DNA from: an uncultured Ectothiorhodospiraceae bacterium
GTDB lineage: Bacteria > Pseudomonadota > Gammaproteobacteria > CAMYNG01
Length of the DNA stretch: 64,000 bases
Direction of reading: 5' to 3'
Assembly: GCA_947259765.1 (NCBI GenBank)
Contig: CAMYNG010000009.1
Coordinates: forward strand, 1-64,000
Part shown: piece by piece, positions 1 through 64,000 of the stretch
Numbering within the stretch: the first letter of the stretch is position 1
How the letters are laid out: each line of letters opens with the position of its first letter
Notes under the pieces: generated by a model
Told to the model about the DNA's origin: nothing
The model's database searches: none
Seen by the model: the letters and a program-made list of their open reading frames with translations, nothing else
Position numbers and translations under genes: made by a program

Positions 1-124
1 GCGGCATTGAAACACCAGACAACATGTCTATCCCGACGATCGTAAGCTCCTCCATGCGGATACCAAGCTTTCCAAGCGGCGAATCCAGAACGGCCGAATA
101 GCTGTTGTTGTTCCAATTGTTCAT
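1..124 (-). CDS. Ogt-like methylated-DNA-protein cysteine methyltransferase, N-terminal fragment
   Basis: An open frame enters from the left window edge and starts at an ATG at 124, giving 41 residues. After a short Asn-rich start it reads YSAVLDSPLGKLGI, followed by VGIDML, which resembles the N-terminal ribonuclease-H-like domain of Ogt/AdaB O6-alkylguanine-DNA alkyltransferases (a SPLGxLxI strand followed by a strand ending in GIDFL). Such proteins transfer alkyl groups from O6-alkylguanine to an active-site Cys in a PCHR motif. That motif would lie outside the window, so activity cannot be judged. The upstream Shine-Dalgarno match is weak (AAGAG). The assignment rests on a short N-terminal resemblance only. 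Confidence 0.5.
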   Translation of the reverse strand, partial: MNNWNNNSYSAVLDSPLGKLGIRMEELTIVGIDMLSGVSMP

Positions 125-308
125 GCTCAAGCTCTTGCGGCGAAAATTGGGGCTGTGGGTTGAACTATTGTGCGTACACTCGTAGGGAGTTTACAAGCGA
201 GTCGGGCATGCCGAGAGAATTAATTTCTCGCCTCAATTACCCCGGGAACTGCACACAAGCCTTAATTGATAGTGCAATGGGTACCGCCTGCGCTGGAGAA
301 CTTTTGCA

Positions 309-1292
309 TTACTGCGAAGACGACGCGCTACTCAGTCGTAAGCGCTGTAATTCGCGATTTAGTACGGCGCGCCTGCCGGGATCCTTGGTGACCCGTAACA
401 ACTGCGTGAACAATTCTCCTGCATCCGTTTTTAAACCTGCCTTAGCGAGCGCCTCGGCGGCCTGATAGCGGGCAGTTTGTGCCCATGGATCACCGGCCTG
501 CGGATCCAGTAAGTTTGCCGATTTTAAGTAAAGTCGCGCGGCTTCGTCGTACTTGCCTTGCGCTTTGCGTGAATCCGCCATCCAGTAAACAACTTCTCGA
601 CGCAGTTGATCATCCTCGCTATGCGCAAATACGGTTTCGAAAAGTTGGATCGCTTCTTCGTGATCACCGACAGTTTGTAAATCAAATACCACCTGCATCA
701 AGCGATCCAATTGCTCCTTGTCCAGTGCCTGTTCACTCTCAAGCAGGGCCACCAGCGCAGCGGATCCCTGTTGCGGCTGGCCGCCCATTACGAGAATGCG
801 TGCCCGACGCAGGTGCCACATGAAATTATCTGCGCCGGGCGGGGGTTCCTGCATCGTGGCCATCAGCTGCGACGCATCGGCTATGCGGGATTCAGACAGT
901 GCGAAATCAACCAGCGCGTGGCGAATGGACAAGGGAATGGCGGCAACATCGGTATAGTAGCTCGAATCCAGAAACAGCTTACTGAGCAACACGCCACCGT
1001 GATCGTCTTTTTGCAGGGTTTTTCGCAACGACTCGGCCGCTACCGTGCGGTGTTCTGCGCGGGTGCCGCGGTGTAATACCACCGCGTAAAACGAACGTGC
1101 TTTAACGGGTGTCGACTTGCCCGCCTTGTCCGCCGCTTTAAGCCAGGGTTCATCGTTACCAATTAAAAACTGTGCCTTGTTGCCCAGGTAGAGCCCGTAA
1201 TCCAGATACGCTTGCCACAAGTTATCCCCGGTGAAATGGAACAAATCACCCGATAACGGGTTCTGCTTGCTGCGCACCAGTACCTGCTCCAA
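309..1292 (-). CDS. TPR-repeat protein, C-terminal part (split by frameshift)
   Basis: This 327-residue frame is rich in helical pairs typical of tetratricopeptide repeats, for example the stretches around DHEEAIQLFETVF and GKYDEAARLYLKSA. The only usable start is a TTG at 1292 without a ribosome site, and the frame is already open from 1325. It overlaps the end of the upstream TPR half (stop at 1312-1314) by about 14 bases. Removing a single base in this overlap joins the two into one protein of about 565 residues. I therefore read it as the C-terminal half of a single periplasmic or exported TPR protein. Function is unknown; TPR arrays generally mediate protein contacts. Confidence 0.7.
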   Translation of the reverse strand: MEQVLVRSKQNPLSGDLFHFTGDNLWQAYLDYGLYLGNKAQFLIGNDEPWLKAADKAGKSTPVKARSFYAVVLHRGTRAEHRTVAAESLRKTLQKDDHGGVLLSKLFLDSSYYTDVAAIPLSIRHALVDFALSESRIADASQLMATMQEPPPGADNFMWHLRRARILVMGGQPQQGSAALVALLESEQALDKEQLDRLMQVVFDLQTVGDHEEAIQLFETVFAHSEDDQLRREVVYWMADSRKAQGKYDEAARLYLKSANLLDPQAGDPWAQTARYQAAEALAKAGLKTDAGELFTQLLRVTKDPGRRAVLNRELQRLRLSSASSSQ

Positions 1293-1311
1293 CGCGTTGG
1301 CACGCGACGCC

Positions 1312-2028
1312 CTATCGCCGGCGGGTCAGCGCCTCCGTCGCCCATTTACCGCGCATCTGCCGCAGCGCCGCCTGGAGAACCTTACCTGGAGTCCGCTTGC
1401 CGGCACGAAGCTGCGCCAGCAATAACAGTGCACCCGCCTCGGGTTTGTCAGTGTGTTTTGTGAGGATCTGCACGGCTTCCGCAGGCCGATCACTCCTTAA
1501 CAAGATACGGGCACGGAGCAGGATGTCATCGATCTCGCCGTCGCCATAGTCCTGACGAAATCGTACCGCCGCGGTACGGGCATCCTGCATGGCGGCATCG
1601 CTCATGAAACTGCGAATGACGAGCCGGCGCCAGGTCGCGAGTTGCTCCGGGCTAACCTCAAATGGCGACCAGATGAGTCCGCGTAATACCTGGCGGGCCT
1701 GGTTGCCGTCACCGAGTTGCACTAAAGCCTCGGCGCGCTGACCTGCGGCCCAGGTAAAGAACTCGTCGGGTAAGTCGGCCGGTAATTCCGTTAATCGTTG
1801 CTCCAGGATCTTCCAGGCTTGTTTTTGCCGCAAAATCGCGACGCGCTGGCGTTCCCATTCGATCCAGGCTGCGAGATCTTTTTCGGCATCGGGTTGATAG
1901 CGGTCCAGCACGCGCAACGCCAATCCGGGCGCACCGCTCTCGGCCAAGCCCTGCACTTCTTCCAGCGGTGCCGAACCAGCTGCCGCCAGCTCAAAACAAA
2001 ACAACCCGGCAAGCAACAGCACGGCCAT
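1312..2028 (-). CDS. TPR-repeat protein, N-terminal part with signal peptide (split by frameshift)
   Basis: The ATG at 2028 gives a hydrophobic N-terminus (AVLLLAGLFCFELAAAGSA) that looks like a signal peptide. It is followed by alpha-helical repeat sequence (QLGDGNQARQVL, SDRPAEAVQIL), giving 238 residues. The frame is open further upstream to 2142, but that part runs through the rplS-operon terminator at 2080-2115, so the later start is preferred. The frame ends in Arg-Arg-Arg-stop exactly where the second TPR frame becomes open, pointing to a one-base shift. Location is probably the periplasm. No specific family is recognised. Confidence 0.7.
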   Translation of the reverse strand: MAVLLLAGLFCFELAAAGSAPLEEVQGLAESGAPGLALRVLDRYQPDAEKDLAAWIEWERQRVAILRQKQAWKILEQRLTELPADLPDEFFTWAAGQRAEALVQLGDGNQARQVLRGLIWSPFEVSPEQLATWRRLVIRSFMSDAAMQDARTAAVRFRQDYGDGEIDDILLRARILLRSDRPAEAVQILTKHTDKPEAGALLLLAQLRAGKRTPGKVLQAALRQMRGKWATEALTRRR

Positions 2029-2079
2029 TTTGGCGCGGTGTCTACAGATTGCTCGACACACCAACCGCTTCCTGGGGAT

Positions 2080-2115
2080 AAAAAAACGGGTAGCACCCAT
2101 TCGAGCACTACCCGT
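2080..2115 (-). terminator. Rho-independent terminator of the rpsP-rimM-trmD-rplS operon
   Basis: On the minus strand an 8-bp perfect stem (ACGGGTAG, 2108-2115, with CTACCCGT, 2086-2093) closes a 14-base loop and is followed directly by seven T (2080-2086). It lies 65 bases after the rplS stop codon. It is a canonical intrinsic terminator and separates the ribosomal operon from the TPR gene. Confidence 0.88.
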
Positions 2116-2179
2116 TATATGTGACACCATCCGCTTGCTCAAAGGTAAGTGGACCTTTGCAGAGCGACTTTAAAGACGA

Positions 2180-2524
2180 CTAGAGTTTTTCCTTGATACG
2201 CGCCGACTTACCCTGGCGATCGCGCAGGTAGTAAAGCTTGGCACGGCGCACTGCCCCACGACGTTTGACCGCAATGCTGTCCACCAGTGGGCTATGCGTC
2301 TGAAAAACGCGTTCTACCCCTTCCCCATGCGACACCTTACGTACCGTGAAGGAGGAGTTCAGGCCGCGGTTACGCTTGGCTATCACCACGCCTTCAAACG
2401 CCTGCAGGCGCTCACGGCTGCCTTCTTTTACCTTCACCTGGACGACCACAGTATCGCCCGGACCGAACGGCGGCACTTCGGCCTTTAGCTGTTCGGATTC
2501 CAATTCATCAATTATGTTACTCAT
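2180..2524 (-). CDS. rplS: 50S ribosomal protein L19
   Basis: The protein has 114 residues from the ATG at 2524; the frame extends to 2560 but MSNIIDELE is the conserved L19 start. L19 sits at the interface of the 30S and 50S subunits. The conserved L19 features are all present: [41 protein letters not shown] and a basic C-terminus. It is the last gene of the rpsP-rimM-trmD-rplS operon, 41 bases after trmD, and is followed by an intrinsic terminator. Confidence 0.97.
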
Positions 2525-2565
2525 CACTTCACTCCCGCGTAAGGGTTGCGGATTATACATGAAAA

Positions 2566-3309
2566 TCAGCCGGTTTCACGCTCCGCGATAAACTCGGCGA
2601 GGAGTTTTTTTTGCTCTGTAGTGAGCATCAGCCGGGCCAGCAAATCCGGGCGTCGCAACCAGGTCCGGCCGAGAGACTGCTTTTGCCGCCAGCGCTCGAT
2701 AGCGGCGTGATCGCCGCTCAGCAACACCTCCGGCACTCGCTGGCCGTCAGTCACTTCAGGTCGGGTAAAATGCGGGTAATCGAGCAATCCGTCCGAAAAT
2801 GAGTCCAGTTCCGCCGAGTCCTCGTGTCCCAGCGCTCCCGGTAGCAGGCGCGTGATGCCGTCAATCAGCACCATTGCGGCTAATTCGCCACCGCTGAGCA
2901 CGTAATCACCGATGGACCACTCCTCGTCGACTTCAGTGGCCAGAAGTCGCTCGTCCACCCCCTCGTAGCGGCCACAGACCAACACCAGCCCCTCACGTCG
3001 TGCAAGCTCGCGCAGGGCCTGCTGATCCAGCTTCTGCCCCTGAGGGCTCAAATAGGCCGTCCGACAGGCTACAGTGCACGCCGCTCGCGCCGCATGAATA
3101 GCGCTGCGTAGCGGCGCCACCTGCATCACCATCCCCGGGCCGCCGCCGTAGGGGCGGTCATCCACCGTCCGATGCCGGTCGGAGGCAAAGTCCCGCGGAT
3201 TGACGCACTCCAGTTGCAAGGTGCCTCCGCTCACCGCACGCCCGGTGATGCCATGCTCCGCGATTGCCTGAAACATGTCCGGAAACAGGGTAACAACCTG
3301 GATTTGCAT
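2566..3309 (-). CDS. trmD: tRNA (guanine-N1)-methyltransferase TrmD
   Basis: The product (247 residues, usual length) methylates N1 of G37 next to the anticodon in tRNAs that read CNN codons. This prevents +1 frameshifting. It is a SPOUT-class enzyme with a deep trefoil knot. Visible motifs are YGGGPGM (54-60), GRYEGVDER (113-121) and [12 protein letters not shown] (133-144), which form the knot and the SAM site. The last fits the conserved catalytic region. It lies third in the operon, between rimM and rplS; a CACAGAG repeat separates it from rimM. Confidence 0.97.
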
Positions 3310-3400
3310 ACAGGGCCTTTGACGTTAGTCGCTGCAATTAAAATTAACTGTCCTGGCGTGTCCGAAGAACTCGTGGCGCCGTCAGTGTAAACATTCATTG

Positions 3401-3475
3401 AACCACAGAGGACAAAGAGAGCACAGAGAAAAATCGTTTAAAAAACAATTGCTCTGTGCTCTTTTTGTGCTCTGT
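3401..3475. repeat. CACAGAG-type inverted repeat, copy 1
   Basis: The left arm at 3401-3430 carries CCACAGAG and GCACAGAG; the right arm at 3449-3475 carries CTCTGTGCTC and GTGCTCTGT. The arms are largely complementary, so the transcript of the trmD-rimM gap could form a long hairpin. Related copies lie at 11811-12018, 42531-42602 and 62723-62789, always between genes. Confidence 0.7.
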
Positions 3476-3522
3476 AATTAATTAATCACGGCCAGGAAAT
3501 TCCGCTCGCTACACCTGCGGAC

Positions 3523-4041
3523 TTAAAACGCCGGATCCCAGTCGACCTCGATACGGCCCTCGGAAAGATCGACATTACGCACTACTTGGTCGGGAATAAA
3601 AGGGATCAAACGCTCGTGGCCAGCAGCATCGCGCACCACCAGCACGTCGTTGGCACCGGTTGCCAAAAGGTGGTCAACACACCCCAACACCTCACCCTCA
3701 AGCGAGACCACCTGCAGGCCCAGCAGGTCGGTCCAATAGAATTCGCCCGCACCGGCATCAGGAAGCTGCGCGCGCGGTACCAGGATACGGGCGCCCACTA
3801 GCTTTGCCGCGGCATCTCTGTCCTCAATACCTTCCAGCTTGGCCACCAACCCCTTGCCATGCCGCTGGCACTCGGTCACCGTAAAGGATCGGCAGGTGTC
3901 ATGCTGACACAGCTGCCAAGGCCGGTAATTGAGCAGATTTTCGCGCGGTTCGGTATGCGACTGGACCTTAACCCAACCCCGCACGCCAAACAGAGCGACA
4001 ATGCGCCCCATTTCGATGTCCGCCAGTGTGTTGATACTCAT
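3523..4041 (-). CDS. rimM: Ribosome maturation factor RimM
   Basis: RimM binds S19 in the 30S head and assists late assembly of the small subunit. From the ATG at 4041 it has 172 residues, close to the family length. The frame continues upstream to 4113, but MSINTLADIEMGRIVALFGVRGWVKV (start plus the conserved GRI-GVRGWVKV segment) fits the family N-terminus. The N-terminal RimM beta-barrel is followed by a PRC-barrel domain with EFYWTDLLGLQVV and the conserved LIPFIPDQVV. It is the second gene of the rpsP operon, separated from rpsP by a gap that holds a strong hairpin. Confidence 0.95.
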   Translation of the reverse strand: MSINTLADIEMGRIVALFGVRGWVKVQSHTEPRENLLNYRPWQLCQHDTCRSFTVTECQRHGKGLVAKLEGIEDRDAAAKLVGARILVPRAQLPDAGAGEFYWTDLLGLQVVSLEGEVLGCVDHLLATGANDVLVVRDAAGHERLIPFIPDQVVRNVDLSEGRIEVDWDPAF

Positions 4042-4188
4042 ACCGATTGCCTGGGAAGCGCCCCGAGCAGCTCGACGGGCATTCGCTGACTCGCGCCGAT
4101 CGGCAAACGGCAATGCGTCCGTGGATAAGGATTGTGTTGTTTAACCGTCACGAAGGAATACGGACGGGCAGGACGGAATCAGCAGGCG

Positions 4189-4222
4189 GGGTGAAAACGG
4201 TGCTGGAGCACGGTTTTCACCC
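4189..4222. other. Strong stem-loop between rpsP and rimM
   Basis: Bases 4189-4198 (GGGTGAAAAC) pair perfectly with 4213-4222 (GTTTTCACCC). After one G-G mismatch, 4200-4203 (GTGC) pair with 4208-4211 (GCAC) around the loop TGGA. It starts 8 bases beyond the rpsP stop codon and has no T-run on either strand. It is more likely an RNA processing, stability or attenuation element inside the operon than a full terminator. Confidence 0.7.
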
Positions 4223-4229
4223 GGTAAAA

Positions 4230-4472
4230 CTAGGCCGCCTTTTCTTTGAGCAATTTACTGACCCGCTCGGAAGCTTTGGCGCCCTGACCCAGCCAGTAAT
4301 CGATACGCTCGCGCGCGATGTTCAGGCGGGTCTCGCCGCCCTTGGCCAGGGGATTGAAGAAACCCAGGCGTTCGATATAGCGTCCGTCGCGCCGGTTTCG
4401 GCTGTCGGTAACCACAATATGATAGAAGGGGCGTTTTTTCGCGCCGCCGCGTGAAAGGCGAATGGTGACCAT
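4230..4472 (-). CDS. rpsP: 30S ribosomal protein S16
   Basis: S16 is an early-binding protein of the 30S body. It has 80 residues from the ATG at 4472, the normal size. The open frame runs on to 4565, but [20 protein letters not shown] is the universal S16 N-terminus. The conserved [12 protein letters not shown] segment and a C-terminal basic tail follow. It is the first gene of the rpsP-rimM-trmD-rplS operon and lies about 130 bases downstream of ffh on the same strand, as in many Gammaproteobacteria. Confidence 0.97.
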
Positions 4473-4606
4473 GGCGTCTCTGTTCTCTAAATTCAGTAAA
4501 ATTCGGTTTTCGAAATCGGCCGCCGTATAAAGCCATGCGGCCGGAAAACCGCGTATTCTACTCAATCTGGCCGCAAAGTGAAGCGCTGAAGCGAGCTAAT
4601 TCACAT

Positions 4607-5959
4607 TCAGGTGAATCCGGGCGGCATACGACCGCCCAGACCACGCATCATTTTCTGCATCCCGCCCTTGCTCATTTTCTTCATCATTTTCTGCATCTGG
4701 GTAAATTGCTTGAGCAGGCGGTTTACATCCTGCACCTGAGTGCCCGAACCCTGCGCAATACGCCGCTTGCGCGAACCCTTGATTAGCGCGGGTTTGCGAC
4801 GCTCCAGCGGAGTCATAGAGTTGATAATGGCTTCCAATCGACCAAACTCGCCGTCATTGACCTGACCCTTGACGCCCTGCGGTAAAGCCCCCATGCCCGG
4901 TAATTTGTCCAACAACCCGGCGACACCGCCCATCTTGGTCATCTGCTGCAGTTGGGTACGAAAATCTTCCAGATCGAATCCCTTGCCTTTTTTTAGCTTG
5001 CTCGCCAGGGCCTGGGCTTCGTCGACGTCGATGGTGCGGCTGGCCTCTTCCACCAGGCTCATCACGTCACCCATACCCAATATACGTGACGCTACGCGAT
5101 CCGGGTGAAAAGGTTCCAGCGCGGTGGTTTTCTCACCGACGCCGAGAAACTTTATGGGCTTGCCGGTCACGCTGCGCACCGACAAGGCGGCACCGCCGCG
5201 TGCGTCACCGTCTGTTTTAGTAAGCACGACTCCGGTCAGCGGCAACGCATCGCCAAACGCCTTGGCGGTGTTGGCGGCGTCCTGGCCGGTCATGCTGTCG
5301 ACAACGAACAGGGTTTCAATGGGATTCAGGGCGGCGTGCAAACGCTGGATTTCGGCCATCATCTCGGCATCGATATGCAATCGACCCGCAGTATCCACCA
5401 GTAGCACATCGCTGTGCTGAACGCGGGCGTGACGCAAGCCATTTTCCGCAATTGCCACCGGATCCTCGCCCGCATGGCTGGGTACAAAATCGACACCGAC
5501 TTCGGCGGCAAGCGTCTTGAGCTGCTCTATGGCGGCGGGGCGATACACGTCGGCACTTACCACACTGACGGACTTGCGCTGCTCTTTCAGCCAGCGCGCC
5601 AGTTTGGCTACGGTGGTGGTTTTACCCGAACCTTGCAGGCCGGCCATGAGTATCACCGCCGGTGGTGTCGTACTGAGATCCAGTTCGTCGTTGGCCGCGC
5701 CCATGAGCGTGACCAGTTCATCGTTGACGATTTTGATCAGCGCCTGCCCCGGGGTCAGGCGCTTGTGGACTTCCTCGCCGAGGGCACGCTGTTTAACATC
5801 CTCGACAAATTGTTTCACGACCGGCAGCGCCACATCGGCCTCCAGTAAAGCCATACGCACTTCGCGTAGCGTGTCCTTGATGTTTTCATCGCTCAGACGA
5901 CCAACGCCACGCAGATTGCGCACCGTCTTGCCGAGGCGTTCGGAAAGTCCGTCAAACAT
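4607..5959 (-). CDS. ffh: Signal recognition particle protein Ffh
   Basis: Ffh is the protein subunit of bacterial SRP. With 4.5S RNA it binds signal sequences of nascent membrane proteins and docks to FtsY. Its length is 450 residues, as usual. The N-terminal helical bundle is followed by the G domain with P-loop GLQGSGKTT (107-115), DTAGR (189-193) and TKTD (247-250). The C-terminal M domain from about residue 300 ends in a Met-rich stretch (QMQKMMKKMSKGGMQKMM). It lies upstream of rpsP on the same strand and may be cotranscribed with it. Confidence 0.98.
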   Translation of the reverse strand: MFDGLSERLGKTVRNLRGVGRLSDENIKDTLREVRMALLEADVALPVVKQFVEDVKQRALGEEVHKRLTPGQALIKIVNDELVTLMGAANDELDLSTTPPAVILMAGLQGSGKTTTVAKLARWLKEQRKSVSVVSADVYRPAAIEQLKTLAAEVGVDFVPSHAGEDPVAIAENGLRHARVQHSDVLLVDTAGRLHIDAEMMAEIQRLHAALNPIETLFVVDSMTGQDAANTAKAFGDALPLTGVVLTKTDGDARGGAALSVRSVTGKPIKFLGVGEKTTALEPFHPDRVASRILGMGDVMSLVEEASRTIDVDEAQALASKLKKGKGFDLEDFRTQLQQMTKMGGVAGLLDKLPGMGALPQGVKGQVNDGEFGRLEAIINSMTPLERRKPALIKGSRKRRIAQGSGTQVQDVNRLLKQFTQMQKMMKKMSKGGMQKMMRGLGGRMPPGFT

Positions 5960-5998
5960 AGAAACCCAAAAAAATTCGTTGCTGAATGGAAGCGAGGA

Positions 5999-6763
5999 TT
6001 ATAGCGTGAATCGCATGCCACCGGTGAGTCGCTGCACAACGCGATCGGTGACCACCGCCTGGCACTCGCTGAAAATTAGCTCTTCTTCGCCGGGCTTATT
6101 GTGACTGATGAAAATCTCAGGCTTGTGGCTTAACTTGTTGAGATCCGCTGCCAGCGTATCCGGGCAATAGTGACCGGCACGCCGGCCCAGATCCTGATCT
6201 TTATTGGCAAACGCACATTCCACCAGCAACAGATCCAAACGAGCACGTTTGTTAAGCCGCGCCCAAAAACGGTCGTTAGTGCGCGTGTCACCGCTAAAGG
6301 CAAACGTTCCCGTGTCTGACGCAACCACATAGCCGACGGCGGGCACAATATGATTAACGTCCACCATCTCGATGCTGCGACCCGCGTCTTCAAAAACATC
6401 ACCCGGGGCCATAGGCGCATAGCGCAATGCCGGGTGTTTCGGGTCAGGCAAACGGGCAAAATCCGGCCAAATAACATTATTAAAAACGTGATTGCGTAAC
6501 GCATCCAACGTCGCCTGCTGGCCATGCACCACGATCGGCTCCTGGATACGATCAAAAATCGTGTCAACCAGTAAGGGAATACTGGCAATATGATCAAGAT
6601 GGGAATGGGTGATGAAGATGTGCCGCAAATTGGCCATCTCATCAATGGTCAGGTCACCTACACCCGTGCCGGCATCCACGAGCAAATCATGGTCCAGCAT
6701 CAAGGTGGTCGTGCGCAGGCCAACGCCAACGCCACCACTGCAACCCAATACCCGAAGCTCCAT
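5999..6763 (-). CDS. MBL-fold hydrolase, class II cyclic-nucleotide phosphodiesterase type
   Basis: The 254-residue protein has the metallo-beta-lactamase signature THSHLDH (52-58), an early Asp in LLVDAGTGVGDLT, and later FSGDTRTN and LLLVECAF metal-site segments. ISHNKPGEE near the C-terminus provides the last His. The overall layout fits class II 3',5'-cyclic-nucleotide phosphodiesterases (CpdP/PDE1 type) rather than RNase Z or glyoxalase II. The substrate (cAMP or another phosphodiester) is inferred from the family only. It ends 39 bases before the ffh start and may share its transcript. Confidence 0.7.
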   Translation of the reverse strand: MELRVLGCSGGVGVGLRTTTLMLDHDLLVDAGTGVGDLTIDEMANLRHIFITHSHLDHIASIPLLVDTIFDRIQEPIVVHGQQATLDALRNHVFNNVIWPDFARLPDPKHPALRYAPMAPGDVFEDAGRSIEMVDVNHIVPAVGYVVASDTGTFAFSGDTRTNDRFWARLNKRARLDLLLVECAFANKDQDLGRRAGHYCPDTLAADLNKLSHKPEIFISHNKPGEEELIFSECQAVVTDRVVQRLTGGMRFTL

Positions 6764-7060
6764 GATTGTTGATTCTCGTCCTGTTACCGTTCATGTAAAC
6801 ATGAGTGTGAACGCCATCATCCCGGCGGCAGCAGAGAACCAGCAAAGTGATACGCGGGTGCCAATGGGCGACTCAAAATAGTGCCACTGCTAAGTAAATC
6901 AAAATGATAGGAATGTCACAAGTCATGCGTTCGGCGACAGCCCGATCCGCGAATCCTGCCCGAGAGCCTATAACCCCGCGGAAACAGACGAATTTGGAGT
7001 CTCAGCCCGGCTTGTGCAATCATGTAGGGCGATGAGGCGAAGTGGAAATCAACAAATAAC

Positions 7061-7864
7061 ATGTTTCTGACCGGTTTAACGGCCGCGATCCTCTACATCG
7101 CCACCGCCGCCCTGCTCAGCTTGCGGCTTGCCGGCCGGGCGCCAGCAGGACTCGCCTCCAAGCCGCTGATCCTGGTTCCGGGTCTGGTTGCGGTGGCGTT
7201 GCACGCCATCACGCTGTACCCGACACTATTCCATGTTAACGGTGTTGATGTCAGTTTCTTCAGTGTGCTTTCGTTTATTAGCTGGTTAGTGGCCCTGTTT
7301 CTGCTGCTTTTTTCGCTGCGCGCGCCGGTGGAAAACCTTGCCATCCTGATTCTTCCACTTAGCGCCCTGGCGGTAATGCTGCGTACGGTCGGTGGACAAC
7401 ATGTATACCTACCTGCAAATATGCCAGCCGGCCTTGAAGCGCATATCCTTTTGTCAATTTCCGCGTACAGTGTCTTGAGTATCGCAGCCGTGCAGGCAAT
7501 TCTGCTAGCCGTGCAAGAATCGCATTTACATAACCGCCACCCAGGCGGTTTCATTCGCATGCTGCCCCCATTGCAAACCATGGAGCGGTTGCTGTTTCAG
7601 ATGATTGGCAGCGGTTTTGCTCTGTTGAGCCTGGGATTAATTACCGGCGCCGTATTCGTCGACGACCTTTTTGCACAACACCTGGTGCATAAAACCGTTC
7701 TCTCCATTATCGCCTGGGGACTTTTCGGCACCCTGTTATTCGGTCGCTGGCAATTTGGCTGGCGCGGCCGTACTGCGATCCGCTGGACCATCAGCGGCTT
7801 CGTGTTTCTCATGCTGGCCTATTTTGGCAGCAAGTTCGTCATTGAACTTGTCATACAGCGTTAG
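7061..7864 (+). CDS. ypjD: YpjD-like inner membrane protein, cytochrome c assembly family
   Basis: This is a 267-residue polytopic protein with about eight hydrophobic segments, starting with FLTGLTAAILYIATAALLSL. It belongs to the CcmC/CcsA-like cytochrome c assembly (heme-handling) family, but the tryptophan-rich WWD heme-binding motif of true CcmC is not seen. Its place next to ffh on the opposite strand and directly before a CorC/YfjD-type gene (36-base gap) repeats the ypjD-yfjD arrangement near ffh in E. coli. Its biochemical role is not established. The start ATG follows a weak GGA site. Confidence 0.8.
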   Translation: MFLTGLTAAILYIATAALLSLRLAGRAPAGLASKPLILVPGLVAVALHAITLYPTLFHVNGVDVSFFSVLSFISWLVALFLLLFSLRAPVENLAILILPLSALAVMLRTVGGQHVYLPANMPAGLEAHILLSISAYSVLSIAAVQAILLAVQESHLHNRHPGGFIRMLPPLQTMERLLFQMIGSGFALLSLGLITGAVFVDDLFAQHLVHKTVLSIIAWGLFGTLLFGRWQFGWRGRTAIRWTISGFVFLMLAYFGSKFVIELVIQR

Positions 7865-7900
7865 CGCTGACGCCCCCACCCTGTACCGTTTCGCCAAACC

Positions 7901-9178
7901 GTGAGTGAGTTACCCCTCAGTATTCTGGCTACCTTACTGGTAGTGCTAATCGTCCTGTCCGGATTCTTCTCCGGATCGGAAACCGGCCTCATGACCCTCA
8001 ATCGCTACCGGTTGCGCCATCTGGCCAAAACCAAGCGTCGGGGTGCAGCGCAGGCCCAACGCCTGCTGCAGAAGCCGGAGCGCCTGATTGGAATTATTCT
8101 GCTGGGCAACAATTTTGTTAACGTACTCGCCGCCCTGGTGGCCGGTGAGATCGGCTACCGACTGGGCGGGAATGCTGCCGTAGCCATCGCCGGCGGTGTG
8201 TTGACTTTGGTGCTGCTGATTTTTGCCGAAGTCACACCCAAAACAGTGGCCGCACTGCATCCGGAACGCCTGGCATTTCCCGCGGCGATGATTCTGGGTC
8301 CGCTGCTGCGTATACTCTGGCCCGTGGTCTGGCTGGTCAACCTGATTACTCGTGGCCTGTTTAAATTGTTGCGCATCTCTGTCGAGGATCAAAGTGCCCA
8401 TAGCCTCAGCAGCGAGGAGCTACGCATCGTCGTGAACGAAGCCGGTGCCCTGATCCCACAGCGCCACCAGAAGATGTTGGTGAGCATTCTCGACCTCGAG
8501 AAAGCCACCGTCGAAGATATCATGGTGCCGCGCAATGAAATCGCCGGGATTGATTTCGCTGACGACTGGTCACAGATAACGGAACAGATTGCCACCAGTA
8601 CCCACACGCGCCTGCCGGTGTACGAAGGTGATATCGATCACGTGCTGGGATTTGTACACCTGCGCGGCGCTATCCGTTTGTTTGACCAGCCGGATTCGGA
8701 TAAATCGGCGCTCAAGGCGTTGATTCGGGAAACCTACTTTGTTCCCGAAGGCACACCGCTAAACCAGCAGTTGTTGAATTTTCAACGTGAAAAAAGCCGT
8801 ATCGGCCTGGTCGTGGACGAGTACGGTGATATCCAGGGCCTGGTCACACTGGAAGACATCCTTGAAGAAATTGTCGGCGAGTTCACTACCGATCCGGCCG
8901 ATACGATCAAGGACGTGCACCGCCAGGAAGACGGCAGCTTTCTCATCGACGGCAGTATCACTATTCGGGATCTTAACCGCGCCCTGGAGTGGGAACTGCC
9001 CGCTGAGGGACCCAAAACGCTCAATGGCCGTATCCTCGAATACTTGGAGGACATCCCGGATCCGGGCACCAGCTTGATGCTGGAAGCTTATCCGCTGGAA
9101 ATCGTCCACACGACCAAAAACGCGGTGAAAACCGTACGCGTCGAAAAACAGTGGGCCCCACGCGCCCTGCTCAAGTAA
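7901..9178 (+). CDS. yfjD: CorC/HlyC-family membrane protein (DUF21, CBS pair, CorC_HlyC)
   Basis: It has 425 residues starting at GTG 7901. The N-terminal DUF21 domain contains several membrane segments and the conserved GFFSGSETGLMTLNRYRLRHLA. A cytosolic CBS pair follows (VEDIMVPRNEI... and IGLVVDEYGDIQGLVTLEDILEEIVGE segments), then a C-terminal CorC_HlyC domain (about residues 335-420). The family includes CNNM-like Mg2+ transport proteins; CBS pairs sense adenine nucleotides. Magnesium or cation transport is the inferred role. It is cotranscribed with ypjD. Confidence 0.88.
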   Translation: MSELPLSILATLLVVLIVLSGFFSGSETGLMTLNRYRLRHLAKTKRRGAAQAQRLLQKPERLIGIILLGNNFVNVLAALVAGEIGYRLGGNAAVAIAGGVLTLVLLIFAEVTPKTVAALHPERLAFPAAMILGPLLRILWPVVWLVNLITRGLFKLLRISVEDQSAHSLSSEELRIVVNEAGALIPQRHQKMLVSILDLEKATVEDIMVPRNEIAGIDFADDWSQITEQIATSTHTRLPVYEGDIDHVLGFVHLRGAIRLFDQPDSDKSALKALIRETYFVPEGTPLNQQLLNFQREKSRIGLVVDEYGDIQGLVTLEDILEEIVGEFTTDPADTIKDVHRQEDGSFLIDGSITIRDLNRALEWELPAEGPKTLNGRILEYLEDIPDPGTSLMLEAYPLEIVHTTKNAVKTVRVEKQWAPRALLK

Positions 9179-9234
9179 ACTTCGCCTAACGCGGCCAACT
9201 GTGAAGTTGTACAGCCGCATTAAATTCAGTCTAT

Positions 9235-9260
9235 AATCCTCAGATAATTCAGGATTTTTT
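9235..9260 (+). terminator. Weak hairpin with T-run after yfjD
   Basis: AATCCT (9235-9240) can pair with AGGATT (9251-9256), ending in TTTTTT (9255-9260). The stem is AT-rich and short. A TATAAT at 9232-9237 overlaps it and could instead be the -10 box of the FHA gene. The role is ambiguous: terminator for ypjD-yfjD, or leader of the next gene. Confidence 0.4.
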
Positions 9261-9271
9261 CGGAAGTATCG

Positions 9272-9943
9272 GTGTCCAAGCTTACTCTCACCTTCAAAGG
9301 CCGCGTGTTAAAGATGTTTCCCGTGTTACAGGGGAAAATGCTGGTGGGTCAATCGCCGGAATGCACGATCCACATTGATAGCCTGGCCCTGGAACCCCGA
9401 CACGCCGAGATCGAAACCTCCGTCGACCATAAATCAATCCTGCGCGATCTGGGCAGTGAAACAGGCACGTTCGTTAACCAAGATCGCATTACCGAGCACG
9501 TCCTCAAGGATGGTGACCTGATCCGCATTGGCAAACACACCCTGAGTTACGCCTTCGATGCCGCGGCGACGCTGGCGCAGGCTGAAGAGCCCTCTGAAGC
9601 ACCGGTATCAGAAGCGACCGATGCGGTAAACACCGCCGCTAGCGAAGACATCGCGGAAGAAATCGAAGCGGGTGACGGTCTACGCACGGCCTGGCTACAG
9701 ATCCTAAGTGGGCAGAACCTGGGTAAAACCCTGAGTCTGAGCCGATCTATTACCAATCTGGGCAAACCCGGGGTCGCCACCGCGGTAATTGCGCGTCGAA
9801 ACGACGGTTATTTCATTTCCCACCTGGAAGGAACGGTCGTTCCGCAAATCGGCGACCAGGAAATTGGTGAAGACAGTCGCAAACTGGACGATGGCGATTT
9901 GATCCAGATTGGCAACATTAAAATGCAGTTCTATTATGAATAA
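9272..9943 (+). CDS. FHA-domain protein with two FHA-like modules
   Basis: It has 223 residues, starting at GTG 9272 with GGAAG just upstream. The first FHA domain (about 1-95) shows LVGQSPECTIHIDSLALEPRHAEI and the loop TGTFVNQDRI. An acidic Ala/Glu linker (about 96-130) leads to a second, more degenerate FHA-like beta-sandwich (about 135-223). In domain 1 the usual Gly-Arg is Gly-Gln (residue 27) and the Ser before Arg-x-His is missing, so canonical phosphothreonine binding is doubtful, although Asn69 remains. It probably acts as a soluble adaptor. A PilZ gene follows within 40 bases. Confidence 0.82.
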   Translation: MSKLTLTFKGRVLKMFPVLQGKMLVGQSPECTIHIDSLALEPRHAEIETSVDHKSILRDLGSETGTFVNQDRITEHVLKDGDLIRIGKHTLSYAFDAAATLAQAEEPSEAPVSEATDAVNTAASEDIAEEIEAGDGLRTAWLQILSGQNLGKTLSLSRSITNLGKPGVATAVIARRNDGYFISHLEGTVVPQIGDQEIGEDSRKLDDGDLIQIGNIKMQFYYE

Positions 9944-9981
9944 AGTGTAGACAACGCGCTTCGCGCCTCTGGATGGTCGTA

Positions 9982-10374
9982 ATGAGTCAATCGTCCCCAA
10001 ATGAACAACGTCGCTTCACACGTATTCCGTTTGTAGCACAAACCCGCTTAAGCGACGCGAACGGCGCACACTGGGATTGTGACCTGGTAGACATCAGTCT
10101 GCATGGCGCCCTGGTCACCCGGCCGGCCGACTGGTCCGGTGAACCCCAGCAACACTTTGACCTCTCGTCTTCGTTATCCGACGATAATACGGTGATAGCT
10201 ATGGAAGTCAGCGTGGCACATGTCGAGGATGACCACATTGGTTTTGTTTGCGTGCACCTGGATCTCGACAGCGCGACGCATCTGCGACGACTTGTGGAGC
10301 TCAACCTCGGTGACGAAGCATTGCTGGAACGCGAACTGCTGGAATTGCTGGGTGAGGAAACGCCGAAACCTTAA
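9982..10374 (+). CDS. PilZ-domain protein, putative c-di-GMP receptor
   Basis: From the ATG at 9982 it has 130 residues; an in-frame ATG at 9973 is possible. It carries both parts of the c-di-GMP-binding PilZ signature: RRFTR (10-14) and DISLHG (37-42, D-x-S-x-x-G). The rest is a single PilZ barrel with an acidic helical tail (ALLERELLELLGEE), resembling the one-domain proteins that act as transcription, motility or secretion adaptors. It follows the FHA gene closely on the same strand and converges on radA. The output partner is unknown. Confidence 0.85.
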   Translation: MSQSSPNEQRRFTRIPFVAQTRLSDANGAHWDCDLVDISLHGALVTRPADWSGEPQQHFDLSSSLSDDNTVIAMEVSVAHVEDDHIGFVCVHLDLDSATHLRRLVELNLGDEALLERELLELLGEETPKP

Positions 10375-10423
10375 TCGGCTACCAAAATTGAAACCGGGCG
10401 CGCGCACTTGGTCACTTGAGTGA

Positions 10424-11791
10424 CTAGCCGGCAGCCAGGGCCTCGTCCAATCGACTCACCGGGATCACCTGCATTCCCTTAACGGTATGCTTGGGGGCAT
10501 TGGCCGACGGCACAATGGCCCGCTTAAAACCGTGCTTCGCCGCCTCCTGCAGTCGTTCCTGGCCGCTGCTCACCGGGCGTATCTCTCCGGCCAAACCCAC
10601 CTCTCCAAAAACCACCAGATCTTGCGCCAATGGCTGGTTGCGCAGGCTGGAAATGACGGCCAGCAGCACGGCCAGATCGGCTCCTGTCTCCGTCACGCGC
10701 ACCCCCCCCACTACATTGGCAAAAACATCCTGATCAAAACAAGCGACACCTGCATGCCGATGCAAAACAGCCAGCAACATTGCCAGGCGGTTAGCTTCCA
10801 AACCAAGTGTAACCCGGCGCGGATTACTCAATTGACTCTCGTCCACCAGAGCCTGAACTTCCACCAGCAACGGCCGGGTGCCCTCCAGGGTCACCATGAC
10901 GACACTACCGGGAACCGGTTCGGTGTGACGCGATAAAAAAATTGCCGATGGATTCGTTACGGCCTTCAGCCCCTTGTCGGTCATGGCAAACACGCCAAGT
11001 TCATTGACCGCGCCGAAACGATTTTTGATCGCGCGAACAACTCGATAGCGCTCGCCGCGTTCACCTTCGAAGTACAATACCGTATCCACCATGTGCTCAA
11101 GCACACGCGGCCCGGCAAGCGTTCCTTCTTTGGTAACGTGCCCAACCAGAAACAAGGCGGTTTGGGATTGTTTGGCAAAGCGCACGAGTTGCGCAGCACA
11201 CTCCCGCACCTGGGCCACCGAGCCGGGCGCCGATTGTAGTTGATCGGTAAATAACGTTTGAATTGAATCGATGATCATCAGGCCCGGTCGCTCGCGCACG
11301 GCAACTTCCAGAATCATTTCCAAACTGGTTTCTGACAACAGGCGTTCATCTCCCAGCGGCAAACCAAGCCGATGCGCACGCATACTAACCTGTTGCAATG
11401 ATTCCTCGCCGGTGACATACAAAGCGGGCAAACTCGCCTGCAGTTGCACCATGGCCTGCAGTAGCAAGGTTGATTTACCAATGCCAGGGTCACCACCAAT
11501 CAAAATAACCGACCCGGGAACCAGACCGCCGCCCAGCACGCGATCAAATTCATCGACACCGACGGTAACGCGTTGCACATCGTCGGGTTCAATTTCGTTA
11601 AGCAATCTAACCCGACCCGCGCCCTTGTCGCCGGCGTAACTATCGAAGCGCCGACTCCGTCCCGCGGCGGCCGCTACAGCAACCGTCTCGACCAGCGTGT
11701 TCCAGGCACCGCAGTCGCCGCACTGGCCGGCCCATTTTGGTGACTGGGCGCCGCAGGCAGAACAACTATAGAGTGATTTTGCTTTGGCCAT
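10424..11791 (-). CDS. radA: DNA repair protein RadA (Sms)
   Basis: RadA is a DnaB-like, RecA-related ATPase that promotes branch migration during recombinational repair. It has 455 residues, the typical length. The N-terminal zinc finger uses C10, C13, C24 and C27. Walker A is GGDPGIGKST (99-108) and the RadA-specific KNRFG motif is at 256-260. The C-terminal part is the Lon-protease-like domain (around GGVRVTETGADLAVLLAVISS), which lacks protease activity in the family. It is monocistronic as far as visible. Confidence 0.97.
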   Translation of the reverse strand: MAKAKSLYSCSACGAQSPKWAGQCGDCGAWNTLVETVAVAAAAGRSRRFDSYAGDKGAGRVRLLNEIEPDDVQRVTVGVDEFDRVLGGGLVPGSVILIGGDPGIGKSTLLLQAMVQLQASLPALYVTGEESLQQVSMRAHRLGLPLGDERLLSETSLEMILEVAVRERPGLMIIDSIQTLFTDQLQSAPGSVAQVRECAAQLVRFAKQSQTALFLVGHVTKEGTLAGPRVLEHMVDTVLYFEGERGERYRVVRAIKNRFGAVNELGVFAMTDKGLKAVTNPSAIFLSRHTEPVPGSVVMVTLEGTRPLLVEVQALVDESQLSNPRRVTLGLEANRLAMLLAVLHRHAGVACFDQDVFANVVGGVRVTETGADLAVLLAVISSLRNQPLAQDLVVFGEVGLAGEIRPVSSGQERLQEAAKHGFKRAIVPSANAPKHTVKGMQVIPVSRLDEALAAG

Positions 11792-11810
11792 GGCGAGTTA
11801 CAGAAAATTA

Positions 11811-12018
11811 ACCACAGAGGGCACCGGGTACGCAGAGAAAATGAATGTAAAGATACACCCGACACCGCTTGCCAGACAGTACGTCTGTCGCCGGGCCTCA
11901 TGCTGATTTTTGTAACATATAGCCATTTTGGTGATCGGTTTAACCATAAACTTTGTCTATCTTTCCCAAATGAATTTTTTGAATCTTTGTCTCTGTGTCC
12001 TCTGCGCACTCTGTGGCT
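11811..12018. repeat. CACAGAG-type inverted repeat, copy 2 (long loop)
   Basis: The left arm starts at 11811 (ACCACAGAGGGCACCGGG, then ACGCAGAG). The right arm at about 11986-12018 reads CTCTGTGTCCTCTGCGC followed by ACTCTGTGGCT. The arms are complementary in the same CACAGAG pattern as the other copies, but about 150 bases lie between them, with no gene. It separates radA from the ABM-domain gene. Confidence 0.6.
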
Positions 12019-12029
12019 AAAAATTTCGA

Positions 12030-12320
12030 TTACAAAAATATTCCACTATGTGCAACACCCTTTCTCGGTTCCGCCATCCAGTCCGCGACCGCTTCACGCC
12101 ATTGCAAATAGTGTTCAGTTTCCTTGTGGGCACGCGCATCGGCATCGGACTTGTACGCTTCGTAAAGTACAAAACTTGTTGGATCCGTTTCTTCCTGTAT
12201 AACATCAAATCGCAGGTTACCGGGTTCCTGAATCGAGGCCAGGTGGTTGGCTCGGGTTGCTTCGACAAAATCATCGAGATGTTCCAGTTTTACTTTTACG
12301 TACACCAGAGTAACGTGCAT
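12030..12320 (-). CDS. ABM-domain protein (antibiotic biosynthesis monooxygenase/LsrG-like)
   Basis: The 96-residue protein starts at ATG 12320 behind a strong AAGGAGGAG site. It has the ferredoxin-like ABM fold pattern: VTLVYVKVKLEHLDDFVEATRANH, then LRFDVIQEETDPTSFVLYEAYKS, and an HKETEHYLQWREAV helix. Family members are heme-degrading, quinol or autoinducer-processing (YgiN, LsrG) enzymes; the last two are nearest in size. The substrate cannot be read from the sequence. It lies between palindromic repeats downstream of alr. Confidence 0.8.
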   Translation of the reverse strand: MHVTLVYVKVKLEHLDDFVEATRANHLASIQEPGNLRFDVIQEETDPTSFVLYEAYKSDADARAHKETEHYLQWREAVADWMAEPRKGVAHSGIFL

Positions 12321-12392
12321 GTCTCCTCCTTGCTCACTCGTTCAATGGATTTAACATTCTGTTCAACTCCCCCCGTAACACGCCTGGAAAAT

Positions 12393-12461
12393 CGTCATTC
12401 CGGCGTAGGCCGGAATCCAGTGACCTATTTTCTGGATACCGGCATTCGCCGGTGTGATGCG
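12393..12461. repeat. CCGGAAT-type palindromic repeat
   Basis: CGTCATTCCGGCGTAGGCCG at 12393-12412 is matched by an imperfect inverted copy at about 12432-12461 (CTGGATACCGGCATTCGCCG, then GTGTGATGCG). Each arm also holds a small internal palindrome (CCGGC-GCCGG). It resembles the widespread CATTCCGGC...GCCGGAATCCAG interspersed palindromes of Proteobacteria. On the plus strand it ends in a T-run. Confidence 0.65.
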
Positions 12462-12537
12462 TTTTTTCGTTACTCCACCGAAATGTCTCGGGATGGTGGT
12501 TTAACTTTCTTACTCGTACCCAAAAACAAAACATCAA

Positions 12538-13617
12538 TTATCCTGAATAAACAAACTCCACGCGTTGAGTGATCCCACAGAGCAACTCATAGCCTATTGT
12601 CTGTGCATGCATGGCGATCTCTTCGACCGGCAAGCCGTTGCCCCACAAAATCACCTTGTCACCAATACGGGTATCGGGTTGAGTACGCAGGTCCACGCAG
12701 ATCATATCCATCGATACCGTGCCAACCAAAGGCACGCGTTGACCGTTAACCAGCACCGGGGTGCCATCGATTGCGTGGCGAGGATATCCATCACCGTAGC
12801 CTGCGGAAATAACCCCCACCGGCATATTCGAATCACACGTGTACCGTCCACCATAACCAATACGCGCACCTCGTGGCTGTGTATTGATCGCGACGATACG
12901 TGACTCAAATTGCATTACGGGGCGCAACCCCACATCGGCACCGTGTACGTCGCCAAACGGTGAAACACCGTACAACATGATCCCCGGACGAACCCAATCT
13001 GCGTGACTTTCCGGCCAACCGAGAATACCTGCAGAGTTGGCCACGCTGCATTCTGTATCCTGGCCTCTAACGGTCGAGTTAAATAAGGCCAGTTGCTCAA
13101 CGGTGCGCGCATCCTCGCGATCGTCGGCGTTGGCAAAGTGGCTCATCAATACCGGCGAATTCGCAACGTTGTCACAACCAACAAGACGTTTAAAAACCGA
13201 CTCGACTTTATCAACAGAAAAGCCGAGCCGATGCATACCGGTGTTGAATTTAAGCCAAACCTTCACCGGAGTTGCAAGCGTGGATTGTTCCAGCGATTCA
13301 AGCTGGCTCATGTGATGCACGACAAGTTGCAGATCGTGTTCGACCGCCAGCGACAACTGACTTGCTTCGCTTATTCCCTGCAAAACCAGCAAAGGTGTGT
13401 GTACCCCGCCTTGTCGTAACAAAAGCGCTTCCGCGACGGTTGCCACCGCAAGCATATCCGCACCGTCCAGTACGCGAGCAAGTTGCAGCATGCCATGACC
13501 ATAGGCATTGGCCTTGATCACGGCAACGATACGGGCAGTGGGAGCTTGCTTGCGAGCAACGCTAAGATTGTGTCGAACGGCGGACAGGTCGATCAGGGCA
13601 CGCGTAGCGCGTGTCAT
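12538..13617 (-). CDS. alr: Alanine racemase
   Basis: Alr is the PLP enzyme interconverting L- and D-alanine for peptidoglycan. It has 359 residues, as usual. The PLP lysine is K35 in AVIKANAYGHG; the second catalytic base Tyr255 lies in ARIGYGGRYT. The C-terminal beta-domain carries GTVSMDMICVDL. Its ATG overlaps the dnaB stop codon by four bases (ATGA), so the two are translationally coupled. Confidence 0.97.
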   Translation of the reverse strand: MTRATRALIDLSAVRHNLSVARKQAPTARIVAVIKANAYGHGMLQLARVLDGADMLAVATVAEALLLRQGGVHTPLLVLQGISEASQLSLAVEHDLQLVVHHMSQLESLEQSTLATPVKVWLKFNTGMHRLGFSVDKVESVFKRLVGCDNVANSPVLMSHFANADDREDARTVEQLALFNSTVRGQDTECSVANSAGILGWPESHADWVRPGIMLYGVSPFGDVHGADVGLRPVMQFESRIVAINTQPRGARIGYGGRYTCDSNMPVGVISAGYGDGYPRHAIDGTPVLVNGQRVPLVGTVSMDMICVDLRTQPDTRIGDKVILWGNGLPVEEIAMHAQTIGYELLCGITQRVEFVYSG

Positions 13618-15011
13618 GCAAGGCCCTCGTCATAGGGTACTTCGTGGCTATAGTTTTCAAAACGCGTATAGCGTCCAAGAAAGGTTAATCGCGTTTTACC
13701 GATGGGACCATTACGTTGCTTGGCGATGATGATTTCCGCGGTACCCTTATCGGGACTGTCTTCGTTATAGACTTCATCACGGTAAATAAACACAATCACG
13801 TCTGCATCCTGCTCGATAGCGCCGGACTCACGCAAATCGGACATAACCGGGCGCTTGTCCGGACGTTGTTCCAGACTTCGATTGAGCTGTGAGAGCGCCA
13901 CCACGGGTACACTGAGTTCCTTTGCCAGGGCCTTCAAGGACCGTGATATCTCGGAAATTTCGGTCGCACGGTTTTCCTTGGATCCCGATACCTGCATGAG
14001 CTGCAGATAATCGATTACAATCATGCCCAGACCATGCTCACGCTTGATTCGTCGCGCCCGTGAGCGCAGGTCGGTCGGCGTTAGCGCCGGCGTGTCGTCG
14101 ATCAAAATTGTTGCCTCTGCCAGGATACCCACGGCGGAGGTCAAACGCGGCCAATCGTCATCATCCAGCTTACCAGTGCGGATCTTGTGCTGATCAATTC
14201 GACCCAGCGACGACATCATGCGCATCGCCAGTTGTTCACCCGGCATTTCCATGCTAAAGACAGCAACCGGCTCTTTACTCTTGATTGCCGCGTTCTCAAC
14301 AATGTTCATGGCAAAAGAGGTTTTGCCCATGGAAGGTCGCCCAGCCACAATGACCAGATCTGCGGCCTGCAACCCGGACGTCTTTTCATCAAAATCGGTA
14401 AAGCCGGTGGGTACTCCTGTGTAAGGTGTATCCCGGTGGAACAGGGTATCGATCCGATCCACGGCCTTGACCAATAGATCCTTTATCTTGTTATAACCTT
14501 GCCGACCACGTGCGCCCTGTTCAGCAATTTCAAAAACAAGTTTTTCCGCGTTATCCAACAACTCTCTGCTGTCACGACCTTCCGGATTGTACGCACTGCT
14601 ACCAATTTCAGACGACACCCGCACCAGCTGGCGCAAAATGGAACGCTCGCGAACAATTTCCGCATAGGCCTTGATGTTTGCAGCAGTGGGCGTATTTTTC
14701 GAAAGCGCGGCGAGATAACTCAAGCCACCGATGTTTTCCAATTCGTTGTTTTTGCCCAGCCACTCGGAAATAGTTACGGCATCAAACGGCTGTTGTTGAT
14801 CAGCCAGGCTGGCAATGGCACGGTAGATGAGTCGATGATCGCGCCGATAGAAATCGTTTTCACTGATTACGTCCGCGACATTGTCCCAGGCGCTGTTGTC
14901 TATCATTAAACCACCAAGCACCGACTGCTCGGCCTCAACCGATTGCGGCGGAAGCTTCAGCGCTTCGCTGTCAGTGACAACGGCTTCAGATGGATAAACA
15001 ACTTCCGGCAT
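13614..15011 (-). CDS. dnaB: Replicative DNA helicase DnaB
   Basis: DnaB is the hexameric 5'-3' helicase that unwinds DNA at the fork and binds primase. It has 465 residues. The N-terminal DnaB domain begins with PPQSVEAEQSVLGGLM; the RecA-like domain has Walker A GRPSMGKTS (224-232) and Walker B IVIDYLQLM. The loop LSQLNRSLEQRPDKRPVMSD is typical. No intein is present. It lies downstream of the rplI operon on the same strand after a GC-rich hairpin, and overlaps alr by 4 bases. Confidence 0.98.
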   Translation of the reverse strand: MPEVVYPSEAVVTDSEALKLPPQSVEAEQSVLGGLMIDNSAWDNVADVISENDFYRRDHRLIYRAIASLADQQQPFDAVTISEWLGKNNELENIGGLSYLAALSKNTPTAANIKAYAEIVRERSILRQLVRVSSEIGSSAYNPEGRDSRELLDNAEKLVFEIAEQGARGRQGYNKIKDLLVKAVDRIDTLFHRDTPYTGVPTGFTDFDEKTSGLQAADLVIVAGRPSMGKTSFAMNIVENAAIKSKEPVAVFSMEMPGEQLAMRMMSSLGRIDQHKIRTGKLDDDDWPRLTSAVGILAEATILIDDTPALTPTDLRSRARRIKREHGLGMIVIDYLQLMQVSGSKENRATEISEISRSLKALAKELSVPVVALSQLNRSLEQRPDKRPVMSDLRESGAIEQDADVIVFIYRDEVYNEDSPDKGTAEIIIAKQRNGPIGKTRLTFLGRYTRFENYSHEVPYDEGLA

Positions 15012-15202
15012 TTATGATTTTGGTTTGCTTTGTGGATTTTAATTCGCTGCGGGAACCTTCCATGCAGCACGACCGGTCAACAGAGAATACCCAGCGCACA
15101 CTGCGCACGCAACCAAAACCGTTGCAGAATTTTGTTACGGCTTTCGATCAAAGAGTTACAGGGATAAATCAGAAAAGAAATGAACGAACAGGACTAAGTG
15201 AC

Positions 15203-15230
15203 GCACCGGGGCCGTATTCTTCCCCGGCGC
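15203..15230 (-). terminator. GC-rich hairpin after rplI
   Basis: On the minus strand GCGCCGGGG (15222-15230) pairs with CCCCGGTGC (15203-15211), with one G-T pair and a 10-base loop. It starts 8 bases after the rplI stop. No T-run follows, so termination may be partial, reducing readthrough into dnaB. Confidence 0.55.
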
Positions 15231-15237
15231 GCAACTT

Positions 15238-15687
15238 TTATTCGGCTTCGATAACCACCTGAATGGTCTCACTGACGTCCGAGTGAAAAATAACTTCCAG
15301 CGAGTACTCACCGATATGCCGCAGCGGGCCTTCGGGCATGGTCACTTCGCGCTTTTCCACTTCGGCACCGGCAGCGTTCAGGGCGTCGGCAACGTCGGCG
15401 GTGGAAACCGATCCAAATAGCTTGCCTTCATCCCCGGCTTTGCAACGCAAGGTTACCACACCCAGCTCGGCGACCTTGGTCGCTCGTGCTTGCGCGGCAG
15501 CAAGCTGTTCGGCAGCGGCTTTTTCAAGCTCGGCGCGCCGTGCTTCGAACTTTTCAATATTCACTGCCGTTGCCGGTACGGCCTTGCCACTCGGGATCAG
15601 GAAATTACGACCGTAACCGGGACGTACAGCAACTTTATCCCCCAGGTCACCCAGATTACTTACCTTTTCAAGAAGAATTACATCCAT
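15238..15687 (-). CDS. rplI: 50S ribosomal protein L9
   Basis: L9 is an elongated two-domain protein at the base of the L1 stalk that limits frameshifting. Its 149 residues match the family. The N-domain starts [32 protein letters not shown], split here by the conserved GYGRNFL loop. A long connecting helix ([20 protein letters not shown]) follows, then a C-domain with [12 protein letters not shown]. It is the last gene of rpsF-priB-rpsR-rplI, 17 bases after rpsR. Confidence 0.97.
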
Positions 15688-15704
15688 CAGAATTTACCTC
15701 GGGA

Positions 15705-15932
15705 TCACTCGTGAGCGTCGGTATACGGCAACAGCGCCAGGTAACGCGCGCGCTTGATTGCCGTGGACAGCTGGCGTTGATAACGCGCCTTGGTTCCCGT
15801 GATCCGGCTGGGCACAATTTTGCCGCTCTCGGTAACGTAATTTTTCAAGGTGGCGAGATCCTTATAATCGATCTCTTTGATACCTTCAGCCGTAAAACGG
15901 CAATATTTTCTACGTCGAAAAAAACGTGACAT
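15705..15932 (-). CDS. rpsR: 30S ribosomal protein S18
   Basis: S18 forms a heterodimer with S6 on the 30S platform. It has 75 residues, beginning [13 protein letters not shown] as in Gammaproteobacteria. The conserved [19 protein letters not shown] and [20 protein letters not shown] segments are present. It is located between priB (12-base gap) and rplI in the standard order. Confidence 0.97.
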
Positions 15933-15944
15933 GGTTCTGTTTCC

Positions 15945-16331
15945 TCACTGTTTGTGCTGCTCATCACTGCTGTTCGTGTTCAGCAAATCGAGCAACCGTG
16001 CGTGAATTACAATTCTGTATTCGCCCTGGCGATTGTCCGCGCGACTTAGAAATCCCGCTACCCGTACCCGGCTGCCTTCCTGCAGCTGCCGAACTACGTT
16101 CTGTAACTCAGTCCCGGCAACAACAACGTTAATCGTACACACCGCTTGCCGTTTTAAGCCGGCCTCCACTTGTTGCGATTCATGGCGCAGCGTGAAGCGA
16201 CTGATGGGGATACCTGCCGGATTTTCGCGTGTGTCCGGGCGCCGGGTCAGCAGACCTTCCAGTACAACGCGATTGTCATCCGACTCAGACTTCAGGCTTT
16301 TCCGCCTCGCTGTCGTCAGACTCGGCTTCAA
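15945..16331 (-). CDS. priB: Primosomal replication protein PriB, start disrupted
   Basis: PriB is a dimeric single-strand-binding OB-fold protein that stabilises PriA on DNA during replication restart. The body is clear: [27 protein letters not shown], and [17 protein letters not shown]. However, the frame has no ATG. The given start is a TTG at 16331, deep inside rpsF. A better-placed ATG at 16279, five bases after the rpsF stop, is one frame off: adding one base after ATGAC would give M-T-N-R-V-V-L, matching the E. coli N-terminus (MTNRLVL). I infer a one-base deletion, real or from assembly; the gene is otherwise intact. Confidence 0.85.
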
Positions 16332-16776
16332 CCGTCGCTTCTACTTCGGGCTCGGCTTCAGCCGCCGCTTCTACTTCGGGCTCTGCCTCGGCCTTCACGT
16401 CAGGCGTTGTTTCAGTGTCGGCAGCGACAGGGGCCGGTGCCTCGCTGCGCTCTTCCTTCTCGGATTTAACCAACGGCGATGGTTCCGTTACCGCGTGTTT
16501 GCAGCGCATGGCCATGTGGCGAATCACCGCATCATTAAACCGGAACGCGCTTTCCAGTTCGTCAAGCGCGGCCTGCTCACACTCCACATTCATAAGAATG
16601 TAGTGGGCCTTGTGAATCTTTTGGATAGGATAGGCAAGCTGGCGACGACCCCAGTCTTCCAAGCGATGGATCTTGCCATTGTGGCCTTCGATCATGGTGC
16701 GATAACGCTCGACCATGCCGCTAACCTGCTCGCTCTGGTCAGGATGGACCAGAAACACGATTTCATAGTGTCTCAT
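16285..16776 (-). CDS. rpsF: 30S ribosomal protein S6 with long acidic tail
   Basis: S6 binds S18 and 16S rRNA on the 30S platform. The start is the ATG at 16776 ([13 protein letters not shown]), with GGGAG five bases upstream; a GTG six bases earlier is less likely. The ferredoxin-like core ends near residue 100 ([13 protein letters not shown]). A tail of about 60 residues rich in Glu and Ala follows, containing two copies of a 10-residue repeat (PEVEAxxEAE). S6 tails in enteric bacteria receive added glutamates by RimK; this one is genomically encoded and acidic. It is the first gene of rpsF-priB-rpsR-rplI. Confidence 0.96.
16321..16380. repeat. Two tandem 30-bp units in the rpsF tail
   Basis: Positions 16321-16350 and 16351-16380 are direct repeats of 30 bp that differ at only a few bases (ACCGTCGC versus GCCGCCGC). 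They encode two copies of the acidic decapeptide PEVEA-x-x-EAE in the S6 C-terminal tail. Confidence 0.85.
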
Positions 16777-17010
16777 TGACACTCCCTTTGGGTTACAGCC
16801 CCCTGTTTTACCCGGGTTTAACCAAGTAGCAGTGGAGCAAGGAGTTAAAAAACTTCATGCCGCACGAATTGCAGCAAGCCGGGGATTCTACTGAAAAACG
16901 GGGTAAAAATACAAGCAAAACGGGTAAAAGCCGGGGCGGCTCGAAGCTTGGTGCCTGATTTAACGGAATTCGCAAAAAAAAAACGGAGGTAACGCCATAA
17001 TTCGGCCGAT

Positions 17011-17769
17011 TTAGCTGAATTCTCCCCGTAGGCCGCGCTGTCTGACGGCCTCATACAAGCAGATCCCGGTGGTCACCGAGACGTTCAGGCTCGCCACGGA
17101 GCCCATCATCGGCAGGCTGACCAGCGCATCACACGTCTCCCGGGTAAGGCGACGCAACCCCTTGCCTTCTGCGCCAAGCACCAGCGCGAGTGGAAAATCC
17201 AGCCGTTGATCGAAAAGATCATGCTCGGCCTTGGCGTCCAATCCTGCCACCCAGATCCCCATGTCCTGGATCGCCTTGATGGTACGCACAAGATTGGTGA
17301 CCTGGAAAAAAGGCACCCGATCGGCGGCCCCAGCGGCAACTTTTCGCACTGTCGGCGTCAGACTGCAGGCGCGGTCCCGCGGCACGACTACCGCATCGGC
17401 CCCGGCCGCATCCGCGGTGCGCAGGCACGCACCCAGATTGTGAGGATCCTGTACGCCATCAAGCAACAGAACCAGTGGCGGAACATCGATCGCCCCGAGC
17501 CTTGCCAATAAGGCACGTTCGTCGCCAATCACGCTGCCCTTAATGCGTGCCGCAACACCCTGATGCCGGGCACCCTCGACAAGTTCATCGAGCTCATCGC
17601 GGGGTAGCCGGATCACATTCCGTCCGGCCTGCTCTGCGGCTTGCAGAATTTCCCTCGACCGTTTGTCACGACGACTAGCCTCCAGCCAGACTTGCTGCAC
17701 CTTATCGGGATCCTGCTGCAGCAGGGCCAGCACGGAATGAAAACCATATACCAGCTGGGGTTCACTCAT
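17011..17769 (-). CDS. rlmB: 23S rRNA (Gm2251) 2'-O-methyltransferase RlmB
   Basis: RlmB methylates the 2'-OH of G2251 in the P-loop of 23S rRNA. It has 252 residues in the TrmH/SpoU family. The N-terminal substrate-binding domain begins YGFHSVLALL. The SPOUT domain shows LLLDGVQDPHNLGACLRTADAAG, VLGAEGKGLRRL and the knot motif MGSVASLNVSVTTGICLYEA. It lies 75 bases after rnr on the same strand, matching the rnr-rlmB order in E. coli. Confidence 0.95.
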   Translation of the reverse strand: MSEPQLVYGFHSVLALLQQDPDKVQQVWLEASRRDKRSREILQAAEQAGRNVIRLPRDELDELVEGARHQGVAARIKGSVIGDERALLARLGAIDVPPLVLLLDGVQDPHNLGACLRTADAAGADAVVVPRDRACSLTPTVRKVAAGAADRVPFFQVTNLVRTIKAIQDMGIWVAGLDAKAEHDLFDQRLDFPLALVLGAEGKGLRRLTRETCDALVSLPMMGSVASLNVSVTTGICLYEAVRQRGLRGEFS

Positions 17770-17844
17770 GTAGCGCGGTGCCCCCCAATGACGTTTTATG
17801 TAGTGCGTGCTCAGTCAGAGGCTGTGTTCGGGTGTGTCCCGCGC

Positions 17845-20256
17845 TCATGCCAGTTCGAAATCGATGCGGCGCTCATCCAGATCGACGCGCGCAACCTGCA
17901 CCTGAATACGGTCACCCAGTCGATAAATTTTGCGCGTTCGCTCCCCCATCAAACGATGGTGGGCGGCATCAAAATGATAATAATCATTGTCTAACGAAGT
18001 GACGTGTACCAGGCCCTCGACATAGATGTCATCCAGTTCCACAAACACCCCGAAGTTGGTCACACCACCGATGGTACCCGCAAAGGTCTCACCCACCTTG
18101 TCGAGCATGTATTCGCATTTCAACCAGTTGATCGTATCCCAGGTGGCTTCATCGGCACGGCGTTCCGTCATGGAACAGTGATCACCGAAGCCGCGTATTT
18201 CTTCCGGGCTGTAAACAAAGTCGTCGGCTGAACCCCCCGCCAGGACATGACGTATGGCGCGATGCACAAGCAGGTCCGGATAGCGCCGGATGGGCGAGGT
18301 AAAATGTGCATAGGCATCAAACGCCAGCCCGAAGTGACCGATGTTGTCCGGGTGATATACCGCCTGCGAAAGACTGCGCAACAACACGGTCTGGATCAAA
18401 TGCACGTCGGGCCGGTCGTGGATTGAATTTAGCAAAGTCGCATAATCTGTTGGCCGCGGTTCGTCACCTCCACCCAGTTGTAAACCCAGTTCACCAAGAA
18501 ACTCGCGCACGTTGGTGATCTTTTCAGAAGTAGGCCCGGCATGATTGCGGTACAAGGTCGGCATTTTGTGCTGGTGCAAATACGTCGCCGCCGCCACGTT
18601 CGCCATGAGCATGCACTCTTCAATCAGGCGATGCGCATCATTACGTACCACAGGAATAATGGACTCGATTTTTCTGTCCTGACCGAACACGATACGCGTC
18701 TCTTGTGAATCAAAATCGATTGCGCCCCGTTTTTCGCGCGACGCATGCAGCACGTGGTATAGGGCATACAGGTTTTCCAGATGCGGCAGCACTGCAGCAT
18801 ATTCACGACGTAGCGTTTTATCGCCATCCACCAGCATGGCGGCAACCTTGGTGTACGTGAGCCGCGCGTGGGAACGCATTACCGCGGGATAAAATCGGTG
18901 TTCGTTCAGCCGACCGGCGGCACTGATATGCATCTCGCATACCATGCAAAGCCGATCCACTTCCGGATTCAGCGAACACAAGCCATTGGAAAGCACCTCG
19001 GGCAGCATGGGGATCACCCGTTCGGGGAAATACACCGAGTTACCCCGCTCTTCTGCCTCGACATCAAGCGCCGAGCCCGGATCCACATAGGCGGACACGT
19101 CCGCGATGGCAACGAGCAGGCGCCAACTGTTGCCGTGTTTCTCACAATACACGGCGTCATCGAAATCGCGCGCGTCCTCGCCATCGATTGTCACCAGCGG
19201 GAGATCACGGATGTCCTCGCGCCCCTGTTTGGCCTGCTCCGGAACGCTTTTACCAAACTTTTTGATTTCTTCCTCGACCAAAGGCGACCAGTCCTGGCGC
19301 AAACCAAAGCTACGAATGGCCACGTCGATCTCCATTCCGGGCGCCATATGCTCACCCACGATCTCAGTAATACGACCAATCGGTTGTCGATACGGCGTGG
19401 GTTGTTCCGTGATAAGTGCGACAACGATTTGACCGTGCTGGGCGCCCGCGCGCTGTTCCACTGGAATTAGAATGTCGTGATGGATGCGTTTGTTGTCAGG
19501 CACGATAAATCCAACACCCGCTTCATAGAAAAAGCGTCCCACTACTTGTTCCGTGGCCCGCTCCAGCACTTCGACAATCGTGCCTTCCTTGCGTCCACGT
19601 CGATCTTCGCCCATCACACGTGCCATCACTCGATCGCCATGCAACACTGCGCGCATTTCTCGCGCCGACAGATACAGGTCCGTGCCGCCACTTTCCGGGA
19701 TCAAAAACCCGAATCCCTGGGCATGGGCGGAAACACGCCCGCACACCAGGTCCATGTGCGAAGCCAGACCATAGCCGCCGCGGCGATTGCGCATGACCTG
19801 ACCTTCTCGCGCCATCGCCTTGAGACGCCGGCGTAACGCCTCGGCCGCTTTCGGTCCGTGAACATCAAGTAACTTCGCCAGTTCATTAACGCCCAACGGC
19901 ACACCTTGATGATCCAAGTGTTGCAGAATGAATTCCCGGCTAGGAATGGGGTTCTCGTATTTTTGCGCCTCGCGCCGAGCATGAGGATCGTCGCCCGGTG
20001 GTGGTTCGACCGTCTTCCGATCCGACCGACTGCCGGTTCTTTGGGTGCTTCGTTTGCCGGTCTTCTTACCGGTCTTCTTACTAGTCTTCTTACTAGTCTT
20101 CTTACTAGTCTTCTTACTAGTCTTCTTACTAGTCTTCTTGCTAGTCTTCTTATTACTAGTCTTCTTACTGGTTTTCTTACCGGTCTTCTTGGCCGTCGTT
20201 TTCGCCGTCTTGCGAATCGGCCCTTTTGCGGATTTGATTGTTTTCTTCGTTGGCAT
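17845..20256 (-). CDS. rnr: Ribonuclease R with repetitive lysine-rich N-terminal extension
   Basis: RNase R is a 3'-5' exoribonuclease that degrades structured RNA and acts in ribosome and tmRNA-linked decay. It has 803 residues. Residues 1-85 form a highly basic extension dominated by KKTS tetrapeptides. Then come a winged-helix domain (ILQHLDHQGVPLGVNELAKLL), cold-shock domains, the RNB catalytic domain with DGEDARDFDDAVYC (its Asp cluster), and an S1 domain (GTIGGVTNFGVFVELDDIYVEG). Unlike E. coli RNase R, whose Lys-rich segment is C-terminal, this protein ends right after S1 (RRIDFELA), so the basic tail seems moved to the N-terminus. Confidence 0.97.
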   Translation of the reverse strand: MPTKKTIKSAKGPIRKTAKTTAKKTGKKTSKKTSNKKTSKKTSKKTSKKTSKKTSKKTSKKTGKKTGKRSTQRTGSRSDRKTVEPPPGDDPHARREAQKYENPIPSREFILQHLDHQGVPLGVNELAKLLDVHGPKAAEALRRRLKAMAREGQVMRNRRGGYGLASHMDLVCGRVSAHAQGFGFLIPESGGTDLYLSAREMRAVLHGDRVMARVMGEDRRGRKEGTIVEVLERATEQVVGRFFYEAGVGFIVPDNKRIHHDILIPVEQRAGAQHGQIVVALITEQPTPYRQPIGRITEIVGEHMAPGMEIDVAIRSFGLRQDWSPLVEEEIKKFGKSVPEQAKQGREDIRDLPLVTIDGEDARDFDDAVYCEKHGNSWRLLVAIADVSAYVDPGSALDVEAEERGNSVYFPERVIPMLPEVLSNGLCSLNPEVDRLCMVCEMHISAAGRLNEHRFYPAVMRSHARLTYTKVAAMLVDGDKTLRREYAAVLPHLENLYALYHVLHASREKRGAIDFDSQETRIVFGQDRKIESIIPVVRNDAHRLIEECMLMANVAAATYLHQHKMPTLYRNHAGPTSEKITNVREFLGELGLQLGGGDEPRPTDYATLLNSIHDRPDVHLIQTVLLRSLSQAVYHPDNIGHFGLAFDAYAHFTSPIRRYPDLLVHRAIRHVLAGGSADDFVYSPEEIRGFGDHCSMTERRADEATWDTINWLKCEYMLDKVGETFAGTIGGVTNFGVFVELDDIYVEGLVHVTSLDNDYYHFDAAHHRLMGERTRKIYRLGDRIQVQVARVDLDERRIDFELA
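20060..20194. repeat. 12-bp tandem repeat coding KKTS units in rnr
   Basis: About eleven units of GTCTTCTTACTA (plus strand) run head to tail from 20060 to 20194. One 15-bp variant at 20144-20158 inserts an Asn codon; the outer units end in CCG or GCC and code KKTG or related peptides. Several consecutive units are identical at the base level, which suggests recent slippage. ACTAGT recurs every 12 bases. Confidence 0.9.
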
Positions 20257-20330
20257 TGCGATGTGTCTTTAAAGGTTTCTCGTTGAATTCAGAACGCCGT
20301 CGACTCCAATCGGGAGCGAGTCTTGTCACA

Positions 20331-20359
20331 TTGACATGCCCGGAGACTCCCGGTAAAGT
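20331..20359 (+). promoter_or_regulatory. Sigma-70 promoter of tRNA-Leu
   Basis: TTGACA (20331-20336, perfect -35) is followed after 17 bases by TAAAGT (20354-20359, -10) and then the GC-rich stretch GCGCGGCC. The last is the discriminator type linked to stringent control of stable RNA genes. The predicted start is near 20366, about 36 bases before the mature tRNA. Confidence 0.8.
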
Positions 20360-20401
20360 GCGCGGCCTCAGGCTCGACGGTCATCCGTCGTGTGCCGTTA
20401 T

Positions 20402-20488
20402 GCCGAGGTGGCGGAATTGGTAGACGCGCTAGCTTCAGGTGCTAGTGGGGGTAACCCCGTGGAGGTTCAAGTCCTCTCCTCGGCACCA
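20402..20488 (+). tRNA. tRNA-Leu (anticodon CAG)
   Basis: It is 87 bases including an encoded CCA. The acceptor arm GCCGAGG pairs with CCTCGGC. The D-arm has GGCGGAATTGGTAGACGC, typical of tRNA-Leu. The anticodon stem CTAGC/GCTAG encloses TTCAGGT with anticodon CAG at 20436-20438. A class II variable arm (TGGGGGTAACCCCGT) and the T-arm GGTTCAAGTCC follow. The sequence closely parallels E. coli tRNA-Leu1. Confidence 0.96.
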
Positions 20489-20894
20489 AACCAAGTCACC
20501 TTAGCAAACCCGCGAACCTTTCACAAGCATCTGTTCTAAAAGCGTTTTTTATCCCGCCGGATAATCCTCATGTGTGTCGCGAGTTGTGATTCATGCGGCT
20601 ATGAATAGTTGGAAAAGTCCATGGCACGAGCTTCTCATTAGAATTGGCCGAGATAGACCCGGTGGATCACGGATTCACCACAGATTTCTGATGGTATATC
20701 ACGGTCGAGCGACGTGTAGACACGATACTTAGATTGTAGGACTGTCGGAATACTTCCACGCTTTATCCTATTTCTTGCGTCATTTAGTATTCGACCAATC
20801 TTTACCGCCGGTACAATCTCCCAAACCGGTTGCCCTTGTTTTAAAGAGAACAGTAAGATGTTCGCCCTCATTCATAGCGAGAGTGACACGTTCG
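20489..20894. other. Gene-poor gap after tRNA-Leu
   Basis: No recognisable gene is found in these 406 bases. A 77-codon minus-strand frame (20638-20871) starts with ATG but has no ribosome site. It has no family resemblance that I can name; it could be chance or a remnant. No integrase or direct repeat of the tRNA 3' end is visible, so I see no evidence for an integrated element here. Confidence 0.6.
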
Positions 20895-23800
20895 CTACAC
20901 CGTGGCGGACAACCCAGTGGACTGATTTTCGATTTGTTCCGACGTGTTTGTTATGTCTTCTTTTTCAGCCCGGTATTGTTTGGCGATAAGCATGTACAGA
21001 GACGGGACGACGAACAGTGTGAAGACAGTACCGACCGCCATGCCGCCCACCAGGACCAGGCCAATCGAGTTGCGAGCTGCGGCCCCCGGACCGTCTACCA
21101 GGATTAACGGGAAGTGGCCGGCAACCGTGGCAACGGAGGTCATCAGTACCGGACGCAGACGCGTCATAGACGCTTCTTGTATCGCCGCCAATTTATCCAC
21201 GCCACGAGCCTGCAGTTTGTTGGCGAACTCTACAATTAGAATTCCATTCTTTGCTATGAGCCCCACCAGAGTCACCAACCCCACCTGGGCGTAGATGTTC
21301 ATTGTTGTCGTCCAACCATTGGTCCAATACGGCATGTCCGGATTGGGTATTTTCAGTACTGTAAAGATCAAGGCACCGAACACCGCCAAGGGAACAGAAC
21401 CCAGCAGGATCACGAAGGGATCACGGAACGAGTTGAATTGTACCGCCAACACCAGGAAGATCATCAAGATGGCAAAGCCCAGCGCGGGCAGGAACTTCCC
21501 TCCTTCGGTACGCAGTTGGCGGGATTCACCTGTGTAGTCGATGGTGTAACCGGGCGGTAATATCTCGTCGGCGGCGTTTTCCAGTACCTTTAAACCTTCG
21601 TTCAATTGCGCGGTCATGCCAGAAAGCTTGATGGCATTGAGTTGTTGGAAGCGGTTGAGTGAGCGCGGCACGGTGCTATCCCTGATCGTGGCGATAGTAC
21701 TGAGTGGCACCAGCTGGTTATCCGGACCAGAAACGTAGATGTTTTGCAGTTGCTCGGGATTGAGTCGCTCGGCGCGGACAATTTGCGGAATGACCTTGTA
21801 GGCACGCCCCGCATTGTTGAAGCGGTTCACGTAGTTACCGCTCAGAGCGGCACCAAGATCGGAACCCACCTGGGCATTATTCAATCCCAGCGCCGCCACT
21901 TTCTGGTGATCGATGACGATCTCCGACTGCGGCTGATCAAATTTCAGATCAATCACCGGCGGAAAATAAAAAAGGTTGCTTGCCATCGCTTTCTGTTGCA
22001 GCTGTTGGGCCATTTGCAACATCTGCTGCGGTTCGGCGGTTGATGCGATTATAAATTCCACCGGGAAATTACCGCCGCCCGGCAAGGCGGGCGGTCGGGA
22101 GGCAAAGATCTGCAGACCGGGAATGGCCGATAACCCGGCCTGCATCTCCGGCAAAATTTCGTTAATGGAACGCTCGCGCTGATCCCAGGGCTTCACCACC
22201 ATACCGCTAAAGCCACCGATACCCAGCGCGGCGGAAAATGGATCCGATGGTGACAGCAGCAGTTGGAAAGTCAGCGCCCGTTCCGGTGCGTCCAGAAAAA
22301 CTTTTTCAGCAGCGCGACCGAAATGGCTTTTTTGATCGGCGGACGCATTCGCGGCGTTGTTTACGATGCCAAACATAAAGCCTTGATCCTCAACCGGAGC
22401 CAACTCCTTGGGTGAGAACATATACATCGGCAGGGTCATCAGACTCAGTATGATCCACACGGTGTATACCGCTGGCCGGGCATTCAAAGTGCGATCAAGC
22501 GCCCTGCCATAGGACTCACGCAGGCGATCAAAACGATGATTGATCCAGCCGGTCAAACCGCGCTCTTCACTTTCCGCGCTGCGCAGCAGGCGCGAAGCCA
22601 TCATGGGTGAGAGGGTCAGCGCCACGATACCGGAGATCATGACGGCACCCGCAAGGGTAAGAGCAAATTCGCGGAACAACGCGCCAGTCAGGCCTCCTTG
22701 CAAACCGATGGGCGCATACACTGCAGCCAGGGTGATGGTCATGGCGATGACCGGACCGATCAGTTCCCGCGCACCAATCAACGCGGCATCGAACGGTGTA
22801 CGTCCTTCACGCAGGTGGCGTTCGGCGTTTTCCACCATGACGATAGCGTCATCCACCACCAGGCCGACTGAGAGTACTATGGCCAGTAAGGTGAGCAGGT
22901 TCAGGGTAAAACCGAACAGCTGCATTAAAAAGATACCGCCGATCAGCGACACCGGAATGGCCACTACCGGAACCAGCACCGAGCGGAACGAGCCCAGGAA
23001 CAAAAAGATCACGCCGACCACAATAAGCAGTGTATCGGTAAGGGTGCCCACCACCTCATGAATGGCGTTGTCCACATACTCGGAGGTGTCATAGCCGATG
23101 CTCACCTCGAGTCCGCGCGGCACGTCCTTCTTGATCGCCTCCAATTCGGTTCGCACCCGTTTTACAACATCGACGATATTGGCATTGGGTAGCGCATGGA
23201 TCCCCAGGAACACAGCACTTTGGCCGTTAAAGCTTACCCGTGTGTCGTAGTCTTCCGCACCAAGCTCCACATCGGCCACATCCTGTAACCGCACGATGGT
23301 GTCGTTCTGCCGGCGGATCACCAACTCTTTAAACTGCTCCACCGTGTGCAAATCAGTATTGGTGGTCAGATTAACTTGTACAAAGGCGCCTTTGGTGCTG
23401 CCCACTGCGGCCAGGTAATTATTGGCCGCAAGCGCGTCGCGCACTTGCGCAGGGCTGACGTTTAACGCCGCCATCTGCGCCGGTTTTAACCAGACCCGCA
23501 TGGCGAAGGTGCGTGCGCCGAAAAATTCCGCGCGCTGCACGCCGGTGACGGCAGCCAGTCGCGGTTGCGCCATGCGCACGATGTAATCCGTGATCTCGCT
23601 CTGGTTGAGCGTATCCGATGAGAAACTCAGGTAGGCCGCAGCAAACTCGGAGTCCGCTGACTGAACACTGATGGAAGGCACTTCCGCCTCGGGTGGCAAT
23701 TCATTGCGCACCTGATTGACCTTGGCGGTGATATCGGCGAGTGCCTTGGTGGAATCATAGTTGAGCTTGAGGCGCGCGGTGATCAGCGACAAGCCCAGCA

Positions 23801-24056
23801 GACTTTTGGATTCCACGTAGTCGATGCCGTCTGCGGAGGAGATCGAACGCTCCAGCGGCGTGGTGACAAATCCGCGCACCAGATCGGCACTGGCGCCGAC
23901 GTACACCGTGGCAATAACAACCGATGCGTTTTCGCTGCGTGGATATTGCCGTACGCTCAGATTCCACCAGGCCTGCAGGCCGGCCAGGACGATGATAACG
24001 CTCACCACGATGGCCAATACGGGGCGCCGAACGAAGATATCGGTAAAGGCTGGCAT
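20895..24056 (-). CDS. RND multidrug efflux transporter, HAE1 (AcrB/MexB) family
   Basis: The proton-driven inner-membrane pump has 1053 residues, the family length, and probably works as a trimer with the adaptor encoded upstream and a TolC-type channel. It opens with FTDIFVRRPVLAIVVSVIIVLAGL (first membrane helix, here beginning MPAFTDIFVRRPV) and has twelve predicted helices in two sets of six. The proton-relay pair is seen in VGLVVDDAIVMVENAERH around residue 405. Large periplasmic porter loops lie between helices 1-2 and 7-8. No outer-membrane channel gene is adjacent. It follows the adaptor by 11 bases; substrate is unknown. Confidence 0.95.
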   Translation of the reverse strand: MPAFTDIFVRRPVLAIVVSVIIVLAGLQAWWNLSVRQYPRSENASVVIATVYVGASADLVRGFVTTPLERSISSADGIDYVESKSLLGLSLITARLKLNYDSTKALADITAKVNQVRNELPPEAEVPSISVQSADSEFAAAYLSFSSDTLNQSEITDYIVRMAQPRLAAVTGVQRAEFFGARTFAMRVWLKPAQMAALNVSPAQVRDALAANNYLAAVGSTKGAFVQVNLTTNTDLHTVEQFKELVIRRQNDTIVRLQDVADVELGAEDYDTRVSFNGQSAVFLGIHALPNANIVDVVKRVRTELEAIKKDVPRGLEVSIGYDTSEYVDNAIHEVVGTLTDTLLIVVGVIFLFLGSFRSVLVPVVAIPVSLIGGIFLMQLFGFTLNLLTLLAIVLSVGLVVDDAIVMVENAERHLREGRTPFDAALIGARELIGPVIAMTITLAAVYAPIGLQGGLTGALFREFALTLAGAVMISGIVALTLSPMMASRLLRSAESEERGLTGWINHRFDRLRESYGRALDRTLNARPAVYTVWIILSLMTLPMYMFSPKELAPVEDQGFMFGIVNNAANASADQKSHFGRAAEKVFLDAPERALTFQLLLSPSDPFSAALGIGGFSGMVVKPWDQRERSINEILPEMQAGLSAIPGLQIFASRPPALPGGGNFPVEFIIASTAEPQQMLQMAQQLQQKAMASNLFYFPPVIDLKFDQPQSEIVIDHQKVAALGLNNAQVGSDLGAALSGNYVNRFNNAGRAYKVIPQIVRAERLNPEQLQNIYVSGPDNQLVPLSTIATIRDSTVPRSLNRFQQLNAIKLSGMTAQLNEGLKVLENAADEILPPGYTIDYTGESRQLRTEGGKFLPALGFAILMIFLVLAVQFNSFRDPFVILLGSVPLAVFGALIFTVLKIPNPDMPYWTNGWTTTMNIYAQVGLVTLVGLIAKNGILIVEFANKLQARGVDKLAAIQEASMTRLRPVLMTSVATVAGHFPLILVDGPGAAARNSIGLVLVGGMAVGTVFTLFVVPSLYMLIAKQYRAEKEDITNTSEQIENQSTGLSATV

Positions 24057-24067
24057 CAGTGTGCGAA

Positions 24068-25225
24068 TCAGGTATTGTCAGGTGTCGGCGCGAACTTGAA
24101 GTCGGGTGCCAACGTATTGTCAATGACGACCCGCATGCCGGGTCTCAGTTTGAAGACGCCGGTGGACGCCACTTGTTCGCCCACCTCCACACCTTGCGTC
24201 ACTTCCACGAAATCACCCTGCCGACCACCCAGGCGAACGAACTGCTGCCGCACCACCAAAGGTTTTTTACCTTCCGCACCGGTGCCTTTACCCTCTTTAT
24301 CCTCTTCCACGACAAACACGGAGTCGCCAAAGGGTGCGTGCTGCACTGCGGTTTCAGGGATCACCAGGCGCTTTTCCGTTCGCGCCAGAATGAGTTCAAC
24401 CTCGACAAACATGCCGGACCGTAGCCTGCCATCGGCATTAGCCAGGGTGGCCTGAATCCGAACGTTGCGCGTTGCAGGATCAATATTTGGATTTATTGCA
24501 GTAATTGTCCCTTTAAATGACTGCTGCGGATAGGCATCAGAGGACACCGCCACATCCAGCCCCTGCGATAACTCACCAAGCCGTTGTTGAGGTACGGAAA
24601 AATCAACGAACACCGGATCCTGGGCCTGCAGTGAAACGATTGGACTGCCCTTTTGCAGAAACTGGCCAATGCTGATACGCCGTATACCGAGTTTGCCGGC
24701 AAACGGCGCGCGTATGGTTTTCTTTTCGATAAGCGCCTGGATATTATCCACCTGGGCCCGAGTTTGCCGCACATTAATTTTGGCCTCATCGTAGTCCGCT
24801 TGAGAAATATTTCGTTTGCCGATGAGATCCTTGGAGCGTTTGAAAGTAGAGCGAGCCAATTCGGCGGCCGCCTCGGCTACACGCAATTGGGTTTTTTCCA
24901 CGTCCGCATCCAGTTGCGCCAGTACATCTCCGGCCTGCACCATGGAACCCGCCTCGAAGCGAATCTCTCGCACGACGCCCTCGACCTCGGTACTCACCAT
25001 GGTGCCTTGCTTCGCCTTCACCGTACCCACTGAGCGTACTCGGGGTTGCCATAGGACTTCGCGCACTCCAATGGCGTTTACGGGTTCCGCCGGCATCACC
25101 ATTTGTGCGGCCGCCTCGCCCATCGCGCCAAACTGGAGCAGCTTGACGCCAACGAGAGCACCAACGATCGACAGGGCGATGATCATCCCTGTAACGACGA
25201 AGCGGAGTCCTTTCATCTTCTTCAT
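24068..25225 (-). CDS. RND efflux periplasmic adaptor (membrane fusion protein)
   Basis: It has 385 residues with an N-terminal membrane anchor (FVVTGMIIALSIVGALVGVKLL). The lipoyl/biotinyl-like half (GVVREIRFEAGSMVQAGDVLAQLD) comes before a helical hairpin (about residues 105-170) and a second lipoyl half (IRAPFAGKLGIRRISIGQFLQKG). Beta-barrel (FVDFSVPQQRLGEL) and membrane-proximal domains end the protein. It bridges the pump and an outer-membrane channel. It is the first gene of the operon, divergent from the TetR gene, with the operator-like palindrome in its promoter. Confidence 0.94.
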   Translation of the reverse strand: MKKMKGLRFVVTGMIIALSIVGALVGVKLLQFGAMGEAAAQMVMPAEPVNAIGVREVLWQPRVRSVGTVKAKQGTMVSTEVEGVVREIRFEAGSMVQAGDVLAQLDADVEKTQLRVAEAAAELARSTFKRSKDLIGKRNISQADYDEAKINVRQTRAQVDNIQALIEKKTIRAPFAGKLGIRRISIGQFLQKGSPIVSLQAQDPVFVDFSVPQQRLGELSQGLDVAVSSDAYPQQSFKGTITAINPNIDPATRNVRIQATLANADGRLRSGMFVEVELILARTEKRLVIPETAVQHAPFGDSVFVVEEDKEGKGTGAEGKKPLVVRQQFVRLGGRQGDFVEVTQGVEVGEQVASTGVFKLRPGMRVVIDNTLAPDFKFAPTPDNT

Positions 25226-25280
25226 ATAGCGTTGACCCTAATCCCTAAGTGCTTTATTGGAGGATTTGTTGAGAAGCTAC

Positions 25281-25308
25281 TCTGTACCATATGGTACAAG
25301 GTCGTCAA
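25281..25308 (-). promoter_or_regulatory. Promoter of the RND operon overlapped by a perfect palindrome (TetR operator candidate)
   Basis: On the minus strand TTGACG (25303-25308) and TACAGA (25281-25286) are spaced by 16 bases. TGTACCATATGGTACA at 25283-25298 is a perfect 16-bp palindrome lying over the -10 box and spacer, where a bound dimer would block RNA polymerase. The regulator gene is divergent, 156 bases away. The operator role is inferred. Confidence 0.65.
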
Positions 25309-25453
25309 CCGGTTAAATATCGTGGATATTGCAAAATCGCGAAAAGCTCTATGATGCACGGCCCAAAAGTATTAGATTATTCGCGGTTACACAAATTTTC
25401 GATTATCCTTCCTGATAGTTCAACCTGAACCGCTCAGTACAAATCTGCTGCAT

Positions 25454-26065
25454 ATGAAGACAAAATCGATTCCCGCAGACAACGCCCGGCAACGCATGAT
25501 TCAAGCCGCCCAGGAGTTGTTTCACCTGCAAGGCATCCATGCCACCAGCGTGGACCAAGTCCTGCGGAAATCCGGTACCGGTAAAAGCCAGTTCTCGCAT
25601 TACTTCAAGACCAAGGACGGCCTGGTACACGTCGTGTTGCAGAATATTCACGTCTGGCTGCGGGGACCGGATGCCCCGGTAAACTATGGCGTCCAAACCT
25701 GGCAGGACCTGGAAACCTGGTTGCGGTTTTTTGTGCAAGCGCAGCAGCGCTATGGATGCGATCGCGCCTGTCCCGTAGGCACCATCGGCAATGATCTATC
25801 CGACAAGCAAGTCCTCTTGCGCCAGGACGTTCGACTGATTTTTGAGTGGGTACGGGGACAACTGAGCCGATTTTTCGCGGAGCGCAGGGCGTTGGGTGAA
25901 ATCAAAGACACCGTCGACCCGGAATCTCTGGCGGATTTTTGTATTGTCATTGTGCAAGGCGGCTTGTTCGTGGGCAAAATCAACCGCGATGGCTCCGCCT
26001 TTGATAATACTGTTAGCCATGCGCTTGCCTATTTAAAGTCCATCAAACAAAATCATGTTGAATAA
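25454..26065 (+). CDS. TetR-family transcriptional regulator
   Basis: It has 203 residues. The N-terminal helix-turn-helix covers about residues 10-57 (ARQRMIQAAQELFHLQGIHA, then SVDQVLRKSGTGKSQFSHYF with the conserved KDGL). The C-terminal ligand and dimer domain contains RACPVGTIGNDLS, a feature of the AcrR/YxaF-like TetR_C group. It is transcribed divergently from the RND adaptor and pump, so it is probably their repressor; a perfect palindrome lies between. Effector unknown. Confidence 0.92.
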   Translation: MKTKSIPADNARQRMIQAAQELFHLQGIHATSVDQVLRKSGTGKSQFSHYFKTKDGLVHVVLQNIHVWLRGPDAPVNYGVQTWQDLETWLRFFVQAQQRYGCDRACPVGTIGNDLSDKQVLLRQDVRLIFEWVRGQLSRFFAERRALGEIKDTVDPESLADFCIVIVQGGLFVGKINRDGSAFDNTVSHALAYLKSIKQNHVE

Positions 26066-26144
26066 CAACTTCTGAATTTCTGCTGATTTTCTTTTGCGCC
26101 CATTCGTGCTTGATTTAATTCCTCCGCGTTCACCCAATTTTTAT

Positions 26145-26240
26145 TGTATAAAGTGTTTAATTATACAGCCGGATAACCCACCCGTTGGCTCATCGGCCTC
26201 CCGGTGCGCGAAGGCGCGACCCTTCTGAAAACGGGTTATC
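26145..26240 (+). other. Inverted repeat and structured leader before cbpA
   Basis: The 324-base gap before cbpA has no gene but clear symmetry. TGTATAA (26145-26151) and TTATACA (26161-26167) form a perfect interrupted palindrome, possibly an operator. Immediately after, GATAACCC (26172-26179) pairs with GGGTTATC (26233-26240) around an inner GC-rich hairpin (GCGC-GAAG-GCGC near 26206-26217). Such a closed multi-stem structure could be a 5' UTR element. I could not match it to a known riboswitch class, and I see no good sigma-32 promoter. Confidence 0.45.
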
Positions 26241-26389
26241 TGTACGGTAAGATATTTTTCAATTCACAGGAGGGGTTGTAAAACCACCGCGGCACACCTA
26301 ACTATCTAAAGGATCGGCAAAAACGCTTTGCCAAAAACCGGTCACGAATTAATTGACGCAGGCGTACAAGGGTAACGGGAAACCGAGTA

Positions 26390-27340
26390 ATGGAATTCAA
26401 AGACTACTACGAAATAATGGGCGTCAAACGCGACGCGACCCAGGATGAGATCAAACGTGCCTACCGCAAGCTGGCGCGTAAATTTCATCCCGACGTGAGC
26501 AAAGAAGCCGATGCCGAGAAAAAGTTCAAGGAGGTCGGTGAAGCCTACGAAGTCTTAAAGGATCCGGAAAAACGCACCGCCTACGATCAGCTGGGTGCCA
26601 ACTGGAAATCCGGCCAGGATTTCAAGCCGCCGCCGGGCTGGGATGCGGGTTTTGAATTCAGTGGCGGCGGGTATACCGGAACGGATGAGGCCGCCTTCAG
26701 CGATTTCTTCGAGAACCTCTTTGGTGGCGGATTTCAGGCTCGTGGCGGACATGCCGGCGGCAGACAGTTTCATGCCCGCGGAGAAGATCACCACGCCAAA
26801 GTGCTTATCGATCTGCAAGATGCCTTTAACGGCGCCAGTCGCCTGATCACCCTACAGGCTCCGCAAGTGGATGAGCAGGGCCATGTGCGCACGCGCGAAC
26901 GTAGCCTGAACGTCAAAGTTCCCAAGGGCATAAAACAGGGACAGCAGATCCGACTTGCCGGCCAGGGCGCACCGGGCATGGGTGATGGCGGCGCAGGCGA
27001 TCTTTACCTGCAGGTCGTTTTCAAGCCACACGCGATTTATAAAGTCGAAGAACGGGATTTGTATCTCGAGCTGCCCGTGGCTCCCTGGGAGGCCGCGTTG
27101 GGCGCAACCGTTAAAGTCCCCACGCCCGGTGGTGCCGTCGAACTCAAGGTGCCTGCAGGTTCGAGCTCGGGCCGCAAATTACGCCTCAAGGGACGTGGCA
27201 TTCCGGGCAAACCGGCCGGAGACCTGTATGTCATCCTGCAGGTTGCGCTACCTCCTGCGGATAGCGAACAAGCCAAAACACTGTACACAGAAATGCAGAA
27301 CAAACTGGCGTTTAATCCACGCAGCAGCTTGGGAGTCTAA
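26390..27340 (+). CDS. cbpA: Curved DNA-binding protein CbpA (class II DnaJ cochaperone)
   Basis: CbpA is a DnaJ homologue that stimulates DnaK and also binds curved DNA. It has 316 residues. The J domain (1-70) has HPD at 33-35; a Gly/Phe-rich stretch follows ([28 protein letters not shown] in pieces around 85-115). There is no zinc-finger domain, which marks class II. Two beta-sandwich peptide-binding domains complete it. It is followed by cbpM, 14 bases downstream, with a GGAGG site, as in E. coli. Confidence 0.94.
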
Positions 27341-27354
27341 GGAGGAAAATAAAA

Positions 27355-27672
27355 ATGGTGAAAAATCAAATCACACTATCCGGTTCCATCCTTGACGAAC
27401 AAACCGACCTGACACTCGGCGATCTGTGTCGTGCCTGCGCCGTACACGCTGAATGGCTGGAGGCCCTGGTGGACGAAGGCATATTGGAGCCAACCGGTGC
27501 CAATGTTCAAGTTTGGCGCTTTACCGGTTACGAGTTGCGCCGGGCACGTACGGTGCGACGCCTGCAGCAGGATCTCGGTGTCAATCTGGCAGGCGCCGCA
27601 CTTGCGATTCAATTACTCGAGGAACTTGAACATATACGTAGCCGTCTCGCTGCCATTGAGACGCGCGACTGA
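27355..27672 (+). CDS. cbpM: CbpA modulator CbpM (MerR-like)
   Basis: CbpM binds the CbpA J domain and inhibits its cochaperone and DNA-binding activity. It has 105 residues, the family length. A MerR-like helical fold is suggested by LGDLCRACAVHAEWLEALVD, followed by WRFTGYELRRARTVRRLQQDL and a C-terminal helix with LLEELEHIRSRL. Start ATG 27355 is preceded by AAGGAGGAAAAT. Its position after cbpA supports the assignment. Confidence 0.88.
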   Translation: MVKNQITLSGSILDEQTDLTLGDLCRACAVHAEWLEALVDEGILEPTGANVQVWRFTGYELRRARTVRRLQQDLGVNLAGAALAIQLLEELEHIRSRLAAIETRD

Positions 27673-27765
27673 TTCTACTTCCGGTGTCACTTACGTCGAC
27701 ACCGAAAAAAGTCGCAACCACTTACGCTAAAAACTGACGTTCAGATTTAATCGGAAAATGAAAGC

Positions 27766-28200
27766 ATGAATGACCCCGTACACCTTGTTTGCCCGCACTG
27801 TACTGCAATTAACCGCATACCCAAGGCTCGATTAACGGACGGGCCACAGTGTGGCAAATGTCACCAGGCCTTGTTCAGAGCGCAGCCCGTTGAACTGAAT
27901 GGCGCCAGCTTTGCCAGGCATATTTCCCGTAACGATGTGCCTGTGTTGGTGGACTTTTGGGCACCCTGGTGCGGCCCCTGTAAAATGATGGCACCGGCGT
28001 TTGCCGAAGCGGCGCAACTGCTGGAACCGTACGTGCGACTGGCGAAGGTCAATACCGAGGCTGAACAGGCGCTGGGAGTACAATATGGTGTTCGCAGCAT
28101 CCCGACGCTGGCATTGTTTCGAAATGGTCAGGAGATCGCACGCCAACCGGGCGCGATGGGTGCGGCGGATATTGTGCGTTGGACGCAGGCGCAACTGTAA
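27766..28200 (+). CDS. trxC: Thioredoxin 2 (zinc-binding)
   Basis: TrxC is a disulfide reductase with an N-terminal zinc module. It has 144 residues. The zinc ligands are C9, C12, C29 and C32 (CPHC and CGKC). The active site is WCGPC (68-72) in a standard thioredoxin fold, and the cis-Pro motif is RSIPTLALF. In E. coli trxC belongs to the OxyR regulon. It is 93 bases after cbpM on the same strand, possibly in the same transcript, and converges on purA. Confidence 0.95.
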   Translation: MNDPVHLVCPHCTAINRIPKARLTDGPQCGKCHQALFRAQPVELNGASFARHISRNDVPVLVDFWAPWCGPCKMMAPAFAEAAQLLEPYVRLAKVNTEAEQALGVQYGVRSIPTLALFRNGQEIARQPGAMGAADIVRWTQAQL

Positions 28201-28272
28201 GGAACGAAATTAAAACCAGCTGTTCCGAAGCAAACTACTGTGAACCTGTTAATTACAAGCTAAACGAACCGA

Positions 28273-29583
<1,311 letters not shown>

Positions 29584-29708
29584 TTACTCGTTCCCACCTG
29601 ACGGAATACAAAAAAACCTGCGCATCATAATCGTTTTTGTCACGCGCGCACAGCCACCCCAACAACACATCTGTTATTGGTCAATCAGTTAATCTTATTT
29701 GCCGGGGA

Positions 29709-30890
29709 TCAAATTGATTCGACCTGCCATTCGCCGTTGCGTAGCACCAATTGCCGATCGCAACCCATCGCCCTGGCATCACCCGCCTGGTCAGCCAACG
29801 CCTGTATCACCCGTTCCCCGTCGCCACGTAACGCTTGCACGCGTTCGGCCTGTTTTGGGTCGTCGCTTATGGACGCAAAAACAGCGCCGGGACTTGAAGC
29901 AGGCTCTGACGCCAATTGAATCAGTGTTTTCAAATCGGCGCTAAATCCCGTGGCCGGGCGCGCCCGACCGAACACCTTGCCGATGTCATCGTAACGCCCA
30001 CCCGACGCGATGGCCTGACCGTGTCCCGGTACAAAGGCGCCGAATACCACACCGGTGTGATAGGCATAGCCGCGCAATTCCGCTAAATCAAAGTGCAACG
30101 CGATACCAGGAACATGGTGCTGTACCTGCACGGCCAGATTTTCCAGATCGGTCAGTGCTGCGAGAACCTCCGCGCTGGCAGTGGCCAGTTTTTTTCGCGC
30201 GCGTTGGAGGACATCGTCGCCACCGTTGAGTTCAATTAATGCACGCAGCATGTCTCGGCAGACGCTATCGATAGACCAGTTTGACATTAAAGTATCGAAT
30301 TCCGGCACCGCCTTACGTTGCAGGGCATCGAAAAGCTGATCTTCCTGCTCGGCGTCGAGTCCGGCCTGTCGCGCCAGCCCCCGAAAAATGGCCACATTGC
30401 CCAGATCGATCCACGGTTGCTCAATGCCGGTAAGACGCAATGTCGCCACCATAAGCTGTAGAACTTCCAGATCACTGTCGATACCCGCGTGCCCGTATAG
30501 CTCCAAACCAATCTGCAATGGGCTACGTGAACCGGCGAAACCATCAGGCCGCGTGTGCAACACCGTGCCGAGGTAACACAGCCGGGTGGGAACATCACGT
30601 TTTAGCTGGTGTGCGTCGATGCGTGCCACCTGCGGGGTAATGTCTGCACGCACACCCATCATACGGCCCGTTAACTGATCAGTAAGTTTAAAGGTCTGCA
30701 AATCCAGATCGTTGCCGGTACCGGTCAAAAGTGATTCGAGGTATTCAATAAACGGTGGGATCACCAGCTCGTAACCCCAGCTATCAAAAAGATCCAAAAG
30801 CCTGCGTCGTAAACGCTCCACGCACCTGGCCTGATCGGGCAACACCTCTTCAATACCTTCGGGCAGTAGCCAGCGGTCGGATTTATCCAT
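29709..30890 (-). CDS. hisZ: ATP phosphoribosyltransferase regulatory subunit HisZ
   Basis: HisZ is a catalytically inactive paralogue of histidyl-tRNA synthetase that forms an octamer with short-form HisG in histidine synthesis. It has 393 residues, the usual size. Class II synthetase-like features are PEGIEEVLPDQARCVERL, TDQLTGRMMGVRADITPQVAR (motif 2 region), and GGRYDDIGKVFGRARPATGFS. There is no anticodon-binding domain, which separates it from HisS. Its presence implies a short HisG elsewhere. It sits between DUF2065 and purA. Confidence 0.94.
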   Translation of the reverse strand: MDKSDRWLLPEGIEEVLPDQARCVERLRRRLLDLFDSWGYELVIPPFIEYLESLLTGTGNDLDLQTFKLTDQLTGRMMGVRADITPQVARIDAHQLKRDVPTRLCYLGTVLHTRPDGFAGSRSPLQIGLELYGHAGIDSDLEVLQLMVATLRLTGIEQPWIDLGNVAIFRGLARQAGLDAEQEDQLFDALQRKAVPEFDTLMSNWSIDSVCRDMLRALIELNGGDDVLQRARKKLATASAEVLAALTDLENLAVQVQHHVPGIALHFDLAELRGYAYHTGVVFGAFVPGHGQAIASGGRYDDIGKVFGRARPATGFSADLKTLIQLASEPASSPGAVFASISDDPKQAERVQALRGDGERVIQALADQAGDARAMGCDRQLVLRNGEWQVESI

Positions 30891-30946
30891 GGTTGATTAC
30901 GAACATGATTGAATGCAAACGATTGAGAACGAGACGCGGTGTAAGC

Positions 30947-31132
30947 TCAAGTCAGCAAATAGACGAGTATGGCACCGACCAGCATGCTGGCCAGCCCCAT
31001 ACCCCGAACGAGCCGGTCTTCCAGACTCGATACAGTTTGTAACGTGCGCCGATATCCACCGGGGTTGAGCGCGGGGAACAAGCCCTCGATCACAAACACC
31101 AGGCCAAAGGCGATCAGAAACTCCTGCAGCAT
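30947..31132 (-). CDS. yjeT: DUF2065 (YjeT-like) small membrane protein
   Basis: It has 61 residues with two predicted membrane helices (FLIAFGLVFVIEGLFPALNP and LASMLVGAILVYLL). The conserved GLFPALNPGGYRR turn is typical of DUF2065. It lies between hflC and the purine/histidine genes, the usual site in Gammaproteobacteria. Function is unknown; its conserved neighbourhood suggests a link to the HflKC complex. Confidence 0.9.
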   Translation of the reverse strand: MLQEFLIAFGLVFVIEGLFPALNPGGYRRTLQTVSSLEDRLVRGMGLASMLVGAILVYLLT

Positions 31133-31177
31133 GTCTTTTATCTATCCGTTCAACACGCTCGGCGCCCCTGAAGCCGC

Positions 31178-32050
31178 CTATTTACCCAGCTTGGGTTGTT
31201 TGAAATATCGGAAAAATTCAGAATCCGGCTCAATGACCAGTTTACTTCCCGGATTTTCAAACGTTTTTCGGTACGCCTCAAGACTCCGGTAAAAACCATA
31301 GAATTCCGAATTCTTGTTAAACGCCTTGGCATAGATTTCCGCGGCCTTGGCATCGCCTGAACCACGTAGCTGCTGCGACTGGTTATAGCCTTCGGCCAAC
31401 AAAATCTTGCGCTCTTTCTCAGCCTCGGCGCGAATGCGATTACCTTCACCTTTACCACTGGCACGTTGCTCATTGGCCAGTTTCAGGCGGTCGGACCGCA
31501 TACGTTCGAAAATCTTCTGGAAGGTTGACTGCGGCAATTCAATACGCTTGGTTCGCACGTCGACAATCTTGATGCCAAACGGATTGACCAGCGCGCGCGC
31601 CGTTTCGGTAATTTTAGACATTACCTCGGCACGGTCTTCGGATATCACTTCCCACTCCGTACGCTTACCAAACGCATCCAGCAAACCCTTGTTAACAATG
31701 GCGTTAAAGCGGTTCACCGCATTGCCTTCCTGTCCACCCATCTTGCGATAAAAGGCCTCGACGTCATTAATGCGCCACTTAATGTAGTAATCCACATTTA
31801 ACGGATTACCTTCCTTGGTCAAATAGGTTTGTGGTGGCGCGTCAAAGGTCAGGATGCGCTTGTCAAAAATCTGTACCCGGTGATAAAAGGGGATCTTGAA
31901 ATGCAATCCCGGTTCGAAATCGCTTTTTTCGAACTTACCCACGGCGAAGCGGATGGCAAGATCCTTTTCTGTCACGATAAACGTTGACAGGTAAACGATA
32001 AACAGCACCAGCAGCACGCCGATGAGAGTGAACATCTTTCCATTACTCAT
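31178..32050 (-). CDS. hflC: HflC, SPFH-domain modulator of FtsH
   Basis: HflC forms, with HflK, a large periplasm-facing cage around the FtsH membrane protease. It has 290 residues with one N-terminal membrane anchor (FTLIGVLLVLFIVYLSTFIV). An SPFH/band-7 domain follows (GKFEKSDFEPGLHFKIPFYHRVQIFDKR in parts), then a long coiled region (LANEQRASGKGEGNRIRAEAEKERK). Its ATG directly abuts the hflK stop codon, so translation is coupled. Confidence 0.96.
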   Translation of the reverse strand: MSNGKMFTLIGVLLVLFIVYLSTFIVTEKDLAIRFAVGKFEKSDFEPGLHFKIPFYHRVQIFDKRILTFDAPPQTYLTKEGNPLNVDYYIKWRINDVEAFYRKMGGQEGNAVNRFNAIVNKGLLDAFGKRTEWEVISEDRAEVMSKITETARALVNPFGIKIVDVRTKRIELPQSTFQKIFERMRSDRLKLANEQRASGKGEGNRIRAEAEKERKILLAEGYNQSQQLRGSGDAKAAEIYAKAFNKNSEFYGFYRSLEAYRKTFENPGSKLVIEPDSEFFRYFKQPKLGK

Positions 32051-33211
32051 TTACCTCACCTCCCTGCTGCGCTGACGATCCCGTCGACTGTCGAAACTGC
32101 CTCCGCCGTCTGATTGGGCCGGATTGACGGGTGGAGGTAACGTTAGTGGATTTGGACCTGCGCCCGCGGCACCAGTCTGCCCGAGCGGTAAATACAGCAT
32201 GTTGTTACCTTTTTCCACGTCGATCACCACCTTGTCCGTATTAGCCAAAATGGACTCCATGGTTTCGATGTACATGCGTTGCCGTGTCACCTTGGGCGCC
32301 TTTTCATACTCTGAGAGCACCTTAAGGAAACGATCCGCCTGACCGGTCGCGCGCGCAATCACTTCCTGCTTATAGCCTTCGGCCTCTTCGATCATACGCT
32401 GCTGTTGGCCTTGCGCCTTGGGCAGGATGTCGTTGCGATAGGCGATAGCCTCGTTGATATAGCGATTGCGATCCTCGCCCGCGGCTAAAACGTCATTATA
32501 GGCCGGTATAACTTCGCGTGGCGGTTGCGCCACCTGCAGGTTAAAACTGGTCAATAAGAAGCCGGTATCGTAAACGTCGACGATGTTCTGAATACGTTTT
32601 TGCGCCAGCAGGGCAAACTCACTGCGACCCTCGCCTCGCAAGTAATCCAGTGTGTGGTTACCCGCCAACTCACGAACCGCACTCTGCGTAGCATGTTGCA
32701 GGCTTTTCTCGGGATCGCGGGCCGCGAACAGGAATTTCACCGCATCCTGCACGTGGTATTGCACCACGAATTCCATGTCAACGATGTTCTGGTCCTTGGT
32801 CAACATCAGCGCTTCGCTGGTGCCCTGGCCGATATGCACGCTGCGAATATTGGCGACATCAACAACATCCACGGTCTGGATAAAGCGCGGATACCAGTGA
32901 AAACCCGGATCACTTATTGAGCTGAACGCGCCGAACTGCAGGACGACGCCCTGTTTGCCTTCGTTGACGATATAGATGCCCGACAGGAACCAGATGACCA
33001 GTGCCACAGCCGCAATCAGGCCGAATCCGAAAGAGCTCCCGGAGCCGCGCCGACTACCCTTGCCGCCTTTGCCGCCTTTGCCGCCGAACAGGCCGGTAAG
33101 TTTGTCCTGAAACTTCTTCAGAACTTCATCGAGATCTGGTGGGCCGTCATTCCCGCCGCGATTACCCCAAGGGTCGCGATCTTTGGAACCACCCGGTTCG
33201 TTCCAGGCCAT
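32051..33211 (-). CDS. hflK: HflK, SPFH-domain modulator of FtsH
   Basis: HflK is the partner of HflC. It has 386 residues. The cytoplasmic N-terminus is glycine-rich (GGKGGKGGKG about residues 44-53) and precedes the membrane segment GFGLIAAVALVIWFLSGIYIV. The SPFH domain begins VNEGKQGVVLQFGAF; the coiled part contains AEGYKQEVIARATGQADRFL. The C-terminus is Pro/Gly-rich and probably disordered. Its order hflX-hflK-hflC is standard. Confidence 0.96.
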   Translation of the reverse strand: MAWNEPGGSKDRDPWGNRGGNDGPPDLDEVLKKFQDKLTGLFGGKGGKGGKGSRRGSGSSFGFGLIAAVALVIWFLSGIYIVNEGKQGVVLQFGAFSSISDPGFHWYPRFIQTVDVVDVANIRSVHIGQGTSEALMLTKDQNIVDMEFVVQYHVQDAVKFLFAARDPEKSLQHATQSAVRELAGNHTLDYLRGEGRSEFALLAQKRIQNIVDVYDTGFLLTSFNLQVAQPPREVIPAYNDVLAAGEDRNRYINEAIAYRNDILPKAQGQQQRMIEEAEGYKQEVIARATGQADRFLKVLSEYEKAPKVTRQRMYIETMESILANTDKVVIDVEKGNNMLYLPLGQTGAAGAGPNPLTLPPPVNPAQSDGGGSFDSRRDRQRSREVR

Positions 33212-33268
33212 GCTGACTCCGTATTATTTGTTGGTTGGAAATTGGACCTTGCGGCCAAAGTGCAGATT

Positions 33269-34591
33269 CTATGGGGCTTGACCGCCAGCCGCAAGGCATG
33301 GCGCATCCGGATCGCTAATGATATGTGCATCGATACCGTCATGCTTGCACAGGGCGTCCCAATCGTGGCGATCGATTTCGACGTTTACCACCGCGCAACC
33401 ATCCTCGGCGGTATGCTCGGTATGGACCGTACCTAGCTCGTACAGCCGCGCCCGTAGTCGCGCCGAACCGGCTGGAAGCCGGACTGTGTAGCGGACTTTC
33501 TCGGCGTATAGCCGCTCGGCCATCGCCGCCAGCAGCAAATCCAGGCCTTGGCCATTGGCCGCCGACAGCCAAACACGGGCGGGCAGACCTTGGGCATCCC
33601 GATCAATGCGCGGTGTAAAACCGGGCAACAGGTCAATTTTGTTGTACACCTCCAGCTGTGGTACCCCGCGCGCATCGATGTCGGTCAAGACCCGATTAAC
33701 TTCGTAAATAGTGTCATCCCGATCGGCCGTAGCCGCATCAACAATATGCAAAAGCAAATCGGCATCACGCGTTTCCTGCAAGGTTGAACGAAATGCCTCA
33801 ACCAGGTCATGCGGCAGATTACGGATAAAACCGACGGTATCGGCAAGTACAAATGGCCGACCATCTGGCAGATCGACTCGACGTAATGTGGGATCCAGGG
33901 TGGCAAACAGCTTGTCCGCCGCGTAAACGTCGGCATCGGTCAGCTGATTAAACAGGGTTGATTTACCGGCATTGGTATAACCGACCAGGGACACGGTAGA
34001 CAGGGCGGCACGGCGGCGCGATCGCCGTCCCTGTTCACGTTGCCGGCGCACCTTTTCCAGTCTCTTTTTGATTTGCTTGATGCGATCACCCAACAGCCGG
34101 CGGTCGGTTTCCAGCTGGGTTTCACCCGGGCCGCGTAAGCCGATACCACCTTTTTGCCGCTCAAGGTGAGTCCAGCCGCGAACCAGTCGCGTGGAAAGGT
34201 GCTGCAGCTGTGCCAGCTCCACCTGCAACTTGCCCTCATGGGTGCGTGCACGCTGCGCAAATATATCCAGGATGAGCCCGGTGCGATCCAGCACCCGGCA
34301 TTTAAGCAGGCGTTCGAGATTGCGTTCCTGGGCAGGCGATAAGGCGTGGTCGATCAACACCACCTCGGCCTCGTGTTGCTCAATGAGTTGGCGGATTTCC
34401 TCCGCCTTGCCGGTGCCGACGAAAAATTTTGCATCCGGGCTGCGGCGACGTCCCGCCAGGCTGGCAACCGGATCGGCCTGCGCCGAGGTCACCAGTTCCC
34501 TGAATTCCGTCAGGCTGTCATCTGTGTCCTGGGAGTCAAAATCGATTCGAACCAGAATGGCACGTTCACCGGCACGCGGACGTTCAAACAA
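33269..34591 (-). CDS. hflX: Ribosome-splitting GTPase HflX
   Basis: HflX dissociates stalled or heat-damaged ribosomes. It has 440 residues, starting with TTG at 34591 (L-F-E-R-P as initiator Met-Phe-Glu) with an AGGGG-type site upstream; MFxRxxAGE matches the E. coli start, so this rare start is well supported. The HflX domain has GTGKAEEI, DHALSPAQERNLE and GGIGLRGPGETQLETDRR. The G domain P-loop is GYTNAGKST (204-212). It starts 38 bases after hfq. Confidence 0.96.
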   Translation of the reverse strand: MFERPRAGERAILVRIDFDSQDTDDSLTEFRELVTSAQADPVASLAGRRRSPDAKFFVGTGKAEEIRQLIEQHEAEVVLIDHALSPAQERNLERLLKCRVLDRTGLILDIFAQRARTHEGKLQVELAQLQHLSTRLVRGWTHLERQKGGIGLRGPGETQLETDRRLLGDRIKQIKKRLEKVRRQREQGRRSRRRAALSTVSLVGYTNAGKSTLFNQLTDADVYAADKLFATLDPTLRRVDLPDGRPFVLADTVGFIRNLPHDLVEAFRSTLQETRDADLLLHIVDAATADRDDTIYEVNRVLTDIDARGVPQLEVYNKIDLLPGFTPRIDRDAQGLPARVWLSAANGQGLDLLLAAMAERLYAEKVRYTVRLPAGSARLRARLYELGTVHTEHTAEDGCAVVNVEIDRHDWDALCKHDGIDAHIISDPDAPCLAAGGQAP

Positions 34592-34629
34592 CCCGGACGC
34601 CCCTGTCGGCGACCGGGCCGAAACTGTCC

Positions 34630-34896
34630 TCAGGCATTACCGGGGGACGGTGCGTTACCGGGTGACGTCTCTTCAGCAACCACCGGGAGTTTAACGTTGC
34701 GTGAAGGAACCACGGTTGAAATTGCATGTTTGTACACCATCTGGCTAACACTGTTGCGTAATAACACAACGAACTGGTCAAAGGACTCAATCTGGCCTTG
34801 CAGCTTGATTCCGTTCACTAAAAAAATCGACACAGGGATGCGCTCTTTACGCAGCGCATTAAGAAACGGGTCCTGCAATGCCTGCCCTTTACTCAT
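34630..34896 (-). CDS. hfq: RNA chaperone Hfq
   Basis: Hfq is the hexameric Sm-like protein that pairs small RNAs with mRNAs. It has 88 residues from the ATG at 34896, behind AAGGAGATAATAACG; the longer frame to 35007 is not needed. Sm1 contains [20 protein letters not shown] in the N-terminal part; Sm2 has YKHAIS (55-60), the uridine-binding motif. The C-terminal tail is short and rich in Pro, Gly, Asn and Ser. It lies between miaA and hflX in the classic order. Confidence 0.98.
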
Positions 34897-35081
34897 CGTT
34901 ATTATCTCCTTGTGATTATAATTGATGGAGTCCTTCCTACAGGCCGGTGAATGCCGGACAACGGGGCTCTCCAAAAAAATACCGCAAAAAAATCGCCAAA
35001 ACCCCAAAAACCATTAGAAAAACGAGCAAAATACCATCAAGTCAAGCTAAATTCCGCCTCACACCAAGTCTAGCACAAGGC

Positions 35082-36041
35082 TCATGGCCAATTGATGGGG
35101 GCGGCCTGCAACAATTTCAACACCCGGTCGAGCCGGGACGGGTCCCGGCTGTCGAACCAGTTTAACTCCTGCTCGGCGCGCAACCAGGTCATCTGTCTTT
35201 TAGCCAGTTGCCGGGTGGCGGTGATGGCCTTCTCGCGCATGGTTTCGTAGTCACAGCGAGCATCCAGGTACTCCCAAATCTGCCGATACCCCACCGCGCG
35301 CATACTGGGCAGCTCGGCATACAAGTCTCCCCGTTGGAAAAGTGTCTCGACCTCGGCAACCAGCCCCTGGTCCAGCATTGTCTGGAAACGTCGGGCGATA
35401 TCGATCCGGCGCTGCTCGCGCTCGGCCTCCGCCAGGGCGAGTTTCACCAACGCGAACGGCGCCGCGGTTTGTGCGGCGTCCTGCAACCATGCACTCAACG
35501 GCCTGCCGGAAATCGTGTACACCTCAAGTGCGCGCTGAATGCGTTGCGGGTCGTTGGGATGAATGCGCTGTGCGGATTCCGGATCGACCTCGCCGAGGCG
35601 GCTATGCAGTGTCGCCCAACCCTTTTGTGCGGCCTCGGCCTCCAGTTCGGCACGCACGGCCGGATCGGCTGCCGGCAGTTCCGCCAGCCCATGTTGCAAT
35701 GCGCGAAAATACAACATGGTGCCGCCGACCAGCAGCGGTACGCGACCTGCCGCGTGGATCGTTGCCATCTCTTGCAGCGCATCGTCACGAAACCGCGCTG
35801 CGGAATAGGCCACAGACGGATCGACGATATCCACCAGATGATGTGGCGCGCGCGCCAATATCTCTGCGTCCGGCTTCGCCGTCCCAATATCCATACCGCG
35901 GTAAACCATGGCCGAGTCAACGCTAATAATTTCCAGCGGCAACCGCTCAACCAGCTCTACCGCCAACTCCGTTTTACCCGAAGCCGTGGGACCCATAATA
36001 CATATCGCCGGGGGATACGCCGTGTCGGTTTGCATAAGCAT
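35082..36041 (-). CDS. miaA: tRNA dimethylallyltransferase MiaA
   Basis: MiaA transfers a dimethylallyl group to A37 of tRNAs reading UNN codons. It has 319 residues. The P-loop is GPTASGKT (17-24); [16 protein letters not shown] and [11 protein letters not shown] follow. [12 protein letters not shown] and [13 protein letters not shown] close the catalytic core. It is 25 bases after mutL. Confidence 0.97.
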
Positions 36042-36066
36042 GAACGTTACAGACTTCAGGGTGACA

Positions 36067-37854
36067 CTAGTTTTTCAGCAATGCAGCCAACTGAGCAGCG
36101 CCCACGGGTGCCATCACCCTACGTGGCGGTGAAAGGCCCTGCGGACGGCTCTGCAAGGCCCGCCAGATTGATTCAAGTTCAGTCTGGCTCATTGCTGCGG
36201 TCGAATCGAATTTACACGCGGCAACCAGGGCCTCGGCCTGTTCCGCTGAGGGTGTAGAACCTGGCTGCATGCCTGCAACCACCTGTGCGAGTCCGGCAAG
36301 CATCGACGCCAACTCCATCTCGCCCAGCAGTGCAGGTATGCGGCGTACCAGCACACAGCGTGGCGCACTGCGCGTTAGATCAAATCCCAGACTTGCCACT
36401 TCATCGGTCCGGGTGTCCAGCAAATCCACCGCGGCTTCGTTAAGTTCCACGCGCGCGGGTATTAAAAGGGGTTGTGCCACAACCTGGCCGCTTGCGAACA
36501 TCTCGGTTAATTCCTGTTTCACAAGCCACGCCCGGGCGGCGCCCAGATCAACCAGCATCGTCTCTTCGTTTTGTGCGACTAACAGGTAGCACCCATGCAA
36601 TTGTACGAGTCTCAGATCCTGATACGAACTCGTGCTAAAGGACTGATGTCGATTCCGATTTGATACCGGGCGCATAACTCCGGAACGTAACGTTCCGGGG
36701 TGTACGGCTACGCCTCCCGCGTCCCCGAATACTTCGCTCGAATAGTCTGTCGGCGTTTCCGCAACCTGGGTAGTGTGCCGTACCAAGGTTTCACCGGAAA
36801 GGGATGGGCTACTCTGCTCAATAGTGCCGAAAGCTGAATCTGACCGCGCGATATGCAGCGCGTCATCGATACAGTGACTTAAAAAATCGTGCACGAGACG
36901 TGTATCGCGAAACCGAACTTCGTGTTTAGTGGGATGAACATTAACGTCGACCAGACCCGGATCGATTTGCAAATGCAGCACATACGCCGGGTGCCGCCCC
37001 GCTGGCAAACCTTCGCCGTACGCCTGACGCAGCGCGTGGCCGATAAGACGATCCCGCACCAAACGGCCGTTAACAAACAAAAACTGCAAATCTCGCTGGC
37101 TACGCGAGAAAGTTGGCCTCGCCAACCAGCCATTCAAACTCACAGCACCCGAAGTGTAATTCAGGTGCAGCGACATACCGACGAAAGCGCGACCGCACAA
37201 GCGTAGTACGCGCCCTTCACGTGCCGGGTCGTCTTCAGCCGTCGGTACGCGGAACACCGTTCGTTGATTGTGTGTCAGACTAAAGCCGACATCGAAGCGG
37301 CTCAAAGCAAGCCCACGCAGCAGTTGCTCAATATGTAGAAACTCGGTGCGTTCGGCACGCAGAAAACGCCGTCGGGCGGGCACATTATGAAACAAATCGT
37401 CCACAATCACCGAGGTCCCGGGCGGGTGTGATGCGGGTGTTGCCAAAGACGGATTTGAATTGTCGCCCCGCACCGACCAGGCCGAATCGGCATCGTGTGG
37501 CCGACTCACCAGTTCCAGCCGCGCGATCGATCCAATACTGGCTAACGCCTCACCGCGAAAGCCAAGGCTGGTGATGTGAGCCAGTTCTTCAGCCGAAACG
37601 AGTTTGCTGGTGGCGTGACGGCACAAAGCCAATTCGAGATCCTGCTGACGCACGCCGCAGCCGTCGTCGCGTACCCTGATACGCTTGCTGCCGGCCTGTT
37701 CGATTTCAACATCGACACGTCTGGCACCCGCATCCAGACTATTTTCCACCAGCTCCTTCACCACCGAAGCCGGTCGTTCCACAACCTCACCGGCGGCGAT
37801 TTGATTAGCCACCTGGGCGGACAATTGCTGGATTGGAGTTGGCGGCACGGACAT
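36067..37854 (-). CDS. mutL: DNA mismatch repair protein MutL
   Basis: MutL links MutS mismatch recognition to strand incision. It has 595 residues. The GHKL ATPase domain has [12 protein letters not shown] with catalytic E37, DDGCG and [12 protein letters not shown]; a linker of about 70 residues follows, then the C-terminal dimerisation domain. Where endonuclease-active MutL proteins have DQHAxxExxxxE, this one reads [14 protein letters not shown]. It therefore looks like the E. coli type, which depends on MutH or another nuclease. It starts upstream of miaA and follows the amiC end after a repeat. Confidence 0.97.
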
Positions 37855-37875
37855 GGGCCAAGCATACTCAATATA

Positions 37876-37995
37876 GTGACGAGGAACGAGGGACGGGTAA
37901 CGAGGAAAAATGAAACTGTCGGATTTAACTACTTGCGGTGAAATTTTGGCGCCTGACGGCTTTTTACCCTACGTCACTCGCCCCTCGGCCCTTGT
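37876..37995. repeat. GACGAGG-type inverted repeat, copy 1
   Basis: The left arm (37876-37909: GTGACGAGGAACGAGGGACG, then GGTAACGAGG) is imperfectly complementary to the right arm (37961-37995: TACCCTACGTCACTCGCCCC, then TCGGCCCTTGTT). The right arm touches the amiC stop codon (37996-37998). A related copy lies at 63386-63496, again next to a stop codon. Confidence 0.65.
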
Positions 37996-39297
37996 TTAAC
38001 TATCTGTATACGGGATGCGTAACACGCGGCCAACTTTGAGCACGTCGCCTTGCAGTCCGTTAACACTGCGTAAGGTGGCCACGCTGACGCGGTAACGGGT
38101 CGCAATTTGTGACAGGGTATCGCCACGCGAGATGACATGCCGGCGTGGACGGCTGGCCAGCAAGGTGCCGGTCGGCGGATTACGGCGAAAATAGCTGCGA
38201 ATACCTTTCATGACCGCTCCGGCCAGCCGCGCCTGATGGCTGGGACTGCGCAATTTACGCTCTTCAGAGGGATTGGAGATAAACGCCATCTCCACCAGAA
38301 TTGATGGAATATCCGGGGCTTTTAGAACACGGAAACCGGCTTGCTCCACTCGCGATTTGTGTAAACTGTTCACCTTGCGCAATTCACCGAGTATGCCCCG
38401 CGCCACTTCATCACTATCTTCAATAGTGGAGTTTTGCATCATGTCGACGAGCACCAGTTTCAGCAGGTCGTCCTTGTCTTCCAGGCTCACACCGCCGATC
38501 TGATCGGATTTATTTTCACTCCGGGCGAGCCAACGTGCCGCATCACTACTGGCACCGCGCACAGCCAGAATATAAACAGAAGAACCGTGAGCACTGGACT
38601 TGCGAAACGCATCCGCGTGCAGGGACACAAACAAGTCCGCCCGATGCTCGCGTGCCTTTGTTACCCGGCCCTTAAGACTCACATAATAATCGGCGTCACG
38701 GATCATCACTGCCCGCATGCCGTACTCGTCGTTCACCATACGTCTTAAACGCCGCGCCACGGCCAGCACCACGTCTTTTTCACGTGTGCCACGCCGCCCG
38801 ATCGCGCCGGGATCGTCACCGCCGTGCCCGGCATCGATCGCGATGACCAACTCTCGCGGTCGCCCTTTCGGTTTGTCTACCGTCCGCGGCGTTGTTGTGG
38901 CCTTCTTGCTGTTGGCGTCAAACAGGTCGATCACCAAACGGTGGCCGTATTCACGATTGGGCTTGAGCACGAAACTCTTTGGCCGCACCGAGCCCTTAAG
39001 ATCGAGCACGACACGCAGGCTTGCGTTGTCACGCGACGCGTGGCGAATTCCCTTAAGCAGACTCTTATTGAAGTCGAACTTTGGCACGCTGCCGTTCATG
39101 CGTGTTGCCTTGAGATCTATTACGAGTCGGTCGGGATTTTTGAGCGAGAATACCCGGTGATCCACCGGTGCGCTCAGGTCGAACACCAGACGCGTGTTAT
39201 CCGGTGCCGGCCACATGCGCACACTGCGTACCTGCACGTCTGCATATGCCACACTGCTGAGCAAAAGAAGACTTGTCAGCGCAATTACTGCCCGCAT
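37996..39297 (-). CDS. amiC: N-acetylmuramoyl-L-alanine amidase (AMIN, Amidase_3, LysM)
   Basis: It is a periplasmic amidase that splits daughter-cell peptidoglycan. It has 433 residues from the ATG at 39297, which gives a signal peptide (RAVIALTSLLLLSSVAYA). The AMIN domain (VQVRSVRMWPAPDNTRLVFDLS region) targets the septum. Amidase_3 has zinc ligands in DAGHGGDDPGA, GTREKDV, SLHADAF and the catalytic Glu in LVEMAFISN. A C-terminal LysM (HVISRGDTLSQIATRYRVS) binds glycan. Equivalent to AmiB/AmiC; the exact paralogue is not settled. Confidence 0.92.
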   Translation of the reverse strand: MRAVIALTSLLLLSSVAYADVQVRSVRMWPAPDNTRLVFDLSAPVDHRVFSLKNPDRLVIDLKATRMNGSVPKFDFNKSLLKGIRHASRDNASLRVVLDLKGSVRPKSFVLKPNREYGHRLVIDLFDANSKKATTTPRTVDKPKGRPRELVIAIDAGHGGDDPGAIGRRGTREKDVVLAVARRLRRMVNDEYGMRAVMIRDADYYVSLKGRVTKAREHRADLFVSLHADAFRKSSAHGSSVYILAVRGASSDAARWLARSENKSDQIGGVSLEDKDDLLKLVLVDMMQNSTIEDSDEVARGILGELRKVNSLHKSRVEQAGFRVLKAPDIPSILVEMAFISNPSEERKLRSPSHQARLAGAVMKGIRSYFRRNPPTGTLLASRPRRHVISRGDTLSQIATRYRVSVATLRSVNGLQGDVLKVGRVLRIPYTDS

Positions 39298-39441
39298 AAC
39301 CGAACACCTGTGCCTGCGTTTTTCAACCGGATAATCTAATTGTGCAAGATTTGAGAAGAAATTCAAGAAATTTTTCTATATTTCTTAAATAGATAGCGCT
39401 TAAACTTCGTCCATGATCTGAGAAATTACCCCAACCGCCGA

Positions 39442-39909
39442 TTACCGCGTATTTTGTGCGACCGAGTTTCCCATTTCTGTCGCCCATGGGCCGGAAAATC
39501 GCACTTCGCGCCCACTCTCACAGTATTCGAGCTGAATCACCAAATCCGCGGGTGCCAACTCACTCGCGGCCCGCTCGGGCCACTCCAGCAGACAAATCGC
39601 CGAATCCGCAAACATATCCCGAGCGCCCAAAAACTCAAGTTCCCCGGCGTCGACGAGTCGATATAAGTCGAAATGGTACACCGTGCGCGTTTCAAGATAA
39701 TACGGTTCCACCAAGGTATAGGTGGGGCTCTTGACGGTGCCGGAGTATCCCAGGCCGCGTAGAAATCCCCTCACCAGAGTCGTTTTACCGGCACCCAAAT
39801 CACCCCGCAGATAGATCACTGCGCGCGGCGGGCAAAGATTTGCCAGACGCCGACCCAATTCAAGCGTTGCCTGCTCGTCGGCAAGTAAAAATCGATTTTC
39901 GACTGCCAC
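39442..39909 (-). CDS. tsaE: tRNA threonylcarbamoyladenosine ATPase TsaE
   Basis: TsaE is the ATPase of the TsaBCDE machinery for t6A37 in ANN-decoding tRNAs. It has 155 residues. The Walker A is GDLGAGKTT (36-44); the conserved [10 protein letters not shown] and HFDLYRL follow; the Walker B region is LLEWPERA. It lies between nnr (19-base gap) and amiC, matching the yjeF-yjeE-amiB order in E. coli. Confidence 0.95.
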
Positions 39910-39928
39910 AATGAATCAGGGGAGTTGA

Positions 39929-41416
39929 TCAAGGGGTCGGGTTTGCCAGACGACGGATCCACGGCATTAAATCCGAGGCCAGTAGTCCCCGCTCACCCGC
40001 TGCTTTGGCGGCGGCATCACCCGCGGCACCATGCAAACAGGTGCCCAATTGCGCGGTTTGCAATGGACTCAAACCCTGCGCCATCAATCCGCCCAGAATC
40101 CCGCTGAGGACATCGCCCATACCGCCGCTGGCCATGCCCGGATTTCCATACGTACACAATCCCGTTGTGGCGTCCGCCGAACGGACCAGACTTCCCGCCC
40201 CTTTCAGCACCACCACACCACCGTAACGTTTTTGCAGCCGATCGGCGGCACCGAACCGGTCCGCTTGCACTCCCTCGGTCTCGACTGAAAGCAGGCGGGC
40301 CGCCTCGCCGGGATGTGGGGTCAGCATCCAGTCTTCGCGATGAAACGGATCCTCCGCGAGTAGATTAAGTGCATCGGCATCCAGGATCAGTGGCACGCGG
40401 GAATCCAGTAGTATGGGGAACAGCTCACGTGCCCACGCGCCGCGACCGAACCCCGGGCCGGCCACGACCACGCTGGCACGCTGCAACAGTAACTGCAGGT
40501 CATCGGCCCGTTCCGCACCGTGACACATCAATTCCGGTCTGCCAGCGCTGAGCTGAGCGGCGTGTTCCGCGCGCGTCGCGACACTGACCAGCCCGGCACC
40601 GACTCGGGCGGCGGCCTCACCGGCCAGGCGGGCTGCGCCGCTTAATCCGGTATCCCCTCCCACAATCAGTACGTGACCGAAATGACCTTTGTGAGCATGG
40701 CGATTACGGGGACGGAGTACAGCCCGAAGCTCGTCCAACTCAAGTCGTGCGGCAGACGGCGGCCCTTGTGTGTAAACCTCGGGCGGGATATTTAGATCAT
40801 TGAAGATCAGCTCGCCGGTATACAACCGACCGGCCTCCATCATCAGGCCCCGCTTAAGACCGATAAACGTCACCGTCACCGTTGCTTCTACGGCAGCGCC
40901 CATCACCAGGCCCGAATCAGCGTCCAGACCCGACGGCACATCAAGTGCCAGCACCGGTACACGACTTCGGTTTATCGCCGAAATCGCACCTCGCCAGGGT
41001 TCACTGACCTCGCCACTCAAACCTGTGCCGAGTAAACCGTCCACCAGCACGTCGAACTCAAGCAGCTCGTGCCCCGAGAACGGCTCGCCTTGCACATCCA
41101 TGCCCGCCAGTCGCTGCACCGCAGCCAAAGCGTCGCCTTGAATCTTGCTGTCATCACCGACCTGAAACACCGTGACCGTCAGGCCCGCTTCCCGTCCCAG
41201 GCGTGCCAGCACGAATCCGTCGCCGCCATTGTTGCCGGTTCCGCAAAGCACGGCAATACGCTTTGCCTCCGGCCAACGTGCGCGTAGTGTCTGAAACGCA
41301 ACCGCACCCGCGCGTTCCATCAACACGTTGCCCGGGATACCAAAGGATTCGATAGCGATACGATCAAGTTCGCGTACTTGTTCGGCGCGATAAAGTTGGC
41401 GAGGAAGCTCATTCAT
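39929..41416 (-). CDS. nnr: Bifunctional NAD(P)H-hydrate epimerase/dehydratase
   Basis: Nnr repairs hydrated NADH and NADPH. It has 495 residues. The N-terminal YjeF_N epimerase has VLCGTGNNGGDGFVLAR and VDGLLGTGLSGEV. The C-terminal ADP-dependent dehydratase (carbohydrate kinase fold) has GGDTGLSGAARLAGEAA, GPGFGRG, LDADALNLLA, TPHPGEAARL and NPGMASGGMGDVLSG. The ATG is only 17 bases from the queG start on the other strand, so their promoters must be compact or overlap the coding ends. Confidence 0.95.
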   Translation of the reverse strand: MNELPRQLYRAEQVRELDRIAIESFGIPGNVLMERAGAVAFQTLRARWPEAKRIAVLCGTGNNGGDGFVLARLGREAGLTVTVFQVGDDSKIQGDALAAVQRLAGMDVQGEPFSGHELLEFDVLVDGLLGTGLSGEVSEPWRGAISAINRSRVPVLALDVPSGLDADSGLVMGAAVEATVTVTFIGLKRGLMMEAGRLYTGELIFNDLNIPPEVYTQGPPSAARLELDELRAVLRPRNRHAHKGHFGHVLIVGGDTGLSGAARLAGEAAARVGAGLVSVATRAEHAAQLSAGRPELMCHGAERADDLQLLLQRASVVVAGPGFGRGAWARELFPILLDSRVPLILDADALNLLAEDPFHREDWMLTPHPGEAARLLSVETEGVQADRFGAADRLQKRYGGVVVLKGAGSLVRSADATTGLCTYGNPGMASGGMGDVLSGILGGLMAQGLSPLQTAQLGTCLHGAAGDAAAKAAGERGLLASDLMPWIRRLANPTP

Positions 41417-41433
41417 GCAGGTATCATAGCTCT

Positions 41434-42528
41434 ATGGCTTTGATTCCCAAAACCTCCGGCCCACAATCTGATCTCGCTCGGCTGGTGAGCGACATTAAAC
41501 GCTGGAGTCGTGAACTGGGTTTTCAACAAACCGGTATCACTGACACCGATCTTTCCGCGGCGGAAACCGCACTACTGAGCTGGCTCAAGGCCGGATATCA
41601 CGGTGATATGGAATGGATGGCGCGGCACGGCAGCCGACGTACGCAGCCTGCCGAACTGGTTCCCGGCACTTTGCGGATTGTCTCCGTACGCATGGATTAT
41701 CTGCCTCCCACCCGAATCAGCGCCGAGCAGCGCGCCACGCAGAGCGATCTGGCCAATATTTCATGTTACGCGCTTGGCCGTGACTATCACAAATTAATGC
41801 GCAAACGCCTCCAACAGCTCGCTAGTCGCATACAGGAGGTAGTTGGACCGTTTGGTTACCGCGTGTTTGTCGACAGTGCACCGGTTATGGAACGCGCCCT
41901 CGCCGAAAAAGCCGGTCTCGGCTGGATTGGCAAACACACCAATTTGATCGACAAAAATTCCGGCTCCTGGTTTTTCCTCGGTGAACTGTATACCGACCTG
42001 CCCTTACCCACCGACACGACTGCAGAAAACCATTGCGGTACGTGCAGCGCCTGTATCGATATCTGCCCGACACGTGCCATCGTCGCGCCCTACAAACTGG
42101 ATGCACGTCGCTGCATTTCCTACTTAACTATCGAGCATGCCGGCCCTATACCGAAAGAATTGCGCCCACTCATGGGTAACCACATTTACGGCTGCGATGA
42201 CTGTCAGCTGGTTTGTCCCTGGAACCGATACGCGCGCGTGACTACTGAAGAAGATTTTTTTCCACGTGAAAACCTGGACGCGGCGAGCTTGCTGGAGTTG
42301 TTTGCGTGGGACGAAGTGACTTTTCTGAACCGTACCGAGGGCTCGGCAATCCGCCGCATCGGCCATGAACGCTGGCTACGAAACATTGCGGTAGCGCTGG
42401 GAAATACAGATTATCAGGCGTCGATCCTAGCGGTGCTGCAGAACCGGCGCTCGCAAGTGACTCCACTGGTACGTGAACACATTGACTGGGCGCTAGAGAA
42501 TTTGGAAAGTAGGGTAAAGAAAGATTGA
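41434..42528 (+). CDS. queG: Epoxyqueuosine reductase QueG
   Basis: QueG performs the last step of queuosine synthesis in tRNA, reducing epoxyqueuosine with a cobalamin and two [4Fe-4S] clusters. It has 364 residues. The clusters are bound by CGTCSACIDICPTRAI and CDDCQLVCPWN. KHTNLIDKNSGSWFFLGE is the family signature and the HEAT-like C-terminus is present (HERWLRNIAVALGN). Divergent from nnr. Confidence 0.96.
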   Translation: MALIPKTSGPQSDLARLVSDIKRWSRELGFQQTGITDTDLSAAETALLSWLKAGYHGDMEWMARHGSRRTQPAELVPGTLRIVSVRMDYLPPTRISAEQRATQSDLANISCYALGRDYHKLMRKRLQQLASRIQEVVGPFGYRVFVDSAPVMERALAEKAGLGWIGKHTNLIDKNSGSWFFLGELYTDLPLPTDTTAENHCGTCSACIDICPTRAIVAPYKLDARRCISYLTIEHAGPIPKELRPLMGNHIYGCDDCQLVCPWNRYARVTTEEDFFPRENLDAASLLELFAWDEVTFLNRTEGSAIRRIGHERWLRNIAVALGNTDYQASILAVLQNRRSQVTPLVREHIDWALENLESRVKKD

Positions 42529-42530
42529 AC

Positions 42531-42602
42531 CCACAGAGGGCACAGAGAACACAGACATTAAAAAATTCTAAACAAAGGAACCTCCTCTGTGCCCTCTGTG
42601 GT
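42531..42602. repeat. CACAGAG-type inverted repeat, copy 3 (best formed)
   Basis: The left arm at 42531-42556 (CCACAGAGGGCACAGAGAAC, then ACAGAC) pairs with the right arm at 42581-42602 (CCTCCTCTGTGCCCTCTGTG, then GT). About 17 bases are nearly perfectly complementary (CCACAGAGGGCACAGAG with CTCTGTGCCCTCTGTGG). It begins 2 bases after the queG stop codon and ends close to the next, convergent gene. Confidence 0.8.
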
Positions 42603-42625
42603 TATTCTCTTTCGCTAACGAGAAT

Positions 42626-42856
42626 TCAGGCTTTCACGTCAAGCAAGGTACCGAGCATATCGCTCTCGGCGCGCACCACGTCGACGTTCGCTTCAATATG
42701 GTGGGCGGCCTGCTTAACGTTGACCAAGGCCTCCGCGGGCAAACCCTCGCCGCTAGCGGTTTCGGCGCTGGCAACTTTCGCAGCGTTGCTCTGCATGTCA
42801 TGCAGGCCCTTGCGAATTCCTGTTAATGCGGTCTGAGATGCGGGATTAATTTTCAT
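42626..42856 (-). CDS. Small protein with flagellar rod/hook-like terminal helices
   Basis: It has 76 residues. The N-terminal part, ALTGIRKGLHDMQSNAAKVA, resembles the starting helix of flagellar rod and hook proteins. The C-terminal part, IEANVDVVRAESDMLGTLLD, resembles their closing helix; the middle is short. Similar short orphan proteins are known in flagellated Gammaproteobacteria, but no flagellar gene is nearby. No membrane or signal segment. Function unknown; the likeness is by pattern only. Confidence 0.7.
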   Translation of the reverse strand: MKINPASQTALTGIRKGLHDMQSNAAKVASAETASGEGLPAEALVNVKQAAHHIEANVDVVRAESDMLGTLLDVKA

Positions 42857-43076
42857 CGGGCGTGTAAAAACGTGTGTTGGTGTAATTATTAGCGTCCGCC
42901 CAGGCTGGCTTTAAAGCCCCTTTGTTTTAATATTAATGTCTTAAAAAACAATGGATTAATAATTTCCGCCGTTACCCGCCCGCGGTCGGGAGCGCAGACT
43001 ACTCCGTACGAGAACTTGCGTCACACGGATGAAGTGCCTTTAATAAACCCGCCGAAGCAGCCTGCGATGTACCGTT

Positions 43077-43613
43077 ATGCCGTTGAAAAATCTTAAATGC
43101 CCGATATTGGGTTTCGCCGCCTGCTCCGGCACCGGCAAGACCACCCTCCTCAAACAAATTCTGCCACTACTGATCCAGCGCGACGTGCGCATCGGCATGA
43201 TCAAACATGCCCACCACGATTTCGACATTGACCAGCCGGGTAAGGATAGTTATGTATTGCGCAAGGCCGGTGCCGAGCAAATGCTGGTCGCCTCCAGCCA
43301 ACGCTGGGCATTGATGACGGAAACGCCGACGGGAAAATCCGATCCCCGTCTTGAGGATCTGCTCGTGCACCTGGATCAGGAGCGGCTCGACCTAATCCTC
43401 GTCGAAGGTTTCAAACATGTGGCGTTTCCGAAAGTGGAACTACACCGTGTTGAACTCAATCACCCCTGGTTATTTACCGAAGATCCGTCAATCATCGCCG
43501 TTGCCAGTAACGGACCACTGCCGGAAAGCTCAACACTGCCGCAACTCGATATCAATGAGCCGGGAGTTATTGTGGAGTTTGTTCTTGAAGAAATTCTGCA
43601 TCGAAGTGCGTGA
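43077..43613 (+). CDS. mobB: Molybdopterin-guanine dinucleotide biosynthesis protein MobB
   Basis: MobB is a GTP-binding adaptor that helps MobA attach GMP to molybdopterin. It has 178 residues. The P-loop is ACSGTGKTTLL near residue 15; MIKHAHHDFDIDQPGKDSY and LILVEGFKH are the other family signatures. It precedes moeA on the same strand, forming a small molybdenum cofactor locus. The start ATG 43077 has no strong ribosome site. Confidence 0.93.
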   Translation: MPLKNLKCPILGFAACSGTGKTTLLKQILPLLIQRDVRIGMIKHAHHDFDIDQPGKDSYVLRKAGAEQMLVASSQRWALMTETPTGKSDPRLEDLLVHLDQERLDLILVEGFKHVAFPKVELHRVELNHPWLFTEDPSIIAVASNGPLPESSTLPQLDINEPGVIVEFVLEEILHRSA

Positions 43614-43743
43614 ATTCCTCGTCCTACGCACTGAATAGCAGTTTCAAAAAAGTACCCATCGGAACCCAATTTTAGCCGCTTCGGTAACGTTATTTATTCT
43701 TGAAACATGGTTAGCAGGAACGAAGCATACCGCCGACAAGGGG

Positions 43744-43749
43744 TATAAT
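43744..43749 (+). promoter_or_regulatory. -10 box TATAAT before moeA
   Basis: A perfect TATAAT lies at 43744-43749 and overlaps an in-frame ATG (43748) of the moeA frame. That ATG would lie upstream of the expected transcription start, so the next ATG at 43790 is the likely start. No convincing -35 is seen 16-18 bases upstream. Confidence 0.5.
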
Positions 43750-43789
43750 GCCCATCGCAAAACATTTGGACCAAACGAGTACCCCTGCT

Positions 43790-45040
43790 ATGACTAAGGC
43801 ATCTGCGTGCGACGAACATGACCCCCATTGGCTGAGTCTGGAGCAGGCTTCAGTGCGCATTCTTGATCAGGCCGACGCCGTGAAAGACACTCAACGCTTG
43901 GGATTGCGTGAGGCGCTGAATCATGTGCTGGCCGAAAACGTGCGCTCGCCCATTAATGTTCCGTCCTATGCCAACTCGGCCATGGACGGCTACGCTGTGC
44001 GAAGTAACGACCTGCCTGATGACGGTGCACACACCTTGCAGTTAGTTGGCACCTCCTGGGCCGGTACGCCATTTGATGGCGAACTGGACTCCGGTCAATG
44101 CGTGCGTATCATGACCGGCGCGAAAATGCCTAGCGGCACCGACACGGTCATCATGCAGGAGCAGGTACAACGTAACGATACACAGATCACCATCGGCAAT
44201 GGACACATGTGTGGTGAGAATGTCCGTTACCCCGGCGACGATATTAAGAAAGACAGCGTGGTCTTGACTGCCGGCAAGCGACTCACGCCAGCCGACCTGG
44301 GTGTAGTGGCATCGCTCGGAATTCCCGAGCTCACCACGTTCCGTCCGCTCAAGGTGGCTTTTTTCTCTACGGGTGATGAATTAAAACCGGTCGGCGAACC
44401 CTTGGCCGAAGGCCAGATTTATGACAGCAACCGTTATACCCTGCATGGCATGCTCACGCGTCTCGGCGTGTCGTTTGTCGATCTTGGTATTATTCCCGAT
44501 CAACCCGAGGCGGTGGAACAGGCTTTCTTAACTGCGGCCGACCAGGCGGATGTCGTGATCACCACTGGCGGCGTATCTGTAGGGGATGCCGACTACGTGA
44601 AGGCCACGCTGGAGAAACTCGGTTTGGTCGATTTCTGGAAAATTTCCATGAAACCGGGCAAGCCACTGGCGTTTGGTCGGATTAAGCAAGCGGCTTTTTT
44701 TGGCCTGCCCGGAAACCCGGTCTCGGTCATGGCGACCTTCTACCAGCTTGTACAGCCCGCACTGCGCAAGATGACCGGTGAAACCAACGTCGAAGTAATT
44801 ACCCTCTCGGTGCCAACGACAAGCACGCTGAAAAAACGCCCGGGACGTACGGACTTTCAGCGCGGCATTTTGCACTACAATGACAATGGCGAGCTAGTTG
44901 TATCCACCACAGGCATGCAAGGATCACATGTTCTCAGTTCCATGAGCGAAGGTAACTGTTTCATCGTCTTACCGGCCGAATCCGGCTCCGTAGAGGCCGG
45001 CTCACCGGTCACCGTGCAGCCGTTCAGTAGTCTGGTCTGA
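43790..45040 (+). CDS. moeA: Molybdopterin molybdenumtransferase MoeA
   Basis: MoeA inserts molybdate into adenylylated molybdopterin. The ATG at 43790 gives 416 residues, similar to E. coli MoeA (411). The frame also holds an ATG at 43748. Signatures include PSYANSAMDGYAV, IMTGAKMPSGTDTVIMQE, VAFFSTGDEL, YDSNRYTLHGML, TTGGVSVGDADYV and LPGNPVSVMATF. It follows mobB by about 180 bases. Confidence 0.95.
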   Translation: MTKASACDEHDPHWLSLEQASVRILDQADAVKDTQRLGLREALNHVLAENVRSPINVPSYANSAMDGYAVRSNDLPDDGAHTLQLVGTSWAGTPFDGELDSGQCVRIMTGAKMPSGTDTVIMQEQVQRNDTQITIGNGHMCGENVRYPGDDIKKDSVVLTAGKRLTPADLGVVASLGIPELTTFRPLKVAFFSTGDELKPVGEPLAEGQIYDSNRYTLHGMLTRLGVSFVDLGIIPDQPEAVEQAFLTAADQADVVITTGGVSVGDADYVKATLEKLGLVDFWKISMKPGKPLAFGRIKQAAFFGLPGNPVSVMATFYQLVQPALRKMTGETNVEVITLSVPTTSTLKKRPGRTDFQRGILHYNDNGELVVSTTGMQGSHVLSSMSEGNCFIVLPAESGSVEAGSPVTVQPFSSLV

Positions 45041-45089
45041 GATCGCGAACACAAAACGACGCGATTAAAGGGTTTGATCGACGCATTGG

Positions 45090-45118
45090 CTTGAATGTCC
45101 AATCACGAATCCCCATCT
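45090..45118 (+). promoter_or_regulatory. Sigma-32 (heat-shock) promoter of lon
   Basis: CTTGAA at 45090-45095 and CCCCATCT at 45111-45118, separated by 15 bases, match both boxes of the RpoH consensus (CTTGAA and CCCCATnT). The predicted start is near 45125, before the lon ATG at 45155. The lon frame has an ATG at 45095 within this promoter, which argues against that longer start. Confidence 0.85.
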
Positions 45119-45154
45119 CGTGTCTGTTGCTACAACCAAAAAATAACAATCGCC

Positions 45155-47575
45155 ATGAATGATGAATCCCGATCTGACGACACCATTACCGAACACGAAG
45201 TGTTGCCCGCAGAAACCACCGCAGACCAACGCGGTCTGGCCTTGCCCGGGCAGGCATCGCCCACAACCCTGCATATTCTGCCATTAACCGAGCGGCCCCT
45301 ATTCCCGGCGCAAGCGCTGCCGTTGGTGATCGAACAGGAGGCCTGGCAAACAACCGTCGATGAAGTTGGTGAAACCGCTCACCATATGATTGGCCTGTTG
45401 GCCGCGGATAGCGAAACTTCACGCGATGCCCTTGTTAAGGATTTTGCCAAAATCGGTACGGCGGTTCGCATGCACCACCCGGCCCGAAGTGACGGTCAAA
45501 TTCAGTTCATCGCAGAAGGACTTCGGCGATTTAAGGTCGTCAAGTGGCTAAGCGAAAAACGGCCGTTTGTTGCACAGGTCAAATATATCGAAGAAATCCG
45601 TGATGGCGACGAGGATGAAATCAAGGCCTATGCTATGGCTATCATCAACACCTTGAAAGAATTGGTGCCGATGAATCCGCTGTACAGCGAAGAACTTAAG
45701 TTGTTTCTGGATAGATTCAATTTCAACGATCCTTCCTCGCTGACCGACTTCGCCGCGGCCATCACAACCGCGGACAAGCAATCGCTACAGGAGATTCTTG
45801 AGTCAATCAGTCTTCGTGATCGCATGAAGAAGGTGCTCGTACTGTTGAAAAAGGAACTTGAAGTTGCCCGCCTGCAAGCGAAAATCCATGAGCAGGTGGA
45901 TCAACGCATGAGCGAACAGCAGCGACGTTTTTTCCTCAAAGAGCAGCTCAGAGCTATTCAGCAGGAACTGGGCATTGCCAAGGATGATCGGACCGCCGAT
46001 TTGGATCGTTTCCGCGAGCGGCTAGAGGCACTCGTTGTTCCCGATGCCGCGCAGCAACGTATCGATGAGGAAGTGGAGAAGCTCAGTATACTCGAGACGG
46101 GTTCACCCGAATATGGCGTCACACGTAACTACCTCGACTGGATTTCCTCCCTGCCCTGGGGCAAGTTTTCCAAAGACAACCTCGACCTCCCGCATGCCCG
46201 CGAAATTCTTGACAAAGATCACGAAGGCCTGGAAGACGTCAAGGATCGGATCATCGAGTTCCTTGCGGTCGGCAAGCTGAAAGGCGCCATCGGCGGCTCC
46301 ATAATCTTGCTGGTCGGCCCACCCGGTGTTGGTAAGACTTCCGTGGGACATTCGATCGCAAATACTTTGGGACGTGAGTTCTACCGTTTCTCACTCGGCG
46401 GTATGCAGGATGAAGCGGAAATCAAGGGGCATCGGCGCACTTACATCGGTGCCATGCCGGGTAAGTTTATACAGGCCATCAAGGATACCGGCACTTCGAA
46501 TCCGGTGATTATGCTCGATGAGATTGACAAAATTGGCACCTCATTTAGAGGCGACCCGGCCTCGGCCTTGCTGGAAGTCCTGGACCCGGAGCAAAACAGC
46601 GAGTTTCTCGATCACTATCTCGATGTACGCTACGACCTCTCGCATGCTTTGTTTATCTGTACGGCTAATCAACTCGATACGATACCGGCACCCTTATTGG
46701 ATCGCATGGAAGTAATCCGTCTCGCCGGGTATATCACTGAAGAAAAACTGCAAATCGCAAAGAAACACCTGTGGCCCCGTCAGGTACAACGTGCTGGATT
46801 AAGGCTCAAAGATTTGAAGATCACCAGTGCAGCGCTACGCTCACTCATTGATGGCTACGCACGCGAAGCCGGTGTACGCAATCTTGACAAACAACTTGCC
46901 CGTATCGTGCGTAAGTCGGCAGTAAAACTCGTCACTGGAAAACGAAAACGGCCGATACGAATCGACGTGGATGACGTCGAGAACTATTTGGGGAAACCAC
47001 TGTTTACGCGCGAGTCTCCGCCACGAGGCATTGGTCTGGTTACCGGTCTGGCATGGACCGCGCTCGGTGGTGCAACGCTGACTGTCGAAGCTACTCGCGT
47101 ACATACCAAGAACCGTGGATTCAAACTGACGGGCCAGCTGGGCGATGTCATGCGTGAATCCGCTGCCATAGCATTTAGTTATATTTCGTCACACCTGGAT
47201 GAATACCGTGGCGATCCGCGCTTCTTTGACGAAGCCTTTGTACACGTACACGTCCCCGAAGGTGCTACGCCCAAAGACGGGCCTAGTGCCGGCGTGACCA
47301 TGGCCACCGCGTTGCTTTCACTGGCGCGCAATGAACAGGTAAGGCGACCGCTGGCCATGACCGGTGAGCTAACGTTAACCGGACAAGTATTGCCTGTTGG
47401 CGGCATTCGCGAAAAAGTCATCGCCGCAAAACGCGTCGGGATTAAGGAGCTGATACTGCCTGAAGCCAACCAGCGCGACTTTGACGAATTACCGGAACAC
47501 GTGCGTAAGGGAATGAAAGTTCACTTTGCAGATCACTATAGCGACGTTGCGAAGCTCGTATTTCGCTTATCGTAA
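45155..47575 (+). CDS. lon: Lon-family ATP-dependent protease (LonA architecture, AsrA-like N-terminus)
   Basis: It has 806 residues from the ATG at 45155. A substrate-binding N-domain is followed by AAA+ with Walker A GPPGVGKTS and Walker B MLDEIDKI, then the Ser-Lys protease domain (DGPSAGVTMATAL with catalytic Ser, and GGIREKVIAAKRVG with Lys). The N-terminus, PLTERPLFPAQALPLVIE, differs from the classic PLRDVVVYPHMVIPL of Lon. It recalls the second Lon of Pseudomonas (AsrA type), so a separate classical lon may exist elsewhere. A sigma-32 promoter precedes it. It converges on the SulP gene with one base between the stops. Confidence 0.95.
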   Translation: MNDESRSDDTITEHEVLPAETTADQRGLALPGQASPTTLHILPLTERPLFPAQALPLVIEQEAWQTTVDEVGETAHHMIGLLAADSETSRDALVKDFAKIGTAVRMHHPARSDGQIQFIAEGLRRFKVVKWLSEKRPFVAQVKYIEEIRDGDEDEIKAYAMAIINTLKELVPMNPLYSEELKLFLDRFNFNDPSSLTDFAAAITTADKQSLQEILESISLRDRMKKVLVLLKKELEVARLQAKIHEQVDQRMSEQQRRFFLKEQLRAIQQELGIAKDDRTADLDRFRERLEALVVPDAAQQRIDEEVEKLSILETGSPEYGVTRNYLDWISSLPWGKFSKDNLDLPHAREILDKDHEGLEDVKDRIIEFLAVGKLKGAIGGSIILLVGPPGVGKTSVGHSIANTLGREFYRFSLGGMQDEAEIKGHRRTYIGAMPGKFIQAIKDTGTSNPVIMLDEIDKIGTSFRGDPASALLEVLDPEQNSEFLDHYLDVRYDLSHALFICTANQLDTIPAPLLDRMEVIRLAGYITEEKLQIAKKHLWPRQVQRAGLRLKDLKITSAALRSLIDGYAREAGVRNLDKQLARIVRKSAVKLVTGKRKRPIRIDVDDVENYLGKPLFTRESPPRGIGLVTGLAWTALGGATLTVEATRVHTKNRGFKLTGQLGDVMRESAAIAFSYISSHLDEYRGDPRFFDEAFVHVHVPEGATPKDGPSAGVTMATALLSLARNEQVRRPLAMTGELTLTGQVLPVGGIREKVIAAKRVGIKELILPEANQRDFDELPEHVRKGMKVHFADHYSDVAKLVFRLS

Positions 47576-47576
47576 G

Positions 47577-49346
47577 CTACAAATCGGATCGTGGCACACT
47601 CGCGCATTCGCTGAAAACACGTTTGTCGCAGGTCGCACAAATGGACTTGTCGAGTTTCTGGAAGATGGCCGTGATCGCCGCCGTTTTTGACTGAAAAACG
47701 TTACGCGAACCCACCGCATCCAGGCAGCCACATTTTTCCAGTGAGTCCCACAAACCCTGCTTCACATGAACCATATACATGTCGCCGCCCGCTGCTCGGC
47801 GTCGGCGGGCTTCCTTGACCAGAGTTTCTCCGCCGGTGATATCTGCGAAATTAATTCCCTGCGCAACAACCGCCAAGTGCTTTTGTTCCGGATGATCCCT
47901 GACAATATTTCCAAAAGCATCCTTTACGTGATTGATTGAGCCAAAAAACAGCGATCCATCGATACGCATAAAGCGTAATTGCGGACACTGTGGCAAATCC
48001 GGATCGCTTGAGAAGGCATGTTTCGCCAGTCGTGGATCGGGCGTGCGGGTCACGATTCTAGGTCGCGACGTACGCATTAAATACAACACCAAGGACAGCA
48101 GCACACCCGCGAAAATGGCAAATTCGAGTTCAAGAAACAGAGCACCGAAAAAGGTCACTCCCATTACCGCTGTTTCCATCCGGTCACTTTTCAGAACGTG
48201 GCGGATCTCGTCGAAATCGATGAGTCCCCAGGCCACAAGAAACAGGATCCCTGCCATGGCGGCATTAGGCAAATAGGCCGCAAGCGGCGCAACCAGCACC
48301 ACGATAATGATTAAAAGTGAACCCGCGAACACCGCGGCCATTGGAGTTTTGGCACCTGCCTGGTAGTTAAGACCGCTGCGATTGAAGGAACCCGTAGCAA
48401 CGTAACCGGAGAAGAAACTACCGGCGAGATTCGATAGACCCTGGCCAATAAACTCCTGATTTCCGTCAATGCGCTGTCCGCTGCGTGCACCCAGTGAGCG
48501 TCCAATAGACACCGCCTCCGTCAGAGCAAACAAGGTCACGGCGAGCGCTGCGGGGGCCAGGTTGCGGATGGTTTCCAAAGTGAAATCCGGTGATGACAAG
48601 GGCGGTAAACTCTGCGGCAATGCACCGACAGTGGAAATTCCGATCTCCGCCCCGAACAGACGTTGCAGTAGCAGCGCGGCCAGGCTGCCGACAACCATCG
48701 CGACAATAAGATAAGGAATTTTCGGTAACCAGCGCTTGATTGCGATACCCGAAAGCAAAGTGGCAAGTGCCACAGCCGTGACATACCAATTAATCTGTGG
48801 AATTTGCTGGAAAAAACTGAGCAGGACATCGTGCAAATGGCCACCGCGAGGAATGGGTACGCCAAAAAAGTTCTTAAGTTGCTTGGTCGCGATCAAAATG
48901 GCTGCACCGGCGGTGAAACCAACGATCACCGAATGAGAAATAAAATTAACTAAGGCGCCCATGCGCGCCAAGCCCATCACCAACTCAATCACACCGACCA
49001 TGAATGTTAAGGTCAACGCCAGTGTGACGTAATTAGCGGTACCGGGCTCCGCGTACAAGCTCAGCGAGGAAAACAAAACGATTGAGGCAGCCGTAGTGGG
49101 GCCGGACACCAGATGCCATGACGATCCGAACAAGGCCGCGATGATCGCCGGAACCATGCCCGCATACAGGCCATACTCGGGGGGCATACCCGCAATGGTG
49201 GCAAAGGCGACACCCTGCGGTAACACCACAACTGCTCCAGTCAGTCCAGCGAGTAAATCGGTACGCAGGTTACGGGGTGTAACGCGATGACGCCAACTCA
49301 GGAATGGAAACAGCTTGTACCAGAGATCCGGATTAGCAACGCGCAT
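47577..49346 (-). CDS. SulP-family anion transporter with STAS domain and Cys tail
   Basis: It has 589 residues. About 14 membrane segments form the transporter core, starting with DLLAGLTGAVVVLPQGVAFA and including YGLYAGMVPAIIAALFGSS and a conserved SGPTTAAS. The cytoplasmic STAS domain runs from about residue 440 (LRFMRIDGSLFFGSINHV). The last 25 residues add ICATCDKRVFSEC, three Cys after the STAS domain. Family substrates are sulfate, bicarbonate or other anions; this one cannot be fixed. A thioredoxin gene lies upstream on the same strand. Confidence 0.93.
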   Translation of the reverse strand: MRVANPDLWYKLFPFLSWRHRVTPRNLRTDLLAGLTGAVVVLPQGVAFATIAGMPPEYGLYAGMVPAIIAALFGSSWHLVSGPTTAASIVLFSSLSLYAEPGTANYVTLALTLTFMVGVIELVMGLARMGALVNFISHSVIVGFTAGAAILIATKQLKNFFGVPIPRGGHLHDVLLSFFQQIPQINWYVTAVALATLLSGIAIKRWLPKIPYLIVAMVVGSLAALLLQRLFGAEIGISTVGALPQSLPPLSSPDFTLETIRNLAPAALAVTLFALTEAVSIGRSLGARSGQRIDGNQEFIGQGLSNLAGSFFSGYVATGSFNRSGLNYQAGAKTPMAAVFAGSLLIIIVVLVAPLAAYLPNAAMAGILFLVAWGLIDFDEIRHVLKSDRMETAVMGVTFFGALFLELEFAIFAGVLLSLVLYLMRTSRPRIVTRTPDPRLAKHAFSSDPDLPQCPQLRFMRIDGSLFFGSINHVKDAFGNIVRDHPEQKHLAVVAQGINFADITGGETLVKEARRRRAAGGDMYMVHVKQGLWDSLEKCGCLDAVGSRNVFQSKTAAITAIFQKLDKSICATCDKRVFSECASVPRSDL

Positions 49347-49384
49347 TGATTTTTTCTACTCCACGACAAAAAGCTTGAGCCATT

Positions 49385-49404
49385 CGGTCGGTAAAATCCG
49401 ACCG
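49385..49404 (-). other. Hairpin between thioredoxin and SulP genes
   Basis: CGGTCGG (49385-49391) and CCGACCG (49398-49404) pair perfectly around TAAAAT. No T-run follows directly on either strand. It could attenuate transcription from the thioredoxin gene into the transporter gene. Confidence 0.45.
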
Positions 49405-49512
49405 GGATCAACTCAAGACACTCGAATTGGTTGGCAATGGCGCTCACTCGAAAGGCGAAACGCCAGAAAACTACATCGGAATCCTGCTAAAAGGACACCG
49501 TAAAAATTGTGT

Positions 49513-49884
49513 TCAGGAATTGGCCTGTTCAGACTCCGCGACTTCCTTATGAACCTGCGCCATATCCAGTTCCCCGGCCTTGGTAAGCAACTCTTCGAAT
49601 TGCGAGGCCTGCATCGCGCCCGGGTTAGAAAAAATTACGACCTGTTCACGAAAGATCATCAGGGTTGGGATCGAGCGGATCTGGAAATGGCCGGCAATCT
49701 CCTGCTCTTGTTCAGTATTCACCTTGGCAAAAACAATGTCCGGAAACTTCTCCGAGACCTCTTCATAAATTGGCCCAAACGACTTGCACGGACCGCACCA
49801 GGGCGCCCAAAAGTCGATAATGACAAAGTCATTGTCGTTGATAGTATCTTCAAGATTTTCCTGGGTTAGTTCAACAGTCGCCAT
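49513..49884 (-). CDS. Thioredoxin
   Basis: It has 123 residues. The active site is WCGPC (29-33) in FWAPWCGPCKSFGP; the cis-proline motif is RSIPTLMIF. A C-terminal helix of about 15 residues beyond the thioredoxin fold (AQVHKEVAESEQANS) is an extension. It has no signal peptide, so it is cytoplasmic. It could be a second, non-canonical TrxA; trxC is at 27766. It is upstream of the SulP gene by 166 bases on the same strand. Confidence 0.93.
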   Translation of the reverse strand: MATVELTQENLEDTINDNDFVIIDFWAPWCGPCKSFGPIYEEVSEKFPDIVFAKVNTEQEQEIAGHFQIRSIPTLMIFREQVVIFSNPGAMQASQFEELLTKAGELDMAQVHKEVAESEQANS

Positions 49885-50207
49885 GGCGATCTCCGCTGCG
49901 TCAAATAGAGGGATTCGGACAAAACAAGGCGGCGCATTATAGAAGGTTTATCGACCGGATGCGACTCCGGACGCGACACTTAGGGGAAATGAGAATTGTT
50001 CTCACAAAAACCGGAGCCACGTCGTGGATATTCGAGAATTTTTCTCGCGCGGCAGGTCGGGGTAATTTTTCACAGAACGCGGGTGACTTTAGCCACCGAA
50101 CTAGTTCCAACAATCCTGTATCTATAAGGGCAATCCCCCATTTCCTGACATCCGGTTACGAGAACGTACCGGAATCCATCTCAACCCACATTCGGGAGGA
50201 AGCAGTC
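49885..50207. other. Divergent intergenic region with Fur-box-like palindrome
   Basis: These 323 bases lie between the thioredoxin (minus) and the unknown exported-protein gene (plus). TGAGAATTGTTCTCA (49990-50004) is a 7-1-7 palindrome with one mismatch, like Fur boxes built from TGAGAAT/ATTCTCA. The plus-strand open frame reaches back to 49959, but the strong GGGAGGA site at 50194-50200 points to the ATG at 50208. Confidence 0.5.
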
Positions 50208-51050
50208 ATGAAATTTGCCAGTTTTAAATCGGCCGTGATGTTCGCTGCGGTACTCCTGGCAATTGTTGCCATGTTTATGAATTTCATGCACTCACGTAAC
50301 GGTGATGGAAACCTAGTTATCCGATCTGGTGACAATGAGTTTCAAATGGGATTCTCCGGTAATGAACTCGATCTGGACGACTTGCTTGAGAAACTGTCGC
50401 AAGACCCCAGACAATGGAATGCAACAAAAGCCGTCCTGCGCCATACCTATGATCTTTATGATATTAATGACACTCACCTTGTAGACCGGTTGCGCAAGGA
50501 ATCGGGGGACTCAACGACGGCATCAGCCATTCGAGAGCTGCTCAGCGATTTAAAAGGACCGTTTCAACGCAAATTTCATTCATTTTACGACGTGACACAA
50601 ACGGAAATTGTCACTGCCGTTCAGGACCTCGACTATAACCACTCGGTTGCAAAAGAGTTCCGGCGTCTGCGGGACCAGGCAGAGGGAATTTTCGAAGAGC
50701 GCGGAATTGAAGTCGAAGTAAGTTTTCTGCATGAAAAAAACGTCAATGACGAGCACGCAATACTCTGCAACGGTAGCCAGTATCGAGGCCTGGATCTGTT
50801 ACTGCTGAATCCCGATGACTATCAAAAAATCGTCAAAGTTTTTGCGCGTAGTACGGGGCCCTGCATTAAACCACCTTCAGGAACAGTCGCGGGGCTGGAG
50901 CAGGTACGCATCAAACTCAAAGCGGGGCGTAAACTTTTTGGAACTATTGGCGTACAGAATTCAGCTCGTGCCATTCTTTATCCGGTAAGAAACGGATACA
51001 CCGTTAAACCATTTTCTGCTCAGCACTTCGAGGTTGCGGGGACACACTGA
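50208..51050 (+). CDS. Unknown membrane-anchored or exported protein
   Basis: It has 280 residues from the ATG at 50208 behind GGGAGGA. One N-terminal hydrophobic segment (VMFAAVLLAIVAMFMNF, about residues 10-26) suggests an anchor or uncleaved signal. The rest is soluble and mixed alpha/beta, with two Cys (in HAILCNGSQ and STGPCIKPPSG) that might form a disulfide. A helix-rich acidic part (DLDDLLEKLSQDPRQW) comes first. I recognise no family. The next gene, a 50-residue secreted peptide, follows in 10 bases. Confidence 0.8.
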   Translation: MKFASFKSAVMFAAVLLAIVAMFMNFMHSRNGDGNLVIRSGDNEFQMGFSGNELDLDDLLEKLSQDPRQWNATKAVLRHTYDLYDINDTHLVDRLRKESGDSTTASAIRELLSDLKGPFQRKFHSFYDVTQTEIVTAVQDLDYNHSVAKEFRRLRDQAEGIFEERGIEVEVSFLHEKNVNDEHAILCNGSQYRGLDLLLLNPDDYQKIVKVFARSTGPCIKPPSGTVAGLEQVRIKLKAGRKLFGTIGVQNSARAILYPVRNGYTVKPFSAQHFEVAGTH

Positions 51051-51060
51051 TTGGAGGTTT

Positions 51061-51213
51061 ATGATGAGAGCGTTAATCACGATCCTAGTCTTCGGTATTG
51101 GAGTATTTTCCAGTGCCCACGCTGACTGCAGTTACGATGGCGCCACATACCCGACGGGTACAGTCATTGGACCATTGGTTTGCAAACCGGACGGAACCTG
51201 GAGGCCACGTTAG
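51061..51213 (+). CDS. 50-residue secreted Cys-containing peptide
   Basis: This 50-codon gene starts with ATG-ATG at 51061, just after TTGGAGGTTT. A signal peptide of about 21 residues (MMRALITILVFGIGVFSSAHA) is followed by a mature peptide near 29 residues with two Cys (ADCSYDGATYPTGTVIGPLV, then CKPDGTWRPR), probably bridged. It resembles short secreted proteins that have a C-x(n)-C-KPDGTW ending, a pattern seen in many small extracytoplasmic proteins. It is closely coupled to the unknown gene before it. Confidence 0.8.
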   Translation: MMRALITILVFGIGVFSSAHADCSYDGATYPTGTVIGPLVCKPDGTWRPR

Positions 51214-51248
51214 AGGCGTCGCCAAAGAGACATTAAATCAGAGTGAAC

Positions 51249-53375
51249 TCAGCGACGCCGTTGCGCCGACCGACTTTCTGCCCGGTTGACTGAATTAGGT
51301 TTTTTTCTGGTAACGCGATTGTCGCCCGTACCGGTTGGCTGCCATCGAGGCACCAAATGGCGCTTGCCGTTGCCAATTAAATCTGCCCGCCCCATTTCCT
51401 TGAGTGCTTTGCGCAGCAAGGGCCAGTTTTCTGCATCATGATAACGAAGAAACGCCTTGTGCAAACGCCGCCGCCGCGCACCATGCACAACATTAACCGT
51501 CTCTGATTTCCGTGTAACCTTACGCAGGGGGTTCTTTTCCGAATGATACATGGCGGAAGCAATTGCAAGTGGTGTGGGTAGAAAAGCCTGAACCTGGTCG
51601 GGTCTGAAGTTATTGCGCTTTAACCATAGTGCCAGATTCAGCATATCCTCGTCCGTGGTTCCCGGATGCGCGGAGATAAAATAGGGGATCAAGTACTGTT
51701 CCTTACCGGCTTGAGCGGAATATTTATCAAACATTTTTTTAAATTGATCGTAGGCACCAATTCCCGGTTTCATCATTTTGCCAAGCGGGCCGGATTCTGT
51801 ATGTTCCGGAGCGATCTTGAGATACCCGCCGACGTGATGAGATACCAGTTCCTTAACATACTCAGGCGAACGGACTGCCAGGTCGTAGCGAAGACCGGAG
51901 GCAACCAAAACTTTTTTTATCCCCTTTATGTTACGTGCCCGACGATAGAGATTAATTAGTGGTTGATGATCGGTATTGAGATTCCTGCAGATGTCCGGAT
52001 AAACACACGAAAGTCGGCGACACGCTGATTCAATTTTTTCGCTTTTGCATTTTAGTTTGTACATGTTCGCTGTCGGGCCGCCAAGATCGGAAATGTTTCC
52101 CGTAAAACCCGGTGTGTGATCGCGAATCGCTTCGATTTCACGAACAATCGAATCTTCCGAACGACTCTGAATAATTCGACCCTCGTGTTCCGTAATGGAG
52201 CAAAACGTACATCCGCCAAAACAACCACGCATAATGTTCACCGAAAAACGGATCATCTCCCAAGCGGGTATTTTGGCGCCGCGGTAGCCTGTGTGTGGCA
52301 CGCGGGCATAAGGCAGCTCATACACCCGATCCAATTCCTTACTAGTTAGCGGGATCGGGGGCGGATTGATCCAGACATAGCGCTTGCCGTGTTGCTGCAT
52401 AAGTGCGCGCGCGTTACCCGGATTGGTTTCCAGATGAAACACCCTTGACGCATGCGCATAAAGTACCTTGTCACTACGAACCTGCTCGAAAGACGGCAGG
52501 CGCAGCACGGTTTTGCCTCTGTCAGGTTTTGCAGGCTGGGGCTGAAAATGAACAACCTGTCCGCCGGTATTCGAAGTGGCCTGCTGTTTCTGGGGCGAGC
52601 ACTCCGCCTTGTGTGCATAGGGATCCGGATGGTTTTGCACACGTCCGGGTACATCCACGCTGGAGGAATCAATCACCGACCAATCTTGCGGCGCAAGCTC
52701 TGTCATGAAGGCCGTACCACGTATATCGGTTATTTCAGAAATTGGTGTTCCTTGCGCAAGACGATGAGCAAGTTCAACAATGGCGCGCTCGGCGTTACCG
52801 TAAACCAACATATCGGCTTTTGAATCCGGTAACACGGAGCGGCGAACTTTTTCAGACCAATAGTCAAAATGGGCAATACGCCTCAGACTCGCCTCTATTC
52901 CGCCGATTACCAAGGGCACATTTTTGTAGGCTTCCCGTACTCGTTGCGCATAGACAATTACGGACCGGTCAGGGCGCATGCCCGGCATCGCTTCGGGCGT
53001 GTAAGCGTCGTTACTCCGTGTTCGTCGGTCAGAGGTATATCGGTTGACCATGGAGTCCATATTACCGGCAGTGATGCCAAAAAAAAGATTCGGCCTGCCC
53101 AGTCCCATAAACGCCGATTTATCGTCCCACGCCGGTTGCGCAATAATGCCGACACGAAATCCCTGCGCTTCCAACAATCGGCCCACCAGGGCCATGCCGA
53201 AACTGGGGTGATCAACATAGGCGTCGCCGGTGACCAGAATTACATCACAGGAGTCCCAGCCAAGTTGATCCATCTCGTCCCGAGACATGGGCAAAAACGG
53301 CGCCACCCCAAAACGTTTGGCCCAGTATTGACGATAGGAAAAAAGATCGGGAGCGGCTTGCATGGATGGCGACAC
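51249..53375 (-). CDS. ygiQ: YgiQ-family radical SAM protein (UPF0313)
   Basis: It has 708 residues. The radical SAM cluster motif lies in [19 protein letters not shown] (CxxxCxxC). The N-terminal domain begins [27 protein letters not shown] in pieces, typical of YgiQ, and has [13 protein letters not shown]. The C-terminus is basic (RSAQRRR). The reaction is unknown for the family. It is on the opposite strand to the secreted peptide and its stop lies 36 bases past that gene's stop (convergent). Confidence 0.93.
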
Positions 53376-53678
53376 GGGGATTAAAACCGCATTCTAGCAC
53401 CTCAAGCCGAAATAAAAACGGGCAGATCTTTATGGTAATCAAATGTGGCGCTGCAGCCCCGGATTTTAGCGGTAAACACAATCGATCGGCACATGAAAAA
53501 AATGGCGCAGAATGATAACCGGTTGGCATATCCTGACAGGCGATACACAGCGCTGACATCTATTCTATAAGAGTTGCGGCATCGCACTGTTGTGGAGACG
53601 AAACGAATTGGAAGACTTTGCGACTGAACGCCGTAGAACAAACAATCCGGCTAATTCCACTCAACAAGGAAAATGATG

Positions 53679-53918
53679 ATGCATTATTTTGTCTTTAAGC
53701 GTCACGGCGCACGATGGGATTCACTTCGTTTGTTGTCCGGACCGTTCGAACATATCGATGCAGCAAAACAGAGTTTTGCCCACCTGCCGATCGCTCAACA
53801 ACATCAGATATTTATTGTGCAGGAGATTGAAAGGAACCCACAACTGACAAATAAGGCCTCTGGCCCGGATAATGTCGTTACGGATGCCTATCCAAAGATC
53901 CGTAGTGTAAAGCAGTGA
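53679..53918 (+). CDS. Hypothetical small protein
   Basis: It has 79 residues. AAGGA (53666-53670) sits 8 bases before the third of three successive ATG codons, at 53679, so that start is favoured; 53673 and 53676 are alternatives. Sequence is soluble, beginning HYFVFKRHGARWDSLRLLSG. No membrane segment, cysteine or known motif. It stands alone between ygiQ and a protease gene. Confidence 0.55.
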   Translation: MHYFVFKRHGARWDSLRLLSGPFEHIDAAKQSFAHLPIAQQHQIFIVQEIERNPQLTNKASGPDNVVTDAYPKIRSVKQ

Positions 53919-54129
53919 AGTAACGGCTTCGAAAACATTCCGAGCTTCCGGCACGACATTCAAGCTCTCGCTGCGACAACTAGTGTCTTACCGATCATTT
54001 AGTGTCAGTCGTTTCATCTGTCTGGAAATTCCCGTGAATTTGACCCTTAAAAACCTACATGGCACCAAAATTGCTTTAGTAGATTAAGGGAACTGAAAAC
54101 CGAATCGGTCCGGATGCGGAGGAAACAGC

Positions 54130-54633
54130 GTGCAGGTAAATAACCAATTGATAATACGGTATTTTTTTCTGTTTTTCGGTATCCTGCCGGCGATTGCCCA
54201 GAGTCAGGATTTCGACACCACCGTCGCGATGCAGGACAAAGGCGCGTCAACCTTTTACGTAAGTGGCGAAATTGACGGCTTTGGACCAACAGACCTTATG
54301 GTCGACACCGGCTCCGGCTACATGACCATCAACGAGGAAACACTTGAGATCCTTTTAAAAGAGAATCGCGCCCAGTATGTAAAAGAACTCTCTGGCACGC
54401 TGGCGAACGGCGACAAATTGATTGTTCCGGTATATCTCCTCTCCGGAATCAACATCGGCGGACAATGCATACTAAACAATGTGGAGGCTGCCGTATTTCC
54501 CGGCAAGACGCGATCGATTCTTGGATTAAGTGCGCTCAGCAAGGCGGCGCCGTTCATTTTCTCTATGGACCCGCCACAACTTGTGCTCAGCAACTGCGCG
54601 ACCGAGAACCCACGCATAGAAACCGCAGGTTAA
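54130..54633 (+). CDS. Retropepsin-like aspartic protease, exported
   Basis: It has 167 residues, starting with GTG at 54130, seven bases after GGAGG. The N-terminal hydrophobic stretch (IIRYFFLFFGILPAIAQS) looks like a signal peptide. The single catalytic motif is LMVDTGSGY (D59-T60-G61), followed by the second conserved region SILGLSAL. A single DTG copy per chain means a dimer is needed, as in retropepsins. Two Cys (in GGQCILNN and LSNCATE) may form a disulfide. Substrate unknown. Confidence 0.8.
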   Translation: MQVNNQLIIRYFFLFFGILPAIAQSQDFDTTVAMQDKGASTFYVSGEIDGFGPTDLMVDTGSGYMTINEETLEILLKENRAQYVKELSGTLANGDKLIVPVYLLSGINIGGQCILNNVEAAVFPGKTRSILGLSALSKAAPFIFSMDPPQLVLSNCATENPRIETAG

Positions 54634-54674
54634 ACAATAGAATAGAATTCAATCGGTGACGTGAAAACAGGGTT

Positions 54675-54699
54675 GGGCGGATCCTAAGCGGATCCGCCC
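54675..54699. terminator. Perfect hairpin between convergent genes (bidirectional terminator)
   Basis: GGGCGGATCC (54675-54684) and GGATCCGCCC (54690-54699) form a perfect 10-bp stem with loop TAAGC. It lies 41 bases after the protease stop (plus) and 9 bases after the EF-hand gene stop (minus). No T-run is seen on either strand, so termination efficiency is uncertain. Confidence 0.65.
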
Positions 54700-54708
54700 G
54701 CTCCAGGA

Positions 54709-54987
54709 TTACTTCACCATTGTTTTTGGGTCAGCCGAGGGCGTTGCCGTTGATGATTCAAACGCGCTGAACTCAGAGGCATCGAGATTGCCGTCCTTGT
54801 TCGAATCGAGTTTGTTGTAATTTGCTGAAATCCCTTTATTAGCTTCAGCTTCCTGCATATTAATGACACCATCGGCGTCCGTATCCAGTGCCTTAAAACC
54901 CGCTGACGCACCACCTGCGTGTACAGGCAATACCGCGACTGCGGCAGAAAAAGCGATACCCAAAGCCATCAAACGTTTTACTGACAT
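54709..54987 (-). CDS. Exported EF-hand calcium-binding protein
   Basis: From the ATG at 54987 (GGAGG eight bases upstream) it has 92 residues with a signal peptide (LMALGIAFSAAVAVLPVHA). Two EF-hand loops are seen: DTDADGVINMQE (35-46) and DSNKDGNLDASE (61-72), each with D at positions 1, 5 (or N) and an acidic residue at 12. Located in the periplasm or outside. Probably calcium-binding; role unknown. It converges with the retropepsin-like gene. Confidence 0.85.
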   Translation of the reverse strand: MSVKRLMALGIAFSAAVAVLPVHAGGASAGFKALDTDADGVINMQEAEANKGISANYNKLDSNKDGNLDASEFSAFESSTATPSADPKTMVK

Positions 54988-55406
54988 TTGCATTTCCTCC
55001 ATGTTCCATGCAAAAGCGCACATTGCGCAATCCAATTTCAGTCTGGAAACCATTTCAGCAGACTGTCTCACGTCAACCGATCCCGACCGATTAACCCGAT
55101 CAGTTCCGGCAATACGGCACGGACGATACTATGAATATTGTTTCAAAAACATGACACAGTTCACGATAAGTCCGTACTTATTCACCATCTACCCGCCCAT
55201 GTAACTTACTGATTTAGGGCATAATTTCCCAAAATCGTAAGCCACCGCCAACTTAGAATGCGCCGTAGCGTGATGGTGTCCGAAAGCTTACCTCAAAAGA
55301 CTGCAAAACACTTCGATATTTTTTTTTGACCAATAATGAGAGGCCTTACCATCAATACTCATAGACGCTACCTGAACTGGACAACGATGCGTTTTTGGAC
55401 ACCTGT
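54988..55406. other. Gene-free region between EF-hand and GFA genes
   Basis: In these 419 bases I see no gene on either strand. Features are AT-rich stretches and a T9 run near 55319-55327. It presumably holds the EF-hand gene promoter, but no clear -10/-35 pair was picked out. Confidence 0.5.
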
Positions 55407-55766
55407 TTAGAGCAAATGCCGACCGTCAAATACGTCAAATTCCAACGCGTAGGAGTCCACACCTTCAACGCACCCCAGATTGGCGCGGTAGTGTCCCGGT
55501 TTCCGTGAAGTTTCGTGAAACGTATAGATTCCGCATCGCTTACAGAAGTAATGCCGTGCCGTCTTGTTTCCAAATTGATACAGACCCAATTGTTCGTCTT
55601 TTGCATCAAACAGGAATTTATCCTGAGGGATAGGCTCCGCACTCATCAATGCACCTTTACGCACACAAATCGAGCAGTTACAACGAAGCCCTTTGGTTAT
55701 AGCATCACTCTCGAATGAAAACCGCACTGCGCCACAGTGACAACTTCCCGCAAATTTTTGGCTCAT
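55407..55766 (-). CDS. GFA/CENP-V-family zinc protein
   Basis: It has 119 residues from ATG 55766; the frame extends to 55790. The GFA fold is marked by Cys pairs: SCHCG (C9, C11), CNCSIC (C29, C31, C34) and CKRCG (C75, C78). The family was named for a glutathione-dependent formaldehyde-activating enzyme, but function is unproven for most members, including this one. It is 27 bases after the next upstream protease gene, possibly cotranscribed. Confidence 0.88.
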   Translation of the reverse strand: MSQKFAGSCHCGAVRFSFESDAITKGLRCNCSICVRKGALMSAEPIPQDKFLFDAKDEQLGLYQFGNKTARHYFCKRCGIYTFHETSRKPGHYRANLGCVEGVDSYALEFDVFDGRHLL

Positions 55767-55793
55767 CCGTAATTCACCCCCATATCCCAATTG

Positions 55794-56453
55794 TTACCAT
55801 TTCTTGCGCAGCAACATCATTTCTCCATCGCGCTCCATTCGGGTTCGATTCAGAAATGATTGCCCCAGTAAAACTTCACTGGACCGATTGCCTTCCAGTA
55901 CGGCGCCGCGTACATTCAATAGTTCGATATCACCCACCTTCACCTTGTCCAGATTAACCACGTAAATCTTCACCGTGCCGTTGGCGGTATTCGCATAGCC
56001 AGGCTCACCACGGTAGCGAAAATCGATACCGAGTCTGCGTGCCTGATTTGCCCCCATTGAAACCCACGTCGCACCAGTATCCACGAGAAAGTGCACCGGC
56101 TGACCATTTATAGAGCCTGCGGTGAGGTACATCCCACTGGAGGGCCAAATGCGAACCTCGTCCACATCGCCGGTAGTAGCTTCTTCTTGACTCGGGGTAT
56201 TTGAAATACTGACGTGGCTACCCAGTGGAAATGTTTCGCGTTTACCCTTGATTTCGATTACAGCCTCGTTACTGTTGGCCGAAATCAAACGAATGCCGTC
56301 GTCGGTGGTTTCACCTGCGCGTAACTTTACCTGCTTACCATCAATACGTAGTATTGCCATATCCTTGAATAGGCCCAGCACAAGGATATCCGCCGCCTGC
56401 GACGGCGGAAGCGAAGCCAAAAGCATAAACAGCCCGAGTATAAAAATACGCAT
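55794..56453 (-). CDS. Retropepsin-like aspartic protease (TIGR02281 type)
   Basis: It has 219 residues from the ATG at 56453, giving the signal peptide RIFILGLFMLLASLPPSQA; a TTG at 56513 is less likely. The N-domain (DMAILRIDGKQVKLRAGE) precedes the protease domain with FLVDTGATWVSM (D125-T126-G127) and the C-terminal VLLGQSFLNR. It belongs to the clan AA single-domain exported aspartic proteases of Proteobacteria. It is separate from the GTG-start protease at 54130, though both are exported and close together. Confidence 0.85.
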   Translation of the reverse strand: MRIFILGLFMLLASLPPSQAADILVLGLFKDMAILRIDGKQVKLRAGETTDDGIRLISANSNEAVIEIKGKRETFPLGSHVSISNTPSQEEATTGDVDEVRIWPSSGMYLTAGSINGQPVHFLVDTGATWVSMGANQARRLGIDFRYRGEPGYANTANGTVKIYVVNLDKVKVGDIELLNVRGAVLEGNRSSEVLLGQSFLNRTRMERDGEMMLLRKKW

Positions 56454-56633
56454 CAGTCTGAGATCAAAATTTTCCACTAAACCGGATCCGGTTTCGTCGA
56501 TGTTTACAGCCAAGCTTCTGAACTACTGACAATGACAAAACCCACAGAGTTCATTAATAATCCAGAGTTCTTGACCCTTTTAAACCACTTTTTCAGTTAT
56601 CGGAGCAGTCTTTACTTTCTGCGATAACCATCG

Positions 56634-57098
56634 CTAATGCTTGTGCTGTGTCGCACCGCTCTCCTTCTTTTCTTTGTCTTTTGTTTTACCCGCGGGTTCG
56701 CTTTGTACGATTCCAACCGCTTTTCCTCTACCTGACAGGTGGTCGAGCTTCACTTTCATGCGTCGAGCACTCCAGCCGTGCACTTTGTCGTGAGCTTCGA
56801 TGAAAATAACTTTGGTTTCCGGAGAAATTTCCACATTATGCAGGCTACGCGTAAATGGTTGCTCCTTGTCGTGCGGATGATGCAAGACGCGTTTGCCGAG
56901 TTCTTTTCCTTGCCCGTCGACAATACGCCAGGCGTCCGCATAGTGATTCCATCCTGCATCGGCATGACGTAATGTTACGCTTGCGTTCCAATCAACTGAA
57001 CCGCGGGAAACGGTTGCGTCAACAACTTCAACTTCGCCTGAAAACACCGTAAAACTGATGAGCAGGAAGCCTAAAAAAATACAAAACCTTGGAATCAT
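56634..57098 (-). CDS. Conserved hypothetical periplasmic protein
   Basis: It has 154 residues from the ATG at 57098 with a CAGGGG site upstream. The signal peptide is IPRFCIFLGFLLISFTVFSG. The core VDATVSRGSVDWNASVTLRH and HYADAWRIVDGQG looks like a small beta-sandwich; the histidines and the aromatic patch suggest a conserved periplasmic fold. The C-terminus is charged (Lys/Glu/His rich). The family is not identified. Start follows pgpA stop by 2 bases on the same strand. Confidence 0.75.
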   Translation of the reverse strand: MIPRFCIFLGFLLISFTVFSGEVEVVDATVSRGSVDWNASVTLRHADAGWNHYADAWRIVDGQGKELGKRVLHHPHDKEQPFTRSLHNVEISPETKVIFIEAHDKVHGWSARRMKVKLDHLSGRGKAVGIVQSEPAGKTKDKEKKESGATQHKH

Positions 57099-57100
57099 GA

Positions 57101-57616
57101 TTACCCCTGAAAATAAGTTGACCATACATATACACTCAATTGGAGACCAAGCAACGCGTAGATACCGGCTAACACGTCATCCAGCATAATCCCCAATCCA
57201 CCCTTGACTTGCCGATCAATCAATCCGATGGGCCAGGGTTTGACAACGTCAAAAAGGCGAAACCAGAAAAAACCGGCAACAATCCACACCCAACCAACGG
57301 GCGCGGCAATCATGGTTATCAAATATCCAACAACCTCGTCCCAAACGATGGCACGGTGATCCTCAACACCCAGCGCTTTGGTAGTGTAGTCACAAATGAT
57401 CACGCCGATGACGAACGTCACCACCACAATCGCGATATAAAACCAAATTGATAGCGACTGCATCATCAGGTAGATGGGGATCGCCGGTAAGGTACCGACG
57501 GTCCCGGGAACGTACGGGGATAAGCCGGTACCGAAACCGAGACTGAACAAATGCGCCGGATTGCGTAGCAGGCGTACACTCGGAATCGGATTATCAGTAT
57601 GAAAGGTTACGCTCAT
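57101..57616 (-). CDS. pgpA: Phosphatidylglycerophosphatase A
   Basis: PgpA dephosphorylates phosphatidylglycerol phosphate in phospholipid synthesis. It has 171 residues with several membrane segments. The family motifs are GTGLSPYVPGTVGTLPAIP, VWDEVVGYL, and GGLGIMLDDVLAGIYA. It overlaps the thiL stop by 4 bases (ATGA). Confidence 0.95.
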   Translation of the reverse strand: MSVTFHTDNPIPSVRLLRNPAHLFSLGFGTGLSPYVPGTVGTLPAIPIYLMMQSLSIWFYIAIVVVTFVIGVIICDYTTKALGVEDHRAIVWDEVVGYLITMIAAPVGWVWIVAGFFWFRLFDVVKPWPIGLIDRQVKGGLGIMLDDVLAGIYALLGLQLSVYVWSTYFQG

Positions 57617-58590
57617 GCAGGGCTCCCCTGGAAGTGGTCGAATCCCGAGGTCATCAGCTCGAATTGGGTACCGTCATCATACACCAGTCGCAATTCCTCT
57701 GACTCACGGATCTCTCCTACTTCGGTCACATTACAACCAAATTCACTTATACTTTTATATATACTCAGCTTGTGTTCCGCCGGAACACAGAAACATAATT
57801 CGTAATCGTCACCACCAGTAAGCATCAATTCCAGACGTTCGGAATGATCTGCGCATACGGCGCGGAAGGAATCGGAGGCCGGCAGCGCGTCGACGTTGAT
57901 CCGGGCCCCAACGTGACTCGCCCGCAATATATGTCCCAGATCGGCGGCCAGGCCATCCGAGATATCAATACAGGCGGAAGCCCGACCACGTAAAAACCGG
58001 CCGAGAGCAACACGCGGTTCGGGGCGATTCAAACGACCTTGAAGGAAGTCGTTCTCTGCATTTCTCGAACATTTATCTGCATATGCAAAGCAGCAGGCCG
58101 CATCTCCCAGCGTTCCGGAAACAAACACGGCGTCGCCTGGTCGTGCGCCCGAACGTGGTAGAGCACACCCTTGCGGAAGATAACCCCCCACCGTGATGCT
58201 CACGGTTAACGGACCCCGTGTCGTGTCACCACCAATGAGTTGAATATTAAAACGCGTGGCCAGTGACGACAGACCAGCCGCAAACTCCTGTAACCAGCTT
58301 TCGTTCGCGGTGGGCAGACTCAACGCCAGGGTGAACCAGGCCGGGTCGGCGCCCATTGCTGCGAGATCACTCAGGTTGACCGCCAGGGCCTTGTAGCCGA
58401 CCTCCTCTGCGAGCGCATCTGTAAGGAAATGCCGACCTTCGATCATGGTGTCAACCGCAACGACAAGTTCATGGCCAGGTGGAACGGCAATTACTGCGCC
58501 GTCATCTCCCACACCGACGCGCACGTCTTTACGCCGTGTGCCGAGTGAAGAAAAAAAGCAGCCGATAATGTCGAACTCAGACAAAGACAT
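57613..58590 (-). CDS. thiL: Thiamine-monophosphate kinase ThiL
   Basis: ThiL phosphorylates thiamine monophosphate to the diphosphate. It has 325 residues. AIR synthase-like signatures are VGVGDDGAVIAVPPGHELV, VDTMIEGRHF, NLSDLAAMGADP, GGDTTRG and DISDGLAADLGHI. It follows nusB by 77 bases on the same strand, continuing the nusB-thiL-pgpA order of Gammaproteobacteria. Confidence 0.96.
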   Translation of the reverse strand: MSLSEFDIIGCFFSSLGTRRKDVRVGVGDDGAVIAVPPGHELVVAVDTMIEGRHFLTDALAEEVGYKALAVNLSDLAAMGADPAWFTLALSLPTANESWLQEFAAGLSSLATRFNIQLIGGDTTRGPLTVSITVGGYLPQGCALPRSGARPGDAVFVSGTLGDAACCFAYADKCSRNAENDFLQGRLNRPEPRVALGRFLRGRASACIDISDGLAADLGHILRASHVGARINVDALPASDSFRAVCADHSERLELMLTGGDDYELCFCVPAEHKLSIYKSISEFGCNVTEVGEIRESEELRLVYDDGTQFELMTSGFDHFQGSPA

Positions 58591-58667
58591 AACTTTGATT
58601 CCGGCTCCAAAAAGCGGGGTTGACCCAACTAGGAGATCGGTCCGGGCTTATCCTGCTTTGGAAACAA

Positions 58668-59120
58668 TCACGCCTTAGGGCCACGAGGAGCAGCCATGCG
58701 CTGTGCGACTTCATCGGCACGTAAACGTCCGGCCAGCTTATCGAGTATTCCGTTTATAAATCGGTGACCCTGTTCTGCGCCAAACAACTTTGCCAGTTCC
58801 ACGCCTTCATTGATAACTACCCGATATGGGATCTCCGGATGGTGTAACAATTCATAGGTACCGATACGCAGAACCGCACGCTCAACGGGATCAATTTCTT
58901 CGATACCGCGGTCAGTCATCTCGGCAAGACAACTATCCAATTGCGCCAGCTTTTCCGGTACGCCAAATAACAGATCAGAAAAATAATCGACATCCAGGCG
59001 TTTGTTGCCCTGTTCGTCAAGAAACTGCTTCTTGATGTCAGTGATTTCCGTGCCGGCTACTTGCCACTGATAGATTGCCTGAACCGCCAGTTGCCGGGCA
59101 CGTGTCTTGGATCTGCTCAT
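58668..59120 (-). CDS. nusB: Transcription antitermination factor NusB
   Basis: NusB with S10 binds boxA in rRNA leaders and helps antitermination. It has 150 residues, all helical: SKTRARQLAVQAIYQWQVAG, then DPVERAVLRIGTYELLHHPE and INEGVELAKLFGAEQGHRFINGILD in the conserved order. It follows ribH by 32 bases. Confidence 0.96.
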   Translation of the reverse strand: MSRSKTRARQLAVQAIYQWQVAGTEITDIKKQFLDEQGNKRLDVDYFSDLLFGVPEKLAQLDSCLAEMTDRGIEEIDPVERAVLRIGTYELLHHPEIPYRVVINEGVELAKLFGAEQGHRFINGILDKLAGRLRADEVAQRMAAPRGPKA

Positions 59121-59152
59121 GGCGACTGCCGTTCCGCAGTTCGAAAAACCAT

Positions 59153-59626
59153 TCAGGTGATCCGTTGCAGCAAATTGACCATTTCAATGGCTGACATGGC
59201 GGCTTCTGCACCTTTGTTGCCCGCTTTGGTCCCTGCTCGTTCAATGGCCTGCTCGATGGTATCGACTGTTAACACACCGAATGCGACAGGCACGTCATGT
59301 TGCATCATGACCGCGGACAGGCCTTTTGTGCATTCGCCCGCGACATATTCGAAATGTGGAGTACCGCCGCGGATCACGGCGCCGAGCGCGATAATAGCGT
59401 CATATTGCCGGCCGGCCGCCATGCGTTGCACTACCAGGGGCAATTCAAACGCACCGGGCACCCGAACAATTTCCAGATGGCCCTCATCGGCACCGTGACG
59501 TTTCAGGGTGTCGATCGCGCCGTCGAGTAGGCTCTCAACAATAAAACTGTTGAATCGCGCGACGGCCAATCCAAATCGCGCGCCCTTGACTGTTAACTCA
59601 CCTTCAAAACTTTTAATCTTAGTCAT
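59153..59626 (-). CDS. ribH: 6,7-dimethyl-8-ribityllumazine synthase
   Basis: RibH condenses ribityl-pyrimidine and dihydroxybutanone phosphate in riboflavin synthesis. It has 157 residues. Motifs: [42 protein letters not shown] and [17 protein letters not shown], with catalytic His in the HF-E region. It follows the ribB-type gene by 42 bases. Confidence 0.97.
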
Positions 59627-59668
59627 TACCTTTTCACCGTCCTGTTAACCCTCACATACCGTGAGCCG

Positions 59669-60796
59669 TTATTCCGTGCCGTAGTCCTCATCATAAACGT
59701 ATTCCACTACTTCCAGTTCAAAGCCTGATAAACCGTGCATTTTCTTCGGCGCACTCATTACACGCATGCGCCGTACACCAAGATCGATGAGCACCTGCGC
59801 ACCCACGCCATAGGTGCGCAAGTCCTCAGGATGTTCAGTGCGAACCTGTTCCTCGCCCGCATCCTGCAACGCGTAGTGCTGTATGCGGTGAATCAAAGCT
59901 TCAGGATCTTCCTCAGGACGTATCAATACAACCACACCCTCGCCTTCATCCGAAATGCGCTGCAAGATATCCTGCAAGGGCCAACCACAATCGTCGCGCA
60001 AACTGCCCAGATTGTCACATAGACAGTCACTGACCTGCACACGTACCAGCACAGGCTTCTCTGGTTGAGGTTCACCTTTCACCAGCGCAAAGTGAACTCT
60101 GCCATCAATCAAGTTGCGATAGGCATGCATTTGAAAGTCACCGTAGCGTGTCGGCAGTTTTGCACTGGTGACTCGCGTAACGGTTTTTTCCTTTTGCATT
60201 CGATAGTGGATGAGTTCGGCAACCGTGCCGATCTTCAAACCGTGCGTTTTGGCAAGTACTTCCAGGTCTGGGCGTCGAGCCATACTACCGTCTTCGTTAA
60301 GGATCTCGACGATGACTGCCGCAGGTTCAAAACCCGCCAGTCGCGCAAGATCACAGCCGGCTTCCGTGTGTCCGGCGCGGGTTAAAACACCGCCGGGTTG
60401 AGCCATCAGAGGAAACACATGGCCCGGTGTCACCACATCACCCGGCTTGGCATCATGCGCGACGGCGGCCTGTACTGTTACCGCCCGGTCGGCGGCAGAG
60501 ATCCCGGTGGTTACACCTTTGGCGGCCTCAATGGAAACAGTGAAGTTGGTTGTGTGTTGGTCAGCCGCGTCCTGAACCATGAGTGGCAGACGCAAGAGTT
60601 CACACCGCTCGCGAGACAATGGCAGGCAAATCAGCCCACGGCCATATTTCGCCATGAAATTGATGTCCTCGGCCTGAGCGCAGGATGCGGCCATAATTAG
60701 ATCGCCCTCGTTTTCGCGATCCTCATCATCCATCAGAATCACCATTTTTCCCTGACGGATATCCTCGATAATTTCTTCTACGGAGTTCAATTGCAT
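59669..60796 (-). CDS. ribB: DHBP synthase fused to a degenerate GTP cyclohydrolase II domain (RibBX type)
   Basis: The N-terminal half is 3,4-dihydroxy-2-butanone 4-phosphate synthase with DDEDRENEGDL (23-33) and RAGHTEAGCDLA (140-151). The C-terminal half resembles RibA, but the Zn site is broken: canonical ECLTGD...RCDCG reads DCLCDN...RDDCG (257-271), losing one of three Cys, and the catalytic GRxIGL region is absent (RPEEDPEAL instead). It therefore supplies DHBP only; a separate RibA should exist. It matches the RibBX type known in Gammaproteobacteria. Confidence 0.93.
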   Translation of the reverse strand: MQLNSVEEIIEDIRQGKMVILMDDEDRENEGDLIMAASCAQAEDINFMAKYGRGLICLPLSRERCELLRLPLMVQDAADQHTTNFTVSIEAAKGVTTGISAADRAVTVQAAVAHDAKPGDVVTPGHVFPLMAQPGGVLTRAGHTEAGCDLARLAGFEPAAVIVEILNEDGSMARRPDLEVLAKTHGLKIGTVAELIHYRMQKEKTVTRVTSAKLPTRYGDFQMHAYRNLIDGRVHFALVKGEPQPEKPVLVRVQVSDCLCDNLGSLRDDCGWPLQDILQRISDEGEGVVVLIRPEEDPEALIHRIQHYALQDAGEEQVRTEHPEDLRTYGVGAQVLIDLGVRRMRVMSAPKKMHGLSGFELEVVEYVYDEDYGTE

Positions 60797-60895
60797 TTCA
60801 ATATCTGCGTAAGCTAAAAAAACAGTTCATAACCACTTGTGCAAACGAATTACTGAGTCACGAGCGTGGAAACATCTTGTTCACCGGCGTTGTAT

Positions 60896-61549
60896 CTAGA
60901 CTTTTGCAAAGCCATGTTCCTGCAAAAGTTGTAAAGTCACACCCTGCTCTGCGGCGTGCTCGCCTAATAGCAGACGCTCGAGATAACGCGCAATAACGTC
61001 GATTTCCAAATTTACCTTATTGCCGATGTGCAGAGCACTCATGGTAGTCTCTTGCAGTGTATGTGGCACAATGTTGAGCTCAAAATCACTTCCCGAAACC
61101 GTATTCACGGTCAAACTAATACCATCCACGCAGATCGAGCCCTTTGCCGCGATGTATTTCGCGAGTTCATCAGGCGCTCTAATTACGAAACGTTCCGAGC
61201 GTCCTTCACTATGCCGCTGTTGGACTTCTCCAATACCATCGACATGGCCGCTGACCAAGTGACCTCCCAAACGAGTTGTTGGCGTCAGGGCCTTCTCCAG
61301 ATTGACTGCATTTCCCGTTTTAATATTTCGCAGGTTCGTACATGCCAAGGTTTCTGCGGAAACGTCGGCCCAGAAACCGTCTCCGGGTAGTTCTACCACC
61401 GTCAAACAGACACCGTTAACGGCAATACTGTCGCCGAGCACGACGTCAGATAAATCAAGTTTTCCGGTTTCGATTCGCAATCGCGTGTCGGCACCCTTGG
61501 CCTCAATGGCACTCACGTTCCCGATTGATTGAATTATTCCAGTAAACAT
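60896..61549 (-). CDS. ribE: Riboflavin synthase alpha chain
   Basis: It makes riboflavin by dismutating two lumazines. It has 217 residues with two lumazine-binding repeats: the first begins MFTGIIQSIGNVS with NGVCLTV; the second has GHVDGIGEV and DGISLTVNTV. It starts 2 bases after the ribD stop, so translation is coupled. Called ribC in some nomenclatures. Confidence 0.97.
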   Translation of the reverse strand: MFTGIIQSIGNVSAIEAKGADTRLRIETGKLDLSDVVLGDSIAVNGVCLTVVELPGDGFWADVSAETLACTNLRNIKTGNAVNLEKALTPTTRLGGHLVSGHVDGIGEVQQRHSEGRSERFVIRAPDELAKYIAAKGSICVDGISLTVNTVSGSDFELNIVPHTLQETTMSALHIGNKVNLEIDVIARYLERLLLGEHAAEQGVTLQLLQEHGFAKV

Positions 61550-61551
61550 GC

Positions 61552-62646
61552 CTATTTCACTTTCGCTGTAATCCGCCAGTCGCGACCAATCGCTCGCACG
61601 TCATCAATTTCGAGTTCAATTTTTTTGTCCATGGTTTCGACACCCGGAAGACGGAACAAAGGCCGTGCTTCATGGCCCATTAACGTGGGAGCCATATAAA
61701 TCACGAATTCGTCGATGAGCCCTTCACGTAACATAGCGCCACTAAGCGTCGCGCCCATTTCCAGTAACACTTCATTCATTTCGATCTGGCCAAGGTAATC
61801 CAGAACTGCAACAGGGTCGACGCTATTGTTCCGCGTCGCCACTGTAACCACCTCGGCACCGGCCTTTTGTAATTCCTCTTTGCTGCTCTCACTATCCTTG
61901 CCAGTCATGACAAGTGTACGCCCTGGCAAACCAAGCATTTTTGCATCTGCCGGCAAACTCAAATGAGTATCCAACACGACACGCAAGGGGTTATTATCAA
62001 CGCCCTCCATGCGCACCGTAAGTGACGGATCATCGGCTAGTACGGTGCCCACACCTGTCATTATGGCGGAGCTGCGCGCACGCAATCGTTGCACATCCGC
62101 TCGCGCTGCAGATGAGGTTATCCATTTGCTCTCTCCCGAAGCCAGCGCGGTCCGTCCATCAACACTCATGGCCAACTTACTTCGCACATAAGGCCGACCG
62201 TACCGCATGCGCTTTACAAATCCCGGATTAAGAGATTCAGCCTGGGACTGCAATAAGCCGCTGTCGACCTGGATGCCGGCATCGGCCAGTGCCTGCAGCC
62301 CCTGGCCAGCCACCTGTGGGTTAGGATCCTGCATTGCCGCCACGACGCGCGACACACCCGCCTCGATCAGGGCCTCCACGCATGGTGGCGTCTTGCCCTG
62401 ATGACAGCAGGGCTCAAGCGTCACATACGCCGTGGCACCACGCGCCTGCGCCTTACCGGCATCATGAAGCGCGTTGATTTCTGCATGCGGTTCACCGGCC
62501 CGTTGATGCCAACCTTCGCCAGCCGTCTTGTTGTCTTTCACCAGCACACAACCGACACGCGGATTAGGATCGGTGTTAAATAGTCCGCGACGTGCCAACT
62601 GAAATGCACGCCCCATAAATTCATGATCTGCCTTAGTGAAAGACAT
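61552..62646 (-). CDS. ribD: Bifunctional pyrimidine deaminase/reductase RibD
   Basis: RibD deaminates and reduces the pyrimidine intermediate of riboflavin synthesis. It has 364 residues. The deaminase zinc site is HAE (54-56) and PCCHQGKTPPC (80-89 region). The NADPH reductase domain follows (RPYVRSKLAMSVDGRTALASGE split). Upstream is a CACAGAG repeat, then nrdR. Confidence 0.97.
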   Translation of the reverse strand: MSFTKADHEFMGRAFQLARRGLFNTDPNPRVGCVLVKDNKTAGEGWHQRAGEPHAEINALHDAGKAQARGATAYVTLEPCCHQGKTPPCVEALIEAGVSRVVAAMQDPNPQVAGQGLQALADAGIQVDSGLLQSQAESLNPGFVKRMRYGRPYVRSKLAMSVDGRTALASGESKWITSSAARADVQRLRARSSAIMTGVGTVLADDPSLTVRMEGVDNNPLRVVLDTHLSLPADAKMLGLPGRTLVMTGKDSESSKEELQKAGAEVVTVATRNNSVDPVAVLDYLGQIEMNEVLLEMGATLSGAMLREGLIDEFVIYMAPTLMGHEARPLFRLPGVETMDKKIELEIDDVRAIGRDWRITAKVK

Positions 62647-62722
62647 CTATCTTTTTGCAATGCTGTGTTGCTGAGTTTTTCGACTCACATTCGACCGGTC
62701 TGGTGAACGGAAAAAATTACTC

Positions 62723-62789
62723 ACCACAAAGATCACAGAGAGAAACATTTAACATTCCAAAACTCTGATTTCTCAGTAATCTCTGTGGT
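62723..62789. repeat. CACAGAG-type inverted repeat, copy 4
   Basis: The left arm (62723-62745: ACCACAAAGATCACAGAGAG) pairs with the right arm (62769-62789: TTTCTCAGTAATCTCTGTGG, then T), about 20 bases with mismatches. It belongs to the same family as the copies at 3401, 11811 and 42531. Confidence 0.65.
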
Positions 62790-62870
62790 TGCAATCGCAG
62801 CATGCTACACAACAAGGTCCGGCCCCTAACGAGATATATTTCGAAGTAAATGCGTAGCATCACTCCGTGA

Positions 62871-63374
62871 TTAGTCTTCGTCCGATAACAACGAAATTTG
62901 TTTACGTTGCTGCTCCGGTGACGGCTCATTTTCCAGGCGTTCAATTTCCTCCTGAAAAGCACTGACGTCCTGAAAACTCCGGTATACAGAGGCAAATCGT
63001 ACGTAGGCCACCTTATCCAGTTCGCGCAACGCGTCCATTACCCAGCCACCAATGGTCTGTGAAGACAACTCACGCTCTCCGGAGGCCCGTGCTCGTTTCA
63101 TAATTCGGCCAATGGCCGCTTCAATGGTTTCCGTGTCCACCGGTCTTTTTTCCAACGAGCGCATCATACCAATTCGTAGTTTGCCTTCATCGAACGGTAC
63201 GCGGCTGCCGTCGTTTTTAACGACGCGCGGCAATACCAACTCAGCGGCCTCAAAGGTTGTAAAACGCTCGCCACATGACAAACACTCGCGCCGCCGTCTT
63301 ACCATCGCTCCTTCATTAGCAAGTCGGGAATCGACTACCTTAGTATCGTTTTCGCCGCAAAATGGACAATGCAT
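62871..63374 (-). CDS. nrdR: Transcriptional repressor NrdR
   Basis: NrdR represses ribonucleotide reductase genes when dATP is high. It has 167 residues. The zinc ribbon uses C3, C6, C31 and C34 (CPFC and CLSC); the ATP-cone (about 49-139) binds nucleotides. It lies between glyA and ribD, the usual place. The C-terminal tail is short and acidic. Confidence 0.96.
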
Positions 63375-63385
63375 AAAATCAGTTT

Positions 63386-63496
63386 CGAGGGACTAGGAAC
63401 GAGGTACCAGGAAAAGAGCTGCTACTCCGCATTGTTTTCAACTGCTTCAGCAACCTTTCCTAACCAATAACCTTGTCACCCGTCACTCGGTCCTCG
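63386..63496. repeat. GACGAGG-type inverted repeat, copy 2
   Basis: The left arm (63386-63412: CGAGGGACTAGGAACGAGGT, then ACCAGG) is partly complementary to the right arm (63471-63496: CCTTGTCACCCGTCACTCGG, then TCCTCGT). The right arm directly abuts the glyA stop codon (63497-63499). It is related to the copy at 37876-37995, which touches the amiC stop. Confidence 0.6.
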
Positions 63497-64000
63497 TTAC
63501 TTATAAACTGGTAGCCGCTTGCAGATTTCCAACACATTGGCCTGGATTCTTTCGGTAGTTGCGCTGTCGCCGCGCGCGTCGATTACGTCGCAAATCCAGG
63601 AGGCAAGCTGGGTGGCCTCATCTTTGTTGAACCCGCGGGTCGTGATCGCGGGTGTGCCAATACGGATACCGCTGGTCACAAACGGTGACTGTGGATCGTT
63701 CGGCACAGCATTCTTGTTTACCGTAATGTTGGACGCATCGAGCCAGGCATCGACGTCCTTGCCGGTTAGACCCTGTTGAATAAAGCTAACCAGAAACAAA
63801 TGGTTGTCAGTGCCGCCTGAAATCACATCAAAACCGCGATCAAGAAATACCTGTGCCATCGCACGCGCGTTCTCAACAACTTGTTTCTGGTAGGTCTTAA
63901 ACTCGGGTTGCAGGGCTTCCTTGAACGCCACCGCTTTGGCGGCGATTACATGCATCAGCGGGCCACCCTGGGTTCCCGGAAACACCATCGAGTTGAGTTT
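63497..64000 (-). CDS. glyA: Serine hydroxymethyltransferase, C-terminal part (cut by window end)
   Basis: GlyA converts serine to glycine and methylene-tetrahydrofolate using PLP. The 167 visible residues are the C-terminal third: the frame is open to the window edge and includes [20 protein letters not shown] and the downstream [11 protein letters not shown] and [17 protein letters not shown]. The PLP lysine lies beyond the edge. It ends before nrdR with the repeat at its stop. Confidence 0.96.

Follow-up and report, generated by a model that had tools for sequence, protein, structure and literature searches.

Beside a retropepsin-like aspartic protease, here called P1, some Gammaproteobacteria in the broad sense (Aromatoleum and Thauera included) encode exported-looking proteins of unrelated folds that carry the same six-residue tag near their C-terminus. 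The pairing suggests an undescribed envelope protease system that recognises its proteins by this tag. The case is built on features obtained by computation, namely the linkage, the presence of the tag on unrelated folds, its dependence on P1 when members of one protein family are compared, and the catalytic motif, the fold and a conserved arginine of P1. From these sequence features, a functional link between the tag and P1 is very probable.

P1 was encountered in the window, by which we mean the whole analysed stretch of 64,000 nucleotides from an uncultured Ectothiorhodospiraceae bacterium. A first-pass annotation of this DNA had described two different exported DTG proteases (DTGSG in P1, DTGAT in P2) with a two-EF-hand secreted protein and a GFA protein between them, and had considered a calcium-linked proteolysis module possible. 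The gene content holds. All four genes lie within 2.4 kb (Table 1), and signal-like N-terminal starts are predicted, by reading of the sequence, on P1, P2 and the EF-hand protein. The small protein has two EF-hand stretches (PF13202, 33.8 against a cut-off of 25.9), and the proteases do differ, scoring 99.5 (P2) and 34.9 (P1) on TIGR02281.

Table 1. Features of the P1 locus in the window.
Feature	Position	Strand	Basis
P1, exported-looking retropepsin-fold aspartic protease	54130-54633	+	PF13975, AlphaFold2 model, PDB fold matches
10-bp perfect inverted repeat GGGCGGATCC, 5-base loop	54675-54699	.	between convergent stops of P1 and EF-hand gene
Tagged partner, 92-aa EF-hand protein, convergent with P1	54709-54987	-	PF13202, ribosome-binding site, EF-hand homologs beside P1 elsewhere
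EFSAFE tag codons GAGTTCAGCGCGTTTGAA	54757-54774	-	frame read from sequence
GFA-family protein, apparent bystander	55407-55790	-	PF04828 51.4 against cut-off 24.3
P2, TIGR02281 protease, apparent bystander	55794-56453	-	PF13975 96.8; TIGR02281 99.5 against cut-off 57.95

P1 starts at a GTG with GGAGGA upstream and has an N-terminal hydrophobic segment. It contains the motif VDTGSGY with the catalytic D59-T60-G61, the family-specific R128, and the cysteines C113 and C156. The EF-hand reading frame spans 54709-55071 on the minus strand, and its likely start is an ATG at 54987 preceded by GGAGG. The resulting 92-aa protein has a signal-peptide-like start and carries the tag within DASEFSAFESS, at a distance of 15 residues from the C-terminus. 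The first Glu of this tag doubles as the final ligand of the second EF-hand loop. In a DNA pattern search, this was the only exact match to the tag pattern in the window's genome, and a second EFxxFE-type match lies in mid-protein. The inverted repeat is possibly a shared terminator of P1 and the EF-hand gene; it is absent from the terminator-like sites of the terminator scan. P2 likely begins at the ATG at 56453 and has the motif VDTGATW. It is adjoined by an exported-looking 163-aa ORF without a Pfam match (window 56634-57125). The window's genome also holds a third PF13975-type protease gene (G000:C15:43913-44179).

In relatives, only part of the cluster is conserved. An EF-hand homolog is found beside P1 in L035/L044 (one genome), L037, L038, L045, L047 and L063, and the pair of P1 and EF-hand gene is, as far as these sequences go, a conserved linkage. 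P2 and GFA are not linked to it. In the loci of other genomes compared, with flanks of 1.5-6 kb, P1 and P2 orthologs never occur together, and GFA was not seen at P1 or P2 loci other than the window's own. Among 56 genomes, that of the window and 55 relatives, 31 have a P2-type match and 9 a P1 match. P1 is missing, and a P2 ortholog present, in G003, G004 and G005, three members of the window's family; the sole match of the P1 search in G005 is its own P2. A further genome, G002, has P1 and the EF-hand gene, and for P2 just a weak TIGR02281-type match. P2 relatives adjoin pgpA, thiL or the 163-aa ORF (L006, L007, L013, L015, L018 and L019), and a homolog of this ORF is present beside P2 in L006, L007 and L013; it appears the likelier partner of P2. 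P2 and GFA look like bystanders outside the P1 system. Calcium is not a common theme either, because the EF-hand partner is swapped elsewhere for PRC-barrel, OmpA-like, PG_binding_1 or small proteins, which lack calcium-binding motifs. A single calcium-linked module of both proteases and GFA, which the crowding of the four genes in the window might suggest, is scarcely tenable against these comparisons.

P1 matches PF13975 (37.0, cut-off 28.2) and PF13650 (35.2, cut-off 24.3). On TIGR02281 it reaches just 34.9 bits, below the cut-off of 57.95, and the P1 of L044 reaches 30.9; P1 and P2 therefore represent different families. No match to PF05618, which we take to be the family of the RimB/RloA proteases, was present among Pfam families with E up to 1, and no Pfam or NCBIfam model for the pairing of P1 and tag was found. 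By these profile searches, P1 belongs to an unnamed protease family. The AlphaFold2 model of the single chain (pLDDT 89.6) was matched by Foldseek to the Rickettsia protease APRc (5c9f, E 3.7e-7). The VIA-align score was Z 11.6 for APRc (5c9b, 122 residues, rmsd 4.2), with DDI1 proteins at about 10 to 10.6 and retroviral proteases at 9 to 10. The predicted structure of P1 is that of a single-lobe retropepsin.

P1 was found in 51 of the 369 genomes of the class, with 53 matches. Together with 19 other named loci, these matches make up the 72 P1 loci analysed here, which include close species and perhaps some duplicates; G002 is counted through the named record L044, apparently the same genome. 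In a 299-genome sample of the phylum, 11 genomes match P1. Eight of them lie outside the class, and their matches, all under 70 bits and mostly in longer frames, were left out of the P1 counts. No plasmid relatives of P1 were found in the search. DTG is kept in 71 of the 72 homologs, the flap Gly in all 72, and the two Cys in 72 and 71. The exception for DTG is L145 (G088), a P1 frame without the N-terminal, DTG-bearing part, either a broken gene or an assembly error, whose EF-hand neighbour nevertheless keeps the tag. Arg128, two residues before the second hydrophobic-hydrophobic-Gly motif, is present in 69 of 72 homologs and replaced by H in two and N in one. At this place 16 of 27 TIGR02281-type proteins are acidic and APRc has Asp.

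The tag was defined as [DE][FLMIV][SA]x[FLMI][ED] in the last 70 residues, a pattern fixed after the first examples had been seen. It was sought in ORFs that combine basic residues at the start with a hydrophobic stretch and a cleavage site of small residues; such ORFs are called exported-like under this hand-made rule, which is not a trained predictor. Within 3 kb of P1, 154 ORFs are exported-like and 54 of them have the tag. These represent 50 of the 72 loci, and at the other 22 no neighbour is tagged. The match at L165 (a thioredoxin-like protein by reading), counted among the 50, is probably due to chance. No tag was found in any of 64 exported-like ORFs at 62 control loci. Of these ORFs, 45 come from 30 P2/TIGR02281 loci and 19 from 32 loci included through chance pattern matches (three of the latter loci, L109, L110 and L160, come from genomes with P1). 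The difference between P1 and control ORFs gives a Fisher value of 5e-10. Tagged ORFs cluster close to P1: they make up 52 of 109 up to a distance of 1 kb, 2 of 45 between 1 and 3 kb, and 1 of 28 beyond; the last is a second EFSAFE EF-hand protein in Marinobacterium. Relative to P1, the partner gene is convergent in 32 cases and divergent in 7; in others it shares the strand of P1, lying downstream in 10 and upstream in 4.

When L165 is excluded, 52 tags lie within 2 kb, and 27 of them read exactly EFSAFE. Position 1 is E or D, position 2 is F in 45, position 3 is S or A, position 4 is A in 37 and otherwise R, K, Q or I, position 5 is F in 46, and position 6 is E in 51; these frequencies are partly imposed, since the pattern was set post hoc. 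The tails that follow are hydrophilic and span 2 to 62 residues (median 19). None of the 34 tails of at least 15 residues has a 15-residue stretch of mean hydropathy above 1.0, and the remaining 18 of 52 are shorter. The order of the letters was also examined. The tag pattern occurs in 8 neighbour clusters at 49 loci (the chance match of L165 included), and of the 720 ways to order its letters, only the mirror of the pattern does equally well; a near-identical ordering follows with 7 clusters and 46 loci, and the next has 6 and 11. Exact k-mers are little informative, because single linkage at E 1e-3 merges the EF-hand and PRC partners, which stay separate at 1e-4. Beside divergent P1 homologs (L143, L144 and L136), small exported proteins end in DVAALE, DIAALE or more distant variants, and the variants of the tag may follow the subfamilies of P1.

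The partners are not related to each other. At 20 named P1 loci, the species differ in the neighbour, which is either an EF-hand protein or a PRC-barrel protein. The folds of these two are unrelated; what they have in common is SEFSAFE followed by a short tail. By Pfam, partners fall into the EF-hand, PRC, OmpA and PG_binding_1 classes, and several have no match above the cut-off; no model of the tag was present among the NCBIfam and Pfam matches of the proteins scanned. When 14 PRC partners picked for having EFSAFE are aligned, columns are on average 39% identical; six invariant columns in a row occur nowhere but at the tag, and beyond it the tails do not align. A neighbour cluster built blind to the tag (c3) has an EFSAFE or EFAAFE protein at each of its 12 loci. 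The predicted structure of the PRC partner places the tag within a low-confidence tail. In Aromatoleum toluclasticum (L062:6557-6997), the PRC domain is gone and the signal peptide, tag and tail are kept. A quick tree was made from the 72 P1 sequences (24 of 69 inner branches weak). Along it, the labelled rows switch partner fold 11 times or more and the tag stays; the tag thus outlasts the domain that carries it. In the EF-hand partners, conservation of the tag has a second possible cause, because a conserved region of the fold extends into the tag.

Tag and P1 also go together across genomes. A DNA pattern for EFSAFE and close variants matched 60 places in 47 of the 369 genomes. Under a fixed rule (exact EFSAFE in an exported-like protein, no further than 70 residues from the end), 16 of 51 genomes with P1 contribute 25 proteins, and 1 of 318 genomes without it contributes one. 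That lone genome, G211, has a P1 fragment at a contig end beside the tagged gene. The nearest exception among genomes without P1 is G206, in which a protein that we take to be DUF4340-like has EFSAFE 30 residues from the end and is excluded by the rule. Other in-frame matches in such genomes lie in the middle of proteins, in proteins that read as cytoplasmic, or in short and improbable frames. Genomes with P1 hold up to three exact-EFSAFE proteins, including ones not linked to P1. These are EF-hand proteins in G002, G049 and G019, PRC proteins in G311, and small proteins without a recognised domain in G047, G187 and G189. The rule misses one protein of G311, and also G336, whose OmpA-like EFSAFE protein (by reading) fails as exported-like. 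Small tagged proteins of G187 and G047 (L156, L157 and L158) share the ending EWxPxxW or EWIxxxW after the tag, which would be a second C-terminal motif.

The same dependence is seen within single partner families. In the EF-hand family, searched with a profile of cores cut before the tag, two open-ended proteins from genomes without P1 were dropped from the 135 found (148 matches listed) and the rest were compared. The tag is present in 34 of 58 proteins from genomes with P1, leaving 24 untagged, versus 5 of 75 from genomes without it (25 of 33 versus 5 of 51 by genome; Fisher 6e-11, uncorrected for kinship). The five P1-less genomes with a tagged EF-hand protein are G211, G247, G068, G206 and G309. 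G247 is 84% complete and has a genus mate with P1; in G068, G206 and G309, the P1 search gave weak retropepsin-like matches or none. In the PRC family, searched with PRC cores as profile (38 matches listed, 38 proteins), 6 of 16 proteins from genomes with P1 are tagged versus 0 of 22 from those without (Fisher 0.003, uncorrected for kinship). The tag could also be the ordinary E-F ending of an EF-hand loop, joined to P1 by chance linkage or shared ancestry, and in EF-hand partners its first two residues are indeed normal EF-hand positions. However, it is also carried by PRC, OmpA-like, PG_binding_1 and small proteins, and it is rare in the same EF-hand family, and absent from the PRC proteins, where P1 is missing. 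We rejected this very improbable reading because partners other than EF-hand proteins carry the tag.

We propose that P1 would act as an exported aspartic protease on envelope proteins marked near the C-terminus by E-F-[SA]-x-F-E. Retropepsins form dimers with two-fold symmetry, and these bind about eight residues in extended form. A P1 homodimer may bind the extended hexamer across its symmetry axis, with equivalent pockets of the two subunits taking the two Phe of the tag; a near-palindrome is what equivalent pockets of identical subunits favour. The loop that bears the place of Arg128 lines the substrate pockets in retropepsins, so that one Arg of each subunit could meet one of the two outer Glu. 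P1 might then cut at or beside the central [SA]-x bond, either to trim off the short tail or to initiate turnover. Since aspartic proteases tend to favour bulky hydrophobic residues around the cleavage site, a cut beside Phe fits better than one at the central bond. In EF-hand partners, in which the first Glu of the tag belongs to the second calcium loop, bound calcium could hide the tag. In this model, we infer export, dimerisation, the geometry of recognition, cleavage and its site, calcium gating and the biological purpose from the computed features. That a P1 homodimer recognises the tag, and probably cleaves it, is probable, with some reserve. Against this model stand the 22 of 72 loci with untagged neighbours, the 24 of 58 untagged EF-hand proteins, and the exceptions G068, G206 and G309.

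The tag might instead dock in the P1 cleft without being a processing site, and the tagged proteins would then be inhibitors, adaptors or sensors by which the protease is held or controlled. In L063 and L178, the tag lies just 2 or 3 residues from the C-terminus, so cleavage there would remove hardly anything. Seven of the 72 P1 proteins (L048, L049, L051, L055, L056, L058 and L062, from Aromatoleum, Denitromonas and Thauera) themselves end in DLAAFD, DLAALD or DLAALE, as a pseudosubstrate might; such an end is a possible pseudosubstrate or self-processing site. However, DTG is retained in all but one of the P1 proteins, and up to three exact-EFSAFE proteins in one genome suit substrates better than inhibitors. 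We regard docking as unlikely. Another factor, such as a chaperone or a component of export or anchoring, might also read the tag, with P1 as a co-inherited member or client. The tag-like end of the seven P1 homologs fits this reading too, and linkage alone cannot separate an enzyme from a client. However, when neighbour clusters were compared with P1 as query and frames overlapping P1 or the partner set aside, no other cluster recurs beside P1 as widely as the tagged partners, and a separate reader seems quite improbable. Beyond cleavage of the tag by P1, we tentatively read the whole as an unnamed envelope system of regulated proteolysis in Gammaproteobacteria in the broad sense. A dimeric retropepsin would read, and thereby process, a near-palindromic hexamer that matches the enzyme's two-fold symmetry on an exchangeable set of clients (EF-hand, PRC-barrel, OmpA-like and others), with exposure of the tag gated in some of them by a ligand such as calcium.

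Systems with a comparable logic are known. In GlyGly-CTERM/rhombosortase (PMC3237569) and MYXO-CTERM/myxosortase (PMC11980579), diverse proteins are reported to share a C-terminal signal and to be served by a dedicated intramembrane protease. As in these systems, different folds share a short tag that co-occurs with one protease, one enzyme serving many clients; exact EFSAFE is found in 16 of 51 genomes with P1 versus 1 of 318 without. In contrast, P1 is predicted to be a soluble retropepsin and its tag is quasi-palindromic, and the tag is not followed by a hydrophobic segment in any of the 34 tails with at least 15 residues.

Other retropepsin-like proteases of bacteria resemble P1 only in part. 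APRc/RC1339 (5c9b, 5c9d and 5c9f), reported as a retropepsin-like protease of Rickettsia (PMC4140852), is a bacterial DTG protease and the closest solved fold. However, its sequence link to P1 is weak (profile E 0.0012), and it has Asp in place of Arg128. RloA of Pseudomonas aeruginosa, as reported in PMC12239564, is a signal-peptide-bearing, RimB-related retropepsin-like protease of the rlo operon that cuts runs of at least 8 Glu. RloA is, like P1, a gammaproteobacterial protease of this type with a signal peptide, and its substrate is defined and acidic. Unlike P1, it is kin to RimB and acts on poly-Glu, and the words EF-hand and PRC-barrel are absent from that paper. The TIGR02281 family of P2 shares with P1 the DTG, the retropepsin-like character and a signal-peptide-like start, but it has other neighbours and is mostly acidic where P1 has Arg128. 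In the open-licence literature, we found no paper with EFSAFE as a motif or with the pairing of P1 and tag.

Substrates are known for few bacterial retropepsin-like proteases. A motif on unrelated neighbours names candidate substrates and the recognition site directly. If the proposed system is real, it would extend the few pairings between a protein tag and a protease by a new class of enzyme, with a symmetric tag for a symmetric enzyme. Many small envelope proteins now labelled 'hypothetical' would gain a function, and the tag might serve as an orthogonal cleavage tag.
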